DNA from: Ligilactobacillus salivarius DSM 20555 = ATCC 11741
GTDB lineage: Bacteria; Bacillota; Bacilli; Lactobacillales; Lactobacillaceae
Length of the DNA: 64,000 bases
Assembly: GCF_001435955.1 (NCBI RefSeq)
Contig: NZ_AYYT01000006.1
Location: 1-64,000, forward strand
Direction of reading: 5' to 3'
The translations under genes were made by a program, and so were the position numbers. This document shows positions 1-64,000 of the stretch, in pieces. The notes beneath the pieces are model-generated. The model saw nothing but the letters and a program-made list of their open reading frames with translations, did no database searches and had not been told where the DNA came from. Numbering within the stretch: position 1 is the stretch's first letter; every line of letters begins with the position of its first letter.

Positions 1-164
1 CTGACAACTTTTATATCATATCAAGTCATCATATGTTTGTCAATAACTTTTTTATTTTTTCTTATCTCTCATATTGCCACATCATTTAATGTAGCAATAC
101 ATGACACGTATTACTATACACTTTTTTTAAATCTCCGTCAAGCAATAATTTTGCGATTATTTAA

Positions 165-306
165 TAAAAAAACCTCATAGTCATCAACTATGAGGAAAAA
201 AGGAGTTTAATATGTTTAGTATCAATTATTAGGGGAAATAATCAATACTTTTAAATCTCAAAAATATTTCAGGGGGAGATATCAACTAACTATTAACTAG
301 TTGATA
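165..306 (-). ncRNA. Candidate C-rich small RNA, copy 1 (LhrC/csRNA-like)
   Basis: Read on the minus strand, this stretch has four ordered elements. A 5' hairpin has arms at 298-306 and 280-288. A single-stranded CTCCCCC follows near 272-278. A 13-bp hairpin (arms 237-249 and 218-230) presents the loop TCCCCT. The last element is AACTCCTTTTTTCC running into an intrinsic terminator (CCTCATAGT / ACTATGAGG, 171-194) followed by seven T. C-rich loops and anti-Shine-Dalgarno strings are the hallmark of Firmicute sRNAs such as Listeria LhrC and streptococcal csRNAs. Copy 2 lies immediately upstream with the same order of elements. Function and exact ends are inferred; no protein-coding frame explains the region. 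Confidence 0.55.
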
Positions 307-308
307 CT

Positions 309-347
309 CATATCATATATTTCATTTATGAAGAAATTGTGAAGAAA
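309..347 (-). promoter_or_regulatory. Putative regulator-dependent promoter of sRNA copy 1
   Basis: On the minus strand, TCTTCA-N5-TCTTCA (329-334 and 340-345 on the plus strand) is a direct repeat with an 11-bp period. It lies where a -35 box would be, and a -10-like TATGAT/GATATG sits at 309-317. Tandem half-sites one helical turn apart are typical of OmpR-family response regulators such as CiaR or LisR. The identity of the regulator is unknown. Confidence 0.4.
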
Positions 348-397
348 AAATTCAATATTTCTTACAAATCGTTCTTCACTTTCCTCTCTTTATCCAA

Positions 398-541
398 ATA
401 AAAAACCTCCACATTACAATATGGAGGTAAAAGGAGTTAGTTACATACATCATTCAGGGGGGATGCATGTTAATTTCGTTTACTTTCGGGGGAGAAGAGT
501 AAATGAAAGGTTAATATAGAAAATCTATATTGCTATTAGGT
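398..541 (-). ncRNA. Candidate C-rich small RNA, copy 2
   Basis: On the minus strand the order is as follows. A hairpin AATATAG/CTATATT spans 513-531. A hairpin TTTACT/AGTAAA (479-503) has the loop CTTCTCCCCCGAA. A hairpin ACATGCAT/ATGTATGT (443-470) has a loop beginning CCCCCC. Then ACTCCTTTTACC leads into the terminator CCTCCATAT/ATGTGGAGG (406-427), which is followed by six T. The architecture matches copy 1 although the primary sequence has diverged, which suggests conserved structure and a duplicated gene. Likely role, by analogy only: base pairing with ribosome binding sites. Confidence 0.55.
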
Positions 542-547
542 TATGCT

Positions 548-584
548 CTTATACTACTGTTTATTTTTGAATAATATATGAAAA
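548..584 (-). promoter_or_regulatory. Putative regulator-dependent promoter of sRNA copy 2
   Basis: The minus strand carries TTTTCA and TATTCA (579-584 and 568-573 on the plus strand), again exactly 11 bp apart, with TATAAG as a -10 at 548-553. This matches the arrangement upstream of copy 1, which supports a shared regulator. Confidence 0.4.
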
Positions 585-628
585 TTCCGTTTAAAAATTG
601 TTTTCTTTCTTCTATAAATTATATAACT

Positions 629-652
629 AATTATATTGCAAGCAATATAATT
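629..652. promoter_or_regulatory. Perfect 24-bp palindrome upstream of the IscA-like gene
   Basis: AATTATATTGC-AA-GCAATATAATT is a perfect inverted repeat with 11-bp arms, about 70 bp before the gene at 723. It has no U tract on either side, so it is more likely an operator than a terminator. The binding protein is unknown. Confidence 0.35.
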
Positions 653-722
653 GATTTATCCCAACTTTTGAGTATCATTAAAGATATAGATAGTAAATCA
701 TTTTATCTAGGGGGTTACATTT

Positions 723-1079
723 ATGAAAATAACAGTTACTGATGATGCAGCAAAAAAATTACAACGTTATACAGATGATTCTAACGCAGTTTTATTGCTT
801 GATTTTGATGATGGTGTTGGTGCCCTATCAAAAGTTGGAGTTTGCTCTTTAAATAGTGACTTTAGAATTTTAGTTGTGTCTAAAGATATGGACTATAAAA
901 AAGATTATAATGAAGTAATTGATTCCAATATTGGAAAATTCTACTATAAAGGTTACTCCAAAATGTATATGGATGATAATATGAAAATTTCTTTGAATAC
1001 TAACAATTCTCTTCTTCGTTTGACTGGAGATAATTCTGGCGAACTTATGCCCGCATTAAGTATTCAAGATTTCAGATAA
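723..1079 (+). CDS. IscA/HesB-like domain protein without cysteine ligands
   Basis: This 118-residue protein begins with a motif typical of the lactobacillar HesB/IscA-like fold (KITVTDDAAKKL), and LLLDFDDGVGA follows. Canonical IscA proteins carry three conserved Cys for Fe-S or iron binding. Here the only Cys is at about residue 41 and the C-terminal CxC is absent, so Fe-S scaffolding is unlikely. A second, fully Cys-free relative lies at 27439. The start ATG has GGGGG (711-715) upstream. It appears to be monocistronic. The family assignment comes from pattern recognition and the function is unknown. Confidence 0.6.
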   Translation: MKITVTDDAAKKLQRYTDDSNAVLLLDFDDGVGALSKVGVCSLNSDFRILVVSKDMDYKKDYNEVIDSNIGKFYYKGYSKMYMDDNMKISLNTNNSLLRLTGDNSGELMPALSIQDFR

Positions 1080-1221
1080 TAATATACTTTCTAACTGCTT
1101 TATCTTTTAAGATTCAGCAGTTTTTTTGTTGGAAAAATTACTATACATATTAATCTATGTTGCAAATGTCCTCTGATTAAACTAAACTTAAAGTAAAAAA
1201 TAGAAATATAGGTATCGGTTA

Positions 1222-2022
1222 ATGAAAAAATTATTTTTAATAGTATTTACAGCTTTTTTTGTCGTGCTTTCATTTTTAAATATTCCAGTAGTATCTGCTA
1301 GTTCTTCTCATCATCGCAAAGCACATACTCATTGGAAAAAAGTAACAGCTCCTGTTAGTTTCCCAATCTTGATGTATCATAGCATCGCAAATATCCCGGG
1401 AAATAGTTTATGCCTACCTCCCGAACAATTTGAACATCAGATGGAATTATTACATAAGGAAGGATATTACACCCTTACTCCTAATGAAGCATATCGTGTT
1501 CTAACAAGGCAAGAGGTACCAGTTGGTAAAGAAAATAAAATTGTTTTTATTACTTTTGATGATGGTTATGAAAATAATTATTCTTCGGCTTATCCTATTC
1601 TAAAGAAGCTTTCTTTACATGCAACAATTGGTATGATTACCGACAAGATTAATACACCTGATATGCTTTCAACTAACGAATTAAAGAAATTACGTAAAGA
1701 AAAATTGGTCAGTATTGCTAGTCACACCGTTTCACATACTGAACTCAATACTTTAAATACTGAGCAACAATTAGTAGAAATGGCTAACTCTCGTGGGCTA
1801 CTCAATCGTTCTCTAAAACAAAATACCATTTTACTTATATATCCTGTTGGTAGATATACTCCAGCCTCACCTTTCATCGCTCAACGTGCTGGATATAAAT
1901 TTGCACTTACTACTAAACCTGGATTAGCAAATGCCAGTCAAGGTTTATACGAACTTCATCGTCAACGTGTCATTCCCAATATGTCTGATGAAAGTTTTAA
2001 CCAATTGTTATCAGGAAATTAA
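1222..2022 (+). CDS. Secreted polysaccharide deacetylase (NodB domain)
   Basis: The 266-residue protein has a signal peptide (residues 1-26, hydrophobic, ending VVSAS). It is followed by a His-rich stretch and a NodB-type carbohydrate esterase domain. The catalytic Asp motif is TFDDGYEN (about residues 111-118) and the metal-binding HxxxH is in SHTVSH (about residues 167-172); the third motif appears as YPVGRY. Such enzymes deacetylate peptidoglycan or poly-N-acetylglucosamine outside the membrane, as PgaB/IcaB do. The lipoprotein gene starts 27 bp downstream and is probably cotranscribed. The exact substrate cannot be told from the sequence. Confidence 0.85.
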   Translation: MKKLFLIVFTAFFVVLSFLNIPVVSASSSHHRKAHTHWKKVTAPVSFPILMYHSIANIPGNSLCLPPEQFEHQMELLHKEGYYTLTPNEAYRVLTRQEVPVGKENKIVFITFDDGYENNYSSAYPILKKLSLHATIGMITDKINTPDMLSTNELKKLRKEKLVSIASHTVSHTELNTLNTEQQLVEMANSRGLLNRSLKQNTILLIYPVGRYTPASPFIAQRAGYKFALTTKPGLANASQGLYELHRQRVIPNMSDESFNQLLSGN

Positions 2023-2049
2023 CTTACTATATTATAAGGAGGTTTTACC

Positions 2050-2559
2050 ATGAGAAAAAAATTATTTCTTATACCACTTTTTATATCTTTATTTTTATTA
2101 GGGGCTTGTAGCAACAATTCAACTTCTCAAAACTCTGAATCTAGCAGTAGTTCTAGTTCTGTCAAGACTTCTAAATTAGTAAAAAGTTCTAGTCAAAAAA
2201 AATCTAGTTCAAATAAGTCTAGTAGCAGCAGTTCACAATCTTCTAGCTCTAGCAGCGAAGTAGCAAGTGATTCTTCAAACGTAATCCCTTCAAGTTCTGT
2301 TTCTGCTTCAAGTCAATCACAAGATGTTACTACAGATAATAATTCTGTTTTAACTTCATTTTTAAACGCTTCAGGTGTTCAACTTGGAAATGGTGATATT
2401 GCTTTTATAACTGGGGAAAATAATGGTATGTATGAAATTGAAATTCGTACTCAATCTCCTGGTAGTACTGCGGTTACTAATTTAAAGGGAATTTATCATT
2501 ATAATCCTACTACTGGTTCTATTCAAAAAATGGATCCTACAACAGGCGTCTTTAACTAA
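2050..2559 (+). CDS. Ser-rich surface lipoprotein of unknown function
   Basis: This 169-residue protein has a lipobox (LLGAC, Cys at residue 20) and so is predicted to be lipid-anchored. Residues 22-95 are almost entirely Ser with some Lys and Gln, a flexible wall-spanning linker. The C-terminal 70 residues (LNASGVQLGNGDIAF onward) form a small compact domain I do not recognise. It sits directly behind the deacetylase with a good AGGAGG site (2038-2043), suggesting a shared extracytoplasmic role. Confidence 0.75.
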   Translation: MRKKLFLIPLFISLFLLGACSNNSTSQNSESSSSSSSVKTSKLVKSSSQKKSSSNKSSSSSSQSSSSSSEVASDSSNVIPSSSVSASSQSQDVTTDNNSVLTSFLNASGVQLGNGDIAFITGENNGMYEIEIRTQSPGSTAVTNLKGIYHYNPTTGSIQKMDPTTGVFN

Positions 2560-2577
2560 TTTTCTTTTTAATATGAC

Positions 2578-2626
2578 AATTAGCGACAAATTCAAGCTAC
2601 CGAAAAACTTGAATTTGTCGCTAATT
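2578..2626. terminator. Bidirectional hairpin between converging genes
   Basis: A perfect 19-bp stem (2578-2596 / 2608-2626) with an 11-nt loop separates the lipoprotein and the convergent LysR gene. The U tract is weak on both strands. Confidence 0.7.
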
Positions 2627-2649
2627 TATTTCCATAATCACTTTTATTA

Positions 2650-3528
2650 TTACTTTAAGATTTCCTTCACTACTTGTATTTCTTCTTTTAATTGATCATT
2701 TCCTTTTAGCCACACTAATGAGATAGGATGAGCCACTTCCATATTTTTTATCTTTATCTTCTGAATAATTCCATCATCCAACTCATCTGTTAATAAACAT
2801 TGATAACAGAATCCTATCCCTACTCCATCTAATAGCATTCTTCTAAATAAACTTAAACTCCCAATTTGGTATTCTTGTTTAAAATCTATTGGACTTAAAT
2901 TTCTCATACCCAATATTTGTCTTGTTATTTCTAACGAACCTGACCCTTGTTCTCGATAAATTAATGGATAATTTATTAGTTCCCGTAAATCATATTCTTT
3001 ATTTGCTTCTATACCTAATTCCCTTTTTCCTACTGCAATAAATGGTTCATTTCTAATGATTACTTTATCATAGTCATCTTGCTTAAAATTACCCTCAATC
3101 AATGCAAAATCTATTTTTCCATTATTAAGAGCTTCTAAACATTGTTGAGTATTAAAAGTTTGACACACAATTTTCTTACTTCTCTGACTTCTATAGTAAT
3201 CAACAATTTTCCATGCATCATTATTACTAAGTGAAAATGTTGTTGCAAAATTCAATGGGCTACTTTGCTTATCAGATAATTTCATTTTTATTTTTATATT
3301 TTTTGTTTGTACTTTCACTGATTCTGCAAATTTCAATAATTCTTTTCCCTCAGTTGTTAAAAATAATTTCCTCTTTTCATAGTTAAATAGCTTTACTCCA
3401 AATTCTTCTTCCAATTGTCTAATTTGTTGAGACACTGCTGGTTGACTTATAAACAAATTTTCTGCCGCTTTGGTATATGACTTTAGATGGGCTACCATCA
3501 TAAACGTTTCAATTTTATTATCTAACAT
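2650..3528 (-). CDS. LysR family transcriptional regulator (CysL/YeiE-like)
   Basis: The protein has an N-terminal winged HTH (AENLFISQPAVSQQIRQLEEEF, split here as AENLFISQPAVSQQ then IRQLEEEF). A periplasmic-binding-like effector domain follows from about residue 90. I place the start at the ATG at 3528 because GGAG lies 7 nt before it; an ATG at 3540 would have no spacing from a Shine-Dalgarno. It is divergent from yeiH, the standard arrangement for a LysR activator of a YeiH permease, so it probably controls that gene through the 3529-3636 intergenic region. The effector is unknown; sulfur metabolites are plausible by analogy with CysL. Confidence 0.85.
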   Translation of the reverse strand: MLDNKIETFMMVAHLKSYTKAAENLFISQPAVSQQIRQLEEEFGVKLFNYEKRKLFLTTEGKELLKFAESVKVQTKNIKIKMKLSDKQSSPLNFATTFSLSNNDAWKIVDYYRSQRSKKIVCQTFNTQQCLEALNNGKIDFALIEGNFKQDDYDKVIIRNEPFIAVGKRELGIEANKEYDLRELINYPLIYREQGSGSLEITRQILGMRNLSPIDFKQEYQIGSLSLFRRMLLDGVGIGFCYQCLLTDELDDGIIQKIKIKNMEVAHPISLVWLKGNDQLKEEIQVVKEILK

Positions 3529-3636
3529 TTTATTCTCCATAATTTATACTTATGATAACATAGTAATTCATTATTTAATTTTATCAAAGGTTTTTGGTAC
3601 ATTTATTATAGAAAATATTTACAAAGAGGTGTTTAT

Positions 3637-4659
3637 ATGACTATATTTAAAAAACGTGCATTTTGGCTCGCTGCTCTTCTTACTTTTATTTGTTCTGTCC
3701 TAGGTAGTTTTTTAGCAAAACTTCCTTACCTTAGTTTAATTGGAGCTTTAGTTCTTTCATTATTGTTAGGAATTGCATTCCAATCATTTCCTCAAACTAT
3801 TAATAAAGCTTCCTCTGGAATAGGTTTTATTTCTAATAAATTTCTCCGTTTAGGGATTATCCTATTAGGATTCAAACTTAATCTCATAACTTTAGCTAAT
3901 GCAGGAATAAAAACCATTATTCTTTCAATTATTGTCGTAAGTGGTATGATTACTCTCACTTATTACCTCTGTAAAAAATTTGGTGCTGAATCTGAATTGG
4001 CTATCCTAACTGCGTGTGGTTGTGGAATTTGTGGTGCAGCTGCTGTAATGGGTGTTTCCCCTCAAATAGAAACTACTAATGAAGAAAGAAAACGTGAAAA
4101 TGAAGTTTTAGCTGTTGCAGTTGTCTGCGTAATGGGTACTGTATTTACTTTGATTGAAATTTTTCTAAAACCATTTATCGGATTAGATGCCAGCCAATTT
4201 GGTATTATGGCGGGTGGATCACTTCATGAAATTGCTCATGCTGTAGCTACTGGTGGTGCTGGTGGTGCAATCAGTCTTCAAAATGCAATTATTATGAAAT
4301 TATCCCGTGTCCTACTTCTTGCTCCTGTAGCACTTCTAGTAGGTCTTTGGTATCGTAAAAAAATGGCTGCAAATACCCTTAATACTAAAACTACTAATTC
4401 TAAATTACCTATCCCTTGGTTTTTAGGTGGTTTCATCTTAACTAGCATTATCGGTACATTTGTTCCATTCATCGCACCTTATCTCGATAGCCTTGTTCAA
4501 ATCGCTTATCTCTTTTTAGGTATGGCTATGGCTGCATTAGGCATGTCTGTAAACTTTAAAGTTATCTTCAAGCGTGGTAAAAGTGTATTTTCAGCTGCTG
4601 CAATTAGCTCTACTGTTTTATTAATTTTTATGATAATTGCCGCTAAAGCCTTATTTTAA
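3637..4659 (+). CDS. YeiH family putative sulfate/anion exporter
   Basis: A 340-residue polytopic membrane protein of the UPF0324/YeiH family with about 10 hydrophobic segments. Recognisable conserved patches are GFKLNL, the Cys-rich TACGCGICGAAAVMGVSP (about residues 126-143) and GGSLHEIAHAVATG (about 193-206). The family is annotated as a putative sulfate exporter, but transport has been shown poorly. It is expressed opposite its LysR regulator, and a strong terminator follows. Confidence 0.85.
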   Translation: MTIFKKRAFWLAALLTFICSVLGSFLAKLPYLSLIGALVLSLLLGIAFQSFPQTINKASSGIGFISNKFLRLGIILLGFKLNLITLANAGIKTIILSIIVVSGMITLTYYLCKKFGAESELAILTACGCGICGAAAVMGVSPQIETTNEERKRENEVLAVAVVCVMGTVFTLIEIFLKPFIGLDASQFGIMAGGSLHEIAHAVATGGAGGAISLQNAIIMKLSRVLLLAPVALLVGLWYRKKMAANTLNTKTTNSKLPIPWFLGGFILTSIIGTFVPFIAPYLDSLVQIAYLFLGMAMAALGMSVNFKVIFKRGKSVFSAAAISSTVLLIFMIIAAKALF

Positions 4660-4680
4660 GTTGATTACGAACACATAATA

Positions 4681-4714
4681 AAAAAGCATTATGAGAAATA
4701 TCATAATGCTTTTT
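4681..4714. terminator. Bidirectional intrinsic terminator (yeiH / nupC)
   Basis: A 14-bp stem AAAAAGCATTATGA (4681-4694) pairs with 4701-4714 around a 6-nt loop. A-rich and T-rich flanks provide a U tract in both directions. Confidence 0.9.
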
Positions 4715-4736
4715 TCATACTAAAGATTGTTGCATC

Positions 4737-5984
4737 CTACCAAACGAACAAACCAACCATAGCAGCAGAAAGGAGTGATACTAGAATACCGGAAACTAAC
4801 ATATAACCAACATTCTTAGAAATTAAATCATTCTTTTCTTTATTTACAATACCCTTAAAGCATCCAATAATCATACCAATAGTTGAGAAGTTAGCAAAGG
4901 ATGTTAAAAATACTGTTAACATTGCTCGATAATGAGGATTAAATGCGTGTGTACTAATTGTGCCTGTAACCTTACCCATTACAACAAATTCATTTGTTAC
5001 CAACTTCATACCCATGTATTGAGCAAATTGGAAAGAGTCTTGAACATTCAAACCTGTTAACCATGCAAATGGGAACATTACAATTCCTAAAATGTGTTCT
5101 AAAGATAACCATGGATTAATATATCCTAAAAGCTTATCAATTAATGCAGCTAAAGCAACAAAAGCAATAACGTTAGCAGCAATGATTAATACCAAACGAC
5201 CAGCACCTAAGATAGAATCACCTAAGAATGAGAAGAATGGTTCTTTTACTGCATTACCTTCAGCATCAACATCGCCTACTTCAGTTTCAGCAGCTGCTGA
5301 TCCCTTCATTGTAGCAACTGTATCTTCTTCTTTAGTTACTGTTACTGGATTCAACATAGATGTCACAATCAAAGCATTAATAACGTTAACTGGAACAGCA
5401 GTTAAAATATAACTACCTGGCATCATTTGAGTATATGCACCAATAATTGAAGCAGTAACACAACTCATAGACATCATAGCCAAAGTTAAGTTACGTTCAG
5501 CCTTCATTTGCTTTAATTGCAAACTTGAAATAGCCAAAGCTTCTGTGTTACCTAAAAACATCATTTCAATAGCAAAGAAAGATTCAAATTTAGGTTGACC
5601 TGTCAACCAAGAAAGTCCTCTTCCTATCCACTTAATAACCCAAGGTAAAATACCAATATATGTCAAGATATCGAATAAAGGAACGATCATCAAAATTGGT
5701 AGAAGTACAGAAACAAACCAGTCCATTTGCTTAACTTTAACCATACTAGGAACCGCAAATTCGATACCTACATAGGCAACTTTCATTAATTCATTAAATC
5801 CAGCTGCAGCTCCATCAACAATTGCACGTCCGATTGAAAAGCTTGTTAAGAACCATGCCAAAAATAAGTTAAATAATACCATTACAGCGATGGCACGCCA
5901 ATTAATTTGCTTACGATCCTTAGATAAAAGCCAACCAATCGCTAAAAAGACAAGTACACCAACAATATTTATCGCTAGATACAC
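4737..5984 (-). CDS. nupC: Concentrative nucleoside transporter NupC
   Basis: A 415-residue membrane protein of the CNT family, importing nucleosides with H+ or Na+. Family signatures include the FFAIEMMFLGNTEALAIS region, SCVTASIIGAY and the C-terminal TNEFVVMGK and SFANFSTIGMIIG segments. The start is GTG at 5984 with GGAGG upstream. It is monocistronic and convergent with yeiH. A perfect DnaA box lies in its 5' region at 6151. Substrate specificity (pyrimidine versus general) cannot be read from the sequence. Confidence 0.93.
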   Translation of the reverse strand: MYLAINIVGVLVFLAIGWLLSKDRKQINWRAIAVMVLFNLFLAWFLTSFSIGRAIVDGAAAGFNELMKVAYVGIEFAVPSMVKVKQMDWFVSVLLPILMIVPLFDILTYIGILPWVIKWIGRGLSWLTGQPKFESFFAIEMMFLGNTEALAISSLQLKQMKAERNLTLAMMSMSCVTASIIGAYTQMMPGSYILTAVPVNVINALIVTSMLNPVTVTKEEDTVATMKGSAAAETEVGDVDAEGNAVKEPFFSFLGDSILGAGRLVLIIAANVIAFVALAALIDKLLGYINPWLSLEHILGIVMFPFAWLTGLNVQDSFQFAQYMGMKLVTNEFVVMGKVTGTISTHAFNPHYRAMLTVFLTSFANFSTIGMIIGCFKGIVNKEKNDLISKNVGYMLVSGILVSLLSAAMVGLFVW

Positions 5985-6150
5985 GATTTTTCCTCCTTGA
6001 ATAAGTACGTATTAAATTTTCAGTGTTTTCATTTATGCTAACAATCTTTACATAAAATTAAACATTTCAAGTATACATGATTTCATTTGTTCTTTGCAAT
6101 CTTTTATTGAAACTTAATTTTTTTAACATGTTAATAATTAAAAAATAAAC

Positions 6151-6159
6151 TTATCCACA
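6151..6159 (+). promoter_or_regulatory. Isolated DnaA box upstream of nupC
   Basis: TTATCCACA, a perfect consensus DnaA box, lies inside the palindrome CTTATCCACATAAG between yidC and nupC, about 1.6 kb from the oriC boxes. Confidence 0.6.
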
Positions 6160-6195
6160 TAAGTATATTTGAGATATTATATTTTTATTCACAAA

Positions 6196-6229
6196 AAAAG
6201 TATCCATCGTACTCGCGATGGATACTTTT
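6196..6229 (-). terminator. Intrinsic terminator of the rpmH-rnpA-yidC unit
   Basis: A 14-bp stem (6196-6209 / 6216-6229) with loop TACTCG follows the yidC stop codon. On the minus strand it ends in a T-rich run. Confidence 0.9.
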
Positions 6230-6235
6230 ATAATG

Positions 6236-7075
6236 CTATTTACGTTTACTCTTATAGGCCTTACGCTTAGCTTTAGCCAATTTACGTTGGCGAGCCTTCT
6301 CTTTACGTTCTTTTTCTTCACGTTCCTTTCTAATTTTGAAAGGATTATTGATAAGTAACGTTTGTCCTGCTGAAAACAAATTAGTAATTACCCAATATAA
6401 AGAAAGTGCAGCAGGAACATTTAATGCAAATACAAAAATCATAATCGGCATAGACCATGTCATTACCGTTGTTATTGTATTTTGTTCAGGTTGCGCCATT
6501 GAGTTCAATTTAGAAGTTAGCCAAGTAAAAACTGCAGCTAAAATTGGTAAGATATAATATGGGTCTTTATCTCCCAACTGCATCCAAAAGAATGTACCTG
6601 ACTTCAAAACATCTGATCTAAAAATAGCTTGGTACAAAGCAAACAAAATTGGCATCTGTACAATTAAAGGAAGCATACTTGCAAAAGGATTAATTCCAGC
6701 TTCAGAATATAATTTTTGCTGTTCCTTAGCCAACATTTGTCTTGATTCCATATCTTTTCCAGGATATTTTTCTTGCAATGCTTTTAATTTGGGTTGCAAT
6801 TCCATCGTTTGACGCATACTCTTCATTTGATAAATCATTAGCGGCAAGATGATGATACGAACAATAATTGTAAAAATTACAATTCCCCAGCCATAGCTAT
6901 TTCCAAAAATATGACTTAATCCTTGAATAGCACGAATGAAATTCCACACAATATAATGATCCCAAAATCCCGTGCTACTAGCATCTACCTTAGTGGTTGG
7001 AGTACACCCTGACAATACAACTACCATCAGAACTAGTGAACTCAGCAGAACTAAACTGCGTTTTAACTTTTTCAC
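6236..7075 (-). CDS. yidC: Membrane protein insertase YidC (lipoprotein type)
   Basis: The 279-residue protein has a lipoprotein signal (VVLSGC, Cys at residue 24) and the YidC/Oxa1 core of five membrane segments. Conserved patches are WGIVIFTIIVRIIILP with its functional Arg, the KMKSMRQTMELQPK-type cytoplasmic helix, and FASMLPLIVQMPILFALY. A very basic tail (about residues 245-279) probably contacts the ribosome. It inserts membrane proteins alone or with SecYEG. It lies 21 bp after rnpA, the standard rpmH-rnpA-yidC order. Confidence 0.96.
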   Translation of the reverse strand: MKKLKRSLVLLSSLVLMVVVLSGCTPTTKVDASSTGFWDHYIVWNFIRAIQGLSHIFGNSYGWGIVIFTIIVRIIILPLMIYQMKSMRQTMELQPKLKALQEKYPGKDMESRQMLAKEQQKLYSEAGINPFASMLPLIVQMPILFALYQAIFRSDVLKSGTFFWMQLGDKDPYYILPILAAVFTWLTSKLNSMAQPEQNTITTVMTWSMPIMIFVFALNVPAALSLYWVITNLFSAGQTLLINNPFKIRKEREEKERKEKARQRKLAKAKRKAYKSKRK

Positions 7076-7096
7076 TGTATATGTACCTCTCTTACG

Positions 7097-7438
7097 TCAT
7101 TCTCCTAATACTTTGGCTAATTTCAAAACATGCTTTAGATGTTCCTTTACTTCAGCCATTGACATATAAGCAACAGTTGGTCGTGCAATCACAAGAAAAT
7201 CGCAATCTTGCTTCAACTGAGGCTTCAATTCAGTTAAACTTTGGCGAATACGACGCTTTACCCAATTGCGAGCTACCGCATTTCCAATTTTTTTACCAAC
7301 TGAAATTCCTACTCGAAAATGCTTTTGATCAGGCTTTTCTAGCATGTAAACCACAAATTGGCGATTAGCACAAGACTGTCCTTGAGTAAAGACTGTTTGA
7401 AATTCCGCTTCTTTTTTGACGCGATATGACTTTCTCAT
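7097..7438 (-). CDS. rnpA: Ribonuclease P protein component
   Basis: A 113-residue basic protein that helps RNase P RNA mature the 5' ends of tRNAs. The family motif [12 protein letters not shown] (about residues 58-69) is intact, as are the N-terminal [10 protein letters not shown] and the central VGKKIGNAV. It is downstream of rpmH, with a terminator-like hairpin between the two genes that probably lowers its expression relative to L34. Confidence 0.97.
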
Positions 7439-7460
7439 AATTAAATCTCCATGAAAAGTC

Positions 7461-7494
7461 TACATAAGAAAAAAGACCACTGACGGTCCAGTGG
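7461..7494 (-). terminator. Attenuating terminator between rpmH and rnpA
   Basis: On the minus strand CCACTG-GACCGT-CAGTGG (7477-7494) starts right after the rpmH stop and is followed by GTCTTTTTTC. Such a partial terminator would let abundant L34 mRNA end here while some transcripts read into rnpA and yidC. Confidence 0.7.
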
Positions 7495-7495
7495 C

Positions 7496-7630
7496 CTATG
7501 CAGACAATACTTTTCTACCTTTACGGCGTCTACGTGCTAACACATTACGACCGTTACTTGTACTCATACGTTTACGAAAACCATGTACACGTTGACGATG
7601 GCGTTTCTTTGGTTGGTAAGTTCTCTTCAT
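7496..7630 (-). CDS. rpmH: Ribosomal protein L34
   Basis: A 44-residue, highly basic protein starting [18 protein letters not shown] and ending RKGRKVLSA, the invariant form of L34. It is too short for ordinary ORF listings. The start ATG at 7630 has GAGGAG about 10 nt upstream. Its position facing away from dnaA is the classic bacterial origin arrangement. Confidence 0.97.
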
Positions 7631-7778
7631 TGATATACACCTCCTCAATACCCTTACTTAACAATGATACTGATTACTTTACTAAAAAGTAGTTAAAATG
7701 TCAAGCTCAGACTTACTTATTAATGTTATCATACTTTCTACTAAAAAAAAAGTAGCATTTAAATAATGAAACATCTAA

Positions 7779-8082
7779 TTATCCACAAAATCTATAATTA
7801 CACGTTAATTTATTGTGATTCTTCAAAAAATTTCTTTCTAACAATTCACAGAGTTTTTCATAGAAAAATTGTAATTCAACACCCTGTTAATAACTTTATC
7901 CACAAACATAACCTTCGCTGTTTATAACTAGTATAGTTCTTTATTTTCCAAGGTGTTTCCTTTGTTACTTTCTGTGGATAACGTGTAAATAATGTACAAT
8001 CTTGGTCTTCCTATTTGCACTTGTGGATATCTATATTCACCTGTTGTTAATAAAAAAGTTTATTATTTTCACCTGTGGAAAA
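7779..8082. other. oriC: oriC, upstream DnaA-box cluster (rpmH-dnaA interval)
   Basis: This gene-free AT-rich interval holds five DnaA boxes: TTATCCACA at 7779-7787 and 7896-7904, TGTGGATAA at 7973-7981, TGTGGATAT at 8022-8030 and TGTGGAAAA at 8074-8082. Together with the dnaA-dnaN interval this is the bipartite origin usual in Bacillota. The last box overlaps the region where the dnaA -35 would lie. Confidence 0.92.
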
Positions 8083-8104
8083 CTTCTTTTAAAAATGCTA
8101 AAAT
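8076..8104 (+). promoter_or_regulatory. dnaA promoter overlapped by a DnaA box
   Basis: An extended -10, TGCTAAAAT (8096-8104), lies 17 bp from a -35-like TGGAAA (8076-8081) that sits within the DnaA box at 8074-8082. The overlap would allow autorepression by DnaA. Confidence 0.55.
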
Positions 8105-8137
8105 ATATTCACAATATTTAAAAAAGGAGGCTTACCT

Positions 8138-9502
8138 GTGCTTAATTTAGATTTAGATTCACTTTGGCAATATATTATTGAATCTTTCAGTAAATCTTTA
8201 AATCCTGCTAGCTACAAGGCATGGTTTGGTCCAGCAGAACCAGTTCAATATATCGATCAAACACTAATTGTAAATGTTCCAACACCTTTACATAGGGATT
8301 ATTGGACTCAAAAGCTTAATGGACAAATTTCAGATCTAATCCAAGAAGTATCTGGTGAAAAAATAACTGTTTTAGCTAAGCTACCTAGTGATCCTAATCC
8401 TCTAGCAAATTCAGAAAGTGTAACTACACCAAAAAAAGTTTCTGTTGCAGAAAATAATAATAGTTCTTCTTTTCTAAAAGAAACTCAACTTAACGATCGT
8501 TATACTTTTGATACTTTTGTTGTTGGTAAAGGTAATCAATTAGCACATGCAGCAGCACTAGCCGTTGCTGAAGAACCTGGCGTTTTTTACAACCCGCTCT
8601 TCTTCTACGGCGGTGTTGGTTTGGGAAAAACTCATTTAATGCACGCTATTGGACATCAAATGTTAGAAAATCGTCCTGATGCGAAAGTAAAATACGTTAC
8701 TAGTGAATCCTTTGCCAATGATTTCATTAGTTCTATACAAACAAAGCGTCAAGAAGAATTCAGACGTGAATATCGAAGTGTCGATTTACTACTTGTAGAT
8801 GACATTCAATTTTTTGCAGATAAAGTAGGTACACAAGAAGAATTTTTCCATACTTTCAACGCGCTATACGATGATAAAAAACAAATCGTTCTTTCATCAG
8901 ATAGACTGCCTAATGAAATTCCAAAACTTCAACAAAGACTAGTTTCTCGCTTTAAATGGGGGCTATCCGTTGATATAACGCCTCCAGATTTTGAAACGAG
9001 AATCGCAATTTTAAGAAATAAGGCTGAGGCTGAACACGTTTCTATTCCAGATGACACACTTAGTTATATAGCTGGTCAAATAGATTCAAATATTAGAGAA
9101 CTTGAAGGTGCTTTAATGCGAGTAGAAGCTTTTTCTTCAATGACTCGCACTCCAATTTCTACTAGTCTAGCAGCTGAGGCTCTTAAAAACTTAAAAGTCA
9201 GTGGCAAATCCAGCAAACTAACTATTCCTATCATTCAAGATAAAGTAGCTAAGTATTATCATGTAACAATTGCTGATTTAAAGGGAAAGAAACGTGTTAA
9301 ATCTATCGTTATTCCTCGCCAAATTGCTATGTACTTATCACGTGAACTAACAGATGCCTCACTTCCAAAAATTGGAAATGAATTTGGTGGTAAGGATCAT
9401 ACAACTGTTATTCATGCTCATGAGAAGATTGCTGAAGCTCTTCATACAGACACTACTCTCCAAAAGGAAGTAAATGAACTGCGAGCCGAGCTGCAAGATT
9501 AG
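8138..9502 (+). CDS. dnaA: Chromosomal replication initiator DnaA
   Basis: The 454-residue protein has all four DnaA domains. These are an N-terminal interaction domain (about 1-80), a Ser/Asn-rich linker, and an AAA+ ATPase with Walker A GGVGLGKT (158-165) and Walker B LLLVDDIQ (about 214-221). The DNA-binding domain IV has [15 protein letters not shown] near residues 416-430. It binds DnaA boxes and melts oriC. The start is GTG at 8138 after a strong AAGGAGG. It is flanked on both sides by DnaA-box clusters. Confidence 0.99.
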
Positions 9503-9504
9503 TT

Positions 9505-9623
9505 TGTGGATTAATGTTAATAACCTAATGATTTTATCCACAACAATTCCACAAGTGATTTTCTTATATTTCAGGTTTTTTCATACTTATCCACAGTATG
9601 AACAGGCCCTACTATTACTACTA
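9505..9623. other. oriC: oriC, unwinding element with DnaA boxes and DnaA-trios
   Basis: Between dnaA and dnaN lie TGTGGATTA (9505-9513), TTATCCACA (9534-9542) and TTATCCACA (9587-9595). They are followed by a short GC cluster GGCCC (9605-9609) and then CTA-CTA-TTA-CTA-CTA (9609-9623), leading into pure A/T. A box, a GC cluster and then trinucleotide repeats is the arrangement described for the Bacillus subtilis basal unwinding system, where DnaA assembles on single strands through DnaA-trios. Confidence 0.85.
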
Positions 9624-9668
9624 TTTATATAAATAATATATAAATATATATTAGGAGGATTCATATAC

Positions 9669-10808
9669 ATGAAATTTTCAATTCAACGAGCATCATTTAT
9701 CAAATATTTAAACGATGTCCAACGAGCAATATCATCCAAAACGACAATTGATATTTTGACAGGATTAAAAATGGATTTGTCAAAGGATGCATTAACTTTA
9801 ACTGGTAGCAATTCAGATATATCCATTGAAACAATCATTTCAATTGCAGATGATAATGCTGCATTACAAATTGAACAAGAAGGTGCAGTTGTTTTACCTG
9901 CTCGTTTCTTTAGTGAAATTGTAAAGAAATTACCAGAACAAACAATGACAATTGAAATTAACGAAAGATTTCAAGCAACAATTACTTCTGGATCAGCAGA
10001 ATTTACAATTAATGGGTTAAATGCTGAAGAATACCCTCATCTTCCAGAAATTGATTCAAAAGATCAATTAACTGTTCCCGGCGATATACTAAAACAAGTT
10101 ATTAGTCAAACAGTTATTGCTGTTTCTAATCAAGAAAGTCGCCCTATTTTAACTGGTATTCATTTGGTAATAAAGAATGGAGAATTGCTTGCAGTAGCAA
10201 CTGACTCTCATCGTTTAAGTCAACGTATCATCAAATTATCAGGTGCTGACGATGCGGTTTATGATGTTATTATTCCAGGAAAATCTTTAAGTGAATTATC
10301 TAAAATGATTTCTGATAGTGACGAAAACATTGAAATTCAGATTTCAGAAAATCAAGCATTATTCATTCTAGGCAACACTTCTTTCTACACTCGTTTACTA
10401 GAAGGAAAATATCCTGATACTGAAAGATTAATTCCAAAAGTTTCAGAAATTACAGTTGATTTTAATGCAGTAGAATTACTTCAATCAATTGAACGTGCTT
10501 CCCTTCTATCTCATGAAGGTCGCAATAATGTAGTTAAATTAGCAATTAATCCAAGTGCACAAAGTGTTGTTCTTTCAGGTAATACTCCTGAAGTCGGAAA
10601 TGTTGAAGAAGAATTACATTTCAAAAATTTAGAAGGTTCAGAGTTAGAAATTTCATTTAATCCAGATTATATGAAAGATGCCCTACGTTCATTTGGTCAA
10701 TCAGAAATTACAATTGCGTTTACACAACCATTACGTCCATTCACAATTGTACCAACAGAAGATAAAGATAATTTTGTTCAGTTGATTACACCTGTGAGAA
10801 CATTCTAA
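9669..10808 (+). CDS. dnaN: DNA polymerase III beta sliding clamp
   Basis: A 379-residue three-domain clamp; the usual length is 360-380. It begins MKFSIQRASFIKYLNDVQRA and ends in the clamp C-terminus VQLITPVRTF. It forms the dimeric ring that tethers polymerase III and recruits other partners at oriC-initiated forks. AGGAGG lies 11 nt before the ATG. A terminator follows, separating dnaN from yaaA-recF. Confidence 0.98.
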   Translation: MKFSIQRASFIKYLNDVQRAISSKTTIDILTGLKMDLSKDALTLTGSNSDISIETIISIADDNAALQIEQEGAVVLPARFFSEIVKKLPEQTMTIEINERFQATITSGSAEFTINGLNAEEYPHLPEIDSKDQLTVPGDILKQVISQTVIAVSNQESRPILTGIHLVIKNGELLAVATDSHRLSQRIIKLSGADDAVYDVIIPGKSLSELSKMISDSDENIEIQISENQALFILGNTSFYTRLLEGKYPDTERLIPKVSEITVDFNAVELLQSIERASLLSHEGRNNVVKLAINPSAQSVVLSGNTPEVGNVEEELHFKNLEGSELEISFNPDYMKDALRSFGQSEITIAFTQPLRPFTIVPTEDKDNFVQLITPVRTF

Positions 10809-10833
10809 AAAGATAAATTAGATTAATTTATTA

Positions 10834-10878
10834 AATAAGACTCTTATGCTTTTTATGTATAAAGAGTCTTATTTTTAT
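10834..10878 (+). terminator. dnaN terminator
   Basis: AATAAGACTCTT (10834-10845) pairs with AAGAGTCTTATT (10862-10873), followed by TTTAT. Confidence 0.85.
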
Positions 10879-11160
10879 GTAAAAAATTAATATACTATAC
10901 CATTGTGATTGATTGATCAATATCAGTGGAAAATGATAGAACCGTTGAGGCTGTAAGTTTGTGTAGATTTCACAAATAAAACTAAGGGTGAATAAGTAGC
11001 TTTGGTGTAGTGTTGCCGTTCTTTCAATTAATGTTCCTTGTAGTTTGGATATGCTAAAAAAGCAAATAAGAGTTATTTTGAGCCGTTTTAATATAGGGTA
11101 GGTAGGATAAGTCTAAATTGGTATAAAAGTGCTATAAACGGTTAAAAAAGCCTTTAAAAA
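10879..11160. other. Intergenic stretch with no recognised gene
   Basis: About 280 bp between the dnaN terminator and the yaaA promoter. I see no ORF with a ribosome site, no strong hairpin and no DnaA box. It is less A/T-biased than other gaps, so a leader or RNA cannot be excluded. Confidence 0.4.
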
Positions 11161-11189
11161 TTGTCTTTTTATCAAAAAAAAGGTATAAT
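11161..11189 (+). promoter_or_regulatory. Promoter of yaaA-recF-gyrB-gyrA
   Basis: TTGTCT (11161-11166), a 17-bp spacer and a perfect TATAAT (11184-11189) lie 32 bp before the yaaA start. Confidence 0.8.
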
Positions 11190-11221
11190 TAGAAAGTATT
11201 TAAAAGAAAGTAGGGGATATT

Positions 11222-11442
11222 TTGGCACAAAAAGTGAAGTTGAAGACAGACTATATAACTTTAGGTCAATTATTAAAGATTGTTGACATCATTAGTTCTG
11301 GTGGGCAAGCGAAATGGTTCTTACAAGAAAATGATGTTTTGATCAATGGTGAATTGGATAACCGTAGAGGTAGAAAGTTATATCCTAACGATTTAGTTGA
11401 AATTCCTGAATATGGAAAGTTTATGATGGAAGCTGACAAATA

Positions 11443-11443
<1 letters not shown>
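11222..11443 (+). CDS. yaaA: S4-domain RNA-binding protein YaaA/YlmH-like
   Basis: A 73-residue protein with a small S4 fold (LGQLLKIVDIISSGGQAKWFLQ, split here as LGQLLKIVDIIS then SGGQAKWFLQ) and the NGELDNRRGRKLYP loop that binds RNA. It is conserved between dnaN and recF in Bacillota; its role in ribosome assembly is presumed. The start is TTG at 11222 behind AGGGG. The stop codon shares one base with the recF ATG, indicating translational coupling. Confidence 0.93.
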
Positions 11444-14543
<3,100 letters not shown>

Positions 14544-14579
14544 TTACATCGTGAGCAAAAGTGTTAGGAGGTAAGAAAA

Positions 14580-17132
14580 TTGGTAGATTTACCAAATAGA
14601 ATTAAAGACGTTGATTTATCTAAAGTTATGCGTACATCGTTTTTAGACTATGCGATGAGTGTTATTGTAGCTCGTGCTTTGCCTGACGTACGCGATGGTT
14701 TAAAACCAGTTCATCGTCGTATCTTGTATGGAATGAATGAATTAGGGGTTACTCCTGATAAGCCATATAAGAAATCCGCACGTATTGTTGGTGATGTAAT
14801 GGGTAAGTTTCATCCACATGGTGACTCTGCAATTTATGAATCGATGGTACGTATGGCACAAGATTTCAGTTATCGTTATATGTTAGTAGATGGGCACGGT
14901 AACTTTGGTTCTGTCGATGGTGATGGTGCTGCTGCGATGCGTTATACAGAAGCTAGAATGTCAAAGATTACTCTAGAAATGCTCCGTGATATCAATAAAG
15001 ATACAATTGATTTCCAACCAAACTACGATGGAACTGAAAGAGAACCTGTTGTTTTACCAGCACGTTTTCCTAATTTGCTAGTTAATGGGGCTACAGGTAT
15101 TGCTGTAGGTATGACGACAAATATCCCGCCTCACAATTTGGGAGAAGTTATTTCCGGAATTCATATGTTAATGAAAAATCCTGATGTAACTACAGCTGAT
15201 TTGATGGAGGCAATCCCTGGACCAGATTTCCCTACTGGCGCAATTGTAATGGGAAAATCTGGTATCAGAAAAGCATACGAAACAGGTAAGGGTACTGTTA
15301 CTTTACGTGCCAAAGTTGAAATTGATGAGCAAGCTAATGGAAAACAACAAATTGTTGTACACGAGTTGCCATACATGGTAAATAAAGCTCGATTAATTGA
15401 ACGTATTGCAGAATTAGCACGTGAAAAGAAAATCGAAGGCATTACTGATGTTAAAGATGAATCAGATCGTGAAGGTATGCGTGTAACGATTGATGTTCGT
15501 AGAGATGTTAGTGCTTCAGTTGTATTAAATAATTTGTATAAATTAACATTAATGCAAACTACTTTTGGTTTTAACATGTTGGCCATTGTTAATGGAACAC
15601 CAAAGATTCTTAGCTTGAAGCAAATTCTACAATACTACTTGAAACATCAAGAAGAAGTAATTCGTCGTAGAACTGAGTTTGAATTAAAGAAAGCTAAAGC
15701 AAGAGCTCATATTTTAGAAGGATTACGTATAGCTTTAGATCATATTGATGCCATCATTAATATCATTCGTGGTTCTCAAAGTCCAGATGTAGCTAAAGAT
15801 AGATTGATGAATGAATATCAATTAAGTGATAAACAGGCTCAAGCTATCTTAGATATGCGTTTAGTACGTTTGACAGGACTTGAAAGAGACAAAGTTGAAA
15901 ACGAATATTCGAAGACAATGGCAGCAATTGCAGACTATGAAGATATTCTAGCTAAGCCTGAAAGAATCGATAAGATCATTTATGAAGAACTACTAGAAAT
16001 TCAAGAAAAATTTGGTGATGAAAGACGCACTGAATTGATGGTTGGTGAAGTTTTAAGTATTGAAGATGAAGATCTAATCGAAGAAGAAAACGTAGTAGTT
16101 ACATTAACACATAACGGCTATATTAAACGTCTACCAACTAGTGATTTTAAAGCGCAAAATCGTGGTGGTAGAGGTGTTCAAGGTATGGGAGTTCATGATG
16201 ATGACTTCATTGAACATTTATTGACGACCTCAACTCATGATGAATTGCTATTCTTTACAAATGTTGGAAAAGTATACCGGATGAAGGCATATGAAATTCC
16301 AGAATATGGTAGAACTGCTAAAGGAATTCCGGTAATTAATTTATTGGATATCTCTGCAGATGAAAAAATTCAAACAGTGATAAATATTCCTGCAGATAAA
16401 GTTCAAACTGACAAGGAAATGTATCTATTCTTTATCACACGTCAAGGAACGGTAAAAAGAACTTCGGTCAGTGAATTTGGAAATATCCGTAAAAATGGTT
16501 TGAAGGCTATAACTTTACGTGATGGTGATGAATTAATAAATGTCCTAGCTACCGATGATTCTAAGAACATAATCATCGGTACTCATCAAGGTTATGCTGT
16601 ATCTTTCGATGAAAAAGATATCAGATCAATGGGTCGTTCTGCCGCTGGTGTTAGAGGTATCCGTCTTCGTGATAACGACTATGTTATAGGTTCTGCAATT
16701 CTTGAACCTGAAAGTAAAGTCTTTGTTATTTCTGAAAATGGATACGGTAAGCAAACTGCTGCTAGTGAGTATCCAATTAAAGGCCGTGGTGGAAAAGGTA
16801 TAAAGACAACAAATATCACTGAAAAGAATGGACCATTGGCAGGACTAACAACTGTAAATGGTGATGAAGATATCATGGTTATTACTGATAAAGGTGTCAT
16901 GATACGCTTTAAGATTAGCGATGTATCTGAAACAGGACGAGCAACATTAGGTGTAAGATTGATTAATTTAGGTGCTGATTCAATTGTATCGACAATGACA
17001 AAAGTTGAGCCAGAAGACGAAAACGAAAATAGTGAAGAAACAACTCAAGAAGTAAGCACTGAAATTAGTGATGATACAAAAGATAGTGATGTTGCTAGAT
17101 TATTAGATGCTGCTCAAAAAGATGATGAATAA
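14580..17132 (+). CDS. gyrA: DNA gyrase subunit A
   Basis: The 850-residue cleavage-reunion subunit has its catalytic Tyr at residue 122 ([10 protein letters not shown]). The quinolone-determining positions Ser83 and Glu87 ([13 protein letters not shown]) are the sensitive-type residues. The beta-pinwheel C-terminal domain has the GyrA box [10 protein letters not shown] near residue 526. The tail after about 810 is acidic and variable. The start is TTG at 14580 behind AGGAGG. A terminator follows the stop codon. Confidence 0.99.
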
Positions 17133-17140
17133 AATTTTTA

Positions 17141-17168
17141 AGATTGGGAAAATATCCCAATCTTTTTT
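17141..17168 (+). terminator. gyrA terminator
   Basis: AGATTGGGA/TCCCAATCT (17141-17149 / 17155-17163) with a T7 run. Confidence 0.93.
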
Positions 17169-17225
17169 TGAAAAGATTTTTATTTTACGTATGTTAATTA
17201 TTGGTAGGGTAAATCAGGAAAACTC

Positions 17226-17254
17226 TTGCTAAACGATTAAAATCATGATATAAT
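17226..17254 (+). promoter_or_regulatory. Promoter of rpsF-ssb-rpsR
   Basis: TTGCTA (17226-17231), a 17-bp spacer and TATAAT (17249-17254) with an upstream TGA extended element. Confidence 0.85.
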
Positions 17255-17291
17255 TTTAATTCGTGAATGTATATCATTCAAATTAATCCTT

Positions 17292-17319
17292 GTTCTCTGT
17301 TCAAAGGAGAACAGAGAAC
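17292..17319 (+). promoter_or_regulatory. Hairpin in the rpsF leader
   Basis: GTTCTCTGTTC (17292-17302) pairs perfectly with GAACAGAGAAC (17309-17319) around AAAGGA, 30 nt before the rpsF start. S6:S18 proteins autoregulate through a leader RNA in many bacteria, but I do not see the CCG bulge of that motif, so the function is open. Confidence 0.5.
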
Positions 17320-17348
17320 CATAAGTCCATAAGGAGGTGCAAATAGAC

Positions 17349-17639
17349 ATGACAAATTACGAAATTACTTACATCATCAGCCCAGCTATCGATGAAGCAG
17401 CAAAGACTGCTTTAGTAGAACGTTTTGATAACATTTTGAAGAACGATGGTGCTGAAATCATAGACTCAAAAGACTGGTCTAAGCGTCGTTTTGCATACGA
17501 AATTGGTGGTTTCAGTGAAGGTATTTACCACATTGTAAACATCAAGGCTGAAAATGCAGATGCAATCAACGAATTTGACCGTCTTGCAAAGATTAATGAT
17601 GGTATTTTACGTCATATGATCGTTAAACGTGAAGACTAA
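17349..17639 (+). CDS. rpsF: Ribosomal protein S6
   Basis: A 96-residue protein of the 30S subunit beginning [12 protein letters not shown], with the conserved [12 protein letters not shown] choose ATG 17349 rather than GTG 17337 because the latter is part of the AAGGAGGTG ribosome site. It is the first gene of rpsF-ssb-rpsR; S6 and S18 bind each other on the ribosome. Confidence 0.97.
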
Positions 17640-17679
17640 TAAATTTAAAAGAGATATAAAAAATTAAGGAGGAGTTACT

Positions 17680-18231
17680 GTGATTAATAGAGCTATTCTA
17701 GTAGGTCGTTTAACAAGAGATCCTGATTTACGTTACACGGCTTCTGGAGCTGCGGTTGCTACATTTACTGTTGCTGTAAATCGTCAATTTACTAACCAAC
17801 AAGGTGAACGTGAAGCTGATTTCATTAACTGTGTAATGTGGCGTAAACCAGCAGAAAATTTTGCCAACTTTACTCATAAGGGTTCATTGGTTGGGATTGA
17901 CGGACGAATTCAAACTCGTTCTTATGAAAACCAGCAAGGAACAAGAGTATATGTTACAGAAGTTGTAGCCGAGAATTTCTCATTGTTGGAATCACGTGCC
18001 GAAGCAGATCGTTATCGTGAACAACATGGAATGACACAAAATAATTACGGAAATAATGCTCCTTCACAAAATCAAGCATCACAGTTTGATAGTAATCCAT
18101 TCGGTGATTCTCAATCAAATAATAATTTTGGTGGAAATACACCAGCAAATAATGGAGCAGATAATAGTGCTGATCCATTTGCGGATAATGGACAATCTAT
18201 TGATATTTCTGATGATGACTTGCCATTCTAG
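17680..18231 (+). CDS. ssb: Single-stranded DNA-binding protein
   Basis: A 183-residue protein with an N-terminal OB fold (residues 1-105, [19 protein letters not shown]). A Gln/Asn/Gly-rich linker follows, and the tail is the acidic partner-binding tip DDDLPF. It coats single strands at forks and recruits repair proteins. The start is GTG at 17680 after AAGGAGGAG. Confidence 0.98.
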
Positions 18232-18252
18232 TAAGCGTGAGGAGGGAATAAC

Positions 18253-18489
18253 ATGGCTCAACAACGTAGAGGCGGACGTCGTCGCCGTAAGGTAGACTAC
18301 ATCGCAGCAAATCACATTGAATACATCGACTACAAGGATACAGATTTATTACGTCGTTTCATTTCTGAACGTGGAAAGATCTTACCTCGTCGAGTAACAG
18401 GTACAAGTGCTAAGAACCAACGTAAGTTAACAGTTGCTATTAAGCGTGCTCGTATCATGGGCTTATTGCCATTTGTTGCTGAAGATTAA
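18253..18489 (+). CDS. rpsR: Ribosomal protein S18
   Basis: A 78-residue basic 30S protein with the S18 core [20 protein letters not shown] and [21 protein letters not shown] (split by a few residues). It lies 21 bp after ssb with GAGGAGG before the ATG. No N-terminal zinc ligands are present, so it is the Cys-minus form. Confidence 0.98.
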
Positions 18490-18501
18490 TAGTTAAAAAG
18501 T

Positions 18502-18541
18502 AAGACACTTAACAATGTACAAACATTGTTAAGTGTCTTTT
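18502..18541. terminator. Bidirectional terminator after rpsR
   Basis: A 17-bp stem (18502-18518 / 18523-18539) with loop ACAA and a T run, shared with the convergent dehydrogenase gene. Confidence 0.93.
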
Positions 18542-18551
18542 TTAGTCATTT

Positions 18552-19415
18552 TTAATCATATATCTTGATTAATCCCTGAGTACCATCATTACCTAATTTA
18601 AATTCATCAACCATTGTTTGATAAAGTTCTTCAGCTTTTTCTGTCGCAGGAAGATGGATACCCATGTCTTTAGCAGAATCTAAAGCAATACGTAAATCTT
18701 TGAGAAAATGCTTAGCAAAAAATCCAGGAGTATAGTCAGATGCTAAAATTCTAGGGCCGTAATTACTTAGACTCCAGTTGGCTGCTGATCCAGCTCCTAC
18801 TGTAGTAAGAATAGAATCTAAGTCTAGTCCAGCTTTTTTAGCGTAGACGAGCATTTCAGTTAATCCAGTCATTGTCCCAGCAATCATAATTTGATTTGCC
18901 ATTTTAGCATGTTGTCCAGAACCAGCTGGGCCAAATAAGTGATAACTCTGAGAAATAACTTCAAAAATATCTGTAAGCTTATCGAATGATTCTTTATCTC
19001 CTCCAACCATAACAGTTAAAGTACCATTTTTTGCTCCAACATCACCGCCAGATACAGGGGCATCTAAAACAAAGAGATTTCTTTTTTGACCTTCTTGATA
19101 AATTTTTTGAGCAAGAGAAGGACGACTAGTAGTCATATCAACTAGAATAGATTGTGGTTTAGCTCCTGCAAAAATTCCAGTTTCAGAATTGAAATATACA
19201 TCTTCAACATCTGGTGGAAATCCAACCATTGTAAAGATAATATCACTTTGTTGAGCTACTTCTTTTGGTGAGTCAGCCCAACTAGCACCTAAAGAAACTA
19301 AATTATCAGTTTTGGATTTAGTTCGATTATATACAACCATTTCATATCCGGCTTTTAACAAATTAACAGAGATAGCATTTCCCATAACACCAGTACCAAT
19401 AAAACCAATTTTCAT
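18552..19415 (-). CDS. NAD(P)-dependent 3-hydroxyisobutyrate dehydrogenase-like oxidoreductase
   Basis: A 287-residue beta-hydroxyacid dehydrogenase. It has the N-terminal Rossmann motif GFIGTGVMG (residues 4-12), the substrate motif DAPVSGGDVGAKNGTL (about 117-132) and the catalytic Lys in GSGQHAKMANQIM (about residue 171). Relatives reduce tartronate semialdehyde, succinic semialdehyde or 3-hydroxyisobutyrate. No neighbour indicates the substrate. It is monocistronic. Confidence 0.87.
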   Translation of the reverse strand: MKIGFIGTGVMGNAISVNLLKAGYEMVVYNRTKSKTDNLVSLGASWADSPKEVAQQSDIIFTMVGFPPDVEDVYFNSETGIFAGAKPQSILVDMTTSRPSLAQKIYQEGQKRNLFVLDAPVSGGDVGAKNGTLTVMVGGDKESFDKLTDIFEVISQSYHLFGPAGSGQHAKMANQIMIAGTMTGLTEMLVYAKKAGLDLDSILTTVGAGSAANWSLSNYGPRILASDYTPGFFAKHFLKDLRIALDSAKDMGIHLPATEKAEELYQTMVDEFKLGNDGTQGLIKIYD

Positions 19416-19560
19416 ATAGATACCTTCTTTCTATAACGCTACCTTAATTTTAACACTAATAAGTTTTACGAAAAGAAATAATGCTTATGGAAGAAATAAG
19501 AGAGTAATGTTAGAATTTAACATGATCTAACTTTTAATAGTGATAGAATAGGTGAATTAT

Positions 19561-20574
19561 TTGGAAAAATTATTGAGCATTGTAGTTCCGTGTTACAATT
19601 CGCAAGATTATATAGATCGTTGTGTGGAGTCATTACTTCCCGGAAATGATAGAGTTGAAATTTTATTAATAGATGATGGTTCGACAGATAGGACAGCAGA
19701 GATTATAGATAAATATGAACGTACATATCCTAAGCAAATAAAGGCTGTTCATCAAGAAAATGGGGGACATGGGCAGGCTGTAAACACTGGAATGTATCTA
19801 GCAAAGGGAAAGTATGTAAAAGTCGTTGACAGTGATGATTGGCTAGATTTAAATTCATATCAGAAAGTTCTGAATTTTCTAGAGAGTTTAGAAGAATCAA
19901 ACAAAGAAATTGATATGTTAATTTGTAATTATATTTACGATAAAGTGGAGTTAGGACATAAAAAGGTAATTAAGTATCGGTGGTTACCAAAAAATAAAAG
20001 TTTCACGTGGAACAAAGTACATTTACTGTATGGAGAATATTTTTTGATGCATGCTGTTATATATAGAACTAGTCTAGTAACCAAAGAAGCTAAATTAAGA
20101 TTACCAAAGCATAAATTCTATGTAGATAACCTTTATGTATTTGAACCATTGCCTTATGTTAAAAAAATGTACTATTTAGATGTTGATTTGTATCATTATT
20201 TTATTGGAAGAGAAGATCAATCTGTTAATGAAAAAGTGATGCTCAAACGAATAGACCAACAATTGTATGTTAATAAAAGAATGATAAAGTTCTATGCTGA
20301 GAATATAGATGCTAATTCTGACGTAGGAAAGTACATGAAGAGATATTTAGAAATTATTACGACTATTTCGTCGATACTTTTGATCCGTGGGAATACAAAA
20401 GAATACTTGGATTTAAAAGATGATTTATGGAATTATTTAAAAGAATATGGCGATGTATACAGGATTTTGCGAAGAAGACTATTTGGGATAGGTATTAATC
20501 TTCCAGGAAAATTTGGTAGGAAATTAGCTACAGATGTTTATAAAGTAGCTCAAAGGCTATATGGCTTTAATTGA
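19561..20574 (+). CDS. Family 2 glycosyltransferase
   Basis: A 337-residue GT-A enzyme with SIVVPCYNSQDYIDRCVESL, nucleotide-binding DDGSTD and the metal-binding VDSDDW near residue 92. The C-terminal half is specific to EpsJ/CpsJ-like enzymes. I choose TTG 19561 (MEKLLSIVV) because AGGTGA lies 6 nt before it; GTG 19552 is inside that site. No membrane segment is evident. It stands alone rather than in a polysaccharide cluster, so the acceptor is unknown. Confidence 0.85.
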   Translation: MEKLLSIVVPCYNSQDYIDRCVESLLPGNDRVEILLIDDGSTDRTAEIIDKYERTYPKQIKAVHQENGGHGQAVNTGMYLAKGKYVKVVDSDDWLDLNSYQKVLNFLESLEESNKEIDMLICNYIYDKVELGHKKVIKYRWLPKNKSFTWNKVHLLYGEYFLMHAVIYRTSLVTKEAKLRLPKHKFYVDNLYVFEPLPYVKKMYYLDVDLYHYFIGREDQSVNEKVMLKRIDQQLYVNKRMIKFYAENIDANSDVGKYMKRYLEIITTISSILLIRGNTKEYLDLKDDLWNYLKEYGDVYRILRRRLFGIGINLPGKFGRKLATDVYKVAQRLYGFN

Positions 20575-20580
20575 TTATAT

Positions 20581-20617
20581 AAAGGATTGGACAGATTATA
20601 AGTTCAATCCTTTTTTA
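20581..20617 (+). terminator. Glycosyltransferase terminator
   Basis: AAAGGATTGGAC pairs with GTTCAATCCTTT (20581-20592 / 20602-20613), followed by T. Confidence 0.9.
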
Positions 20618-20775
20618 ATACTTTGTAAAGCAAGTGTAAAATAACTAAGTGAAATATTTCATTTGATTAACGATTGATTGAAAAAGCCACATATTATTCG
20701 CATATTTAGTACAATGAATGTTGGATAGTTTTTAAAGTAAGAATATATAGAAATAAACAGAGGAGATAAGTAATT

Positions 20776-21582
20776 TTGAGAATAACACAAAGATTAGTTA
20801 TGGCAAGTGCAGTGTTAGCTTCAATTGGCATTACTGGAATGATGCAAAATAAGCATATTTCTAAAACTGCGATGACTGAACATAAGAGTGTTCAGAAGGC
20901 TACTGTGCAACACAATATATTTTTTTCAAAAGTAAGTGCAGACACAATCAATCAAACAGCAATTAAGGGAATAAGCAATAGTAGCTCACCATTTCCAAAT
21001 GTTAGTGTAAATGATTTACAAATTTCTTCTGGGATGGGTTGGCGTAGCATAGGTGGAGTTCAATACCACCAAGGTTGGGATTTACCAGCTGTACAAGGTA
21101 CTCCAGTTTTAGCTACTAATAACGGTGTGGTTAGTTATACAGGCTTTCTTCCAGATCAAGGCAATGTAGTTATCGTATATTTCCAAGAATCTAATACAGC
21201 TGTATATTTCCAACATTTAGCATCTATCACGGTATCTAAAGGTCAACAAGTAACAAGTGGCCAACAAGTAGGTACTGTCGGAGGAACAGGTGCTTCTCCA
21301 GATTACAATAGTTATGCTCCTCATTTGCATATTGGAGCTTTTAAGAATGCTTCAAACTACATTAATAATGCATACCCAATGCCATCATTACCAACAAATT
21401 CTGAAACTGCTGCAGCAACTGACTTTATTTCACCAGCTGAAATGTTCGGTGTTGATATGAATCAGAATAATTGGATTGATGAACAAACAAATATGTATGG
21501 TTCTAATAGTGAACAACCCGCATCAATCTCAGATGGCAATAACTTTGTAACAGTTGGACAAGCATTACAACAAGTACAATAA
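20776..21582 (+). CDS. Secreted M23 family peptidase (LytM domain)
   Basis: A 268-residue protein with an N-terminal signal or anchor (residues 1-23). The zinc metallopeptidase core has HQGWD (about residues 97-101), GNVVIVYF and the HLHIG site (about 190-194). Such enzymes cut peptidoglycan cross-bridges or act as cell-division regulators. The C-terminal 50 residues are a Gln/Asn-rich extension I do not recognise. The start is TTG at 20776 behind GAGGAGA. It is monocistronic. Confidence 0.87.
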   Translation: MRITQRLVMASAVLASIGITGMMQNKHISKTAMTEHKSVQKATVQHNIFFSKVSADTINQTAIKGISNSSSPFPNVSVNDLQISSGMGWRSIGGVQYHQGWDLPAVQGTPVLATNNGVVSYTGFLPDQGNVVIVYFQESNTAVYFQHLASITVSKGQQVTSGQQVGTVGGTGASPDYNSYAPHLHIGAFKNASNYINNAYPMPSLPTNSETAAATDFISPAEMFGVDMNQNNWIDEQTNMYGSNSEQPASISDGNNFVTVGQALQQVQ

Positions 21583-21591
21583 GAAGATTGA

Positions 21592-21640
21592 AATATCCTT
21601 TTAATTATTAGATAAAGTACTAATAATTAAGGGATATTTT
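21592..21640 (+). terminator. M23 peptidase terminator
   Basis: A long imperfect stem of about 18 bp (21592-21610 / 21621-21638) ending in a T run. Confidence 0.88.
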
Positions 21641-21688
21641 TTATATTCTAAAGAAAAAAATAAGATATCTTTCTAATAATATCCTTTC

Positions 21689-21718
21689 TTGTATAAATAC
21701 TGGGATAAGTGCTATAAT
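21689..21718 (+). promoter_or_regulatory. asnB promoter
   Basis: TTGTAT (21689-21694), an 18-bp spacer and TATAAT (21713-21718), leaving a leader of about 100 nt without T-box features. Confidence 0.65.
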
Positions 21719-21821
21719 GCAATTATTACTGTGTACGTACATGTATGCGTATGTAATATTAATATGAAATAAGTTACTAGAATTATTCTAGGACAAATTA
21801 TAGAAGGTAAGGGGAACAAAT

Positions 21822-23744
21822 ATGTGTGGATTTGTCGGTTATGTTAACCAAACAGATGTCCAAGATGATGTAATTGAAAAGATGGCTAATCGAATTCGTC
21901 ACCGTGGACCTGATGATGAAGCTTTCTTTAGAGATAACAATGTTTCTATGGGATTTCGTCGTTTATCAATTATTGACTTAGCTCATGGTAAACAACCTAT
22001 GTATAACCAAGACCAAACCAAAGTATTAACCTTTAATGGTGAAATTTATAACTATAAAGAAATTAGAAAAGAACTTAAAGAATTAGGATATAACTTTAGA
22101 ACAGAAGTTGACTCAGAAGTTTTAATCCATGGCTATGATGCTTGGGGCCCAGAGTTGCTTCAAAAGACTCGAGGTATGTATGCTTTCGCAATCTATAACC
22201 AAAAAGAAAACGAAGTATTTTTAGCTCGTGATCATTTTGGAATTAAACCATTGTACTACTATGATGATGGTGAAACATTCTTATGGGCTTCTGAAATCAA
22301 AGCTTTCTTAGATCATCCAAACTTCAAGAAGGAATTCAATAAGGAACTACTACCTATTCATTTGAGTTTTGAATTTATTCCTTCCAAGGAAACAATGTTT
22401 AAACATGTTTATAAAGTTATGCCAGGTCAATATGTAATTCATAAGAATGGCAAGACTGAAGTACATCAATATTATAAATTTAATTATGATAAGATTGACA
22501 ACTCACAAACAGTAGAAAGCGATGCTAGTCAAATTCGTAAATTAGTACGTGAATCTGTTGATGCGCATATGGTTGCGGACGTTGAAGTAGGTAGTTTCTT
22601 ATCTAGTGGTGTTGACTCAAGTTATGTATTTAATGAAGCAACAAAAATTAAGAAACAACATATTCAATCATTTACATTAGGATATGATCGTTCTAAATAT
22701 AGCGAAATTGACTGGGCACATGATTTTGCTGAAGGGATTGGTCAAAAGAATACACCAATCAAGATTGATGCAGATGATTATTTTGGTATTTTACCAACAA
22801 TCATGTATTACATGGATGAACCATTATCTAATCCATCTGCTATGCAATTATACTTCTTATCAAAAGGTACACGTGAACACGTTAAGGTTGCTTTATCTGG
22901 TGAAGGTGCAGATGAATTCTTTGGTGGATATAATACATACCTTGAAGCTGGTCCATTCGAACGTTATCAAAAATGGGTACCAGGCTTTGTACGTAAAGGT
23001 TTAGCTAAAGCAGTTGAAAACCTACCTCGTTTCCATGGTCAACGTTTCTTAGTTCGTGGTGCACAACCATTGAGTGAACGTTACTACCGTGTAAACTATG
23101 TTTATAACTACCATGAACGTGAAAAAATCTTAAAAGATAAGAGTTTAAATGTTGATACAGGTGCATATACAAAGCACATCTTTGATGAAGTAAAAGATAA
23201 AGATGAAATGACACAAATGCAATACTTTGATATCAACACTTGGTTACCATTTGATATCTTACAAAAAGCTGATCGCATGAGTATGGCAAACTCACTTGAA
23301 GTTCGTACACCGTTGGTTGACCGTGAAGTTGCTAAATTTGCAGCTACAATGCCAATTAAGACTCGTATTCAAGGTGATACAACTAAGATTTCTTTACGTA
23401 AAGCAGCACAAGCAGAATTACCTGAAAAAGTTGCTAATAAGGAAAAATTAGGTTTCCCATCTCCAGTTGCTCAATGGATGAAAGAACCTAAGTACAAGAA
23501 GATGATAGAAGATGCCTTCACATCTGATGTTGCCAAGAAATTCTTTGATATTGATGCATTACTTGAAATCTTCAAAGAACATTTGAATGGTAAATCAAGT
23601 ATGCAAAAGATTTTTACAATCTATACATTTATTTTGTGGTATCAAGTATACTTCCCTGAAGACTGTGAACATGACATTAGGGATCAAATTCGTTTTAACA
23701 ATGTTAAAGCACATGCAAATGAACAGAATTTTGCAGAAGCTTAA
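21822..23744 (+). CDS. asnB: Glutamine-hydrolysing asparagine synthase family protein
   Basis: A 640-residue protein. The class II glutamine amidotransferase domain has the nucleophile Cys2 (MCGFVGYVNQ) and RRLSIIDL. The synthetase domain has the PP-loop SSGVDSSYV (about residues 266-274) and SGEGADEFFGGY. The enzyme makes Asn from Asp. Close relatives in lactic acid bacteria (AsnB/AsnH) instead amidate peptidoglycan; in Lactococcus the D-Asp bridge is the target. The D-Asp bridge genes at 27.9-31.4 kb make that second role possible, but sequence alone does not decide it. Confidence 0.92.
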   Translation: MCGFVGYVNQTDVQDDVIEKMANRIRHRGPDDEAFFRDNNVSMGFRRLSIIDLAHGKQPMYNQDQTKVLTFNGEIYNYKEIRKELKELGYNFRTEVDSEVLIHGYDAWGPELLQKTRGMYAFAIYNQKENEVFLARDHFGIKPLYYYDDGETFLWASEIKAFLDHPNFKKEFNKELLPIHLSFEFIPSKETMFKHVYKVMPGQYVIHKNGKTEVHQYYKFNYDKIDNSQTVESDASQIRKLVRESVDAHMVADVEVGSFLSSGVDSSYVFNEATKIKKQHIQSFTLGYDRSKYSEIDWAHDFAEGIGQKNTPIKIDADDYFGILPTIMYYMDEPLSNPSAMQLYFLSKGTREHVKVALSGEGADEFFGGYNTYLEAGPFERYQKWVPGFVRKGLAKAVENLPRFHGQRFLVRGAQPLSERYYRVNYVYNYHEREKILKDKSLNVDTGAYTKHIFDEVKDKDEMTQMQYFDINTWLPFDILQKADRMSMANSLEVRTPLVDREVAKFAATMPIKTRIQGDTTKISLRKAAQAELPEKVANKEKLGFPSPVAQWMKEPKYKKMIEDAFTSDVAKKFFDIDALLEIFKEHLNGKSSMQKIFTIYTFILWYQVYFPEDCEHDIRDQIRFNNVKAHANEQNFAEA

Positions 23745-23758
23745 AATATAAGATATTG

Positions 23759-23790
23759 TAGTCGTGAGAGAGTTCTCACGGCTATTTTTG
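23759..23790 (+). terminator. asnB terminator
   Basis: TAGTCGTGAGA/TCTCACGGCTA (23759-23769 / 23774-23784) with T5. Confidence 0.9.
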
Positions 23791-23844
23791 TTGACTGATT
23801 AAAAAAGGCCTTGTTAAGATAGCAGAGAAAGGAAGTGAGTGTTT

Positions 23845-24416
23845 ATGCCTAAAAATCGTATGGAGGCATTTAGTGATGGAGTTTTAGCAATTATAATTAC
23901 AATTATGGTATTGGAGTTACATATGCCTGATGGTGCGACTTTTGACGCTATTAGGTCAATTATCCCAACTTTTATTGCATATGTGCTTAGTTATATTTAC
24001 GTGGGAATTTACTGGAATAACCATCATCATTTAGTATCTACGTTATCAAGAGTATCGGGAAAAATACTATGGTTCAATTTACATTGGTTATTCTGGATGT
24101 CATTATTACCTGTAGCGACAAAATGGTTAGGAACATATCCTTTTAAAACAGCACCTTTGTTTATGGATTTATATTATTTATGTGTTCGATTTCTTACTAT
24201 TTATTACAAATTGAAGTTTTGAAACAACATAAGAAAAATTCGAAGTTGAAGCAGTTATTTGGTAGTGACTTTAAAGGTAAAGTTTCTGTGGCATTGTATT
24301 TAACTATTACAATTTGTGCCTTATTTTTACCAATTTTAAGTTATGTCCTATTGGTTATTACAACTTTACTTTGGATTATTCCAGATAGAAGAATTGAGAG
24401 ATTTTATAATCCATAA
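23845..24416 (+). pseudogene. TMEM175/DUF1211 potassium channel-like protein, frameshifted
   Basis: The first part (from ATG 23845, behind AAAGGAAG) has the family signature RMEAFSDGVLAIIITIMVLEL and GIYWNNHHHL. It covers four of the six membrane helices up to about 24170. The expected continuation CSISYYLLQIEVLKQ and the last two helices (ending RRIERFYNP) are encoded in the -1 frame to 24416. Joining the frames near 24165-24185 restores a roughly 190-residue protein of normal family length. I see no slippery heptamer, so a one-base loss (natural or sequencing) is the simplest reading. Confidence 0.8.
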
Positions 24417-24545
24417 AAAATAATTTATTTTTGTATAAATAAAAATGTAATGATATGAATGGATAGATTGATAAAAAAGGAAAATTAATGCTATTTTTTT
24501 AATATAAATAATAATTAAAGATTTAATAATTGTGAACAATATGTT

Positions 24546-24551
24546 ATAATG
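24546..24551 (+). promoter_or_regulatory. mscL extended -10 element
   Basis: TGTTATAAT (-10 TATAAT at 24546-24551); no good -35 at the usual distance. Confidence 0.5.
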
Positions 24552-24591
24552 CTGATTTGTAACCACATATTATTATTAGGAGGATTATTTT

Positions 24592-24969
24592 ATGTTAAAA
24601 GAATTTAAAGAATTCATATCTCGTGGTAATGTAATGGACTTAGCAGTTGGGGTAATCATCGGTGGTGCTTTTACAGCTATTGTTAATTCTTTAGTTAAGT
24701 ATATTATTAATCCTTTCTTAGGTTTATTTGTCGGAGCAATTGATTTTTCTGATTTAGTATTTAAAATTGGTAATGCGACATTTAGAGTTGGTAGTTTCTT
24801 AAATGCGGTAATTAACTTCTTGATTATTGCTTTTGTTGTATTCTTAATGGTAAAAGGTATCAACAAAGTGTTACGTCAAGACAAGAAGGAAGAAGCTCCT
24901 GCACCTAAAGATCCTCAATTGGAAGTATTAGAAGAAATTAGAGATTCTTTAAAGAAACTTGATAAATAA
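24592..24969 (+). CDS. mscL: Large-conductance mechanosensitive channel
   Basis: A 125-residue pentameric membrane channel that releases solutes on hypo-osmotic shock. The start LKEFKEFISRGNVMDLAVGVIIG and the second helix FLNAVINFLIIAFVVFLMVKGINK (each shown here in part only) are canonical. The cytoplasmic tail is VLEEIRDSLKK. AGGAGG lies 10 nt before the ATG. It is monocistronic. Confidence 0.97.
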   Translation: MLKEFKEFISRGNVMDLAVGVIIGGAFTAIVNSLVKYIINPFLGLFVGAIDFSDLVFKIGNATFRVGSFLNAVINFLIIAFVVFLMVKGINKVLRQDKKEEAPAPKDPQLEVLEEIRDSLKKLDK

Positions 24970-24985
24970 TAAGTTTAAATAAAAG

Positions 24986-25030
24986 AAATCCTATGGAATT
25001 GGAATTAACCCAATTTCATAGGATTTTTTT
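24986..25030. terminator. Bidirectional terminator mscL/pox
   Basis: A 17-bp stem with one G-U pair (24986-25002 / 25009-25025), loop AATTAA and T7. Confidence 0.92.
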
Positions 25031-26915
25031 AGTACTCGGAAGCTCCAGAAACTGCATCTGGGATGATTTGATCTTGTTCTTTTTTCTTTTGGTCATAATT
25101 TTCCGGTAAGGTTGATGGTGTTGTAATTACATCAAAAACATTTTGCATCGCGGAGTTAAAATCATCGCGAGATTCTCCTAGTTCACGCTTTAGGAAATAA
25201 CTAAATGGACGTAAAGTAGTTGCTTGATATTTTTCGATAAAACTAGCTACTTTCTGTGGATCTTGGTAACTAGGATCCAAATACATATGTTCAGTAGTAA
25301 ATGGCATCTCTCGAGTAAATTTAACGTCAATTACAATTGGCTTAGAACTTTCTTTGCCAGCAGCAATTGCATCTTTAAAGTCGTCTAAAGTGTAGACTGT
25401 ATAACCAACTGCACCCATTCCTTTGGCGATTGTTGCCCAATCAGTATCAGGAAGATCGACTCCAAAAACAGGTTGTTGAGTGTCATCAATTTGCTCAGCC
25501 TCGATATAGCCAAGGGTCTTATTGTTAAAAATAATGTTGATAATATTCAAATTGTACTTTACCTGTGTAATGATTTCCTCCATTAGCATAGCAAAACCAC
25601 CATCGCCATTAAGACTATATACGTCACGATCTGGATAAAGTATTTTAGCTGCGATGGCCGCAGGAACACCATACCCCATAGTTGCGAATTGGCCTGAGGT
25701 AGTCCATTTTTGTTGATCATGTAAGTTCATAAGTCTAGCAAAGTTAATATTTACATTACCAACATCAAGAGTGAAGATTGCTTGATCACTAGCTTCTTGA
25801 TTCAAAACTTCGAAAACTGGTTCAGGTCTAAGTGGGATATCTTCACTGTGTTTAAATCTATTTAACCATGCTAGCCAATTTTCTTTGTTAGCTAAAGCAG
25901 CTTTGTAGAATGGTGTTTCAGGTAATTCTTCACCTTGTTTAAGTAAGGCTTGCAATGTTTTTTTAGAATCAGCAAGAATTGGAACAGTAACTTGATGTCG
26001 TTTACCTAATTTTTCACTATCAATATCAATTTGAATGACTTTAGCCTTAGGATTAAAAAGGAAGATACTGAAAGGCACATCGTTACCAATCCAGAGAATT
26101 AAATCAGTATTAAATCCTAATTCTACTCCGGTTTTTGGAGCAACACGGCCAGTTGATCCCATATAAGTAGGATAGGTATCTTCAATAATTCCCTTAGCAA
26201 GAACAGAAGATACTAGAGGAAGTTTAAATTTAGCAGAAATTTCTTTCAATTCCTTAGCAGCATGTTTAGCCCCAATACCAAAGTAAACCATAGGTGCTTT
26301 AGCTGCTTTTATCAGTTCTAAAGCGTCGGTAATGGATTGAGGATTGGGTTCAGGGTAAATTGGTTCAACGTGGTTAGCTGCATTGGAAACAAAAGTATCA
26401 GGAATCATTTTCCATCCTAGGTCTTTAGGTAAAATTAGGGTGGCGACTCCACGATGCTTATAAGCTTGACGGATACCTTCATCAACAAGTTTAGGAATAC
26501 TTTCAGCAGTCATAGCTGTTCTATTCCAACAAGCAACATTATCAAACCAAGGACCTTCATTGTAAGCTTGGAAAAAATCTATATTCATTTTGGTTGTAGG
26601 GACCTGTGCGATAATAGCGAATATTGGAACATGGTCAGCTTTTGCATCGTGCAAGCCATTAAGAAGATGAATAGCTCCTGGACCAGCAGAACCTAAAACA
26701 ACTCCAATTTTACCAGTAAGTTTAGCACTAGCAGAGGCAGCAAGTGCACCGGCTTCTTCATGCCGAACTTGAATAAATTTAATTTTATCTTGTTGATTAT
26801 GTAAAGCATTCATAGTAGAGTCAAGTGAGCCACCAGGATGACCATAAATATGAGTAACTCCCCATTCATGCAAAACTTTTAACATGGCATCAGCGCCACT
26901 GATTTTATTAGGCAT
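25029..26915 (-). CDS. pox: Pyruvate oxidase (ThDP- and FAD-dependent)
   Basis: The 628-residue enzyme converts pyruvate, phosphate and O2 to acetyl phosphate, CO2 and H2O2, as is typical of lactobacilli. It has the activating Glu in RHEEAGALAASA (about residue 53) and the central FAD domain around VSSVLAKGIIEDTYP. The ThDP motif is GDGGFAM followed after about 27 residues by FNNKTLG. The C-terminal tail after residue 590 is variable and lengthens it slightly over L. plantarum POX (about 603). It is monocistronic. Confidence 0.93.
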   Translation of the reverse strand: MPNKISGADAMLKVLHEWGVTHIYGHPGGSLDSTMNALHNQQDKIKFIQVRHEEAGALAASASAKLTGKIGVVLGSAGPGAIHLLNGLHDAKADHVPIFAIIAQVPTTKMNIDFFQAYNEGPWFDNVACWNRTAMTAESIPKLVDEGIRQAYKHRGVATLILPKDLGWKMIPDTFVSNAANHVEPIYPEPNPQSITDALELIKAAKAPMVYFGIGAKHAAKELKEISAKFKLPLVSSVLAKGIIEDTYPTYMGSTGRVAPKTGVELGFNTDLILWIGNDVPFSIFLFNPKAKVIQIDIDSEKLGKRHQVTVPILADSKKTLQALLKQGEELPETPFYKAALANKENWLAWLNRFKHSEDIPLRPEPVFEVLNQEASDQAIFTLDVGNVNINFARLMNLHDQQKWTTSGQFATMGYGVPAAIAAKILYPDRDVYSLNGDGGFAMLMEEIITQVKYNLNIINIIFNNKTLGYIEAEQIDDTQQPVFGVDLPDTDWATIAKGMGAVGYTVYTLDDFKDAIAAGKESSKPIVIDVKFTREMPFTTEHMYLDPSYQDPQKVASFIEKYQATTLRPFSYFLKRELGESRDDFNSAMQNVFDVITTPSTLPENYDQKKKEQDQIIPDAVSGASEY

Positions 26916-27125
26916 AAAAATTTACCTCTCTAAAAGTGATTTTACTTAAAGTTTAGGGAAAAAATAAGGTAAAGTCTAATAAAAAGCATATTAATTTTAG
27001 TAACAGAATAATATAAAAAACGGATAAAAATATCTAAATTAAGGTCCTTTTTACGGGAAAATAGACAAAATTTCACTATAAGTGTAATTTTTTATGTTAG
27101 AAATCTTTATTTTCTACTTTTTCTC

Positions 27126-27134
27126 TGATAAAAT
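27126..27134 (+). promoter_or_regulatory. Extended -10 upstream of the orphan RNA
   Basis: TGATAAAAT (27126-27134) lies 6 bp before the start of the structured RNA; the -35 is weak. Confidence 0.45.
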
Positions 27135-27139
27135 GTACT

Positions 27140-27335
27140 ATGGAAGTCGTAGTTATTAGCTATCCTTGGTAAAACTTTCACTCAAACACTCAAACTACTA
27201 TCAACCGATGTTAATAACCCCCCTATGTCTTCCATGAATGAACGCTTTTACTTATATTCAAACTATCACTTAGACAAAAAGCAAGAACATTCATCCTATG
27301 CTCCAGAAATCCACTCAATTTTTGGGGCTTTTTTG
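27140..27335 (+). ncRNA. Candidate structured non-coding RNA of about 195 nt
   Basis: The region has no ORF but strong structure. ATGGAAGTCGTAG (27140-27152) pairs with 27223-27235 with one mismatch. GTTATTA (27152-27158) pairs with TAATAAC (27212-27218), leaving CCCC bulged. A second domain pairs ATGAATG (27234-27240) with CATTCAT (27288-27294), and GCTTTT with AAAAGC inside it. The RNA ends in an 11-bp intrinsic terminator. I considered 6S RNA, tmRNA, SRP RNA and leader riboswitches and none fits. The next gene has its own promoter, so this looks like an independent sRNA. Confidence 0.6.
27300..27334 (+). terminator. Terminator of the orphan RNA
   Basis: GCTCCAGAAAT (27300-27310) pairs with ATTTTTGGGGC (27318-27328), including two G-U pairs, followed by T6. 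Confidence 0.9.
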
Positions 27336-27364
27336 TATACAAATTAGTTAATTTATTCACTAAA

Positions 27365-27392
27365 TTGAAATCGGTTACTTATTTGATATAAT
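27365..27392 (+). promoter_or_regulatory. Promoter of the second IscA-like gene
   Basis: TTGAAA (27365-27370), a 16-bp spacer and TATAAT (27387-27392) with the extended TGA. Confidence 0.7.
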
Positions 27393-27438
27393 TATATTGA
27401 TAAGGTTAAATTAATTTTGATTTGGGGTGTTATTAATT

Positions 27439-27765
27439 ATGGAATTTAAAGTTAGTGAAGAAGCAGGACGTAAATTAATCGAAGAAATGCGTCTTGAAAA
27501 GGGCGATAGAATAAAGATATTTACTAAAATATACGGTGGAATTCCAACAGTTTTTCCAAGTTATTATCTAGGGATTATGTTAGATAATGATGAAACTGCA
27601 GGAGTTGAAGAAGTGATAGATGGTGTATCTTTCTATTTAATGCCAACAGATATGTGGTTAATCGATGATTATGATTTACATGTAGTTCTAGTTGATGGCG
27701 AAGTAGAATATAAATTCACTAAACCAGGTGAAGTTGATGCTGTTAGTGGAGCTTCTAAAAAATAA
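27439..27765 (+). CDS. IscA/HesB-like protein lacking all cysteines
   Basis: A 108-residue protein beginning MEFKVSEEAGRKL, with the HesB-like GDRIKIFTKIYGG and the SYYLGIMLD segment. No Cys is present anywhere, so the Fe-S or iron ligation of IscA/SufA is impossible. Similar Cys-free HesB-like proteins occur in lactobacilli, and I know of no function. The start is ATG 27439; GTG 27427 is part of the GGGGTG ribosome site. Own promoter and terminator. Confidence 0.65.
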   Translation: MEFKVSEEAGRKLIEEMRLEKGDRIKIFTKIYGGIPTVFPSYYLGIMLDNDETAGVEEVIDGVSFYLMPTDMWLIDDYDLHVVLVDGEVEYKFTKPGEVDAVSGASKK

Positions 27766-27800
27766 AAGGATTAGTTTGAGAGATCAAGCTAATCTTTTTT
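27765..27800 (+). terminator. Terminator of the IscA-like gene
   Basis: A 15-bp stem with two G-U pairs (27765-27779 / 27784-27798), loop GAGA. Confidence 0.88.
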
Positions 27801-27908
27801 AATATTATATATTGTATAAAAATCTCAACCAAATATTTCTTTTTTAGCAAAAACGTGAAATAATAGATATTTGAGACAAGTTTAAAAAGTTAGAAGGTGT
27901 AGGAGCTG

Positions 27909-29441
27909 ATGGCATTAGAAATAACCCCAGCTTTATCTTTATTGGATGAACACCACCTCTTAAAAGAAGTGGTTAACGAACAAAAATTGACTTTTGAAAA
28001 TGTAACTTATGATTCAAGAAAAGTGTCAGATAATACTTTGTTTTTCTGTAAAGGTAATTTTAAACCTAGTTATTTAACTTCAGCTTTGGAAAAAGGTGCA
28101 ACAGCCTATGTTTCTGAACAAAAGTATGCTGAAGGAATGGATGCGACAGGTATTATTGTAACTAACGTACAAAAAGCGATGGCACTATTAGGTGCAGCAT
28201 TCTATGGTTTTCCTCAAAATGAGTTATTTATTATTGCTTATACAGGAACAAAAGGAAAGACTACTTCAGCTTATTTTGCGGAGCATATTCTAGCAAAAGC
28301 AACAGATAAAAAAGTAGCTCTTTTTTCAACTATTGATAGAGTGTTGGGAAATGAACCTGATCAAAGATTTAAATCAGATTTAACAACTCCAGAATCACTT
28401 GATTTATTCCATGATATGAGAGCTGCAGTTAATAATGGTATGACTCATTTGGTAATGGAAGTTTCATCACAGGCATACAAGAAGAATCGTGTGTATGGAC
28501 TTACATTTGATGTGGGGGTATTCTTAAATATCTCACCAGATCATATTGGTAGAAATGAACATCCAACATTTGATGATTATCTTCATTGTAAGGAACAACT
28601 CTTAGTAAATTCTAAGTGTTGTGTGATTAATGGAGAAACAGCTTATTTGAGAGATGTTTACTATACTGCAAAAGCAACAACAGAACCAGAAGATATATAT
28701 GTTTTTGCACGCAAGGGTGCTCAAATTTCTGACAACATTCCAGTAGATATTGAATATCAAAATGATTTTGAAGATTTGCATAAAAGTGTAATTGAGGTTA
28801 AGGGACTTAGTGATAAGGCTCAAACCTTACATGTTGATGGAAAGTATGAATTAAGTGTGCCAGGCGATTATAACGAAGGAAATGCTACTAGTGCGATTAT
28901 CGCTACTTTACTTGCAGGTGCTAAAGGTGAAGATGCACGCAAGACACTTGATAGAGTACATATTCCTGGTAGAATGGAAATTATTAAAACAAAAAATAAT
29001 GGTACAATCTATGTTGATTATGCTCATAATTATGCTAGTTTAAAAGCTTTATTTGCCTTTTTAAAACAACAAACTCATGCCGGTCGAGTAATTGCTGTTT
29101 TGGGTTCTCCTGGAGATAAGGGTATTTCTCGTCGTCCAGGTTTCGGAAAAGCAGTTAGTGAAGAAGTGGATCATGTGATTTTGACAACGGATGATCCAGG
29201 CTTTGAAGATCCAATGAAGATTGCTCAAGAAATTGATAGTTATATCAACCATGATAATGTAAAAGTAGAGTTTGAACTAGACAGAGAAATGGCAATTGAG
29301 AAAGCCATTAAAATGAGTACTAATAACGATATAGTAGTATTAGCAGGTAAAGGAGAAGATCCTTATCAAAAGATAAAGGGTGTCGATGTACCTTATCCAT
29401 CAGATGTTAATGTAGCAAAGAAAATTGTGGAGGAATTATAA
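27909..29441 (+). CDS. murE: UDP-MurNAc-tripeptide synthetase, L-Lys type (MurE)
   Basis: A 510-residue Mur ligase with ATP site GTKGKTTSA (about residues 112-120), the central VMEVSSQAYK and the C-terminal VDYAHN and GSPGDKG motifs. It adds the third residue of the stem peptide in the cytoplasm. The specificity loop reads DDPGFEDP instead of the DNPR of diaminopimelate-adding MurE, which fits L-Lys. It overlaps the next gene (ATP-grasp) by one base. Operon with D-Asp ligase and Asp racemase. Confidence 0.9.
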   Translation: MALEITPALSLLDEHHLLKEVVNEQKLTFENVTYDSRKVSDNTLFFCKGNFKPSYLTSALEKGATAYVSEQKYAEGMDATGIIVTNVQKAMALLGAAFYGFPQNELFIIAYTGTKGKTTSAYFAEHILAKATDKKVALFSTIDRVLGNEPDQRFKSDLTTPESLDLFHDMRAAVNNGMTHLVMEVSSQAYKKNRVYGLTFDVGVFLNISPDHIGRNEHPTFDDYLHCKEQLLVNSKCCVINGETAYLRDVYYTAKATTEPEDIYVFARKGAQISDNIPVDIEYQNDFEDLHKSVIEVKGLSDKAQTLHVDGKYELSVPGDYNEGNATSAIIATLLAGAKGEDARKTLDRVHIPGRMEIIKTKNNGTIYVDYAHNYASLKALFAFLKQQTHAGRVIAVLGSPGDKGISRRPGFGKAVSEEVDHVILTTDDPGFEDPMKIAQEIDSYINHDNVKVEFELDREMAIEKAIKMSTNNDIVVLAGKGEDPYQKIKGVDVPYPSDVNVAKKIVEEL

Positions 29442-30691
29442 TGAGTGCACCAGCATTTACACCAATTTTATTAGGTAGCGATTTTAATGTTTACGGAATG
29501 GCACGTTCTTTTTATGAACTATACCATAAACCAGTTAAAGCATTTGCAGAAATAGAATTGGCACCAACAAGATTTACAAAAATTGTTGACTTAGAATTAA
29601 TAGATGGTTTTTCTGAAGATCCAGTTTGGATTAATGAAATGCGTAAGATAAAGAAACGTTACGCTGATCATGAAGAACCAGTAATCTTAATTGGTTGTGG
29701 TGATGGCTATGCAGAATTGATTGCTAAGCATAAGGATGAATTGTCAGATGTATTTATTTGTCCTTACGTTGACTATGATTTATTGAAGCATTTGAATAAC
29801 AAGGAACGTTTCTATGAAATGTGTGACAAGTATGACTTGCCATATCCAAAAACAAAAATCATCACTAAAGCTGATCATGACAGTGGAGACAAGATTGAAC
29901 AACCATTCCAATATCCGGTAGCATTGAAACCAGCTAATAGTGTTGAATGGCTTGACGTTCATTTTGAAGGTCGTAAAAAAGCCTTTAGAATTAAGGATCG
30001 AGAAGAATTTGATTATGTCTTGAAACAAGCATATGCAAATGGCTACAAGTCTGATTTTATTTTACAAGACTTTATTCCTGGCGATGATAGTCATATGCGT
30101 GTATTGAATGCCTATGTAGATAAAGATCATAAAGTTAAGATGATGTGTATGGGACATCCTTTACTAGAAGATCCAGCACCATCAGCAATTGGAAACTATG
30201 TTGCAATATTGCCAGACTTTAATCAAGATATCTATGATCGTATCAAGAATTTCTTAGAAGCTATTAACTATACTGGTTATGCTAACTTTGATATGAAGTA
30301 CGACACAAGAGATAACACATATAAGTTATTTGAAATTAATCTTCGTCAAGGAAGAAGTAGTTTCTTTGTAACTTTAGATGGTTACAATTTAGCTGATTGG
30401 GTTGTTAAAGACTACGTTAAAGATAGCTTAAAAGATCAAGAAACTGTCTATGGAAATAAAGATGAAGAACAACATGCTCTATGGTTAGGTGTGCCTGCGA
30501 AAGTGTTTAAGAAATATGCCAAGGATAATGAAGATAAGCAAAAAGCTTTGGAATTAATTAAAGCTGGTCGTTACGGAACAACTTTCGAATATTCTAAAGA
30601 TATGAATATTAGACGTTGGCTATTAATTAAGTGGATGAATCATAACTATGTGAAGAACTTCAATCGTTATTTCAAAGAAAATAAAGGGTGA
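29441..30691 (+). CDS. asl: ATP-grasp D-aspartate ligase (Asl-like)
   Basis: A 416-residue ATP-grasp enzyme. It has PVALKPANS for nucleotide binding, DFILQDFIPGDDSHMRV and the metal-binding FDMKYD and FEINLRQGRSSFF. In Enterococcus faecium (Aslfm) and Lactococcus such enzymes attach D-Asp through its beta-carboxyl to Lys of UDP-MurNAc-pentapeptide, making the interpeptide bridge. It sits between murE (1-bp overlap) and an aspartate racemase, which strongly supports this role. The name is by analogy with those enzymes. Confidence 0.87.
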   Translation: MSAPAFTPILLGSDFNVYGMARSFYELYHKPVKAFAEIELAPTRFTKIVDLELIDGFSEDPVWINEMRKIKKRYADHEEPVILIGCGDGYAELIAKHKDELSDVFICPYVDYDLLKHLNNKERFYEMCDKYDLPYPKTKIITKADHDSGDKIEQPFQYPVALKPANSVEWLDVHFEGRKKAFRIKDREEFDYVLKQAYANGYKSDFILQDFIPGDDSHMRVLNAYVDKDHKVKMMCMGHPLLEDPAPSAIGNYVAILPDFNQDIYDRIKNFLEAINYTGYANFDMKYDTRDNTYKLFEINLRQGRSSFFVTLDGYNLADWVVKDYVKDSLKDQETVYGNKDEEQHALWLGVPAKVFKKYAKDNEDKQKALELIKAGRYGTTFEYSKDMNIRRWLLIKWMNHNYVKNFNRYFKENKG

Positions 30692-30700
30692 TCTAAACTT

Positions 30701-31414
30701 ATGAAAAATTTCTTTACAATTATTGGTGGTATGGGCACGATGGCAACTGAAAGCTATATTCATCAGTTGAATTTACGTACACCAGCTAATAATGATCAAG
30801 AATATTTGAATTATATTTTGGTTAATCATGCAACAGTTCCAGATAGAACAGCCTATATCTTAGATAATAGTAAACCAAATCCTAAGATTCCATTATTGGA
30901 AGATTTTAAACAACAAGCAAGTTTAAAACCAGATTTCTTTACATTGCCATGTAACACAGCACATTATTTTTATGATGAGTTACAAGCTGCAGTTGATGTA
31001 CCAGTGTTGCATATGCCACGTCTAGCAGTTGAACAAATTAAGAAAGATTATCCTAATGCTAAGAGAGTAGGGATTGTCGCAACCAATGGTACCTTACATG
31101 ATGGTGTATATGATAAAGAAATCTTAGATGCTGGTTATGAGTTAGTAAAACCAACAGCTGAAATTCAAGCTAAGACAATGGAATTAATTTATGATGACAT
31201 TAAAGAAAAAGATTATGTTGATGGTAAATTATTCTATGAATTAGTTGAAGATATGGTAAAAGATGAAAAGTGTGATGCGGTTATTTTAGGCTGTACAGAG
31301 TTATCATTAGCTCAAGAGAGAGAACCTATTACTGATTTACCAATTATCGATAGTCAATCAGTATTGGTCGATAAGACGTTGGAATTAGCACTAAAAACAC
31401 AAAAGAATAAATAG
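30701..31414 (+). CDS. racD: Aspartate racemase
   Basis: A 237-residue PLP-independent racemase. The two catalytic cysteines lie in LPCNTAHYF (about residue 86) and LGCTELSLA (about residue 198), as in the Asp/Glu racemase superfamily. The N-terminus FFTIIGGMGTMATESYI is typical of RacD. It supplies D-Asp to the preceding ligase. Nine bases separate it from asl, and a terminator follows, so murE-asl-racD is a three-gene operon. Confidence 0.92.
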   Translation: MKNFFTIIGGMGTMATESYIHQLNLRTPANNDQEYLNYILVNHATVPDRTAYILDNSKPNPKIPLLEDFKQQASLKPDFFTLPCNTAHYFYDELQAAVDVPVLHMPRLAVEQIKKDYPNAKRVGIVATNGTLHDGVYDKEILDAGYELVKPTAEIQAKTMELIYDDIKEKDYVDGKLFYELVEDMVKDEKCDAVILGCTELSLAQEREPITDLPIIDSQSVLVDKTLELALKTQKNK

Positions 31415-31416
31415 TA

Positions 31417-31447
31417 AAAAACCAGTGGGAAACGACCACTGGTTTTT
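31417..31447. terminator. Bidirectional terminator racD/MFS
   Basis: AAAAACCAGTGG/CCACTGGTTTTT (31417-31428 / 31436-31447), a perfect 12-bp stem. Confidence 0.93.
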
Positions 31448-31448
31448 A

Positions 31449-32672
31449 TTATCTATTAAATTTCAAACGCAAGTTTGGCTCAGTAAACCATAAAATTAAA
31501 AAATTAAGTAGTAGTAGAGTAGCTGTAGAAATGAAAACGACATTGTAATCAAATAGTCCAGCTAAAGAACCACCTAAAAGTGAGCCAAACATATTACCTA
31601 AAGCTTGGAAAGATTGATTCCAAGAAAAGACGGCAGATGTAGCTGATGTAGGAGAATTCTTTGTTAGTAAAGTTTGGATGGTAGGAAATAGTGCCCCATC
31701 AGAAATACCAATAAAGAAACGTAAAATTCCTAGTAACCAAATACTTGAAACGAATCCTTGTGGGAAATACATGATAACAGCAAAAAGATAACCTGCCATT
31801 AGAACTTTATTTGATCCATGAGCATCACCATAAGCTCCTAAACGTGGAGCTGAAATAATATTGGAAATACCTGGTAAAGCAGCAATAATACCAGCCACTA
31901 AGGCAATTGGGCCCTGATTATGCATAAGTTCTTTGATGTATAAACTGATAATAGGGGCAATTGAAATATTCCCCAATTGAACCATCATAGTAGAAATAAG
32001 CAGAACAATGATTAGCCGAGGGTTTTGAAATTGTGATAATAAACCGCGATGTTCTTCAGAATTTTTTTCTCGTTTAATAGGTACAAAGTATTCTTTAACT
32101 AAAGTGGCAGATAAAATTCCTGCTAGGGCTAGTAAGGAAGCGGTGATAAAAAAAGTGTCTCTAATAGAGAAGAATTGGGCTAATGCACCACCGATGATAG
32201 GTCCCATTAACATTCCAGAAGTTGAGCCAGTGACTAGAGTTCCTAGAGCTTTCCCACTATGCTTTCTAGGTGTTTGCGATGCTATTAAAGCTTGAGCATT
32301 TGAAATGAAACCTGAAAATAAACCTTGAAGGGCACGTAAGGCAATTAATTCCCAGACGTTAGTGACAAGTCCCATTAAAAACATAGCAAAGGCCATACCA
32401 AAGGAAGCGCGAATTAACATGATTTTGCGTCCTTTAATATCAGCTAGCATTCCCCATAATGGAGAAACGATGGCAGTGACTAGAAAAGTAGCAGCATAGA
32501 CCAAACCGCTATAAAAGGAGACTTGTGCCTTAGAAAAATGTCCTAGTTGACTGACATATAAAGACATAAATGGCATAAGCTCACTAAAAGCAATGCCAGC
32601 GATAAAAGTACAAACCCATAGAATGTATAAATTACGTTTCCATGGGCTTTTTTCTCGTTGTGTTTCGTCCAT
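31449..32672 (-). CDS. MFS multidrug efflux transporter
   Basis: A 407-residue major facilitator protein with 12 predicted helices. The loop 2-3 motif is GMLADIKGRKIMLIR and the antiporter motif C-like segment is GSTSGMLMGPIIGGAL. It resembles the YfiS/PmrA/MdtG drug-proton antiporters. A TetR gene starts on the opposite strand 133 bp away, probably its regulator. The intergenic A/T-rich region contains TAGTAA...TTACTA inverted repeats (about 32714-32741) as a possible operator. Substrates unknown. Confidence 0.87.
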   Translation of the reverse strand: MDETQREKSPWKRNLYILWVCTFIAGIAFSELMPFMSLYVSQLGHFSKAQVSFYSGLVYAATFLVTAIVSPLWGMLADIKGRKIMLIRASFGMAFAMFLMGLVTNVWELIALRALQGLFSGFISNAQALIASQTPRKHSGKALGTLVTGSTSGMLMGPIIGGALAQFFSIRDTFFITASLLALAGILSATLVKEYFVPIKREKNSEEHRGLLSQFQNPRLIIVLLISTMMVQLGNISIAPIISLYIKELMHNQGPIALVAGIIAALPGISNIISAPRLGAYGDAHGSNKVLMAGYLFAVIMYFPQGFVSSIWLLGILRFFIGISDGALFPTIQTLLTKNSPTSATSAVFSWNQSFQALGNMFGSLLGGSLAGLFDYNVVFISTATLLLLNFLILWFTEPNLRLKFNR

Positions 32673-32805
32673 AAAATAGTCCTTTCCTTTGTATAATATC
32701 GAAATATAGCTTATAGTAGTAAAGAAAGTAAAATAATTACTATATTAATTTACAAAGTGTAATGATAGACCTAATAATAAATAAATGCAAGTGAGAGAAT
32801 AAAAA

Positions 32806-33372
32806 ATGACACAAAAAAGAAATTTATCAACCAAAAAAATAATAGAAGCAGCTAAAGAGATTATAAATAAAGAAGGGGCTGAGAAATTAAGTTTCAGTAA
32901 GGTTGCTGGTGTATTAGGGGTACATTCTCAGGCGATGTATCCATATTTTGCCGATAAAGAAGAACTAAAAATTGCAGTAATTAATGATTTTTTAGATAGT
33001 TTAACTGAACAAATAAAAGAAGAATTGCAAGGAATTTCTGGAAAAGAAGCTCTACGTATATATGGTCGTAAACTACATGAATTATTATTGATCCAGCCAC
33101 GATTAACACGTTTGGCTTTTGGTGGAATTGATTATAGTCAAAAAGAAGAAGCAAGAAATCATTTTAAAGATTTAGTAGAGTTGTTAGAAAGTTTGATTGA
33201 ACCATTTGCTAAAAATGATGTTGATGTTATAAACAGAGCACGATTATATCGAGCTGTGATATTTGGGTATGCTCAAAATGAACTGTGGGGCTTATTCAAA
33301 TTAGCACTAGTTCCAGCACAAACGAGCTTTGAATTTACTTTAGAAGAAGCAATAGCGACAATTACTGTGTAG
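32806..33372 (+). CDS. TetR family transcriptional regulator
   Basis: A 188-residue protein with an N-terminal HTH. The recognition helix region is AGVLGVHSQAMYPYFADKEELK (shown as the core VHSQAMYPYF), followed by a helical ligand domain with a WHG-like C-terminus (RLTRLAFGGIDYS). It is divergent from the MFS exporter gene, so it probably represses that gene and itself until a drug binds. Confidence 0.87.
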   Translation: MTQKRNLSTKKIIEAAKEIINKEGAEKLSFSKVAGVLGVHSQAMYPYFADKEELKIAVINDFLDSLTEQIKEELQGISGKEALRIYGRKLHELLLIQPRLTRLAFGGIDYSQKEEARNHFKDLVELLESLIEPFAKNDVDVINRARLYRAVIFGYAQNELWGLFKLALVPAQTSFEFTLEEAIATITV

Positions 33373-33491
33373 AATTAAAATTCAATTAAAAGTAAGCCTT
33401 ACCATTGATTTTCAACTAACTTTATAGGATAATATTAAAATAGTCTGTTTTTTCAGATAGAGAGAGAAAAAGTTTTTTGAGGTGAACAAAA

Positions 33492-34358
33492 TTGAATATC
33501 ATTATTGCATTGATACCTGCTGTTTGTTGGGGTATTTTTCCATTAATCGCTAGCAAAACTGGCGGTGGTCCTGCTAATCAAATTCTTGGAACCGGTTTAG
33601 GTGCTACTTTGGTTGGTTTAATCGTATTTGCTATCATGCACCCAACAATTACAGCTTCCGCTTTCATTTGGGCTTTCATGGCAGGTGCTTGCTGGACAAT
33701 CGGTCAAATTGGACAATTTATTTCTATGAAACCTGAACGTATGGGTGTAACAACAACTATGCCTATCTCAGCTGGTTTCCAATTAGTTGGTAACTCTTTA
33801 ATCGGAATGTTATTCTTAGGTAACTGGAGTGGAACAACAGCTAAGATTATTGGTCTTGTTGCTTTAGCAATCGTTGTTGTAGGTGTTATTCTAACAGCTG
33901 TAACAGATGATAATAAGAGTGAATCAGCTTCTGCTAAAGATGTATTATTCTTATTAGTTACAACAATTGGTTACTGGATTTATAGTTCATTCCCTAACTT
34001 ACCAGCTGTAAGACACGTTTCTCCAACTGCATTATACTTACCTGAAATGTTAGGTATTTTGTGTGGTGCTTTAATCTTTGTTTTCGCTACTAGAGAAACA
34101 TCTGCATTAACAGCACGTGAAAGTTGGGCTGGTATGATCGGCGGAGCAATTTGGGGTATTGCAGCATTTGCATATATCTTCTCTGCTCAAGAAAACGGAA
34201 CTTCAAGTGCATTTATTTACACACAATTAAGTGTAGTTATTTCTACTTTAGGTGGAATGTTGTTCTTACATGAACGTAAAACTTCTCGTGAACTAGGTTT
34301 CACATTAGCTGGTTTAGTACTACTAGTTGTTGGTAGTGTAATCACAGGATTTATCTAA
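33492..34358 (+). CDS. GRP-family sugar uptake permease (RbsU/GlcU-like)
   Basis: A 288-residue protein with ten hydrophobic segments in the DMT/GRP fold. It begins IIALIPAVCWGIFPLIASK and contains CWTIGQIGQFISMK and the second repeat GMIGGAIWGIAAFAYIF. Family members take up glucose or ribose with protons. The start is TTG at 33492 with GAGGTGA 7 nt before it. It is monocistronic with a strong terminator. The sugar is not determinable from the sequence. Confidence 0.88.
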   Translation: MNIIIALIPAVCWGIFPLIASKTGGGPANQILGTGLGATLVGLIVFAIMHPTITASAFIWAFMAGACWTIGQIGQFISMKPERMGVTTTMPISAGFQLVGNSLIGMLFLGNWSGTTAKIIGLVALAIVVVGVILTAVTDDNKSESASAKDVLFLLVTTIGYWIYSSFPNLPAVRHVSPTALYLPEMLGILCGALIFVFATRETSALTARESWAGMIGGAIWGIAAFAYIFSAQENGTSSAFIYTQLSVVISTLGGMLFLHERKTSRELGFTLAGLVLLVVGSVITGFI

Positions 34359-34389
34359 AATATAAAATTAATAATTAAAAATAAGGGTG

Positions 34390-34433
34390 TCCCATAGTTA
34401 TTGACTAATTAGTTGATGACTATGGGATGTTTT
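34390..34433 (+). terminator. Terminator of the GRP permease
   Basis: TCCCATAGT (34390-34398) pairs with ACTATGGGA (34419-34427), the inner part also pairs, and T6 follows. Confidence 0.9.
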
Positions 34434-34597
34434 TTGTTAAATTCCGTATTATATTTTAAATTCTTTTAAACTCTTTTAAACTTTCAAACAAGAAAAATGC
34501 TAATTGAAGATTAAAATTAAATTCTTTGACTGACATAATTTTCTGTAAGATATATAATTGAGTTTGTTACAACAATTGGTGTTTGGAGTTGATTAAA

Positions 34598-35944
34598 ATG
34601 AGTGGTGAAGAAGCCAATAGTATGTTGCAATCTGTGATGAAGCATCATCATATGCAAATGCCATGGCACAATTTTACGCCAGATAATAGCAATACTCCTG
34701 CTAAGAGGGCAACTTTAAAAGAAAAAGCTACCTTGGTAGGAAGAGTAGGGATTATGCTTCTGTCGTATGGAACTGGTGCTTGGCGAGTGCGAGATTCTAT
34801 GAATACTATTGCCAGAGAGTTAAATGTTTCATGTTCAGCTGATGTAGGATTGGTATCAATTGAATATACTTGTGTTGATGAAGAAGGGCATGGATATACA
34901 CAAGCCTTATCTTTGGCAAGTACAGGTGTAAATACTGACAAATTGTCAGAAATGGAACAGTTTGTCATGGACTTCAATAAAGGTGGGTCTGATCTGAGCT
35001 CTGAACAGATCCATGAAATACTAGATGAAATTGAGCGTAAGCCAGGACACTATACAGCTATTATGGCTGGTTTAGCGGCAGCTTCTGCATGTTGCGCCTT
35101 CGTATTTTTACTAGGCGGAGGTCTAGTAGAAATGTTGTGTTCTTTTGTAGGAGCTGGTTTTGGAAATTATATTCGTAGAAAAATGATTGAGCGACGCATC
35201 ACTTTATTAGCGTGTGTGTCTGTTAGTGTGGCAGTTGCTTGTATATTCTATTTGATAGCCTTTAAATCTTTGGTAGCAATAATGCATGTTTCATTACAAC
35301 ATGAAGCTGGATATATCGGAGCGATGTTATTCGTAATTCCTGGTTTTCCATTTATTACTAGTGGACTTGATATTGCTAAGCTCGATATGAGATCAGGTTT
35401 AGAAAGAATGATGTATGCGATTATGATTATCACAGTTGCTACTTTAGTAGGCTGGGTGGTAGCTATGGCAGTTCATTTAAAACCAGTAAACTTCATTCCA
35501 TTAGATCTAGGAGTAATACCAATGATGCTCTTGCGAATCCCTGCTAGTTTTGTCGGAGTATTTGGATTCTCAATTATGTTTAATAGTACAATTGAGATGG
35601 CAACTTGGGCTGGAATAATAGGGGCTATTGCTAATACACTTAGATTAGAATTGGTAGACTTAACTAATATTCCGGCGGGAGCGGCTGCATTTACTGCTGC
35701 GTTGGTTGCTGGACTACTAGCATCACTAATTAAAGGTTACCCACGTATTTCATTAACGGTTCCTTCAATTGTGATTATGGTTCCTGGATTATACATGTAT
35801 CGTGCTGTATATAATATAGGGGTAGCTTCGATTAATGTGGGAGCAACTTGGTTAACTGAGGCAGCTTTAATCGTAATGTTTTTACCACTAGGATTAATTA
35901 CCGCACGTATATTGACTGATAAGAAATGGCGTTATAAAGATTAG
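34598..35944 (+). CDS. Threonine/serine exporter, fused ThrE (YjjP-YjjB)
   Basis: A 448-residue membrane protein. A soluble N-terminal DUF1212 part (about 1-150) has RVGIMLLSYGTGAWRVRDSM and CSADVGLVSIEYT. About ten helices follow, including the second domain DUF3815 (ASFVGVFGFSIMFN onward). In Corynebacterium ThrE exports Thr and Ser, whereas Enterobacteria split it into YjjP and YjjB. I prefer ATG 34598 because GGAG lies 9 nt upstream; the TTG at 34583 overlaps that site. The GNAT gene 14 bp downstream may be cotranscribed. Confidence 0.87.
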   Translation: MSGEEANSMLQSVMKHHHMQMPWHNFTPDNSNTPAKRATLKEKATLVGRVGIMLLSYGTGAWRVRDSMNTIARELNVSCSADVGLVSIEYTCVDEEGHGYTQALSLASTGVNTDKLSEMEQFVMDFNKGGSDLSSEQIHEILDEIERKPGHYTAIMAGLAAASACCAFVFLLGGGLVEMLCSFVGAGFGNYIRRKMIERRITLLACVSVSVAVACIFYLIAFKSLVAIMHVSLQHEAGYIGAMLFVIPGFPFITSGLDIAKLDMRSGLERMMYAIMIITVATLVGWVVAMAVHLKPVNFIPLDLGVIPMMLLRIPASFVGVFGFSIMFNSTIEMATWAGIIGAIANTLRLELVDLTNIPAGAAAFTAALVAGLLASLIKGYPRISLTVPSIVIMVPGLYMYRAVYNIGVASINVGATWLTEAALIVMFLPLGLITARILTDKKWRYKD

Positions 35945-35958
35945 AAAGGAAAGATAAT

Positions 35959-36519
35959 TTGGTATTAAAAGTAGAAAAGATTTCAACTAAGTCACAAGAT
36001 TTCAAGCAGATAAAGAGAGTTTATGAGGAAGTTTTTCCAAAAGTTGAACGAATTCCTTTGTGGTTATTGAAAATGAGAGCGAATGAAGGAAAAGCAGAAT
36101 TTTGTAGTCTTTATGATGAAAATGAATGGGTTGGTTTCTTCTATACAATTTTGACAAAGAAATTAGCATATATCTTCTTTCTAGCAGTAGATCCTGATAG
36201 ACAAGGCGATGGTTATGGTAGCCAAGCTCTTGAAGTAATCAAAGAACGTTATCAAGATTATACAATGGGATTAAGTTCTGAGAGACCTAGTCCAGAAGCT
36301 CCAAACAATGAGCAAAGAATTCGCCGTCAAAGCTTTTACGAACGTAATGGTTTTACAAAGGCTGGATTCTATAGTATAGAAAAAGGTGGGGTAAGATACG
36401 ACTTTCTTAGTCCACAAGGCAAGGTTAAACCTAACTTATATGTTGATTTAATGGCTGAATTTTTCAAGCAAAGACAGGCTTATTATTTACCATTAAGAGT
36501 TGAAAAAGATGATGAATAA
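35959..36519 (+). CDS. GNAT family N-acetyltransferase
   Basis: A 186-residue protein with the acetyl-CoA loop DPDRQGDGYGSQAL (about residues 77-90) and the C-terminal FYERNGFTKAGFY. The start is TTG at 35959 after GAAAGGAAAG. The substrate is unknown; the only context is its place after the ThrE-like exporter. Confidence 0.85.
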   Translation: MVLKVEKISTKSQDFKQIKRVYEEVFPKVERIPLWLLKMRANEGKAEFCSLYDENEWVGFFYTILTKKLAYIFFLAVDPDRQGDGYGSQALEVIKERYQDYTMGLSSERPSPEAPNNEQRIRRQSFYERNGFTKAGFYSIEKGGVRYDFLSPQGKVKPNLYVDLMAEFFKQRQAYYLPLRVEKDDE

Positions 36520-36521
36520 TT

Positions 36522-36554
36522 AAAAAGCTGGTAGAAAATTTCTGCCAGTTTTTT
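36522..36554 (+). terminator. GNAT gene terminator
   Basis: AAAAAGCTGGTAGAAA pairs with TTTCTGCCAGTTTTTT (36522-36537 / 36539-36554); the innermost pairs open to form the loop. Confidence 0.88.
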
Positions 36555-36717
36555 ATTCCCCAAAATACATAAAAGATAACATCAAATGTCACTTTATGAC
36601 AACATTTAATTATCCGTTAAAAACTTATAAAATAAATGACAATTAGTTGTTTACAAGACAACGTGAGAGTGTTATTCTGGTCTCTAAATTGTAAAAATAA
36701 AAGAGGTGATTTAAGTT

Positions 36718-37632
36718 ATGTCAATGAAAACGAAGGGCATATTATTAGCTGCTGGTGGAGCATCATTATGGGGAGGTTCAGGAGCAGCAGCCCAGCAATT
36801 ATTCATGACACATGCAGTGACAACAGAGTGGTTAGTAGCTGTTAGATTATTAGGTGCAGGACTACTATTATTAATTTGGGGATTAATTAAGTCTTCAAAA
36901 CAAATCAACGAAATTATTCATGATCGAAAAAATATGGCAATGGTTTTGGCATTCGCAATTTTCGGAGTTATGAATTCGCAATTATCTTATTTTTTTGCTA
37001 TTAAATATAGCAATGCACCGACAGCGACAGTCTTACAATATTTACAGCCAGTATTGATCGTTTTATGGATGGCTTTTGGTCAGAAAATTAGACCAAGAAG
37101 AGTAGATGGAATTTCAATTGCTGTAGCATTAATGGGAACATTTTTGCTAGTAACTGGTGGTCGTTTAGATACACTAACTCTAACCCCAATTGCGTTAGCT
37201 TGGGGATTATGGAGTGCAGTTGCTGCTACATTATATACATTACTTCCAAGTGGATTGTTGAAAAAATACGATGCGATGGTAGTATGTGGGCTAGCGATGT
37301 TTGTTAGTGGAATTATTATGTTGCCATGGTTCTTAACAATGGAACAACCACATTTATCATTATTCAATATAGTGTTAGTGATCTATATTGTGGTATTTGG
37401 AACGATGTTTGCCTATACCTTATTTTTACAAAGTATTCGTTATATAGCACCATCCGTTACCGGAATTTTAAGTGCTTTTGAACCACTGATTGCGACAATT
37501 TTAGCTGTTACTTTATTAGGAACTAAATTATCAACAGCCGCAATTATTGGATCATTATTGATTATTTTAACAACAGTTATTCAAGCCGTACCATTTAATG
37601 TAATATGGCGAAGATTTAAAAGAGCCAAATAA
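36718..37632 (+). CDS. EamA/DMT superfamily transporter
   Basis: A 304-residue protein with two EamA repeats and ten helices. The first repeat has AAGGASLWGGSGAAAQQL and NAPTATVLQYLQPVLIVLWM. The second has YIAPSVTGILSAFEPLIATI. Members export amino acids and other metabolites. RBS is GAGGTG, and the gene has its own promoter region. Substrate unknown. Confidence 0.88.
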   Translation: MSMKTKGILLAAGGASLWGGSGAAAQQLFMTHAVTTEWLVAVRLLGAGLLLLIWGLIKSSKQINEIIHDRKNMAMVLAFAIFGVMNSQLSYFFAIKYSNAPTATVLQYLQPVLIVLWMAFGQKIRPRRVDGISIAVALMGTFLLVTGGRLDTLTLTPIALAWGLWSAVAATLYTLLPSGLLKKYDAMVVCGLAMFVSGIIMLPWFLTMEQPHLSLFNIVLVIYIVVFGTMFAYTLFLQSIRYIAPSVTGILSAFEPLIATILAVTLLGTKLSTAAIIGSLLIILTTVIQAVPFNVIWRRFKRAK

Positions 37633-37665
37633 AATAACGGAAAATTAAAAATGTTGAATTTGAAC

Positions 37666-37733
37666 ATAGGACCAATTTTTGAATTTCTGCAAAAATAAGC
37701 TAAAATTTGTAGAAATTAGAAAATTGGTCCTAT
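37666..37733. repeat. Long bipartite inverted repeat without U tract
   Basis: ATAGGACCAATTTT (37666-37679) pairs perfectly with 37720-37733. Inside it AATTTCTGCAAA pairs with TTTGTAGAAATT with one G-U. The total is 26 paired positions, but no T run follows on either strand, so it is not a standard terminator. It could be an mRNA-stabilising hairpin or a small mobile-element remnant. Confidence 0.55.
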
Positions 37734-37758
37734 CTTAAAATCGTAAAAAACAAAAATA

Positions 37759-37800
37759 AAGTCTTGAATCTATCCTCGTTGATAAATTCAAGACTTATTT
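37759..37800. terminator. pepF terminator
   Basis: AAGTCTTGAAT/ATTCAAGACTT (37759-37769 / 37785-37795), T-rich on the minus strand. Confidence 0.85.
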
Positions 37801-39603
37801 TTATTGATTTAATTCTTCAGTTAATGCAATAACTTTATCGACCGTATCGTTTAAGAACTTGATAGTATTATGCAAAGATTCTGCAGTAGTAACATCAACT
37901 CCAGCAACTTTAGCTGCATCCATTGGTGCCTTTTGATCACCTAGAGAGATATATTCTAACCAACGATCAACAGCAGGTTGACCTTCTTCTAAAACTTTTA
38001 GATAAGCTTGAGTAGCAATTGTTAAGCCAGCAGAATAAGTGTAAGAATATAATCCCATGTAGTAGTGGGATTGACGCATCCAAGTTAGACCAGCATTTTC
38101 GTCAATATCTACAGCATCGCCCCAGAAACGTTTTTGAACATCCATTTTAATTTGAGTAAGTTTATCACCATCAAAAGTTTGACCATTTTCAACTAAAGTA
38201 TAAACTTCACGTTGAAAAGCTGCTTCCAATAAGTGGGTGATAAAGTTATGGAAGTAAGTATTTGTTAGCATCGTAGTATATGCGAAACGTTTCATGCGAG
38301 GATCATCACTCTTTTGTTCCAATGAATGAGTTAATAATAATTCATTAAAAGTAGAAGGAGACTCGATTAAGTATAATGATGGTTCACTTGTTAAGATTGA
38401 ATTATTTTCGTTAATCTTAATAAAGTTACCAGCGTGTCCTAATTCATGAATTAAAGTATAGACATCAGGTAAAACGCCAGTCCAAGACATCAAGATGTAA
38501 GGATGAAGACCGTATGGAGTTGTTTCAAAGCCACCAGATTCTTTACCGGCATTGGCAGGGAAATCTACCCAGCGTTCAGGGAAAGCTTTCAAAATCGCAT
38601 TTTTATAATCTTCACCAAGTACGGAAACAGCTTCGCTAATATAGCCAGTAGCAGATTCTAAATCAGCTTTAGGTGCGAATTCAGGATCCAAGTCGATTTG
38701 TAAATCTGAGTAAAGCATCTTGTCTAAGCCATGTTCTTTTTGTAAAAGTTTAACGTATTTTTGCATAACAGGACCAAGTTCGTCGATAATAACATCAATT
38801 TGTCGGTCAAATGTTTCACGTGAAACTTCTTGATCTGATAACAAGTAATCAAAAACAGAATCATAGCCACGTAAATCAGCAAGTTTCTTTTCCTTGCTTA
38901 CTTGAGTGTAATAATTAGCGGCAACTGTATTTTTATGTTTGCACAAAGTATCAGAGAAAATTTGGTGTGCCTTATGACGCACTTCAGGATTTGGATGATA
39001 TTGATAAGTATTTTCATAAAGTACAAATGACATAGGATAAGTCTTGCCATCAACTTCAAAATCTTCCATATCCCAACCAGCAGCACGAGCTGTAGTATAG
39101 ATACGCTCAGACGAGTTAAGTGTAGGACTTAATGTCGCTAAAGTTTTCTCTACTTCTGGTGATAATTGATGTGGTTTTTCAACTTTCCAATGACGAACAA
39201 CAGGAGCAAATTGAGGTTCAATTTCTGCAACTTGATCAAGTAAAGACACTGGATTAGTTAGAACTTCAGTCTTGAAAAATGACAAATCAGCTGTAATTGT
39301 AGCTTGTAAATTATCATTTTCAACTAGCATCTGATTGTATTCAGGATTTGTCATATCTGTAGTTTGAGGTAGGAAAGCATAGTGTTCAATCCAACTAAGC
39401 TTTTGATAGATAGTTTCTAAATCATGTAAAGCAGCAATAATAATTTTAGCCTCAGTTAATTTAGAACGATAGTTATTTTGAAATTGTGTAACTAATTCTC
39501 TAACTGCTACCATATCTGCTTTCCAAGCTTTTTTATCTGGATAAATAGCGGTTAAATCCCATGTTTCATTAACTGGAACTTCACTTCTTTTTGGTAAAGC
39601 CAT
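37801..39603 (-). CDS. pepF: Oligoendopeptidase F
   Basis: A 600-residue cytoplasmic M3 zinc metallopeptidase that cuts peptides of 7-17 residues. The zinc motif is LIHELGHAGNF (about residues 385-395), with the downstream Glu in LYLIESPSTFNELLLTH. Length matches the usual 598-602. The ATG has GAGGTGATG upstream on the minus strand. It is monocistronic. Confidence 0.96.
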   Translation of the reverse strand: MALPKRSEVPVNETWDLTAIYPDKKAWKADMVAVRELVTQFQNNYRSKLTEAKIIIAALHDLETIYQKLSWIEHYAFLPQTTDMTNPEYNQMLVENDNLQATITADLSFFKTEVLTNPVSLLDQVAEIEPQFAPVVRHWKVEKPHQLSPEVEKTLATLSPTLNSSERIYTTARAAGWDMEDFEVDGKTYPMSFVLYENTYQYHPNPEVRHKAHQIFSDTLCKHKNTVAANYYTQVSKEKKLADLRGYDSVFDYLLSDQEVSRETFDRQIDVIIDELGPVMQKYVKLLQKEHGLDKMLYSDLQIDLDPEFAPKADLESATGYISEAVSVLGEDYKNAILKAFPERWVDFPANAGKESGGFETTPYGLHPYILMSWTGVLPDVYTLIHELGHAGNFIKINENNSILTSEPSLYLIESPSTFNELLLTHSLEQKSDDPRMKRFAYTTMLTNTYFHNFITHLLEAAFQREVYTLVENGQTFDGDKLTQIKMDVQKRFWGDAVDIDENAGLTWMRQSHYYMGLYSYTYSAGLTIATQAYLKVLEEGQPAVDRWLEYISLGDQKAPMDAAKVAGVDVTTAESLHNTIKFLNDTVDKVIALTEELNQ

Positions 39604-39671
39604 AACATCACCTCTAATAATTAATTAATGACAGTATAGCCGAGATTTTTTAAGTAAGCAATTTAAAACCA

Positions 39672-39700
39672 TTGACGAAATAAAAATTAGGTGCTAGAAT
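39672..39700 (+). promoter_or_regulatory. Promoter of the cysteine operon leader
   Basis: TTGACG (39672-39677), a 17-bp spacer and TAGAAT (39695-39700) with extended TGC. The transcript should start near 39707 and carry about 250 nt of leader before cysK. Confidence 0.8.
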
Positions 39701-39750
39701 TGCTTACAATTAGTTAATAGACTTACATAGATGATAGGAGGAACACCAAA

Positions 39751-39834
39751 ATGCGTGAATTTAATTCAGTTGAATTAAATACATGTTGTTGTGAAGCGTG
39801 TCAATTGCGCTTCACGTTTTTGGTGTGCCAATAA
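39751..39834 (+). CDS. Cysteine-rich leader peptide of the cys operon
   Basis: A 27-residue ORF, MREFNSVELNTCCCEACQ and then LRFTFLVCQ, preceded by AGGAGG (39737-39742) at 9 nt. Five of 27 residues are Cys, four of them clustered (codons 12-14 and 17). Its stop codon lies just after a segment (39820-39826) that can pair with the 5' arm of the terminator before cysK. This is the design of a ribosome-mediated attenuator sensing charged tRNA-Cys. The peptide itself probably has no function. Poly-Cys leader peptides upstream of sulfur genes are known from mycobacteria; I know of none in lactobacilli. Confidence 0.8.
   Translation: MREFNSVELNTCCCEACQLRFTFLVCQ
39791..39821 (+). promoter_or_regulatory. 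Hairpin within the leader peptide gene
   Basis: GTGAAGCG (39791-39798) pairs with CGCTTCAC (39808-39815), followed by GTTTTT. Its 5' arm begins inside the third Cys codon, so a ribosome stalled on the Cys cluster would open it. It may act as a pause hairpin or a weak terminator. Confidence 0.65.
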
Positions 39835-39897
39835 TCTGTTTTAACAAGTAATTAGATTATAACCATAACTTATACGTAGAATCGTAATTGACACTAA
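39820..39897 (+). promoter_or_regulatory. Proposed antiterminator pairing
   Basis: TTGGTGT (39820-39826, within the leader peptide codons) can pair with ACACTAA (39891-39897). The latter is the 5' arm of the cysK terminator, and TTGGTGT repeats the terminator's own 3' arm. The 64 nt between fold locally (ATAATCT 39831-39837 with AGATTAT 39854-39860), bringing the arms together. A ribosome at the stop codon would cover TTGGTGT; one stalled at the Cys codons would not. Confidence 0.6.
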
Positions 39898-39927
39898 TCC
39901 AGTAAATTTGGGTTGGTGTCTTTTTTT
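39890..39927 (+). terminator. Regulated terminator before cysK
   Basis: GACACTAATCC (39890-39900) pairs over 11 bp with GGGTTGGTGTC (39910-39920), loop AGTAAATTT, then T7. It lies 32 nt before the cysK start and so can only be an attenuator. Confidence 0.9.
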
Positions 39928-39958
39928 ATTAACTAAAATTAATTTGGAAGTGATGATA

Positions 39959-40876
39959 ATGATTGTAAAAAGTGTCTATGAGTTGATAGGACAGACGCCT
40001 TTAATAGAGTTAGATGTGCCAGTAGCTAAAGGAAGTAGGATTTTAGCTAAGTTAGAGTCTTTTAATCCTGGTGGTAGTGTTAAGGATAGATTGGGAATAT
40101 CTTTGATTGAAGCAGCATTAAAGAGAGGCGATATTGATAAAGATACGACAATTATAGAACCCACAGCTGGTAATACTGGAATTGGCTTGGCTTTAGCAAC
40201 TCAAAAGTATCATTTAAAGACAATTTTGGTAGTACCAGAGCATTTCTCAGCTGAAAAACAAACTTTAATGAGAGCGTTGGGTGCTGAAATTATTAATACT
40301 CCTAGAGCTGAAGGCATGCAGGGAGCTTTGAGAAAAAGTCGCGAATTAGCTAATCAGATCGCTAATAGTTATATACCTAATCAATTTGAAAATAGTGATA
40401 ATCCTGATGCTTATACTAGAGGATTGGGACAAGAAATTATAGATGACTTACAAGCAATTAATTTGAAATTAGATGCTTTTGTGGCAGGTGCAGGAACAGG
40501 GGGAACCTTTGCTGGAACGGCCGAAACATTACAAGCAGAGTATCCAGAGTTAACTTCAGTAGTAGTTCAACCAGAGGGATCAATTTTGGATAATCAACCT
40601 GAACATCCTCATCGGACAGAAGGAATTGGCGTTGAGAAAGTTCCACCTTTTTTCAAAAAAGTAAAGGTTGATGAAGTTCAAACCATCAGTGATGATGAAG
40701 CTTTTAATTATGTTAAACAAATGGCACAAGATCAAGGCTTGTTTATTGGCTCTTCATCTGGTGCAGCATTAGCAGCAAGCATGCATATGGCAGAAAAATT
40801 GCCAGCAAATTCAACTATTGTGACAATTTTTCCAGATTCTAGTGAAAGATATTTAAGTGAAAATATATACGATTAA
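39959..40876 (+). CDS. cysK: Cysteine synthase / cystathionine beta-synthase-like enzyme
   Basis: A 305-residue fold-type II PLP enzyme with PLP Lys42 in NPGGSVKDR, the phosphate-binding [11 protein letters not shown] and the GTGGT loop. TAGNTG in place of TSGNTG resembles the MccA/YrhA subgroup, which joins O-acetylserine and homocysteine to cystathionine. Pairing with a cystathionine lyase supports that reverse transsulfuration role, but plain O-acetylserine sulfhydrylase activity is possible. I start at ATG 39959 (GGAAG 8 nt before); an in-frame ATG at 39953 is too close. Controlled by the Cys leader. Confidence 0.88.
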
Positions 40877-40891
40877 TCGGAGGTAAAGATA

Positions 40892-42034
40892 ATGAAATTT
40901 GAAACAAAATTAATTCATGGCGGACAAAGTGAAGATCAAGCAACAGGAGCAGTATCAATCCCTGTATATCGTTCATCAACATTCCATCAATATGAGTTGG
41001 GTGGTAATCCTAAGTGGGAATACAGTCGTACAGGAAATCCTACACGTGCAGCCTTAGAAGCGTTGATTGCTGATTTAGAGGGTGGAGTAGCTGGATTTGC
41101 CTTTGCTTCAGGTTCAGCAGCAATTCATGCTACATTCTCTATGTATTCAGCTCATGATCATTTTATCGTAGGAAGTGACGTTTATGGTGGAACTTTCCGT
41201 TTGATAAATAAAGTGTTGAAACGATTTGGTTTAGAATTTACAGTTGTTGATATGCAAGATTTGGCAGCAATTGAAAATGCAATTCAAGATAACACAGTGG
41301 CAATCTACTTTGAAACACCAACTAATCCTTTGTTACAGATTGCAGATATTTCAGCTATTACAAAGATTGCTAAGAAACATAATTTAAAGACAATCGTTGA
41401 TAATACTTTCGCAACTCCATACAACCAAAGACCACTTGAATTAGGTGCTGATATTGTAGTGCATTCGGCTACTAAATATTTAGGTGGACATAGCGATGTA
41501 GTAGCAGGTTTAGCAGTTACTAGCGACGAAGAAATCGCAGAAAAACTAGCATTTCTACAAAATTCAATCGGTAGTACATTAGGACCAGATGATAGCTGGT
41601 TGATCCAAAGAGGAATTAAGACATTAGGTGCTAGAATGAGAGTTCATCATGCTAATACTGAGGCTATAATTAAGTTTTTAGAAAATGATGGTCGCGTTGC
41701 AAGAATTCTTTATCCTGGTTTGCCTGACTTTCCTGGATATGAAGTTGCTAAGAGACAAATGGATCATTTTGGAGCGATGATTTCTTTTGAATTACAAGAA
41801 GGATTAGATACTAAAAAGTTTGTTGAAAGTTTGAAAGTAATTTCTCTTGCCGAAAGTTTAGGTGGAATTGAAAGTTTAATTGAAGTTCCATCAGTAATGA
41901 CACATGGCTCAATTCCTAGAGAAATTCGTTTGGAAAATGGAATTAAAGATGAATTGATTCGTTTGTCAGTAGGAATTGAAGATGAAGAAGATTTGATTGA
42001 TGATTTGAAACAAGCTTTGGATAAGATTGGATAA
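40892..42034 (+). CDS. Cystathionine gamma-lyase/synthase family PLP enzyme
   Basis: A 380-residue Cys/Met-metabolism PLP enzyme. It has YSRTGNPTRAALE, the PLP Lys in HSATKYLGGHSDVVAG (about residue 195) and the C-terminal LRLSVGIED-type signature (IRLSVGIEDEEDL). It cleaves cystathionine to cysteine or forms it from homoserine esters; members such as MccB/Cgl do the former. It is 15 bp downstream of cysK with GGAGG, in the same attenuated operon, which favours cysteine production. No cysE is present here. Confidence 0.9.
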   Translation: MKFETKLIHGGQSEDQATGAVSIPVYRSSTFHQYELGGNPKWEYSRTGNPTRAALEALIADLEGGVAGFAFASGSAAIHATFSMYSAHDHFIVGSDVYGGTFRLINKVLKRFGLEFTVVDMQDLAAIENAIQDNTVAIYFETPTNPLLQIADISAITKIAKKHNLKTIVDNTFATPYNQRPLELGADIVVHSATKYLGGHSDVVAGLAVTSDEEIAEKLAFLQNSIGSTLGPDDSWLIQRGIKTLGARMRVHHANTEAIIKFLENDGRVARILYPGLPDFPGYEVAKRQMDHFGAMISFELQEGLDTKKFVESLKVISLAESLGGIESLIEVPSVMTHGSIPREIRLENGIKDELIRLSVGIEDEEDLIDDLKQALDKIG

Positions 42035-42060
42035 TTATCAATTGAAATAGTAATGACAGA

Positions 42061-42101
42061 AGACATCTAAGTGTTGAAAGTATCACTTAGGTGTCTTTTT
42101 T
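42061..42101 (+). terminator. cys operon terminator
   Basis: A 13-bp stem with one G-U (42061-42073 / 42084-42096) and T6. Confidence 0.93.
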
Positions 42102-42188
42102 AATTCTAATAATTTTATTTGACTAAAATTATAAAAAAATGTTAAATTAATTAAAAATATTCTTTTACATAGAAAAGAGGTCTTTATT

Positions 42189-43280
42189 ATGACAACAAAT
42201 TATATGAGTAACTATAGCTATGGCCCAGATTGTTTTAAAGAGATTCCAGAAGTTTTAGATAAATATAAAGTACATAAAATCGTTTTCATTGGTGGAGAAA
42301 AAGCATTAAAGAGTTCTCAAGAAGATGTGAAAAATGTTCTAGAAAGTAATGGATTCTATGTAACTGGAAGTTTTGTTTACGGAAAAAATGCAACTCAGTC
42401 TAATATAGATAAATTGGTAGAAAAATCTGAAGTTCAAGATGCAGATATAATTTTTGGTTTTGGTGGAGGTCGAGCATTAGACACTGTAAAGATGGTGGCA
42501 AAAGCTTTAGATAAGACTATTTTTACATTCCCAACAATCTGTTCAAATTGTTCAGCTGGGACTGCTATTGCTGTTTTGTATAAAGATGATGGTTCATTTG
42601 ATAAGTATGGATATCCTGATGTTCCAGCACATGTTTTCATCAATACAAGTGTGATTGCTAAAGCACCGAAAGAATATTTCTGGGCAGGAGTAGGCGATGG
42701 TATTAGTAAGGCTCCTGAAGTAGAACATGCAGTAGCTGCAGCAGTTGAACGTGGTGTGGAATTGCCTCATACAGCAGTATTAGGTGCAGCAATTGCGGCT
42801 TCTTCTAAAGATGCTTTCTATAAGTATGGGGAACAAGGAATTAAAGATGTAGAGAATGGAACTGTAAGTAAGGCTATCGAAGAAGTAGCTCTGGATATTG
42901 TAGTTTCAACAGGTTATGCTTCGAACTTGGTAAATCAAGATGATTTTTACTATAATTCATGCCATGCTCATGCTTTCTACAATGCAACAACAGCGATTAA
43001 AAAGGAAAAAGAACCATTGCATGGACAAGTTGTTTCCTTTGGGGTAATGGTGCTACATGCTTATTTCAATGAGTTGGAGGAATTAAAGAAAGTAGCTGTT
43101 TTTAATAAAAAATTGGGATTGCCAGTAACATTGGAAGAAATAGGATTAAAGGTTAGCGATGCAGAAAAAATAACAGAACTTGCGATGCAAACTAATGAAT
43201 ATAAGCAGACCCCATTTGATAAGGAAAAATACATAGAAGCAATTAAATTGGCAGATAAGATGGGTAGTGAAAACGCCTAA
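42189..43280 (+). CDS. Iron-containing alcohol/glycerol dehydrogenase family protein
   Basis: A 363-residue GldA-like enzyme. It has the NAD-binding GFGGGRALDTVK (about residues 91-102). The metal-ligand regions are GVGDGISKAPE (Asp), CHAHAFYNA (His) and PLHGQVVSFG (His). It could oxidise glycerol or reduce hydroxyketones; lactobacilli have several such paralogues with unproven substrates. RBS is AAAGAGG. It is monocistronic. Confidence 0.85.
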   Translation: MTTNYMSNYSYGPDCFKEIPEVLDKYKVHKIVFIGGEKALKSSQEDVKNVLESNGFYVTGSFVYGKNATQSNIDKLVEKSEVQDADIIFGFGGGRALDTVKMVAKALDKTIFTFPTICSNCSAGTAIAVLYKDDGSFDKYGYPDVPAHVFINTSVIAKAPKEYFWAGVGDGISKAPEVEHAVAAAVERGVELPHTAVLGAAIAASSKDAFYKYGEQGIKDVENGTVSKAIEEVALDIVVSTGYASNLVNQDDFYYNSCHAHAFYNATTAIKKEKEPLHGQVVSFGVMVLHAYFNELEELKKVAVFNKKLGLPVTLEEIGLKVSDAEKITELAMQTNEYKQTPFDKEKYIEAIKLADKMGSENA

Positions 43281-43292
43281 CATTTTTTCAAA

Positions 43293-43307
43293 GTGTAAAA
43301 ATAGTCT
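43293..43307 (+). repeat. 15-bp direct repeat, left copy flanking msrB
   Basis: GTGTAAAAATAGTCT occurs here and again at 43825-43839, each just downstream of a coding region (after the dehydrogenase and after msrB) and 532 bp apart. Confidence 0.6.
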
Positions 43308-43382
43308 ATGAAAACACAAGCAAATTATTTTGTGTCCAACACATTTTGAATTATCATGAATTTAAAATGTGAGGTGTTCAAA

Positions 43383-43817
43383 ATGAAAGAAACAAAAGAA
43401 GAATTGAGACAAAGAATTGGCGAAGAAGCTTACCAAGTTACACAAAATGCAGCAACTGAACGTGCTTTTACAGGTAAGTATGATGAATTTTTTAAAGATG
43501 GAATTTATGTAGATGTTGTTAGTGGAGAACCGCTATTTTCTTCTAAAGATAAGTATAATTCAGGCTGTGGCTGGCCTGCTTTTACTCAACCAATTAATAA
43601 TCGCATGGTAACAAATCATGAAGATAATTCATTCGGGATGCATCGCGTAGAAGTTAGAAGTCGTCAGGCACAATCTCATCTTGGACATGTTTTTAATGAT
43701 GGTCCACAAGATCGAGGTGGCTTACGATACTGCATAAATTCAGCCGCTTTACAATTTATTCCAGTTGCTGAATTAGATGAAAAGGGATACGGAGAGTATA
43801 AGAAATTATTTGAATAG
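43383..43817 (+). CDS. msrB: Peptide-methionine (R)-S-oxide reductase
   Basis: A 144-residue enzyme that repairs oxidised Met-R in proteins. SGCGWPAFT, the [17 protein letters not shown] active site and the catalytic Cys in RYCINSAAL (about residue 121) are intact. The zinc CxxC pairs of some MsrB forms are missing. ATG 43383 follows GAGGTG; the ATG at 43356 lies upstream of that site. Useful in a cell that makes H2O2 with pyruvate oxidase. Confidence 0.95.
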
Positions 43818-43824
43818 TTTCGAG

Positions 43825-43839
43825 GTGTAAAAATAGTCT
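43825..43839 (+). repeat. 15-bp direct repeat, right copy flanking msrB
   Basis: Second copy of GTGTAAAAATAGTCT (see 43293). Direct repeats at both ends of one gene can mark an insertion or recombination unit. Confidence 0.6.
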
Positions 43840-43885
43840 GAAAAAATAAAGAAATCTATTCTATTAATATTGTAATTTACTTTCG

Positions 43886-43920
43886 TTTGTATATTATTTG
43901 TGCTATATGTAATATACAAA
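43886..43920. promoter_or_regulatory. Operator of the RelB/YafQ toxin-antitoxin operon
   Basis: TTTGTATATTA (43886-43896) and TAATATACAAA (43910-43920) form a perfect inverted repeat with 11-bp arms ending 12 bp before the antitoxin start. Antitoxins of this type repress their own promoter through such sites. Confidence 0.7.
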
Positions 43921-43932
43921 TGAGGTGATGAT

Positions 43933-44229
43933 ATGGCAAAAACAGTTACAACTACTATTAGATTAGATGAAGAACTTAAAAAAGAATTAACACATGACTT
44001 AGATATTATGAGATTGAACATAAATGCTTATTTTACAATGGCAGCCAAGCAATTGGTATTAAAGAAAAAAATACCTTTTGAAATTTCAACATCTAGTAAT
44101 GATATTCCTAATGAGACAACAAGAAAAGCAATGATTTTAGCGGAAGCTAAAGAATTAGGGTTAATACCAGATGATAGTCCAAGATTTAGCAATGTTGATG
44201 ATATGATGGAGTTCTTGGATGGAGAGTAA
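43933..44229 (+). CDS. RelB/DinJ family antitoxin
   Basis: A 98-residue protein. Its N-terminal ribbon-helix-helix begins KTVTTTIRLDEELKKEL and continues with LNINAYFTMAAKQLV, the DinJ form. A C-terminal acidic part would cover the toxin. The ATG follows GAGGTGATG. Its stop overlaps the start of the toxin frame (ATG 44219), the usual coupling. The partner toxin is broken, so the antitoxin may now be an orphan. Confidence 0.88.
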   Translation: MAKTVTTTIRLDEELKKELTHDLDIMRLNINAYFTMAAKQLVLKKKIPFEISTSSNDIPNETTRKAMILAEAKELGLIPDDSPRFSNVDDMMEFLDGE

Positions 44230-44535
44230 TTTTGAACTAATCTTTGAACCGCAATTTACTAAGGATTATCGAAAGTTAAAAAAAGAGCATCCAGAACTTA
44301 CACCTGACTTACGCGGAAGCTTTAAGAACTTTCGATGTATGGAATAGTTAATGAGATAAGTAAGCCACACACATTGAATAATAGAGGTGGCAATTATAAT
44401 GGAAATCAAGAATACCATTTATCTAATGGAAAGGTAGATGTGTTAGTTATCTATAATCCACATAAAACCAATCCTGCTATAAGAATGATAAGGATTGGCA
44501 CTCATAAAGACTTATTTCAGGGTGAATTGAAGTGA
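44219..44535 (+). pseudogene. YafQ/RelE-type mRNA interferase toxin, frameshifted
   Basis: The first frame (ATG 44219 to TAG 44345) gives NFELIFEPQFTKDYRKLKKE and ends NFRCME. The -1 frame continues from about 44326 with YGIVNEISKPHTLNNRGGNY, YHLSNGKVDVLVIY and MIRIGTHKDLF, the conserved YafQ second half. Joining the two near 44326-44342 restores a protein of about 105 residues. One base is missing there relative to an intact gene. Loss of the toxin would leave the antitoxin harmless. Confidence 0.82.
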
Positions 44536-44588
44536 TTCTCTTATGCGAAGAGGATATTTCAATAAAAAATCTCTCCAATACAACCCAA

Positions 44589-44621
44589 AAAAGACATTCA
44601 GAAAAATTCTGAATGTCTTTT
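44589..44621. terminator. Bidirectional terminator before the L,D-transpeptidase stop
   Basis: AAAAGACATTCAGAA/TTCTGAATGTCTTTT (44589-44603 / 44607-44621), loop AAA. Confidence 0.92.
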
Positions 44622-44624
44622 ACT

Positions 44625-46016
44625 TTAACTATAAATAACAACAGGTTCATATTGTTCGACATTGTCGTAAATTTGACTAATTTGTGCAGGTCGAACGTTA
44701 ACACAACCATGTGATCCATCAGTTAGATAAGCTGTACTACTCCAGTTTTTACGCCAATCAGCATCGTGGAATCCACATCCATCTAAAGTAAATGGAGCCC
44801 AACGACTAACGGGACTTGCATAAGCACTGTTGTCGGCGTTTTTGCCTCGAAGTGTAGTATTAGTCTGTTTGTACATGATGTAGTACAAGCCAGTAGGAGT
44901 GTTGTAATTTCCATCGTTAGTACCAGTAACGACACTAAGTGAAGCTACTTGAGTACCATTCTTATATACCCATACGTGTTGTTGGGAGATAGAAACTTCA
45001 ACGTAAGAATTACCGATACCACTGTTGGATGTAGTATTATATCCTAGACCATTTTCGGTATAACCTTCACCATAGATATCACTTTTGGCATTAAGGTTAG
45101 AATCACCTTTTTCAAAAGCAGTGGTGATAGATCTTGTAGCCTTAATAGGACTAAGAGCCCATCCATAGGTACCCTTATCTAAGGTAATTTCAGAACCACC
45201 AGTTGTTTTGAATTTGAGATTCTTATCGAGTGTACTTTGACTGTCGTTGATATCATCAATTTTCTTCTTTAAATTAGCAGCATCATATTCATATTTTCCA
45301 TCTACAATTTTAGCGGAATTAATAACATCTTTAGCAGCTAAAGTATAAGTCTTATTTTGAACAGTGTAATTAACTTTTTGATCAGCTAATTTTTCTAATT
45401 TAGCTTTATCAGCTTGAACTTGCTTGCTATCAGCACTAATTGGTTGAGTGTAGACAGTAGTAAGTTTTATTTGATTATCGCTAAATTGCTTATCATATTC
45501 TTGCATAATTTTATTAACATCGTATTGATTACCTTTTTTAGCGTTAATAACATGGACAGAACCATTCTTTAACTCTGCATAGGCATCTTTAGGAGCTGTT
45601 CGACTAACGTTTAAACGTTCTAGTTCACTTTTAACAGCTGCACGCAATTCGTTTTTACGATAAGAGTAATCACTATCGCCTTTAGCCTGATAGTCGTAAC
45701 TGCGACCAGATGGGAAAAGGCTGAATTGCTTGTCAAAAATCTCTTGAACCTTTTCTTGAGAAACAGCATTAGTTGAATTGGTAGAGTCACTACCTTTAAC
45801 AAGTAATTTTTCCCCTAGATATACATTGTTATTTAATTTAGTTGTTTTAAGTTTTTGCGTAGCTTTAGCAACTGACATTCCTCCAACTTTAACACCATTA
45901 ATTTCAATATTACGATTGAAATGTTGCTTTTGATAGAAGAATGAGCCACCACAGATAAGGACCACAGCGCCTAAACCTGCAGCTAGCCATTTAGTTCCCT
46001 TCTTAATAAAAATCAC
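44625..46016 (-). CDS. Membrane-anchored L,D-transpeptidase (YkuD)
   Basis: A protein of about 463 residues. It has an uncleaved N-terminal membrane anchor (WLAAGLGAVVLICGGSFFY), a long extracellular stalk with a PG-binding_4-like domain (about 30-320) and a C-terminal YkuD domain. The catalytic Cys is in DGSHGCVNVRP (about residues 436-446). It makes 3-3 cross-links or anchors proteins outside the membrane. The listed GTG start at 46016 lies inside the GGGGTGA ribosome site; an ATT codon 5 nt after that site (46004) would start the protein at KKGTKW. Confidence 0.9.
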   Translation of the reverse strand: MIFIKKGTKWLAAGLGAVVLICGGSFFYQKQHFNRNIEINGVKVGGMSVAKATQKLKTTKLNNNVYLGEKLLVKGSDSTNSTNAVSQEKVQEIFDKQFSLFPSGRSYDYQAKGDSDYSYRKNELRAAVKSELERLNVSRTAPKDAYAELKNGSVHVINAKKGNQYDVNKIMQEYDKQFSDNQIKLTTVYTQPISADSKQVQADKAKLEKLADQKVNYTVQNKTYTLAAKDVINSAKIVDGKYEYDAANLKKKIDDINDSQSTLDKNLKFKTTGGSEITLDKGTYGWALSPIKATRSITTAFEKGDSNLNAKSDIYGEGYTENGLGYNTTSNSGIGNSYVEVSISQQHVWVYKNGTQVASLSVVTGTNDGNYNTPTGLYYIMYKQTNTTLRGKNADNSAYASPVSRWAPFTLDGCGFHDADWRKNWSSTAYLTDGSHGCVNVRPAQISQIYDNVEQYEPVVIYS

Positions 46017-46213
46017 CCCATATAAAAACTATCTGTAAAACATAAAGTACACAATCTAATCTCTCTAATTAATATTATATACATTAAATTAACAATTTGT
46101 TAGTACAAAGTATTAAAATTCTGCGAAAAGCAGATTTTTTGACATTAATCTCTATAGGGACTATAATCTTTTTATTTCAAAAAAGTCTACACAAGGACTA
46201 ATTTTAGTTTGAG

Positions 46214-46663
46214 GTGAGTATTACGAAAGATGAAGTCCAAACATTAACGTCAAGATTAGATTTATTGATTGCTAAAGGTGCTAGAGAATACAAGGATTGG
46301 AACCAAAAACATGGGTTAACTGATTATCGTAGTGTGATTTTATATGAGTTACTTTTACATACGAGATTAACTCAAAAACAAATTGTAGAAAGAACTAATC
46401 TCCCTAAACAATCAATTAATAAAGGAATCTTACAACTAAGAGATGAAGGTTATCTTACTTTAGAACAAGATGAAAAGGATAATCGAGTAAAATATTGTTT
46501 TTTAACAGAGGAAGGTGAGGAGTATGCGAGGGTAAAAATCCAACCATTACTAGATATTGAAGAAAAAATTATTATGAAAATGGGAAAAAAGAAAATAGAA
46601 CAATTAAATGAATTACTAGAAGAATGGAATTTAAATTTCAAAAAATACAAAGATGAAGAATGA
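46214..46663 (+). CDS. MarR family transcriptional regulator
   Basis: A 149-residue winged-helix protein. The recognition region is LTQKQIVERTNLPKQSINKG and the wing follows (LTLEQDEKDNRVKYCFLTEEG, of which DEKDNRVKY is typical). It overlaps the downstream ABC gene region by 4 bases at its stop (ATGA), so it forms an operon with the exporter and probably represses it. The GTG start 46214 is within GAGGTGA; no in-frame ATG exists, so the true start is uncertain. The region 46160-46205 is a likely operator zone, with AGTC...GACT repeats. Confidence 0.87.
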   Translation: MSITKDEVQTLTSRLDLLIAKGAREYKDWNQKHGLTDYRSVILYELLLHTRLTQKQIVERTNLPKQSINKGILQLRDEGYLTLEQDEKDNRVKYCFLTEEGEEYARVKIQPLLDIEEKIIMKMGKKKIEQLNELLEEWNLNFKKYKDEE

Positions 46664-46674
46664 GAGGTAAGAAG

Positions 46675-48408
46675 ATGCAGATTTTGATGGCACATTTTAA
46701 GAACTATAAAAAAGAAGTTCTTAGTGCAATTATTTCAATTTTTATTGTCGCATTTGTCGCGGTTTGGCAACCGAGATTACTGCAATATGTGCTGACTGCA
46801 ATAGTGCAAGACAATCAAGTAGAAGTTAGAAACTACGGAATTCAATTAATAATTTTGGCTCTTGTGGGGATTATCGCTGGGATTGTTAATGTCTACTCGG
46901 CTGCTAGAGTGGCACAGGGTGTAACCAGTGATTTGCGTGAAGAAGTGTACACGAAGATTCAAAATTTTTCTTTTGGAAATATTGAGAAATTTTCCACTGG
47001 TAGCTTAGTGGTACGTCTAATTAATGATATGAACCAAGTTACTAATATGATTATGACCATATTTATGCAAGTTTTCCGGGTACCTTTAATTTTAGTTGGT
47101 GCTTTTATTTTGGGAATAATAACCGTTCCTCGCTTATGGTGGCTAGAAGTTCTGATGGTTGTCTTAATCATGGGAATAACGGCAATTATTTTCAAAAAGC
47201 TGGGATCTTTATTCGATAAAGTCCAAAATTTAATGGATAAGATCAATACGCAGGCTAAAGAAAATTTACAAGGTGTCCGTGTAGTTAAATCTTTTAATCA
47301 AGAGGGACAAGAGATTAATAAATTTAATCAAACTTCCGATACGTTAAATAACGTTAATTTAAAGATAGGGTACCTTTTTTCAACGGTTATTCCATCATTT
47401 GAATTAATTGCGTATGTTATTATTGCGGCTGCGATTTACTTAATCGGTGGTTCAATTCTCGAACATCCAAGTGATATTGCAGTGATTAGTTCCTATGTAA
47501 CATATATTATGCAACTATTGTATGCCATTATGATCGGTAGCTTTGTAATGTCTATTTTCGCTCGTGGGGGCGTTTCTTTAAAACGTATTAAAGAAGTTCT
47601 TGAGACTCAACCTGATGTTGTCTTTAAAGATGATATACCTGCAGAAGAACTGGATGGGGATGTTGAATTTGACAATGTTACTTTTGCTTATCCAGATGCA
47701 GACAAACCAATCTTAAAGAATATCTCTTTTAAAGTTAAATCAGGCGAAATGGTGGGAATTGTTGGTGCGACTGGTTCAGGGAAATCTAGTTTAGCTCAAT
47801 TATTGCCACGTTTATACGATCCAACTGAAGGAACAGTTAGGATTGGCGGACATGATTTACGTGATGTGAATGAGAAGTCATTACGTGATACTGTGTCGTA
47901 TGTTTTACAAAGAGCAATTCTATTTTCAGGTACAATTGCTAGCAATTTGCGTCAAGGAAAAGCCGACGCTACTAATTATGAATTAGAGCGTGCATCGCAA
48001 ATCGCACAAGCACAAGAATTTATCAGTCGTTACAAAGATACTTTTGATCACGAAGTAGAAGAACGTTCATCTAACTTTTCAGGTGGACAGAAACAACGTC
48101 TTTCAATAGCTAGAGGTGTAGTTGGAAAACCTAAGATTTTAATTTTAGATGATTCAACTTCAGCTCTAGACGCTAAATCTGAAAAGCTAGTTCAAGAGGC
48201 TTTAGAAAAAGAATTAAAAGATACGACAACATTTATTATTGCTGAAAAGATTGTGTCAGTAATGAATGCAGATAAGATTATTGTTTTGGATAATGGTAGA
48301 TTGGTGGCTCAGGGAACTCATCAAGAATTACTAGAAAATTCACCAATTTATCAAGAAATTTATGCAACTCAAAAAGCACGAGAAAAGGCAGGTGATATCA
48401 TTGAGTGA
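46675..48408 (+). CDS. ABC exporter half-transporter 1 (degenerate site subunit)
   Basis: A 577-residue protein with a six-helix domain and an ATPase domain. Walker A is GATGSGKSS (about residues 364-372) and the signature SGGQKQR is normal. Walker B ends LDDS, with Asp in place of catalytic Glu, and the switch His is replaced (IIAEKI). It therefore supplies the inactive half of one nucleotide site of a heterodimer like LmrCD/BmrCD. ATG 46675 has GAGAGG 7 nt before it; the ATG at 46660 overlaps the marR stop and lacks a site. Confidence 0.9.
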   Translation: MQILMAHFKNYKKEVLSAIISIFIVAFVAVWQPRLLQYVLTAIVQDNQVEVRNYGIQLIILALVGIIAGIVNVYSAARVAQGVTSDLREEVYTKIQNFSFGNIEKFSTGSLVVRLINDMNQVTNMIMTIFMQVFRVPLILVGAFILGIITVPRLWWLEVLMVVLIMGITAIIFKKLGSLFDKVQNLMDKINTQAKENLQGVRVVKSFNQEGQEINKFNQTSDTLNNVNLKIGYLFSTVIPSFELIAYVIIAAAIYLIGGSILEHPSDIAVISSYVTYIMQLLYAIMIGSFVMSIFARGGVSLKRIKEVLETQPDVVFKDDIPAEELDGDVEFDNVTFAYPDADKPILKNISFKVKSGEMVGIVGATGSGKSSLAQLLPRLYDPTEGTVRIGGHDLRDVNEKSLRDTVSYVLQRAILFSGTIASNLRQGKADATNYELERASQIAQAQEFISRYKDTFDHEVEERSSNFSGGQKQRLSIARGVVGKPKILILDDSTSALDAKSEKLVQEALEKELKDTTTFIIAEKIVSVMNADKIIVLDNGRLVAQGTHQELLENSPIYQEIYATQKAREKAGDIIE

Positions 48409-50182
48409 TACTAGAAAATCGTTAAGATACTTTATTAAGTATTTAAGACCTTACTGGAAAGGAATTACGCTGGTAGTGCTATTTACAATCATTTTTACGT
48501 GGGCGCAAGTTGAAGCTCCACATTACTTAGGTTTGGCACTTACAGCATTAACAAAATATGTAGAACAGTATTTCAATCCAGCTACTAGGGCAACAGCATC
48601 AATGGATGATTTCTACCAAGCTTTGAAATTAATGCTGATTTTCTTTATTTTAAACGCGATTATCATGCTATTTACATGGGTTATTACCTCAAGATTTAAT
48701 GCTCATTCAACTAATAATATGCGTGAAAACTTATTTAGTAAGTTGCAGAAGATGACAATTAAGTATTTTGATACGCATCAAGATGGAAAGATATTGTCAT
48801 TGTTTAACTCAGATTTGGATAATATCTTTAATGCGATGAACAATGCGGTATTTGAAGTTATTTCGCAAACAGCACTGTTTATTGGAACGATATGGATGAT
48901 GTTCAGAATTGATGTTAGATTAGCTTTAGTAACAGTGGCCTCAACTCCATTTGTTGTAGTTTTGAGTTGGATAATTATGAGAAAGGCACGCAAGTATTTA
49001 GATGCTCAACAAGATGAAATTAGTAATCTAAATGGCTACATTAATGAACAAATTAATGGTCAGAAAGTAATTATCACAAATGGGTTACAAGAAGAATCAG
49101 TTGAAGGATTTAAAGTTTACAATAAAAAAGTTCGCGATGCGATGTTTAAAGGACAATTCTATTCCGGAATTCTTTTCCCAATGATGCAAGGTCTATCAGT
49201 ATTGAACCTATCTATTGTGATTGCGATGGGTTCATTATGGGTGGTTGACGGAACTTATAGTAGAGCAGTTGGTTTAGGGTTAATTGTGACTTTCGTACAG
49301 TATTCACAGACTTATTTCCAACCTTTAACTCAGTTAACTTCTATTTATTCCATGATCCAATTAGCACTGACAGGTGGTAGACGTCTAGCAACAATTGAAG
49401 AACAAGCTGAAGAAAATCAAGTTCCAACAGGACAAGAACTTAAGTCACTTGAAAAAGGAGTTAAGTTAGAAGATGTTCACTTTGGATACAATGAAAACAA
49501 GGAAATTTTGCATGGAATTAATATTTCTGTGAATAAAGGTGAGTCAGTGGCATTAGTTGGTCCAACTGGTTCTGGGAAAACTACCGTAATGAACCTATTG
49601 AACCGTTTCTATGATGTTACAGGTGGAAAAGTAACTTTTGATGATGTAGATGTCAGAGATTTAACTTTAGAATCACTTCGTAATAATGTAGGAATTGTTT
49701 TACAGGATTCAATTCTCTTTTCAGGAACTGTGGCAGATAATATTAAGTATGGCAAACCAAATGCCAGCCAAAAAGAAATAGAAGAAGCGGCTAAACAAGC
49801 TAATATTCATGATTTTATTATGACTCTACCACAAGGATATAATACTGAAATTAACGATGAAAATTCCGTCTTTTCAACTGGTCAGAAGCAGTTAATTTCA
49901 ATCGCAAGAACAATATTAACTAATCCACCATTCTTGATTTTGGATGAGGCAACCTCAAACGTTGATACTGTAACTGAAGAAAAGATCCAAAAGGCGATGG
50001 ATGCAGTGATTGCTGGTAGAACAAGTTTTGTGATTGCGCATAGATTAAAGACTATTATTAATTCTGATAAGATTGTGGTATTGAAGGATGGTAAAGTCTT
50101 AGAAGAAGGCAATCATGAAGAATTATTGAAAGAAAAAGGTTTCTACTATAATCTATACACAAACCAGATGGCATTTGAATAA
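48401..50182 (+). CDS. ABC exporter half-transporter 2 (catalytic subunit)
   Basis: A 593-residue partner of the preceding gene. Walker A is GPTGSGKTT, Walker B LILDEATS has the catalytic Glu, and the switch is VIAHRL. The signature reads STGQKQL instead of SGGQ, so its signature faces the degenerate Walker site of subunit 1. The two subunits thus carry complementary defects. TTG 48401 follows AGGTGA and overlaps the first gene by 8 bases. Probably a drug or lipid exporter controlled by the MarR gene. Confidence 0.9.
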   Translation: MSDTRKSLRYFIKYLRPYWKGITLVVLFTIIFTWAQVEAPHYLGLALTALTKYVEQYFNPATRATASMDDFYQALKLMLIFFILNAIIMLFTWVITSRFNAHSTNNMRENLFSKLQKMTIKYFDTHQDGKILSLFNSDLDNIFNAMNNAVFEVISQTALFIGTIWMMFRIDVRLALVTVASTPFVVVLSWIIMRKARKYLDAQQDEISNLNGYINEQINGQKVIITNGLQEESVEGFKVYNKKVRDAMFKGQFYSGILFPMMQGLSVLNLSIVIAMGSLWVVDGTYSRAVGLGLIVTFVQYSQTYFQPLTQLTSIYSMIQLALTGGRRLATIEEQAEENQVPTGQELKSLEKGVKLEDVHFGYNENKEILHGINISVNKGESVALVGPTGSGKTTVMNLLNRFYDVTGGKVTFDDVDVRDLTLESLRNNVGIVLQDSILFSGTVADNIKYGKPNASQKEIEEAAKQANIHDFIMTLPQGYNTEINDENSVFSTGQKQLISIARTILTNPPFLILDEATSNVDTVTEEKIQKAMDAVIAGRTSFVIAHRLKTIINSDKIVVLKDGKVLEEGNHEELLKEKGFYYNLYTNQMAFE

Positions 50183-50190
50183 AATGAAAA

Positions 50191-50224
50191 GATAGGTATG
50201 GACGAGTTTCCATGCCTATTTTTT
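50191..50224 (+). terminator. ABC exporter operon terminator
   Basis: ATAGGTATGG/CCATGCCTAT (50191-50200 / 50209-50218) with T-rich end. Confidence 0.88.
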
Positions 50225-50300
50225 AGTTATAAATTTTATTGTTAAAAGGATTATTTTAGTATAGACTAAATGTTATGAATGAATAGATAGGGGTATAAAA

Positions 50301-51032
50301 ATGAAGAAAAAACTATTTAAAACATTATTACTTTTAAGTATTGTGACATTTTCAGGGAGTTTATTGAGTGCGTGTGGTAAAGACGATTCTCAAAATACAA
50401 GCGTAAAAAGGACTAAAAAGATATCTACCACAACTTCTTCAGAAGATAAATCAAAAGAAAAAGTAGCAAGCAGTAGTGAAGAAAGTACAAGTAGTATTGA
50501 AAGTAGTTCTAGTGAGGATGAGAATAATAGCTCATCTGATGTAGAAAATACAGACTATGGAAAAGTTACTACAATAAAAGAAAGAGAAACTAATAAGCAA
50601 ATTACACAAGGTGACTTATCTATAGTTATAAAAAATGTAAAGATATTAAAATATGAAGCTAAAGATAGAGATCAATTAGATTCAGCAAATTTTGAAAATG
50701 TAAAGAATCCGTACTATGTTGTTCAATTTAGTTATGATATAACAAATAATAGTAATAAGAAATTGGATTTATTAGGGGTCTCAGCAGTAGATGTAGATTC
50801 AAAAGAGCTAGGACAAATAATAACTTTGCATGATAATGAAGATATTGATGATGCTGATATACCAATTAGAGTAAATCCAGGAGTTACAAAAACTGTTACA
50901 TGTCAAGGATTATTGAAAGAAGATATGCTTGGTTCACTAAACAAATTATCCGTAACATTTGGTGAAGTAGAAGATAAAGATTATAATACTGTTACTGAAG
51001 AAGCAGATCCAACTTCTGTAGATATTAACTAA
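50301..51032 (+). CDS. DUF5067/DUF4352-like lipoprotein
   Basis: A 243-residue protein with lipobox LLSAC (Cys at residue 25). A Ser/Lys/Glu-rich spacer (about 30-90) precedes a C-terminal immunoglobulin-like domain (about 100-235) with NPYYVVQFSYDITNNSNKKLD and KTVTCQGLL. DUF5067 and related domains are common on Gram-positive surface lipoproteins, with no known activity. The next gene starts 16 bp downstream and is probably cotranscribed. Confidence 0.75.
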   Translation: MKKKLFKTLLLLSIVTFSGSLLSACGKDDSQNTSVKRTKKISTTTSSEDKSKEKVASSSEESTSSIESSSSEDENNSSSDVENTDYGKVTTIKERETNKQITQGDLSIVIKNVKILKYEAKDRDQLDSANFENVKNPYYVVQFSYDITNNSNKKLDLLGVSAVDVDSKELGQIITLHDNEDIDDADIPIRVNPGVTKTVTCQGLLKEDMLGSLNKLSVTFGEVEDKDYNTVTEEADPTSVDIN

Positions 51033-51048
51033 GAGAGATGAGGCTTAG

Positions 51049-52833
51049 ATGAATTTTTGTATTTTTTGTGGAAATAAGTTGATTGGGAATGAAGTGTTTT
51101 GCCCCAAATGTGGTAAAAGACTAGATAATATTCATATTGAAGTTCCTGTAAAAAAATTAATTCAAGACGAACTAAAGGATATTAAGAAGTCTTCACTTAA
51201 TGAAGAAAAAGAATTCGTGAATGAAAAAAATACTCTAAAAGATAAAACTAAGAATCATACAGTAAAAGAAATACAGAATGTAACAAGAGATAGCTCAATA
51301 GAAGATAAAGAGATGTCTGTATTAACAGATGAACGAGAAATAGTAGAGGATCCGCAAAATATAGCGATAAAAAGAGATAATTTTGAAACTAAAAATCATA
51401 TAGTAGAAGAAAAACAAAGTATTGAAAAAGATAATTCAGTAAAAAACAATGATATATCTGTATCGCCAGATAAGCAAGAAAAGGTAGAAAAACTACAAAA
51501 TACAACTATTGAAGAAAATAAAGATGAAGTTAAAGATTATATAGTAAAAAAGGGTCAAAATACAGTAGAGAGTACTTCGAATAGAAAGGGAAGTATACAA
51601 ACTTCAAGAGATGATAAAATTTCTACTTTTAGTAATATAAAAAATGATAAGCCAAAAAATATAGACAAAGTAGATAATTTGATGGTGGATTCTTCTATAA
51701 AGAAAAGTTCAGATACAGGAAGATTGTCTACTAATACTCGAATATATCTAGGTAAAAGACTTACAGGAAATAAGAAAATATATTGGGAGTATGGTAATCC
51801 ACAACTACCTAATAAGCATATGCTTGTTACAGGAAAATCTGGACAAGGTAAAACATATTTCTTGCAGACTATTATGTGGGAATTAAGTAAGAATAAAGTT
51901 AGTTCTTTAGTAATAGATTACACAGATAGTTATTTAAATAATGAGTTAGATGATGACTTTAAAAATAAAATGGGTAAAAAATTAAAAGAAGTTATTGTAT
52001 ATCAAGAAAAACTCCCTATAAATCCTTTTAAGATACAAAAGAGATTTTTGCCAGGATTAGTATTAACAGAAACTCCTGAAGATATGGTAGATAGAATTAT
52101 TGAAGTTCTTGATTTTATTTTTCATTTAGGAATTCAACAAAAGTCACTAGCTAGAAGAATTATGTTGAAGGGATATAAAAATAATCCTACTGATTATACA
52201 TTGACCCAGTTTAAGGAACAGCTATTAGAAACAAATTCTGGTGAAAATGTCTACAGTAGAATGTCTGTCTTACTAGATAGAGATCCTTTTACATATCAAA
52301 GTTCATTTGATTGGTCTAAGGTATTTAATTATGAAGGTACTGTTACAATATTGCAGATGGTGCAGTATCAAAGACAAATACAAAATACAATGATAGAATT
52401 TTTGTTATGGGATTTATTTTATCATTCTCAAACTAAAAAGGATGGAACAATTTATCCTATATTTTTGGATGAGATACAAAATCTTAATTTTTCATCATCA
52501 TCGCCAACAGTAAAAATTCTAAGAGAAGGTAGAAAGTTTGGATGGTCTGGAATTTTTGCTACACAAGCAATGAGTAGTATAAAAGGTGAAGTAGATGCTC
52601 TATATAATGCAGCAGAACAAATACATTTCTTGCCACCAGAAGATCAAGTATCATCACTAGCAGGCTATATAGCACCTAATGCTAAAGAAAAGAACATATT
52701 TGAAGCAAGATTAACAAGGTTAAAGAAGGGTCAGTGTATAATGAGTGGACCAATTTTAGACACTGACTTAGACACAAAAAATCTAATTAATACTAACAAA
52801 ATGATAAGTATCGATTCATTTGAAAATAGATAA
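51049..52833 (+). CDS. Zinc-ribbon HerA/DptH-like P-loop ATPase
   Basis: A 594-residue protein in three parts. Residues 1-27 are a zinc ribbon (CIFCGNK...CPKCGKR). Residues of about 30-230 are a charged linker made of three degenerate repeats (KNHTVKEIQ, KNHIVEEKQ, KDYIVKKGQ), about 47 residues apart. The C-terminal ATPase has Walker A VTGKSGQGKTYF (about 262-273) and Walker B-like PIFLDEIQNL (about 473). The motif EGRKFGWSGIFATQ resembles the C-terminal ATPase of the DNA phosphorothioation restriction protein DptH and HerA/VirB4 enzymes. No dnd/dpt genes are nearby. The similarity is recalled, not searched; function unknown. Confidence 0.7.
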   Translation: MNFCIFCGNKLIGNEVFCPKCGKRLDNIHIEVPVKKLIQDELKDIKKSSLNEEKEFVNEKNTLKDKTKNHTVKEIQNVTRDSSIEDKEMSVLTDEREIVEDPQNIAIKRDNFETKNHIVEEKQSIEKDNSVKNNDISVSPDKQEKVEKLQNTTIEENKDEVKDYIVKKGQNTVESTSNRKGSIQTSRDDKISTFSNIKNDKPKNIDKVDNLMVDSSIKKSSDTGRLSTNTRIYLGKRLTGNKKIYWEYGNPQLPNKHMLVTGKSGQGKTYFLQTIMWELSKNKVSSLVIDYTDSYLNNELDDDFKNKMGKKLKEVIVYQEKLPINPFKIQKRFLPGLVLTETPEDMVDRIIEVLDFIFHLGIQQKSLARRIMLKGYKNNPTDYTLTQFKEQLLETNSGENVYSRMSVLLDRDPFTYQSSFDWSKVFNYEGTVTILQMVQYQRQIQNTMIEFLLWDLFYHSQTKKDGTIYPIFLDEIQNLNFSSSSPTVKILREGRKFGWSGIFATQAMSSIKGEVDALYNAAEQIHFLPPEDQVSSLAGYIAPNAKEKNIFEARLTRLKKGQCIMSGPILDTDLDTKNLINTNKMISIDSFENR

Positions 52834-52879
52834 GAATTAAGTAATATGCTATTTGAAATAGAGTGAAAAAGTATAATCA

Positions 52880-52926
52880 AAAATCGTCAAAGATTTCGTT
52901 ATTCAAAACGTATCTTTGACGATTTT
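52880..52926. terminator. Bidirectional terminator
   Basis: AAAATCGTCAAAGAT/ATCTTTGACGATTTT (52880-52894 / 52912-52926), with a further CGTT/AACG in the loop and a T6 end. Confidence 0.92.
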
Positions 52927-52939
52927 TTAATCTTGAAAA

Positions 52940-53569
52940 TTATTTTACTTTTTCTAAAATAATTTTTTGATAAGTATTTTTATTAAATATGGAACTATTA
53001 GCAACTCCTGGAATATAACCAAGTATTTTAACTTTTGCTGTGTAAGTTCCATCATTGTACTGTAAATCTTTTAGAAAGATAGTAAGGGTATGGTCACCGA
53101 TAACTTCACTAATATATAAATAGTCATCAGTTACAGTATATTTAGAATTTAATCCTTCATAAAACACACCTTTTTCAGCAGATGATTTGGCATCAACTAA
53201 TGAAACTGTTTTAGTTTTATCATCTATGCTAAAGTATAGGTTTTTAACTTTGCTTTCAGAATTAATAGCAGATACTTTAAAAGTAGGTTCGTCTTGTAAA
53301 AATTGATTAAAGGATGGAGAACTATTTAAAGAGAAAAATATAAAAATAAGAATCAAAATGACAATAGTCCAAATAACTTTGCCTTTCTTGCTTTTAATAC
53401 TGAATGCAGGTAAAAATTTTTTTAATGGATTGAAAAGTACATGTGGAGATAAGAAATATTTTTTACTCTTAGAGCTGGTGTTGACTGTTTTCTTGATTTC
53501 TGAACCACAATAAGCACAGAATTCAGCATTTTCAGGTAATTTAGTACCACATTTATCACAAGTAATCAT
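52940..53569 (-). CDS. Zinc-ribbon membrane protein
   Basis: A 209-residue protein. It has an N-terminal zinc ribbon (CDKCGTKLPENAEFCAYCGS, residues 4-23), a basic segment, one membrane helix (about 64-83, VIWTIVILILIFIFFSL) and an extracytoplasmic C-terminal domain I do not recognise. The layout resembles YvbJ/TcaA-like proteins. I start at ATG 53569 because AAGGGGGAG is about 8 nt upstream; a second ATG at 53575 is closer. It is convergent with the zinc-ribbon ATPase gene, whose own N-terminal ribbon is similar. Confidence 0.75.
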   Translation of the reverse strand: MITCDKCGTKLPENAEFCAYCGSEIKKTVNTSSKSKKYFLSPHVLFNPLKKFLPAFSIKSKKGKVIWTIVILILIFIFFSLNSSPSFNQFLQDEPTFKVSAINSESKVKNLYFSIDDKTKTVSLVDAKSSAEKGVFYEGLNSKYTVTDDYLYISEVIGDHTLTIFLKDLQYNDGTYTAKVKILGYIPGVANSSIFNKNTYQKIILEKVK

Positions 53570-53701
53570 AATCATGCTCCCCCTTAGATATAGTATAATT
53601 ATACGAATAAGGTAAAGGAGTAGCAATAAATTTTTTAGATTATAAGCTTAGCTATGATATAGTAGAAAATGTAAAACGGTAACAAAGGAATGGAAATTAA
53701 T

Positions 53702-54517
53702 ATGGATATTAAATTAATTGCGATTGATATTGATGGAACTTTAGTAAATTCTAAAAAAGAACTAACTGCTGGCGTAAAAGCAGCAATTGAAAAGGCGAAA
53801 GCACAAGGAATTAAAGTGGTTATTTGTACAGGAAGACCACTGCCAGGAGCGTTGAAATTATTAGCAGAATTAGGTTTGGATAATGATGATAACCAATATG
53901 TAGTTAGTTTTGGTGGTGCAGTAGTCCAAAGTACAAGTGGAAAAGTAATTTATCATCAAGGGCTTACGTATGAAGATTTCGTTGATTTAGAAGCTATTGC
54001 ACGTAAAATGAATCTTCATTTCCAAGTGATCAGTCCTGATAGAATTTATACATGCAACAAGGATATTGGTTACTACACTTTATATGAAGCAAATCTTGTA
54101 TCAATGGGCATTTCCTACCGTACACCTGATGAATTAAAAGATGTGCCTTTGATCAAGGGAATGTTTATTGATGAACCAGAAATTTTAGATCCAGCCATCG
54201 CAGATCGTACTTATTTCGGACAATTGGAAGATAGACTAGAATTCACCAAAACAGCGGCTTTCTATTATGAAGCATATACAAAAGGTGTAAGTAAAGGAAA
54301 TGCAGTAGCTAAGTTATGCGAAGAATTAGGTTTAACGGCTGAAAATGTAATGGCAATTGGTGACGAAGAAAACGACATTTCGATGATTGAATTTGCGGGA
54401 ATCGGAGTAGCGATGGAAAACGCAGTTCCAGCAGTTAAGGAAGCCGCTAATGAAATAACAGTCGACAATGATCATGACGGAGTAGCGAAAGTTATTGAAA
54501 AATTTGCGTTGAAATAA
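53702..54517 (+). CDS. Cof-type HAD phosphatase (YidA-like)
   Basis: A 271-residue HAD hydrolase. Motif I is IDIDGTLV (residues 7-14), motif II ICTGRP, and the Lys is in KGVSKGNAV. Motif IV is GDEENDISMIEFAG. The type II cap fits sugar-phosphate phosphatases. ATG 53702 is 12 nt from AAAGGA; ATG 53690 directly abuts it. A new ribosome site follows 5 bp after the stop codon for the AlbA_2 gene, so they may be cotranscribed. Confidence 0.92.
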   Translation: MDIKLIAIDIDGTLVNSKKELTAGVKAAIEKAKAQGIKVVICTGRPLPGALKLLAELGLDNDDNQYVVSFGGAVVQSTSGKVIYHQGLTYEDFVDLEAIARKMNLHFQVISPDRIYTCNKDIGYYTLYEANLVSMGISYRTPDELKDVPLIKGMFIDEPEILDPAIADRTYFGQLEDRLEFTKTAAFYYEAYTKGVSKGNAVAKLCEELGLTAENVMAIGDEENDISMIEFAGIGVAMENAVPAVKEAANEITVDNDHDGVAKVIEKFALK

Positions 54518-54538
54518 TGTAGGAGGTTTTTACAGTAG

Positions 54539-55831
54539 ATGAACGAAGATAAGAATGTCGAGTATAAAAGTAAACTAACTAAAAAAGTTAAGAATGAAAT
54601 TGTTAGTTTTCTAAATACTGATGGAGGGACTATATATCTAGGAGTAGATGATAAAACTCGAAAAAGTTTGGGAGTAGATGAAGATACAAAACATGAATGG
54701 GAAGAAACTGTTAATAGATGGTACACAGAAGCTTTTTATCCAACACCTTTTAGTTTAATAGATATTGAGCCGAATAATGAAATTTTTGCTATTAAAGTTA
54801 AGGCAGGTAGACATAAGCCTTATGCAATTGCTAGTGAAGGTTTTACATCAAAAGGAGTATACATAAGATACGGAAGTTCAGCTGTTAGAGCGACTAATGA
54901 ACAAATAAAAAGAATGTTGCAACAAAATAATGGAAATGATGAGTTTGATTCAGAAATGTCCTATATTCAAGATCTAACATTTGACGAATTACAAAAACGT
55001 TCAGCATTAAAAGAAATTGAGTTCAATATAAAAGCTTTACATATGCTTAAAATGCCAGATACTTATAATAATGCTGCATTTTTAGTTAGTGATCAAAATA
55101 CTACTGTTACAAAAGTAGCTATTTATCAAGGAACAAATGTAATGAAATTTAAAGACAAGCGTGAAATAACAGGTGCTCTTACCTCTCAAATTGATGAATT
55201 ACTATACTATATTAATTTAAATAATTATATGGAAGTTAAAATCGATGGAAATCCTCGACGACATGAAACAAAGAATTACCCAGAAGCAGCTATCCGTGAG
55301 GCAGTTGTCAATGCTTTTGCACATAGAGACTATATGTTACATTCTACAATTAAAATTGAAATATTTGATGATCGAATGGAAATCCTTTCTCCAGGTGGAA
55401 TTCCAGATGGATTAACATTGGAAGAAGTGAAAGATGGAATGACGGCTGTACGCAATCCTCAACTCGTCCACATTCTTGATAAACTAAAATACATTGAAAA
55501 TTATGGAACTGGAATTCGTCGTATGTATGAGGCATATAGTGGGACGGATAAATTACCAGAATTTGAAGTTAGACCGAATTCTTTTAAAGTGGTACTACCA
55601 AATGTAAATTGGAGAAAGAAGCAAGTGGATAAGTCAGATAAAAAGAATAACGTAAATGAAGAGACGGTTCTTTTTATATTGGAAAAAAATGGAAAACAGA
55701 CACGAAAAGAGCTACAACAAGCATTAGAAACAACACCTTACCATGTAAGAAAGTTACTAAATGAACTTATTGAACAAGGAAAAGTAAAGAAGATAGGAAA
55801 ATCTGTCAATACTCGATACGAAAAGCGTTAA
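54539..55831 (+). CDS. AlbA_2/Schlafen-domain protein with GHKL-like ATPase
   Basis: A 430-residue protein. The N-terminal AlbA_2 domain runs about 1-120 (EYKSKLTKKVKNEIVSFLNT, GGTIYLGVDD and YIRYGSSAVRA). A HATPase_c_4 domain follows, with AIREAVVNAFAHRDY and NYGTGIRRMYEAY. The C-terminal winged helix is at about 375-430. Such proteins are annotated as RecG-like or putative transcriptional regulators; some are linked to phage defence. The last codons run into a tandem 10-bp repeat. Confidence 0.83.
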   Translation: MNEDKNVEYKSKLTKKVKNEIVSFLNTDGGTIYLGVDDKTRKSLGVDEDTKHEWEETVNRWYTEAFYPTPFSLIDIEPNNEIFAIKVKAGRHKPYAIASEGFTSKGVYIRYGSSAVRATNEQIKRMLQQNNGNDEFDSEMSYIQDLTFDELQKRSALKEIEFNIKALHMLKMPDTYNNAAFLVSDQNTTVTKVAIYQGTNVMKFKDKREITGALTSQIDELLYYINLNNYMEVKIDGNPRRHETKNYPEAAIREAVVNAFAHRDYMLHSTIKIEIFDDRMEILSPGGIPDGLTLEEVKDGMTAVRNPQLVHILDKLKYIENYGTGIRRMYEAYSGTDKLPEFEVRPNSFKVVLPNVNWRKKQVDKSDKKNNVNEETVLFILEKNGKQTRKELQQALETTPYHVRKLLNELIEQGKVKKIGKSVNTRYEKR

Positions 55832-55860
55832 AAAGCGTTAAAAAGCGTTAAAAAGCGTTA
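55821..55860 (+). repeat. Four tandem copies of a 10-bp unit at the gene's 3' end
   Basis: AAAAGCGTTA is repeated four times exactly. The first copy encodes the last two codons and the stop of the AlbA_2 gene. Each copy can serve as the 5' arm of the following terminator. Confidence 0.9.
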
Positions 55861-55888
55861 AATTTGACGCTTTTTTAACGCTTTTTTT
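55851..55888 (+). terminator. Terminator with alternative arms
   Basis: AAAAGCGTTA (last copy) pairs with GACGCTTTTTT (55866-55876), and a second 3' arm AACGCTTTTTTT lies at 55877-55888. Several alternative hairpins of equal strength can form. Confidence 0.85.
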
Positions 55889-55949
55889 GGTTAAACTATA
55901 TATATTTAATTTTTTATAATGATTAACAAAACCGAATTCAGGTAATTTT

Positions 55950-55978
55950 TTGTTAGATGACAAATTATAGGTTATAAT
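55950..55978 (+). promoter_or_regulatory. walR operon promoter
   Basis: TTGTTA (55950-55955), a 17-bp spacer and TATAAT (55973-55978). The leader contains small hairpins, including GTCTGCTA/TAGTAGAC just before the AGGAGG. Confidence 0.8.
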
Positions 55979-56055
55979 TAAGAATGGTACAGAATGAGGA
56001 ATTTGTTCTGTTTATAAGATGTCTGCTAAAACTAGTAGACAGGAGGTATTAAACT

Positions 56056-56766
56056 ATGAAAAAGATACTTGTAGTAGATGATGAAAAACCCATCTCAGAT
56101 ATAGTGAAGTTTAATTTAACCAAAGAAGGTTATGATGTTTATACAGCCTATGATGGTGAAGAAGCTTTACAACAAGTTAAAGAAGTAGAACCAGACTTAA
56201 TTTTACTTGACTTGATGTTGCCAAAAATTGATGGCTTAGAAGTAGCTCGTGAAGTTCGTAAGACACATGACATGCCAATCATTATGGTAACAGCCAAGGA
56301 TTCTGAAATTGATAAGGTTCTAGGTTTGGAATTAGGTGCAGATGACTATGTAACTAAACCTTTCTCTAACCGTGAATTAGTAGCTCGTGTTAAAGCCAAT
56401 TTGCGCCGTCAATCAGCAGTAGCCGCAAAGTCTTCCGCTGAAGATGACAAGAATTCTGAAATTACTGTTGGTGATTTGACAATTCATCCAGAAGCATACA
56501 CTGTGTCTAAGAATGGTCAAAGAATTGAATTAACTCATCGCGAATTTGAGTTATTACATTACTTAGCTCAACATCTAGGTCAAGTTATGACGCGTGAACA
56601 TTTGTTACAAACAGTTTGGGGATATGACTACTTTGGTGATGTGCGTACTGTGGACGTAACAGTTCGTCGTTTAAGAGAAAAGATTGAAGATAATCCTAGT
56701 CGTCCAACTTGGTTAGTGACACGTCGTGGTGTAGGTTATTATTTACGCAATCCTGAAGTTGAATAG
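56056..56766 (+). CDS. walR: Response regulator WalR (YycF)
   Basis: A 236-residue OmpR-family regulator. The receiver domain has VDDEKPIS, the phospho-acceptor Asp in [13 protein letters not shown] (about residue 53) and Lys102-like TKPF. The winged helix ends [19 protein letters not shown]. It is essential in most Bacillota and controls wall hydrolases. First gene of walRKHI. Confidence 0.98.
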
Positions 56767-56794
56767 GTGGTAAGGAATGATAGAGGCAGAAAAT

Positions 56795-58660
56795 ATGAAT
56801 AAAAAAGTTCGCTTCTTCCATTCAATCCATTTTAAAATAGCCCTTGTATTTGCATTGTTATTACTAATAACTTTTCAAATTGTTGGGGCTATATTTGTTA
56901 GACAACTAAAAAATGATAATTTAAAATCTTTCAAACAACGAGTGGAATTGTCTACTTATGTTGAAAATTCATTAATAGTTGCTTTGAGTAGGACGGATAC
57001 AGAAGGGGCTAACACTAAAATTAAGAACATCTTAGATGATATTAATAACGCTAATATTCAAGAAGTTCAAGTAATAGATGCGAAAGGCACTATCAGGGGA
57101 GATAGTGATGTAAATAGTCGTTCTTTAATCGGGCAAAAGACAACAAATAGTGCAGTTAAAGGCGTGCTTTATACAGGTCGTACATATACAGAAACGACTT
57201 ATAATCGGAATGATAATAAGCAATATTACATTTCAATCACACCTTTGCTGAATGTATCGAGTAATAATAACGCTGTTGTTGGGGCAATTTATACTCGGGC
57301 AGATATGGCGAGTGTATATGACTCGGTAAATAACGTTGTAGTGATCTTTGCTTCTGCTTCGTTAATTGCGATTGTTATCGGTATGTTTTTAGCGATCATT
57401 GTTTCAAGTTCGATTACTAAGCCAATCGAAGAAATGAAGCGGCAAACAGCTAGGATTGCACGTGGAGATTACTCAGGACACGTACATCAATATGGAAATG
57501 ATGAATTAGGTCAATTAGCACAAGCTGTAAATAATTTATCAATTCGTGTTGAAGAAACTCAGGAGCTTTCTGAATCAGAAAGAAGAAGATTGGACAGTGT
57601 GCTATCGCATATGTCTGACGGTGTGATTGCGACTGATAGACGTGGTGGGATAACGATTGTTAATGATATGGCGATGAATTATCTCGATATTTCTGAAGGC
57701 GAAGTATTAGGTAAGTCAATCTTAGATATTTTGGATATTCGTAACCAATATACGTTAAGAGATTTGCTAGAAAAACAAGATGAAGTTGTCCTTGATATGT
57801 CAGGTGAAAAAGACTTAATCTTGAATGCCTATTTCTCAGTTATTCAAAGAGAATCTGGCTTTATTTCTGGGATTGTCTGCGTGCTACACGATGTTACGGA
57901 ACAACAAAAGATTGATAGAGAACGTAAGCAATTTGTTTCTAACGTTTCCCACGAATTGCGTACACCTTTGACAAGTATGCGCAGCTACATTGAAGCGTTG
58001 AATGATGGTGCTTGGAGAGATGAAAAAGTTGCTCCAGAATTTTTGAAGGTTACACAAGATGAAACTGACAGAATGATACGTATGATTAATGATTTGCTAA
58101 GCTTATCAAGAATGGATTCTGGAACTGTAAAATTAGATCTAGAATTAGTCAATATCAATGGGCTAGTAAATTATATTCTGGATCGTTTCGACATGATGTT
58201 GAAGAAAGATAAGATTGATACGCGAGATATTAAGACTAAGAATTACACGATTAAACGTGATTTTACTAAACGTGATTTATGGGTAGAGTTAGATACCGAT
58301 AAATTCATTCAAGTGGTCGACAATATCATGAATAATGCGATTAAGTACTCTCCTGATGGTGGGGTAATTACTTGTCGCTTATTGGAAACACATAATAATG
58401 TAATTCTAAGTATCAGTGACCAAGGTCTAGGAATTCCAAAGAAAGATCTAGGTCATGTCTTTGATCGTTTCTTCCGTGTTGATAAAGCACGTTCAAGAGC
58501 TCAAGGAGGAACTGGTTTAGGATTAGCGATTTCTAAAGAAGTAATCGAACTTCATCATGGTCGCATTTGGGTAGATAGTGTAGAAGGTAAAGGTTCAACA
58601 TTCTATATTTCTTTACCATATGAAGAATATAGTGAGGAGGATTTGTGGGATGAAAATTAG
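56795..58660 (+). CDS. walK: Sensor histidine kinase WalK (YycG)
   Basis: A 621-residue kinase with two membrane helices around an extracellular Cache-like domain, then HAMP (ITKPIEEMKRQTARIARGDY region) and PAS (about 255-360). HisKA has the phospho-His in FVSNVSHELRTPLTSMR. HATPase has DNIMNNAIKYSPDG, DQGLGIPKKD and GGTGLGLAIS. It phosphorylates WalR in response to wall state. I choose ATG 56795 with AGAGG before it over ATG 56777, which is too close to its AAGGA. Confidence 0.97.
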   Translation: MNKKVRFFHSIHFKIALVFALLLLITFQIVGAIFVRQLKNDNLKSFKQRVELSTYVENSLIVALSRTDTEGANTKIKNILDDINNANIQEVQVIDAKGTIRGDSDVNSRSLIGQKTTNSAVKGVLYTGRTYTETTYNRNDNKQYYISITPLLNVSSNNNAVVGAIYTRADMASVYDSVNNVVVIFASASLIAIVIGMFLAIIVSSSITKPIEEMKRQTARIARGDYSGHVHQYGNDELGQLAQAVNNLSIRVEETQELSESERRRLDSVLSHMSDGVIATDRRGGITIVNDMAMNYLDISEGEVLGKSILDILDIRNQYTLRDLLEKQDEVVLDMSGEKDLILNAYFSVIQRESGFISGIVCVLHDVTEQQKIDRERKQFVSNVSHELRTPLTSMRSYIEALNDGAWRDEKVAPEFLKVTQDETDRMIRMINDLLSLSRMDSGTVKLDLELVNINGLVNYILDRFDMMLKKDKIDTRDIKTKNYTIKRDFTKRDLWVELDTDKFIQVVDNIMNNAIKYSPDGGVITCRLLETHNNVILSISDQGLGIPKKDLGHVFDRFFRVDKARSRAQGGTGLGLAISKEVIELHHGRIWVDSVEGKGSTFYISLPYEEYSEEDLWDEN

Positions 58661-59987
58661 GACATGGATGTTACATCTGGGTTTAATTTTGACCGTTGTT
58701 ATCAGTATTGCTTTTACCTGGTTAATCTGGTTTAATCCTACTACCTTCTTTCAAAATGTTGGACGTACACCAGTTGATACAAGCAGTGGTGTAACGAATG
58801 ATTCAAATAAAAGGCTAGATGATGTATATACTCCAACGAGCTTGATGTATAACGAAACTACTACTAAGAAATATCAGTATTTCAATTATCATTCAGATAT
58901 TACTAATCAAGCTAAAAAGATTATGAATAGAGTTGAAATAACATCATTAAAAACCGTAGCTAAGCAGAATGTTCCTAAATATTTGGCCACAGTTAATCAA
59001 AGTCATAGTTTGATTTTGAATTACCCAGATGTATTGCCAATAAAGTATGTGTGCATCTTGTTTGATAAGGCACCTAAAAAGATTGCTGAAAATAAAGAAA
59101 ATGTCGATCAGATTATTATTCCAACTGGTAATTCAGGAAATACAATTTATTTTCTAAATAGTAAGAAACAAAATATTTATAAAGTAAGTGTGAAAAATCT
59201 GAATGTTAAATCTTTAATGGCATTGACTAAAGACAAGCATACTCAGTCAGTAGCGACTGCTTTGGAAAATATAGGTGATGGCTATCGTTGGACATATCCG
59301 CAAGGGGTAAAATTAAACGAATATAGCTATCTAATCAATAAAGAATCTGCTGGTAATATGGTGGCTAAATTGTTGGGAGCTAATACTTCAGCGACAATTA
59401 CAACCAAGCAACAAGATGGTAAGACGGTTTATTCTGATGACGCTAATCAGAGGATGACAGTTGATAATAAACATGGTGAAGTCGAATATATCAATTATGA
59501 TAGTAATGATAAAAATAAGCCAAAAGTCAGCTTTAGTAAGACTTTGGAGATTAATCTGGCCAAGCTTAATTCTCTAGGAGTTACATTAGATGATGTTAGG
59601 TATTCGAATTATGAGAGTAAGACTGGCGAAGTAATTTATCGTAACTATATTGCAGGATTTCCAATTGTTTCAGAGTATAATTATGGAACTTATAGCTTAC
59701 AAAATGTTACTTCAAATGGGCAAAGATTTATGTTCTCTTTATATGGTTTACAAGTGCCATTGCCAAACACTAATAAGCAAAAGACACTACCATCAACGAG
59801 TGATATTTTAAATCGCTTATCGAGCATAGGTTATAGTTCTAATCGTGTAAAAGCTATAAAAATTGCATACTCTTGGCAACGTAATGATAGTTCAAGTCAA
59901 GTCGTGGATCTGGTGCCAACTTACCTAATAAAGGTTGATGGCAGATGGATTGATTATGAACAGCTATTTCAAAATTTTGGAAAGTAG
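58650..59987 (+). CDS. walH: WalK accessory protein WalH (YycH)
   Basis: A 445-residue protein with one N-terminal membrane helix (about residues 6-28, LHLGLILTVVISIAFTWLIW) and a large extracytoplasmic YycH fold. With WalI it modulates WalK through membrane-helix contacts. ATG 58650 follows GAGGAGGA and overlaps the walK end by 11 bases. Sequence conservation in this family is low; order in the operon is the main support. Confidence 0.92.
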   Translation: MKIRTWMLHLGLILTVVISIAFTWLIWFNPTTFFQNVGRTPVDTSSGVTNDSNKRLDDVYTPTSLMYNETTTKKYQYFNYHSDITNQAKKIMNRVEITSLKTVAKQNVPKYLATVNQSHSLILNYPDVLPIKYVCILFDKAPKKIAENKENVDQIIIPTGNSGNTIYFLNSKKQNIYKVSVKNLNVKSLMALTKDKHTQSVATALENIGDGYRWTYPQGVKLNEYSYLINKESAGNMVAKLLGANTSATITTKQQDGKTVYSDDANQRMTVDNKHGEVEYINYDSNDKNKPKVSFSKTLEINLAKLNSLGVTLDDVRYSNYESKTGEVIYRNYIAGFPIVSEYNYGTYSLQNVTSNGQRFMFSLYGLQVPLPNTNKQKTLPSTSDILNRLSSIGYSSNRVKAIKIAYSWQRNDSSSQVVDLVPTYLIKVDGRWIDYEQLFQNFGK

Positions 59988-59998
59988 GTGAATGAAGT

Positions 59999-60799
59999 AT
60001 GAATTTTAGACGAATTGAGTGGATATTCTTTCTAGCTTTCATAGTTCTCGATATCTTTTTGATATTTACCTACTTTCAACAAAATTGGTCTGTAGTATCA
60101 ATAAAGAATTCTAACCAAGGTGCTAATGAAACGATTATGAAGAGTATCCGGAATGATCAGATCGAAATAAATCCGATATTGTCGAATCGAGCTAGTGAAG
60201 GATATTATCTTGCAAGTCCTAATAGCGATGATTTGAAGAATAAAGCTGATACTGATTTGCGCTACGTTACCTGGACATATAATGATCATAAATTGACGGG
60301 TGATTTTACCACGTTAATTAAAATAAATGATAGCGACAATCCACAAAAAACTTTAAATTCAGTAGTTGATGATACGAGTTTGATAATTCATGGAAAAGAC
60401 TATGCATACTCTAAAGAATTATCAAGTAAAAATACTATTGTTTATACGCAAATGGTGCATGGAAAGCCAATCTATACACCTGAGGGTCAATTAAGATTTA
60501 CGGTTAAAAGTGGCTATGTTGTAGGTTATACTCAACGTCATCTCGCTAAGATACATCAATTAAGAGAAGTGAAGAAGACGATTAGCCAGAGACGAGCAGT
60601 TATTTTGTTGTATCAATATAACAAAATTCCAGCTAATTCAACGGTTAAATGGGTGAAACTAGGTTATACGAAGTTATTGACAGCAAACAATAATACAATT
60701 TTAATTCCAACATGGAATGTGAAGATTAAGAATGATTCATCTGGAATTGTGCAATATCGACGCTTAAATGCGTTTACTGGTGCAATTATGGATGATTAG
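59999..60799 (+). CDS. walI: WalK accessory protein WalI (YycI)
   Basis: A 266-residue protein with one N-terminal helix (WIFFLAFIVLDIFLIFTYF) and an extracytoplasmic YycI domain. It ends with the YycH/YycI-type RLNAFTGAIMDD. It begins 11 bp after walH. A terminator directly follows, separating walI from walJ, unlike the continuous operon in many relatives. Confidence 0.93.
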   Translation: MNFRRIEWIFFLAFIVLDIFLIFTYFQQNWSVVSIKNSNQGANETIMKSIRNDQIEINPILSNRASEGYYLASPNSDDLKNKADTDLRYVTWTYNDHKLTGDFTTLIKINDSDNPQKTLNSVVDDTSLIIHGKDYAYSKELSSKNTIVYTQMVHGKPIYTPEGQLRFTVKSGYVVGYTQRHLAKIHQLREVKKTISQRRAVILLYQYNKIPANSTVKWVKLGYTKLLTANNNTILIPTWNVKIKNDSSGIVQYRRLNAFTGAIMDD

Positions 60800-60803
60800 T
60801 GAG

Positions 60804-60840
60804 AAAATAGGACTAGGAAATTTCTTAGTTCTATTTTTTT
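60804..60840 (+). terminator. walRKHI terminator
   Basis: AAAATAGGACTAGGAAA pairs with TTTCTTAGTTCTATTTT (60804-60837) and ends in T. Confidence 0.88.
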
Positions 60841-60869
60841 AGCACAATTTAGCGGAAGAAGGTAGAGTT

Positions 60870-61207
60870 GTGGAACGTAAAGAATTATTTGCATATATCG
60901 CTGAACATTATCAAGTAAACCCGGAATATTTATGGAAGAAAAATCCTAATTATGCAGTTCTTAGACATCGCCACAACCGTAAATGGTTTGCGATTGTTAT
61001 GGATGTTGAAGCAGAAAAATTAGGATTAAAAGGTACTCAGTTAGAAGAAATTATAGATTTAAAATTAGAGCCAGAATTAATTGAGAAGAAGGATATTTAC
61101 CTGCATATCACATGAATAAGCAACATTGGATTAGCGTACAATTGAAAAAAGTAGCTCCAGAACAGATATTAAAGTTGTTAGAAATGAGCTATAAATTCAC
61201 AAAATAA
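60870..61207 (+). pseudogene. MmcQ/YjbR family DNA-binding-like protein, frameshifted
   Basis: The first frame (GTG 60870) gives KELFAYIAEHYQVNPEYLWKK, NRKWFAIVMDV and LKLEPELIEKK, then runs out at 61115. The -1 frame from 61091 reads GYLPAYHMNKQHWISVQL and ends YKFTK at 61207, exactly the expected MmcQ second half. One base, probably an A in the GAGAAGAAGGA run at 61083-61093, is missing. The intact protein would have about 112 residues. It interrupts the wal cluster between walI and walJ. Confidence 0.83.
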
Positions 61208-61279
61208 AGCGATTAACTTTAAAAAAGAAGACTAAATTGTTATTATTATCGTTGGAAACTAATTAGGGAGATTTTAGAT

Positions 61280-62083
61280 TTGGAAGATCAAGGAATGAAA
61301 ATCAGCGTTTTAGCAAGCGGAAGTACTGGTAATGCTACATATATTGAAACACCTAAGAGTAAAGTACTAGTAGATGCAGGTTTATCTGGGAAAAAGATCG
61401 AAGAATTGATGAATTCAATTGGTAGAACTTTGAAGGATGTAGATAGCTTATTAGTAACGCATGAACATAGCGATCATATCAAGGGTGTAGGTGTTTTGGC
61501 CAGAAGATATGGCATGAATATTTACGCTAATCAAGGAACTTGGGACGCAATGAGTGCGAAAATTGGCAAAGTTCCTTTGGAGCAAAAGCATATTTTTGAT
61601 ATGGGGAAGACTTTGAGTATTGGCGATGTTGATATTGAAAGTTTTGGTGTATCACACGATGCCGCTGAACCTCAATTTTATGAGTTACATCACGGAAAAT
61701 CTTCATTTGCGATTGTTACAGATACTGGCTATGTCCCAGATAGTGTAGCTGGTGTGATTAATAATGCTGAAGCTTATCTATTTGAATGTAATCATGATAC
61801 AGAAATGTTGCGGATGGGACCATACTCCTGGTCATTGAAACAAAGAATTATGAGTGATACAGGGCACTTGTCGAATGATGATGGGGCTGCAGCTTTGATG
61901 GATGTTTTGGGAAATAATACTAAGAAAATATTCTTGGGACATCTAAGTCAGGAAAATAATGTTAAGGCATTAGCGCATGTCACAGTAGAAGATATCATGA
62001 AAGAACACGATTTAGCGGTTGGTCATGACTTTGAAATTTGTGATACAGATCCTAAACAAGCCACTCCATTAATCCAATTATAA
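61280..62083 (+). CDS. walJ: MBL-fold exonuclease WalJ (YycJ)
   Basis: A 267-residue metallo-beta-lactamase-fold protein with LASGSTGNATYIE, the metal motif VTHEHSDHIKG (about 64-74), TDTGYV, CNHD and the terminal His in FLGHLSQENN. In Bacillus it is a 5'-3' DNA exonuclease linked to repair. TTG 61280 (GGGAGA 9 nt before) and ATG 61295 (GGAAG 8 nt before) are both plausible starts. Two bases-of-operon genes flank it: the broken mmcQ and htrA. Confidence 0.95.
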   Translation: MEDQGMKISVLASGSTGNATYIETPKSKVLVDAGLSGKKIEELMNSIGRTLKDVDSLLVTHEHSDHIKGVGVLARRYGMNIYANQGTWDAMSAKIGKVPLEQKHIFDMGKTLSIGDVDIESFGVSHDAAEPQFYELHHGKSSFAIVTDTGYVPDSVAGVINNAEAYLFECNHDTEMLRMGPYSWSLKQRIMSDTGHLSNDDGAAALMDVLGNNTKKIFLGHLSQENNVKALAHVTVEDIMKEHDLAVGHDFEICDTDPKQATPLIQL

Positions 62084-62181
62084 AGAAAGTTTTTTAGAGA
62101 AAATTAATTATTTTGTTCGCAAAATTTTCATAATTAGATCCTAGAATTAGGTTATGAAATAGCTTGAAAGGGGCTGGAAAA

Positions 62182-63489
62182 ATGGGTGAAAGAGGTCCTA
62201 TTGAAGGAGAATTTACAGAATTAAATTCATCAAATAACAATCAAAATAACAACAACAATAACAATAATAAAATTATCAAGAAAGTTGCACTTGTTAGCTT
62301 AGTAGCAGGCCTACTTGGTGGAGGTATTGCAGTTGGTGGATACAACTGGTATGAAAATAGAAATGTAACTTCCAACAATTCTTTGGGAACAACGAAAACA
62401 TCTAATATTAAGGTAGATGTAAGTAGTCAGACAACTAAAGCTTTCAAATCAGTGAAAAATGCAGTAGTTTCAGTTGAAGCTTATTCTTCTAGCAGTGCAT
62501 CTGATTCACTTGAAGCAATCTTTGGTAATAGTAGTAAAGGAGAAACAACAAGTACTAGTGAAGGTTCTGGTGTGATTTACAAAAAATCTGGGAATACAGC
62601 TTTCATTGTAACTAATAATCACGTTGTTTCTGGATCCAATAAGATTGAAATTATCTTGGCTAGTGGTAAAAAAGTCTCTGCTACAGAAGTTGGACATGAT
62701 GCAGTTAGTGACTTAGCGGTATTGAAGATCAATGCTAAAGACGTAACACAAGTAGCGTCATTTGGTGACTCTGACAATATTCAAGTTGGTGAAACAGCCT
62801 TGGCTATCGGTTCGCCATTGGGTTCTCAATATGCAACTTCATTAACTGAAGGGATTATCTCAGCTAAGAAACGTACAATTGATGTAACTGATAGTTCTGG
62901 TAATGCAACTGGCCAAGCAACTGTAATTCAAACAGATGCAGCCATCAACCCTGGTAACTCTGGTGGTCCTTTAATCAACTTAGCAGGTCAAGTAATCGGA
63001 ATTAATTCCATGAAATTGTCTTCTACTGGCACAAGTTCATATGGCAGTGACAGCACATCAGTTGAAGGAATGGGATTTGCAATTCCAAGTAATGAAGTTG
63101 TTAAGATCATTAATCAGCTTGTGAAAAATGGTAAAGTATCTCGTCCAGCCTTAGGTGTGGCAGTGGTCGATTTGAGTAACATTTCTTCTAGTGATCAATC
63201 ATCAACTTTGAAATTGCCAAGTAGTGTGACTGAAGGTGTGGTAATTGCGAGTGTTGAATCTGATTCTCCATTGAAGAACACTGATATTAAGAAGTATGAT
63301 GTGATTACAAAGGTTAATGGTAAGAAGATTAGCGATGTAGCGACATTGAAAGAAGAATTGTACAAACATAAGATTGGTGATACTGTTTCAATTGAGTATT
63401 ATCATGAAGGTAGTAAGAAGACTACTAATGTGAAGTTGACTTTAGAAGCAAATGATTCTAATACCACTTCAGCATCTAACGAAAATTAA
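62182..63489 (+). CDS. htrA: Membrane-anchored serine protease HtrA
   Basis: A 435-residue protein with a cytoplasmic Asn-rich N-terminus, one membrane helix (about 38-54) and a trypsin-like domain. The catalytic triad is His in VTNNHVV, Asp in DLAVLKI and Ser in NPGNSGGPL (about residue 262). One PDZ domain (about 325-415) follows. It degrades misfolded exported proteins. ATG 62182 is 9 nt from GAAAGGGG. A long imperfect palindrome (62127-62158, TTCATAA...TTATGAA) just upstream may be an operator. Confidence 0.96.
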   Translation: MGERGPIEGEFTELNSSNNNQNNNNNNNNKIIKKVALVSLVAGLLGGGIAVGGYNWYENRNVTSNNSLGTTKTSNIKVDVSSQTTKAFKSVKNAVVSVEAYSSSSASDSLEAIFGNSSKGETTSTSEGSGVIYKKSGNTAFIVTNNHVVSGSNKIEIILASGKKVSATEVGHDAVSDLAVLKINAKDVTQVASFGDSDNIQVGETALAIGSPLGSQYATSLTEGIISAKKRTIDVTDSSGNATGQATVIQTDAAINPGNSGGPLINLAGQVIGINSMKLSSTGTSSYGSDSTSVEGMGFAIPSNEVVKIINQLVKNGKVSRPALGVAVVDLSNISSSDQSSTLKLPSSVTEGVVIASVESDSPLKNTDIKKYDVITKVNGKKISDVATLKEELYKHKIGDTVSIEYYHEGSKKTTNVKLTLEANDSNTTSASNEN

Positions 63490-63502
63490 ATAGAAATTTT
63501 GG

Positions 63503-63533
63503 CACATATCTTGTAAGATAGATATGTGTTTTT
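63503..63533 (+). terminator. htrA terminator
   Basis: CACATATC/GATATGTG (63503-63510 / 63521-63528) with T6. Confidence 0.9.
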
Positions 63534-63538
63534 TATTT

Positions 63539-63849
63539 TGTGGATAGATTTTTGGATAACAAATTTTAAGGCTGTTGAAAAGTCATAAAATACTACAGAA
63601 TAAAGGGAAAAGACAAAAATAAAGTTATCCACAGACTGTGGAATAATTGTTAATAACTTTATAATCTAGCTATAATAATCAAAATAAACATTGATATAAT
63701 AACTTTTGTAAGCAGTTATAAAAATTAATTTTATTTAATATTCCTGTGAATAAGTAATTGATTCTTGACAAATTAAGAAACAATAAATCTTGTGGCGAAA
63801 ATATATTCGTAACAATATATAGGAATTCTAATTGTGGATATGTGGATAA
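63539..63849. other. DnaA-box cluster between htrA and rlmH
   Basis: This A/T-rich gap of nearly 400 bp contains TGTGGATAG (63539), TTATCCACA (63625-63633), TGTGGAATA (63637), TGTGGATAT (63833-63841) and TGTGGATAA (63841-63849); the two bold consensus matches are 63625 and 63841. It also has repeated GTTAATAAC/GAATAAC strings like those in oriC. It lies about 55 kb from dnaA and has no initiator gene beside it. Confidence 0.75.
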
Positions 63850-63885
63850 CTTTGTGAATAACTTGTGTGTGAAGGTGGATTTCTT

Positions 63886-64000
63886 ATGAATATAAAAATT
63901 ATTGGTGTGGGTAAGTTAAAAGAAAAATATTTAAAACAGGGAATTGCAGAATATGCAAAACGTCTAGGTACTTTTTGTAAATTTCAAATTGTCGAAGTTC
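63886..64000 (+). CDS. rlmH: 23S rRNA pseudouridine-1915 N3-methyltransferase RlmH (partial)
   Basis: The first 38 codons are present before the window ends. [20 protein letters not shown] and EYAKRL are the unmistakable N-terminus of RlmH (YbeA/OrfX), a SPOUT methyltransferase of about 159 residues. It acts on 70S ribosomes. The DnaA boxes lie directly upstream. Confidence 0.95.

Follow-up and report, generated by a model that had tools for sequence, protein, structure and literature searches.

The window analysed here, a stretch of 64,000 nucleotides of Ligilactobacillus salivarius DSM 20555 (contig NZ_AYYT01000006.1), contains a cysK-mccB operon. Upstream of the operon lies a short leader ORF with a Shine-Dalgarno (SD) sequence of its own, and an intrinsic terminator sits between this ORF and cysK (Table 1). 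The leader carries a run of three TGT codons, a codon type that specifies the amino acid of the operon's pathway, and the terminator has a 13-bp stem (-18.3 kcal/mol, z -6.8) placed 32 nt from the cysK ATG at 39959. An earlier note on this DNA had listed a promoter, a 27-codon ORF with AGGAGG and TGT-TGT-TGT, and a terminator at that distance before cysK; all of them are in the sequence, at the right coordinates. Another terminator-like hairpin, ACATCTAAGTG...CACTTAGGTGTCTTTTTT (window 42059-42099), closes the operon.

Table 1. Features of the leader region and of the operon that follows it
Feature	Position (strand)	Description	Basis
Promoter	39672-39700 (+)	TTGACG-17 nt-TAGAAT, TG extended -10	10/12 matches; consensus match only
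Shine-Dalgarno of leader ORF	39736-39741 (+)	AGGAGG	SD + ATG leader kept in 77/81 orthologous loci
Leader peptide ORF	39751-39834 (+)	27 codons, MREFNSVELNTCCCEACQLRFTFLVCQ	Sequence and conservation
Candidate regulatory codons	39784-39792 (+)	TGT-TGT-TGT, Cys 12-14	Sequence; run conserved
Additional Cys codons of leader ORF	39799-39801, 39826-39828 (+)		
Leader (protector/pause) hairpin	39790-39816 (+)	Arms 39790-39800 x 39806-39816	Covariation; beats synonymous recodings
Predicted antiterminator, 5' strand	39798-39809 (+)	GTGTCAATTGCG; helix extends at 39811-39817	Covariation
Predicted antiterminator, 3' strand	39883-39894 (+)	CGTAATTGACAC; helix extends at 39874-39881; covers the terminator's first 5 nt	Covariation
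Intrinsic terminator	39890-39927 (+)	Stem 39890-39902 x 39908-39920, T7 39921-39927	Covariation
cysK, first regulated gene	39959-40876 (+)	Cysteine synthase / cystathionine beta-synthase type PLP enzyme	
mccB/ctl, second gene	40892-42034 (+)	Cystathionine gamma-lyase/synthase type	

Orthologues of cysK with at least about 57% identity were gathered at the level of genus, family and order, and the DNA upstream of them was read. At all 81 orthologous Lactobacillaceae loci, which belong to 15 genera, cysK is preceded by a short ORF that has Cys codons in tandem, and a terminator follows 18-73 nt past the leader stop. The earlier note had expected the leader ORF and its Cys codons to be conserved together with the terminator, and both are present in 81/81 loci. 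When a strict ATG start and an SD are demanded, the tandem-Cys ORF is found at 77/81 loci in the sense direction, at 0/81 in the antisense direction of the same regions and in 1.1% of shuffles, the other four leaders being without such a start. TGT and TGC swap across the orthologues while the Cys run stays, and the residues beside the run vary by family (CCCGSRLMRP, CCSTTRFRCC, CCCTCVQSIS, CCCMVQNS). Varying flanks around a constant Cys run are what would be expected if the decoding of cysteine is what counts.

Beyond the Lactobacillaceae, a poly-Cys leader was present at 21/21 loci read from other Lactobacillales families, some of the leaders starting at TTG or GTG. It also occurs on six named plasmid records, with copies in L. 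fermentum, L. paracasei, L. rhamnosus, L. casei and E. faecalis. One E. faecalis hypothetical protein annotated before cysK, WP_002355203.1 (L285, 2274-2411), is probably such a Cys leader peptide. Among Bacilli outside the Lactobacillales, the leader was found at only 1 of 28 loci, most of the others lying directly behind another gene. This lone case, in family f18 (L295, 1224-1450), has a CCC leader and a terminator before cysK, and may reflect either transfer or a wider ancestry. A search of genome contigs covering 39 more remote cysK loci, mostly from Paenibacillus, gave no convincing leader, nor did the cysK locus of Priestia megaterium. Two assemblies show peculiarities of layout: in G001 (L060) several hundred extra bases lie between terminator and cysK, and in G025 (L041/L046) leader and cysK stand at the ends of two contigs, possibly split at a repeat.

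The hairpin in the leader has its 5' end inside the third Cys codon, and the predicted antiterminator consists of a 12-bp core with an extension, 39811-39817 x 39874-39881. Covariation was examined in an alignment of 24 loci, picked by similarity from the larger set. In this alignment the antiterminator forms 92.6% standard pairs, with 31 cells changed on both sides vs 9.3 in shuffled alignments, and the leader hairpin forms 94.8% (15 vs 3.3). For the terminator, whose covariation in related lactobacilli the earlier note had proposed to check, the values are 91.1% and 32 vs 10.3. Control versions of the three helices, slid along the alignment, drop to 15-57% paired. At the level of sequence, three helices that would compete with one another thus all covary. 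The earlier note had placed the antiterminator elsewhere, pairing TTGGTGT (39820-39826) with ACACTAA (39891-39897). TTGGTGT does repeat the 3' arm of the terminator; this pairing, however, shows no covariation above that of shuffles (75.0% paired vs 74.8% shuffled), and the accompanying step, in which a ribosome at the stop codon masks TTGGTGT, finds no support; the masking would fall to the leader hairpin. The hairpin at 39790-39816, the longer 39798-39809 x 39883-39894 pairing and two further copies in the genome (see below) were absent from that note.

At nearly every locus, the RNA from about 13 nt past the first Cys codon onward is able to pair with the 5' arm of the terminator and the bases preceding it. 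The predicted antiterminator averages -19.7 kcal/mol with a locus's own leader vs -12.8 kcal/mol with leaders of other genera, the own leader being better in 15/15 genera (Wilcoxon p 3e-5), and synonymously recoded leaders also pair more weakly (-11.7 kcal/mol vs -19.7). The leader hairpin, too, is stronger than in synonymous recodings. The swap test is weak in g12, g14 and some g1 loci, where own and swapped leaders are not clearly separated (mean rank 0.19-0.44), because GCGC-rich motifs are common to all. These pairing tests with swapped and recoded leaders replaced equilibrium folds, which were uninformative on switching: the terminator had a median of 0.90 in the stalled state vs 0.96 in the untranslated one, and it dominates nearly every modelled state. 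Since the terminator is favoured at equilibrium with or without a stalled ribosome, antitermination must be kinetic, taking place during RNA synthesis. Known attenuators likewise act while the RNA is being transcribed.

Counting from where the first Cys codon begins, the 5' boundary of the antiterminator lies at +12 to +16 nt in 58/81 loci; given the size of the ribosomal footprint, this is the expected edge of a ribosome with that codon in its A site. Sequence, covariation and boundary therefore agree on an antiterminator that would exclude the terminator, and we infer that a ribosome frees its 5' strand. That the hairpin would mask this strand once the ribosome has passed is supported by its covariation and by the comparison with synonymous recodings. 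The boundary also bears on a different reading, in which the leader is an arrest peptide that senses not Cys-tRNA but another signal, such as a metal, thiol or drug that acts on the Cys-rich chain as it is made, and works through the same RNA switch. Such a peptide predicts an identical RNA architecture, and Cys runs can bind metals; but the start of the helix fits a ribosome whose A site holds Cys1, at which point the Cys run has yet to be synthesized, the residues flanking the run differ among families with Cys alone being kept, and the reported response is to cysteine. We consider an arrest peptide very unlikely.

In our reading, to which we give a probability of about 0.9, cysK-mccB, the methionine-to-cysteine operon, is controlled by a transcription attenuator that is ribosome-mediated and responds to cysteine. 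This reading is based on the parts, the conservation and the helix covariation observed here, and on induction and 5'-UTR coverage reported by others for an orthologous operon; leader translation, stalling at the Cys codons and the switch itself would proceed as follows. With Cys-tRNA in ample supply, the ribosome would clear the Cys run and reach the stop codon, the leader hairpin would re-form behind it and hide the antiterminator strand, and the terminator would fold, so that transcription would stop near 39927. If charged tRNA-Cys is scarce, the ribosome would stall when the first Cys codon occupies the A site, covering the 5' arm of the hairpin and leaving 39798-39817 free just past its edge. 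This stretch could then pair with 39874-39894 during transcription, taking up five bases at the start of the terminator stem; with the terminator blocked, the polymerase would continue into cysK.

The orthologous operon is cysK2-ctl1-cysE2 of Lacticaseibacillus paracasei FAM18149. It was reported to be about 8-fold up (log2 about 3) in cysteine-free vs methionine-free medium, with high read coverage of its 5'-UTR and a rho-independent terminator, and the mechanism of this cysteine response was termed 'yet to be discovered' (Wuthrich et al. 2018, PMC6004538). From the plasmid record of the strain, we could read a leader, MMSQSMFNAINCCCRTTRFWRCSAC, a leader hairpin and a predicted antiterminator of -25.6 kcal/mol. 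The cysE-cysK operon of FAM18149 is described as constitutive (PMC6004538), and none of the cysE-cysK loci read from g12, the same genus, shows a CCC leader with an SD before it. The published data, which come from a design not aimed at leader peptides, support attenuation in that they favour it without proving it. Conservation, covariation and this published expression together give strong support to cysteine-responsive ribosome-mediated attenuation, the core of the earlier note.

The same study bears on two ways of controlling the operon that would not need the leader peptide. In lactobacilli, many genes for amino acids are under T-box control, and an L. paracasei plasmid is known to carry a Cys T-box (PMC6004538); this would favour control of the terminator without translation, by a T-box for tRNA-Cys or by a different ligand-binding riboswitch. 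However, searched against Rfam, neither the window nor a set of 20 loci has a hit at the gathering score, the T-box core/specifier domain model being absent there and the SAM riboswitch (S-box) models having no match; a T-box core motif is likewise absent upstream of every locus scanned, and the authors found no T-box in FAM18149 (PMC6004538). A riboswitch would also have no need of a conserved Cys-codon ORF, and we regard this kind of control as extremely improbable. The other possibility is a DNA-binding protein, LysR-type or other, acting at a palindrome near cysK, with the leader ORF being incidental. A palindromic motif, AAAGGGCGCGAA-N-TTCGCGCCTTTT, has indeed been described upstream of these genes in lactobacilli (Liu et al. 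2012, cited in PMC6004538); yet in FAM18149 it is the intrinsic terminator stem itself, the stem being exactly the published motif AAGGGCGCGAAA-N16-TTTCGCGCCCTT. The terminator stem of the window is unlike the palindrome in sequence while its pairs covary as RNA, and an incidental ORF fits poorly with a Cys run conserved across all orthologous loci. Control by such a protein is, in our judgement, highly improbable.

The attenuator before cysK-mccB appears not to be the only one of its kind in this genome. A genome-wide search with the form TGYTGYTGY gave 18 hits, four of which are in-frame short ORFs, three of them before a gene; looser patterns (AAYNNNTGYTGYTGY and RAGG..ATG..TGYTGY) were dropped, as their chance hits were too many. 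The second poly-Cys leader, MSNEYQVKTDICCCGLCPTPSTI, stands upstream of cysK2 and a gene for a MetA-family acyltransferase (antiterminator -21.1), and the third, MSKFINTQCCCLVTCCPVGNMEFDMQKIRLTLPRLD, before a gene for an OppA-type peptide-binding protein (antiterminator only -14.1). The metA/cysE-cysK leader (L062, G000:C62, 300-1500) has a perfect TTGACA-17-TATAAT promoter. In the oppA leader (MSKFINTQCCCLVTCCPVGN...; L243, G000:C7, 1450-1820) a terminator lies before the lipoprotein gene; by DNA comparison this leader has no clear homologue in the genus, and its position suggests that peptide uptake is under cysteine control. Related leaders also lie upstream of cysE-cysK in other genera, with weaker antiterminator predictions in some; 'CC' ORFs before some cysE-cysK loci (L221, L227, L231, L236) were set aside, being without a good terminator. 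That a poly-Cys attenuator ancestral to the Lactobacillales controls a cysteine regulon (cysK-mccB, metA/cysE-cysK and, at least here, oppA), replacing the T-boxes or transcription factors of other Firmicutes, is a proposition that we hold to be evenly balanced.

As a class, the mechanism is old. The trp/his-type attenuators of Enterobacteria share an SD-led leader ORF that contains codons for the amino acid produced, together with the mutually exclusive hairpin, antiterminator and terminator, but the window element reads cysteine and its host is a lactic acid bacterium; a sequence relation is not expected. Mycobacterial poly-Cys leaders are said, by the title of a 2020 paper by Canestrari et al., to be cysteine-responsive. 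Their ORFs are leaderless, whereas the window ORF is SD-led with an intrinsic terminator; neither mark of the mycobacterial type (a leaderless ORF, no intrinsic terminator hairpin) is thus seen in the window element. The earlier note knew poly-Cys leaders from mycobacteria alone, which is too narrow; they have also been described upstream of cysS in Rhodobacterales (PMC8632094) and upstream of cys/cbs operons in other Actinobacteria (PMC1262725). The former, uORFC-8-2, with 145 examples from Rhodobacterales only, resembles the window element in having tandem Cys around positions 14-15 of its short ORF, Cys codons inside a stem and a terminator with a U run, but it controls cysteinyl-tRNA synthetase rather than cysK-mccB (PMC8632094). 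The actinobacterial leaders share the Cys-codon runs before cysteine-synthesis genes; no terminator hairpins were found there and Rho was suggested (PMC1262725). In other Firmicutes, His leader peptides precede hisS/hisZ in bacilli (PMC2965389) and his operons (PMC9413887), and a Leu leader peptide is known in S. aureus (PMC5794164). These are likewise cases of Gram-positive classical attenuation in place of T-boxes, differing in amino acid and lineage. For the his genes of Lactobacillales, T-boxes are named as the usual control (PMC9413887). Our search of the open-access literature found no description of a poly-Cys cysteine attenuator in Lactobacillales.

Taken together, classical leader-peptide attenuation by cysteine would operate across a whole order in which T-boxes and LysR regulators were expected, and a proposed regulatory palindrome is re-read as a terminator stem. 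The attenuator would also give a concrete answer to the question of how L. paracasei induces the conversion of methionine to cysteine when cysteine is lacking (PMC6004538), a pathway that is linked to cheese flavour.
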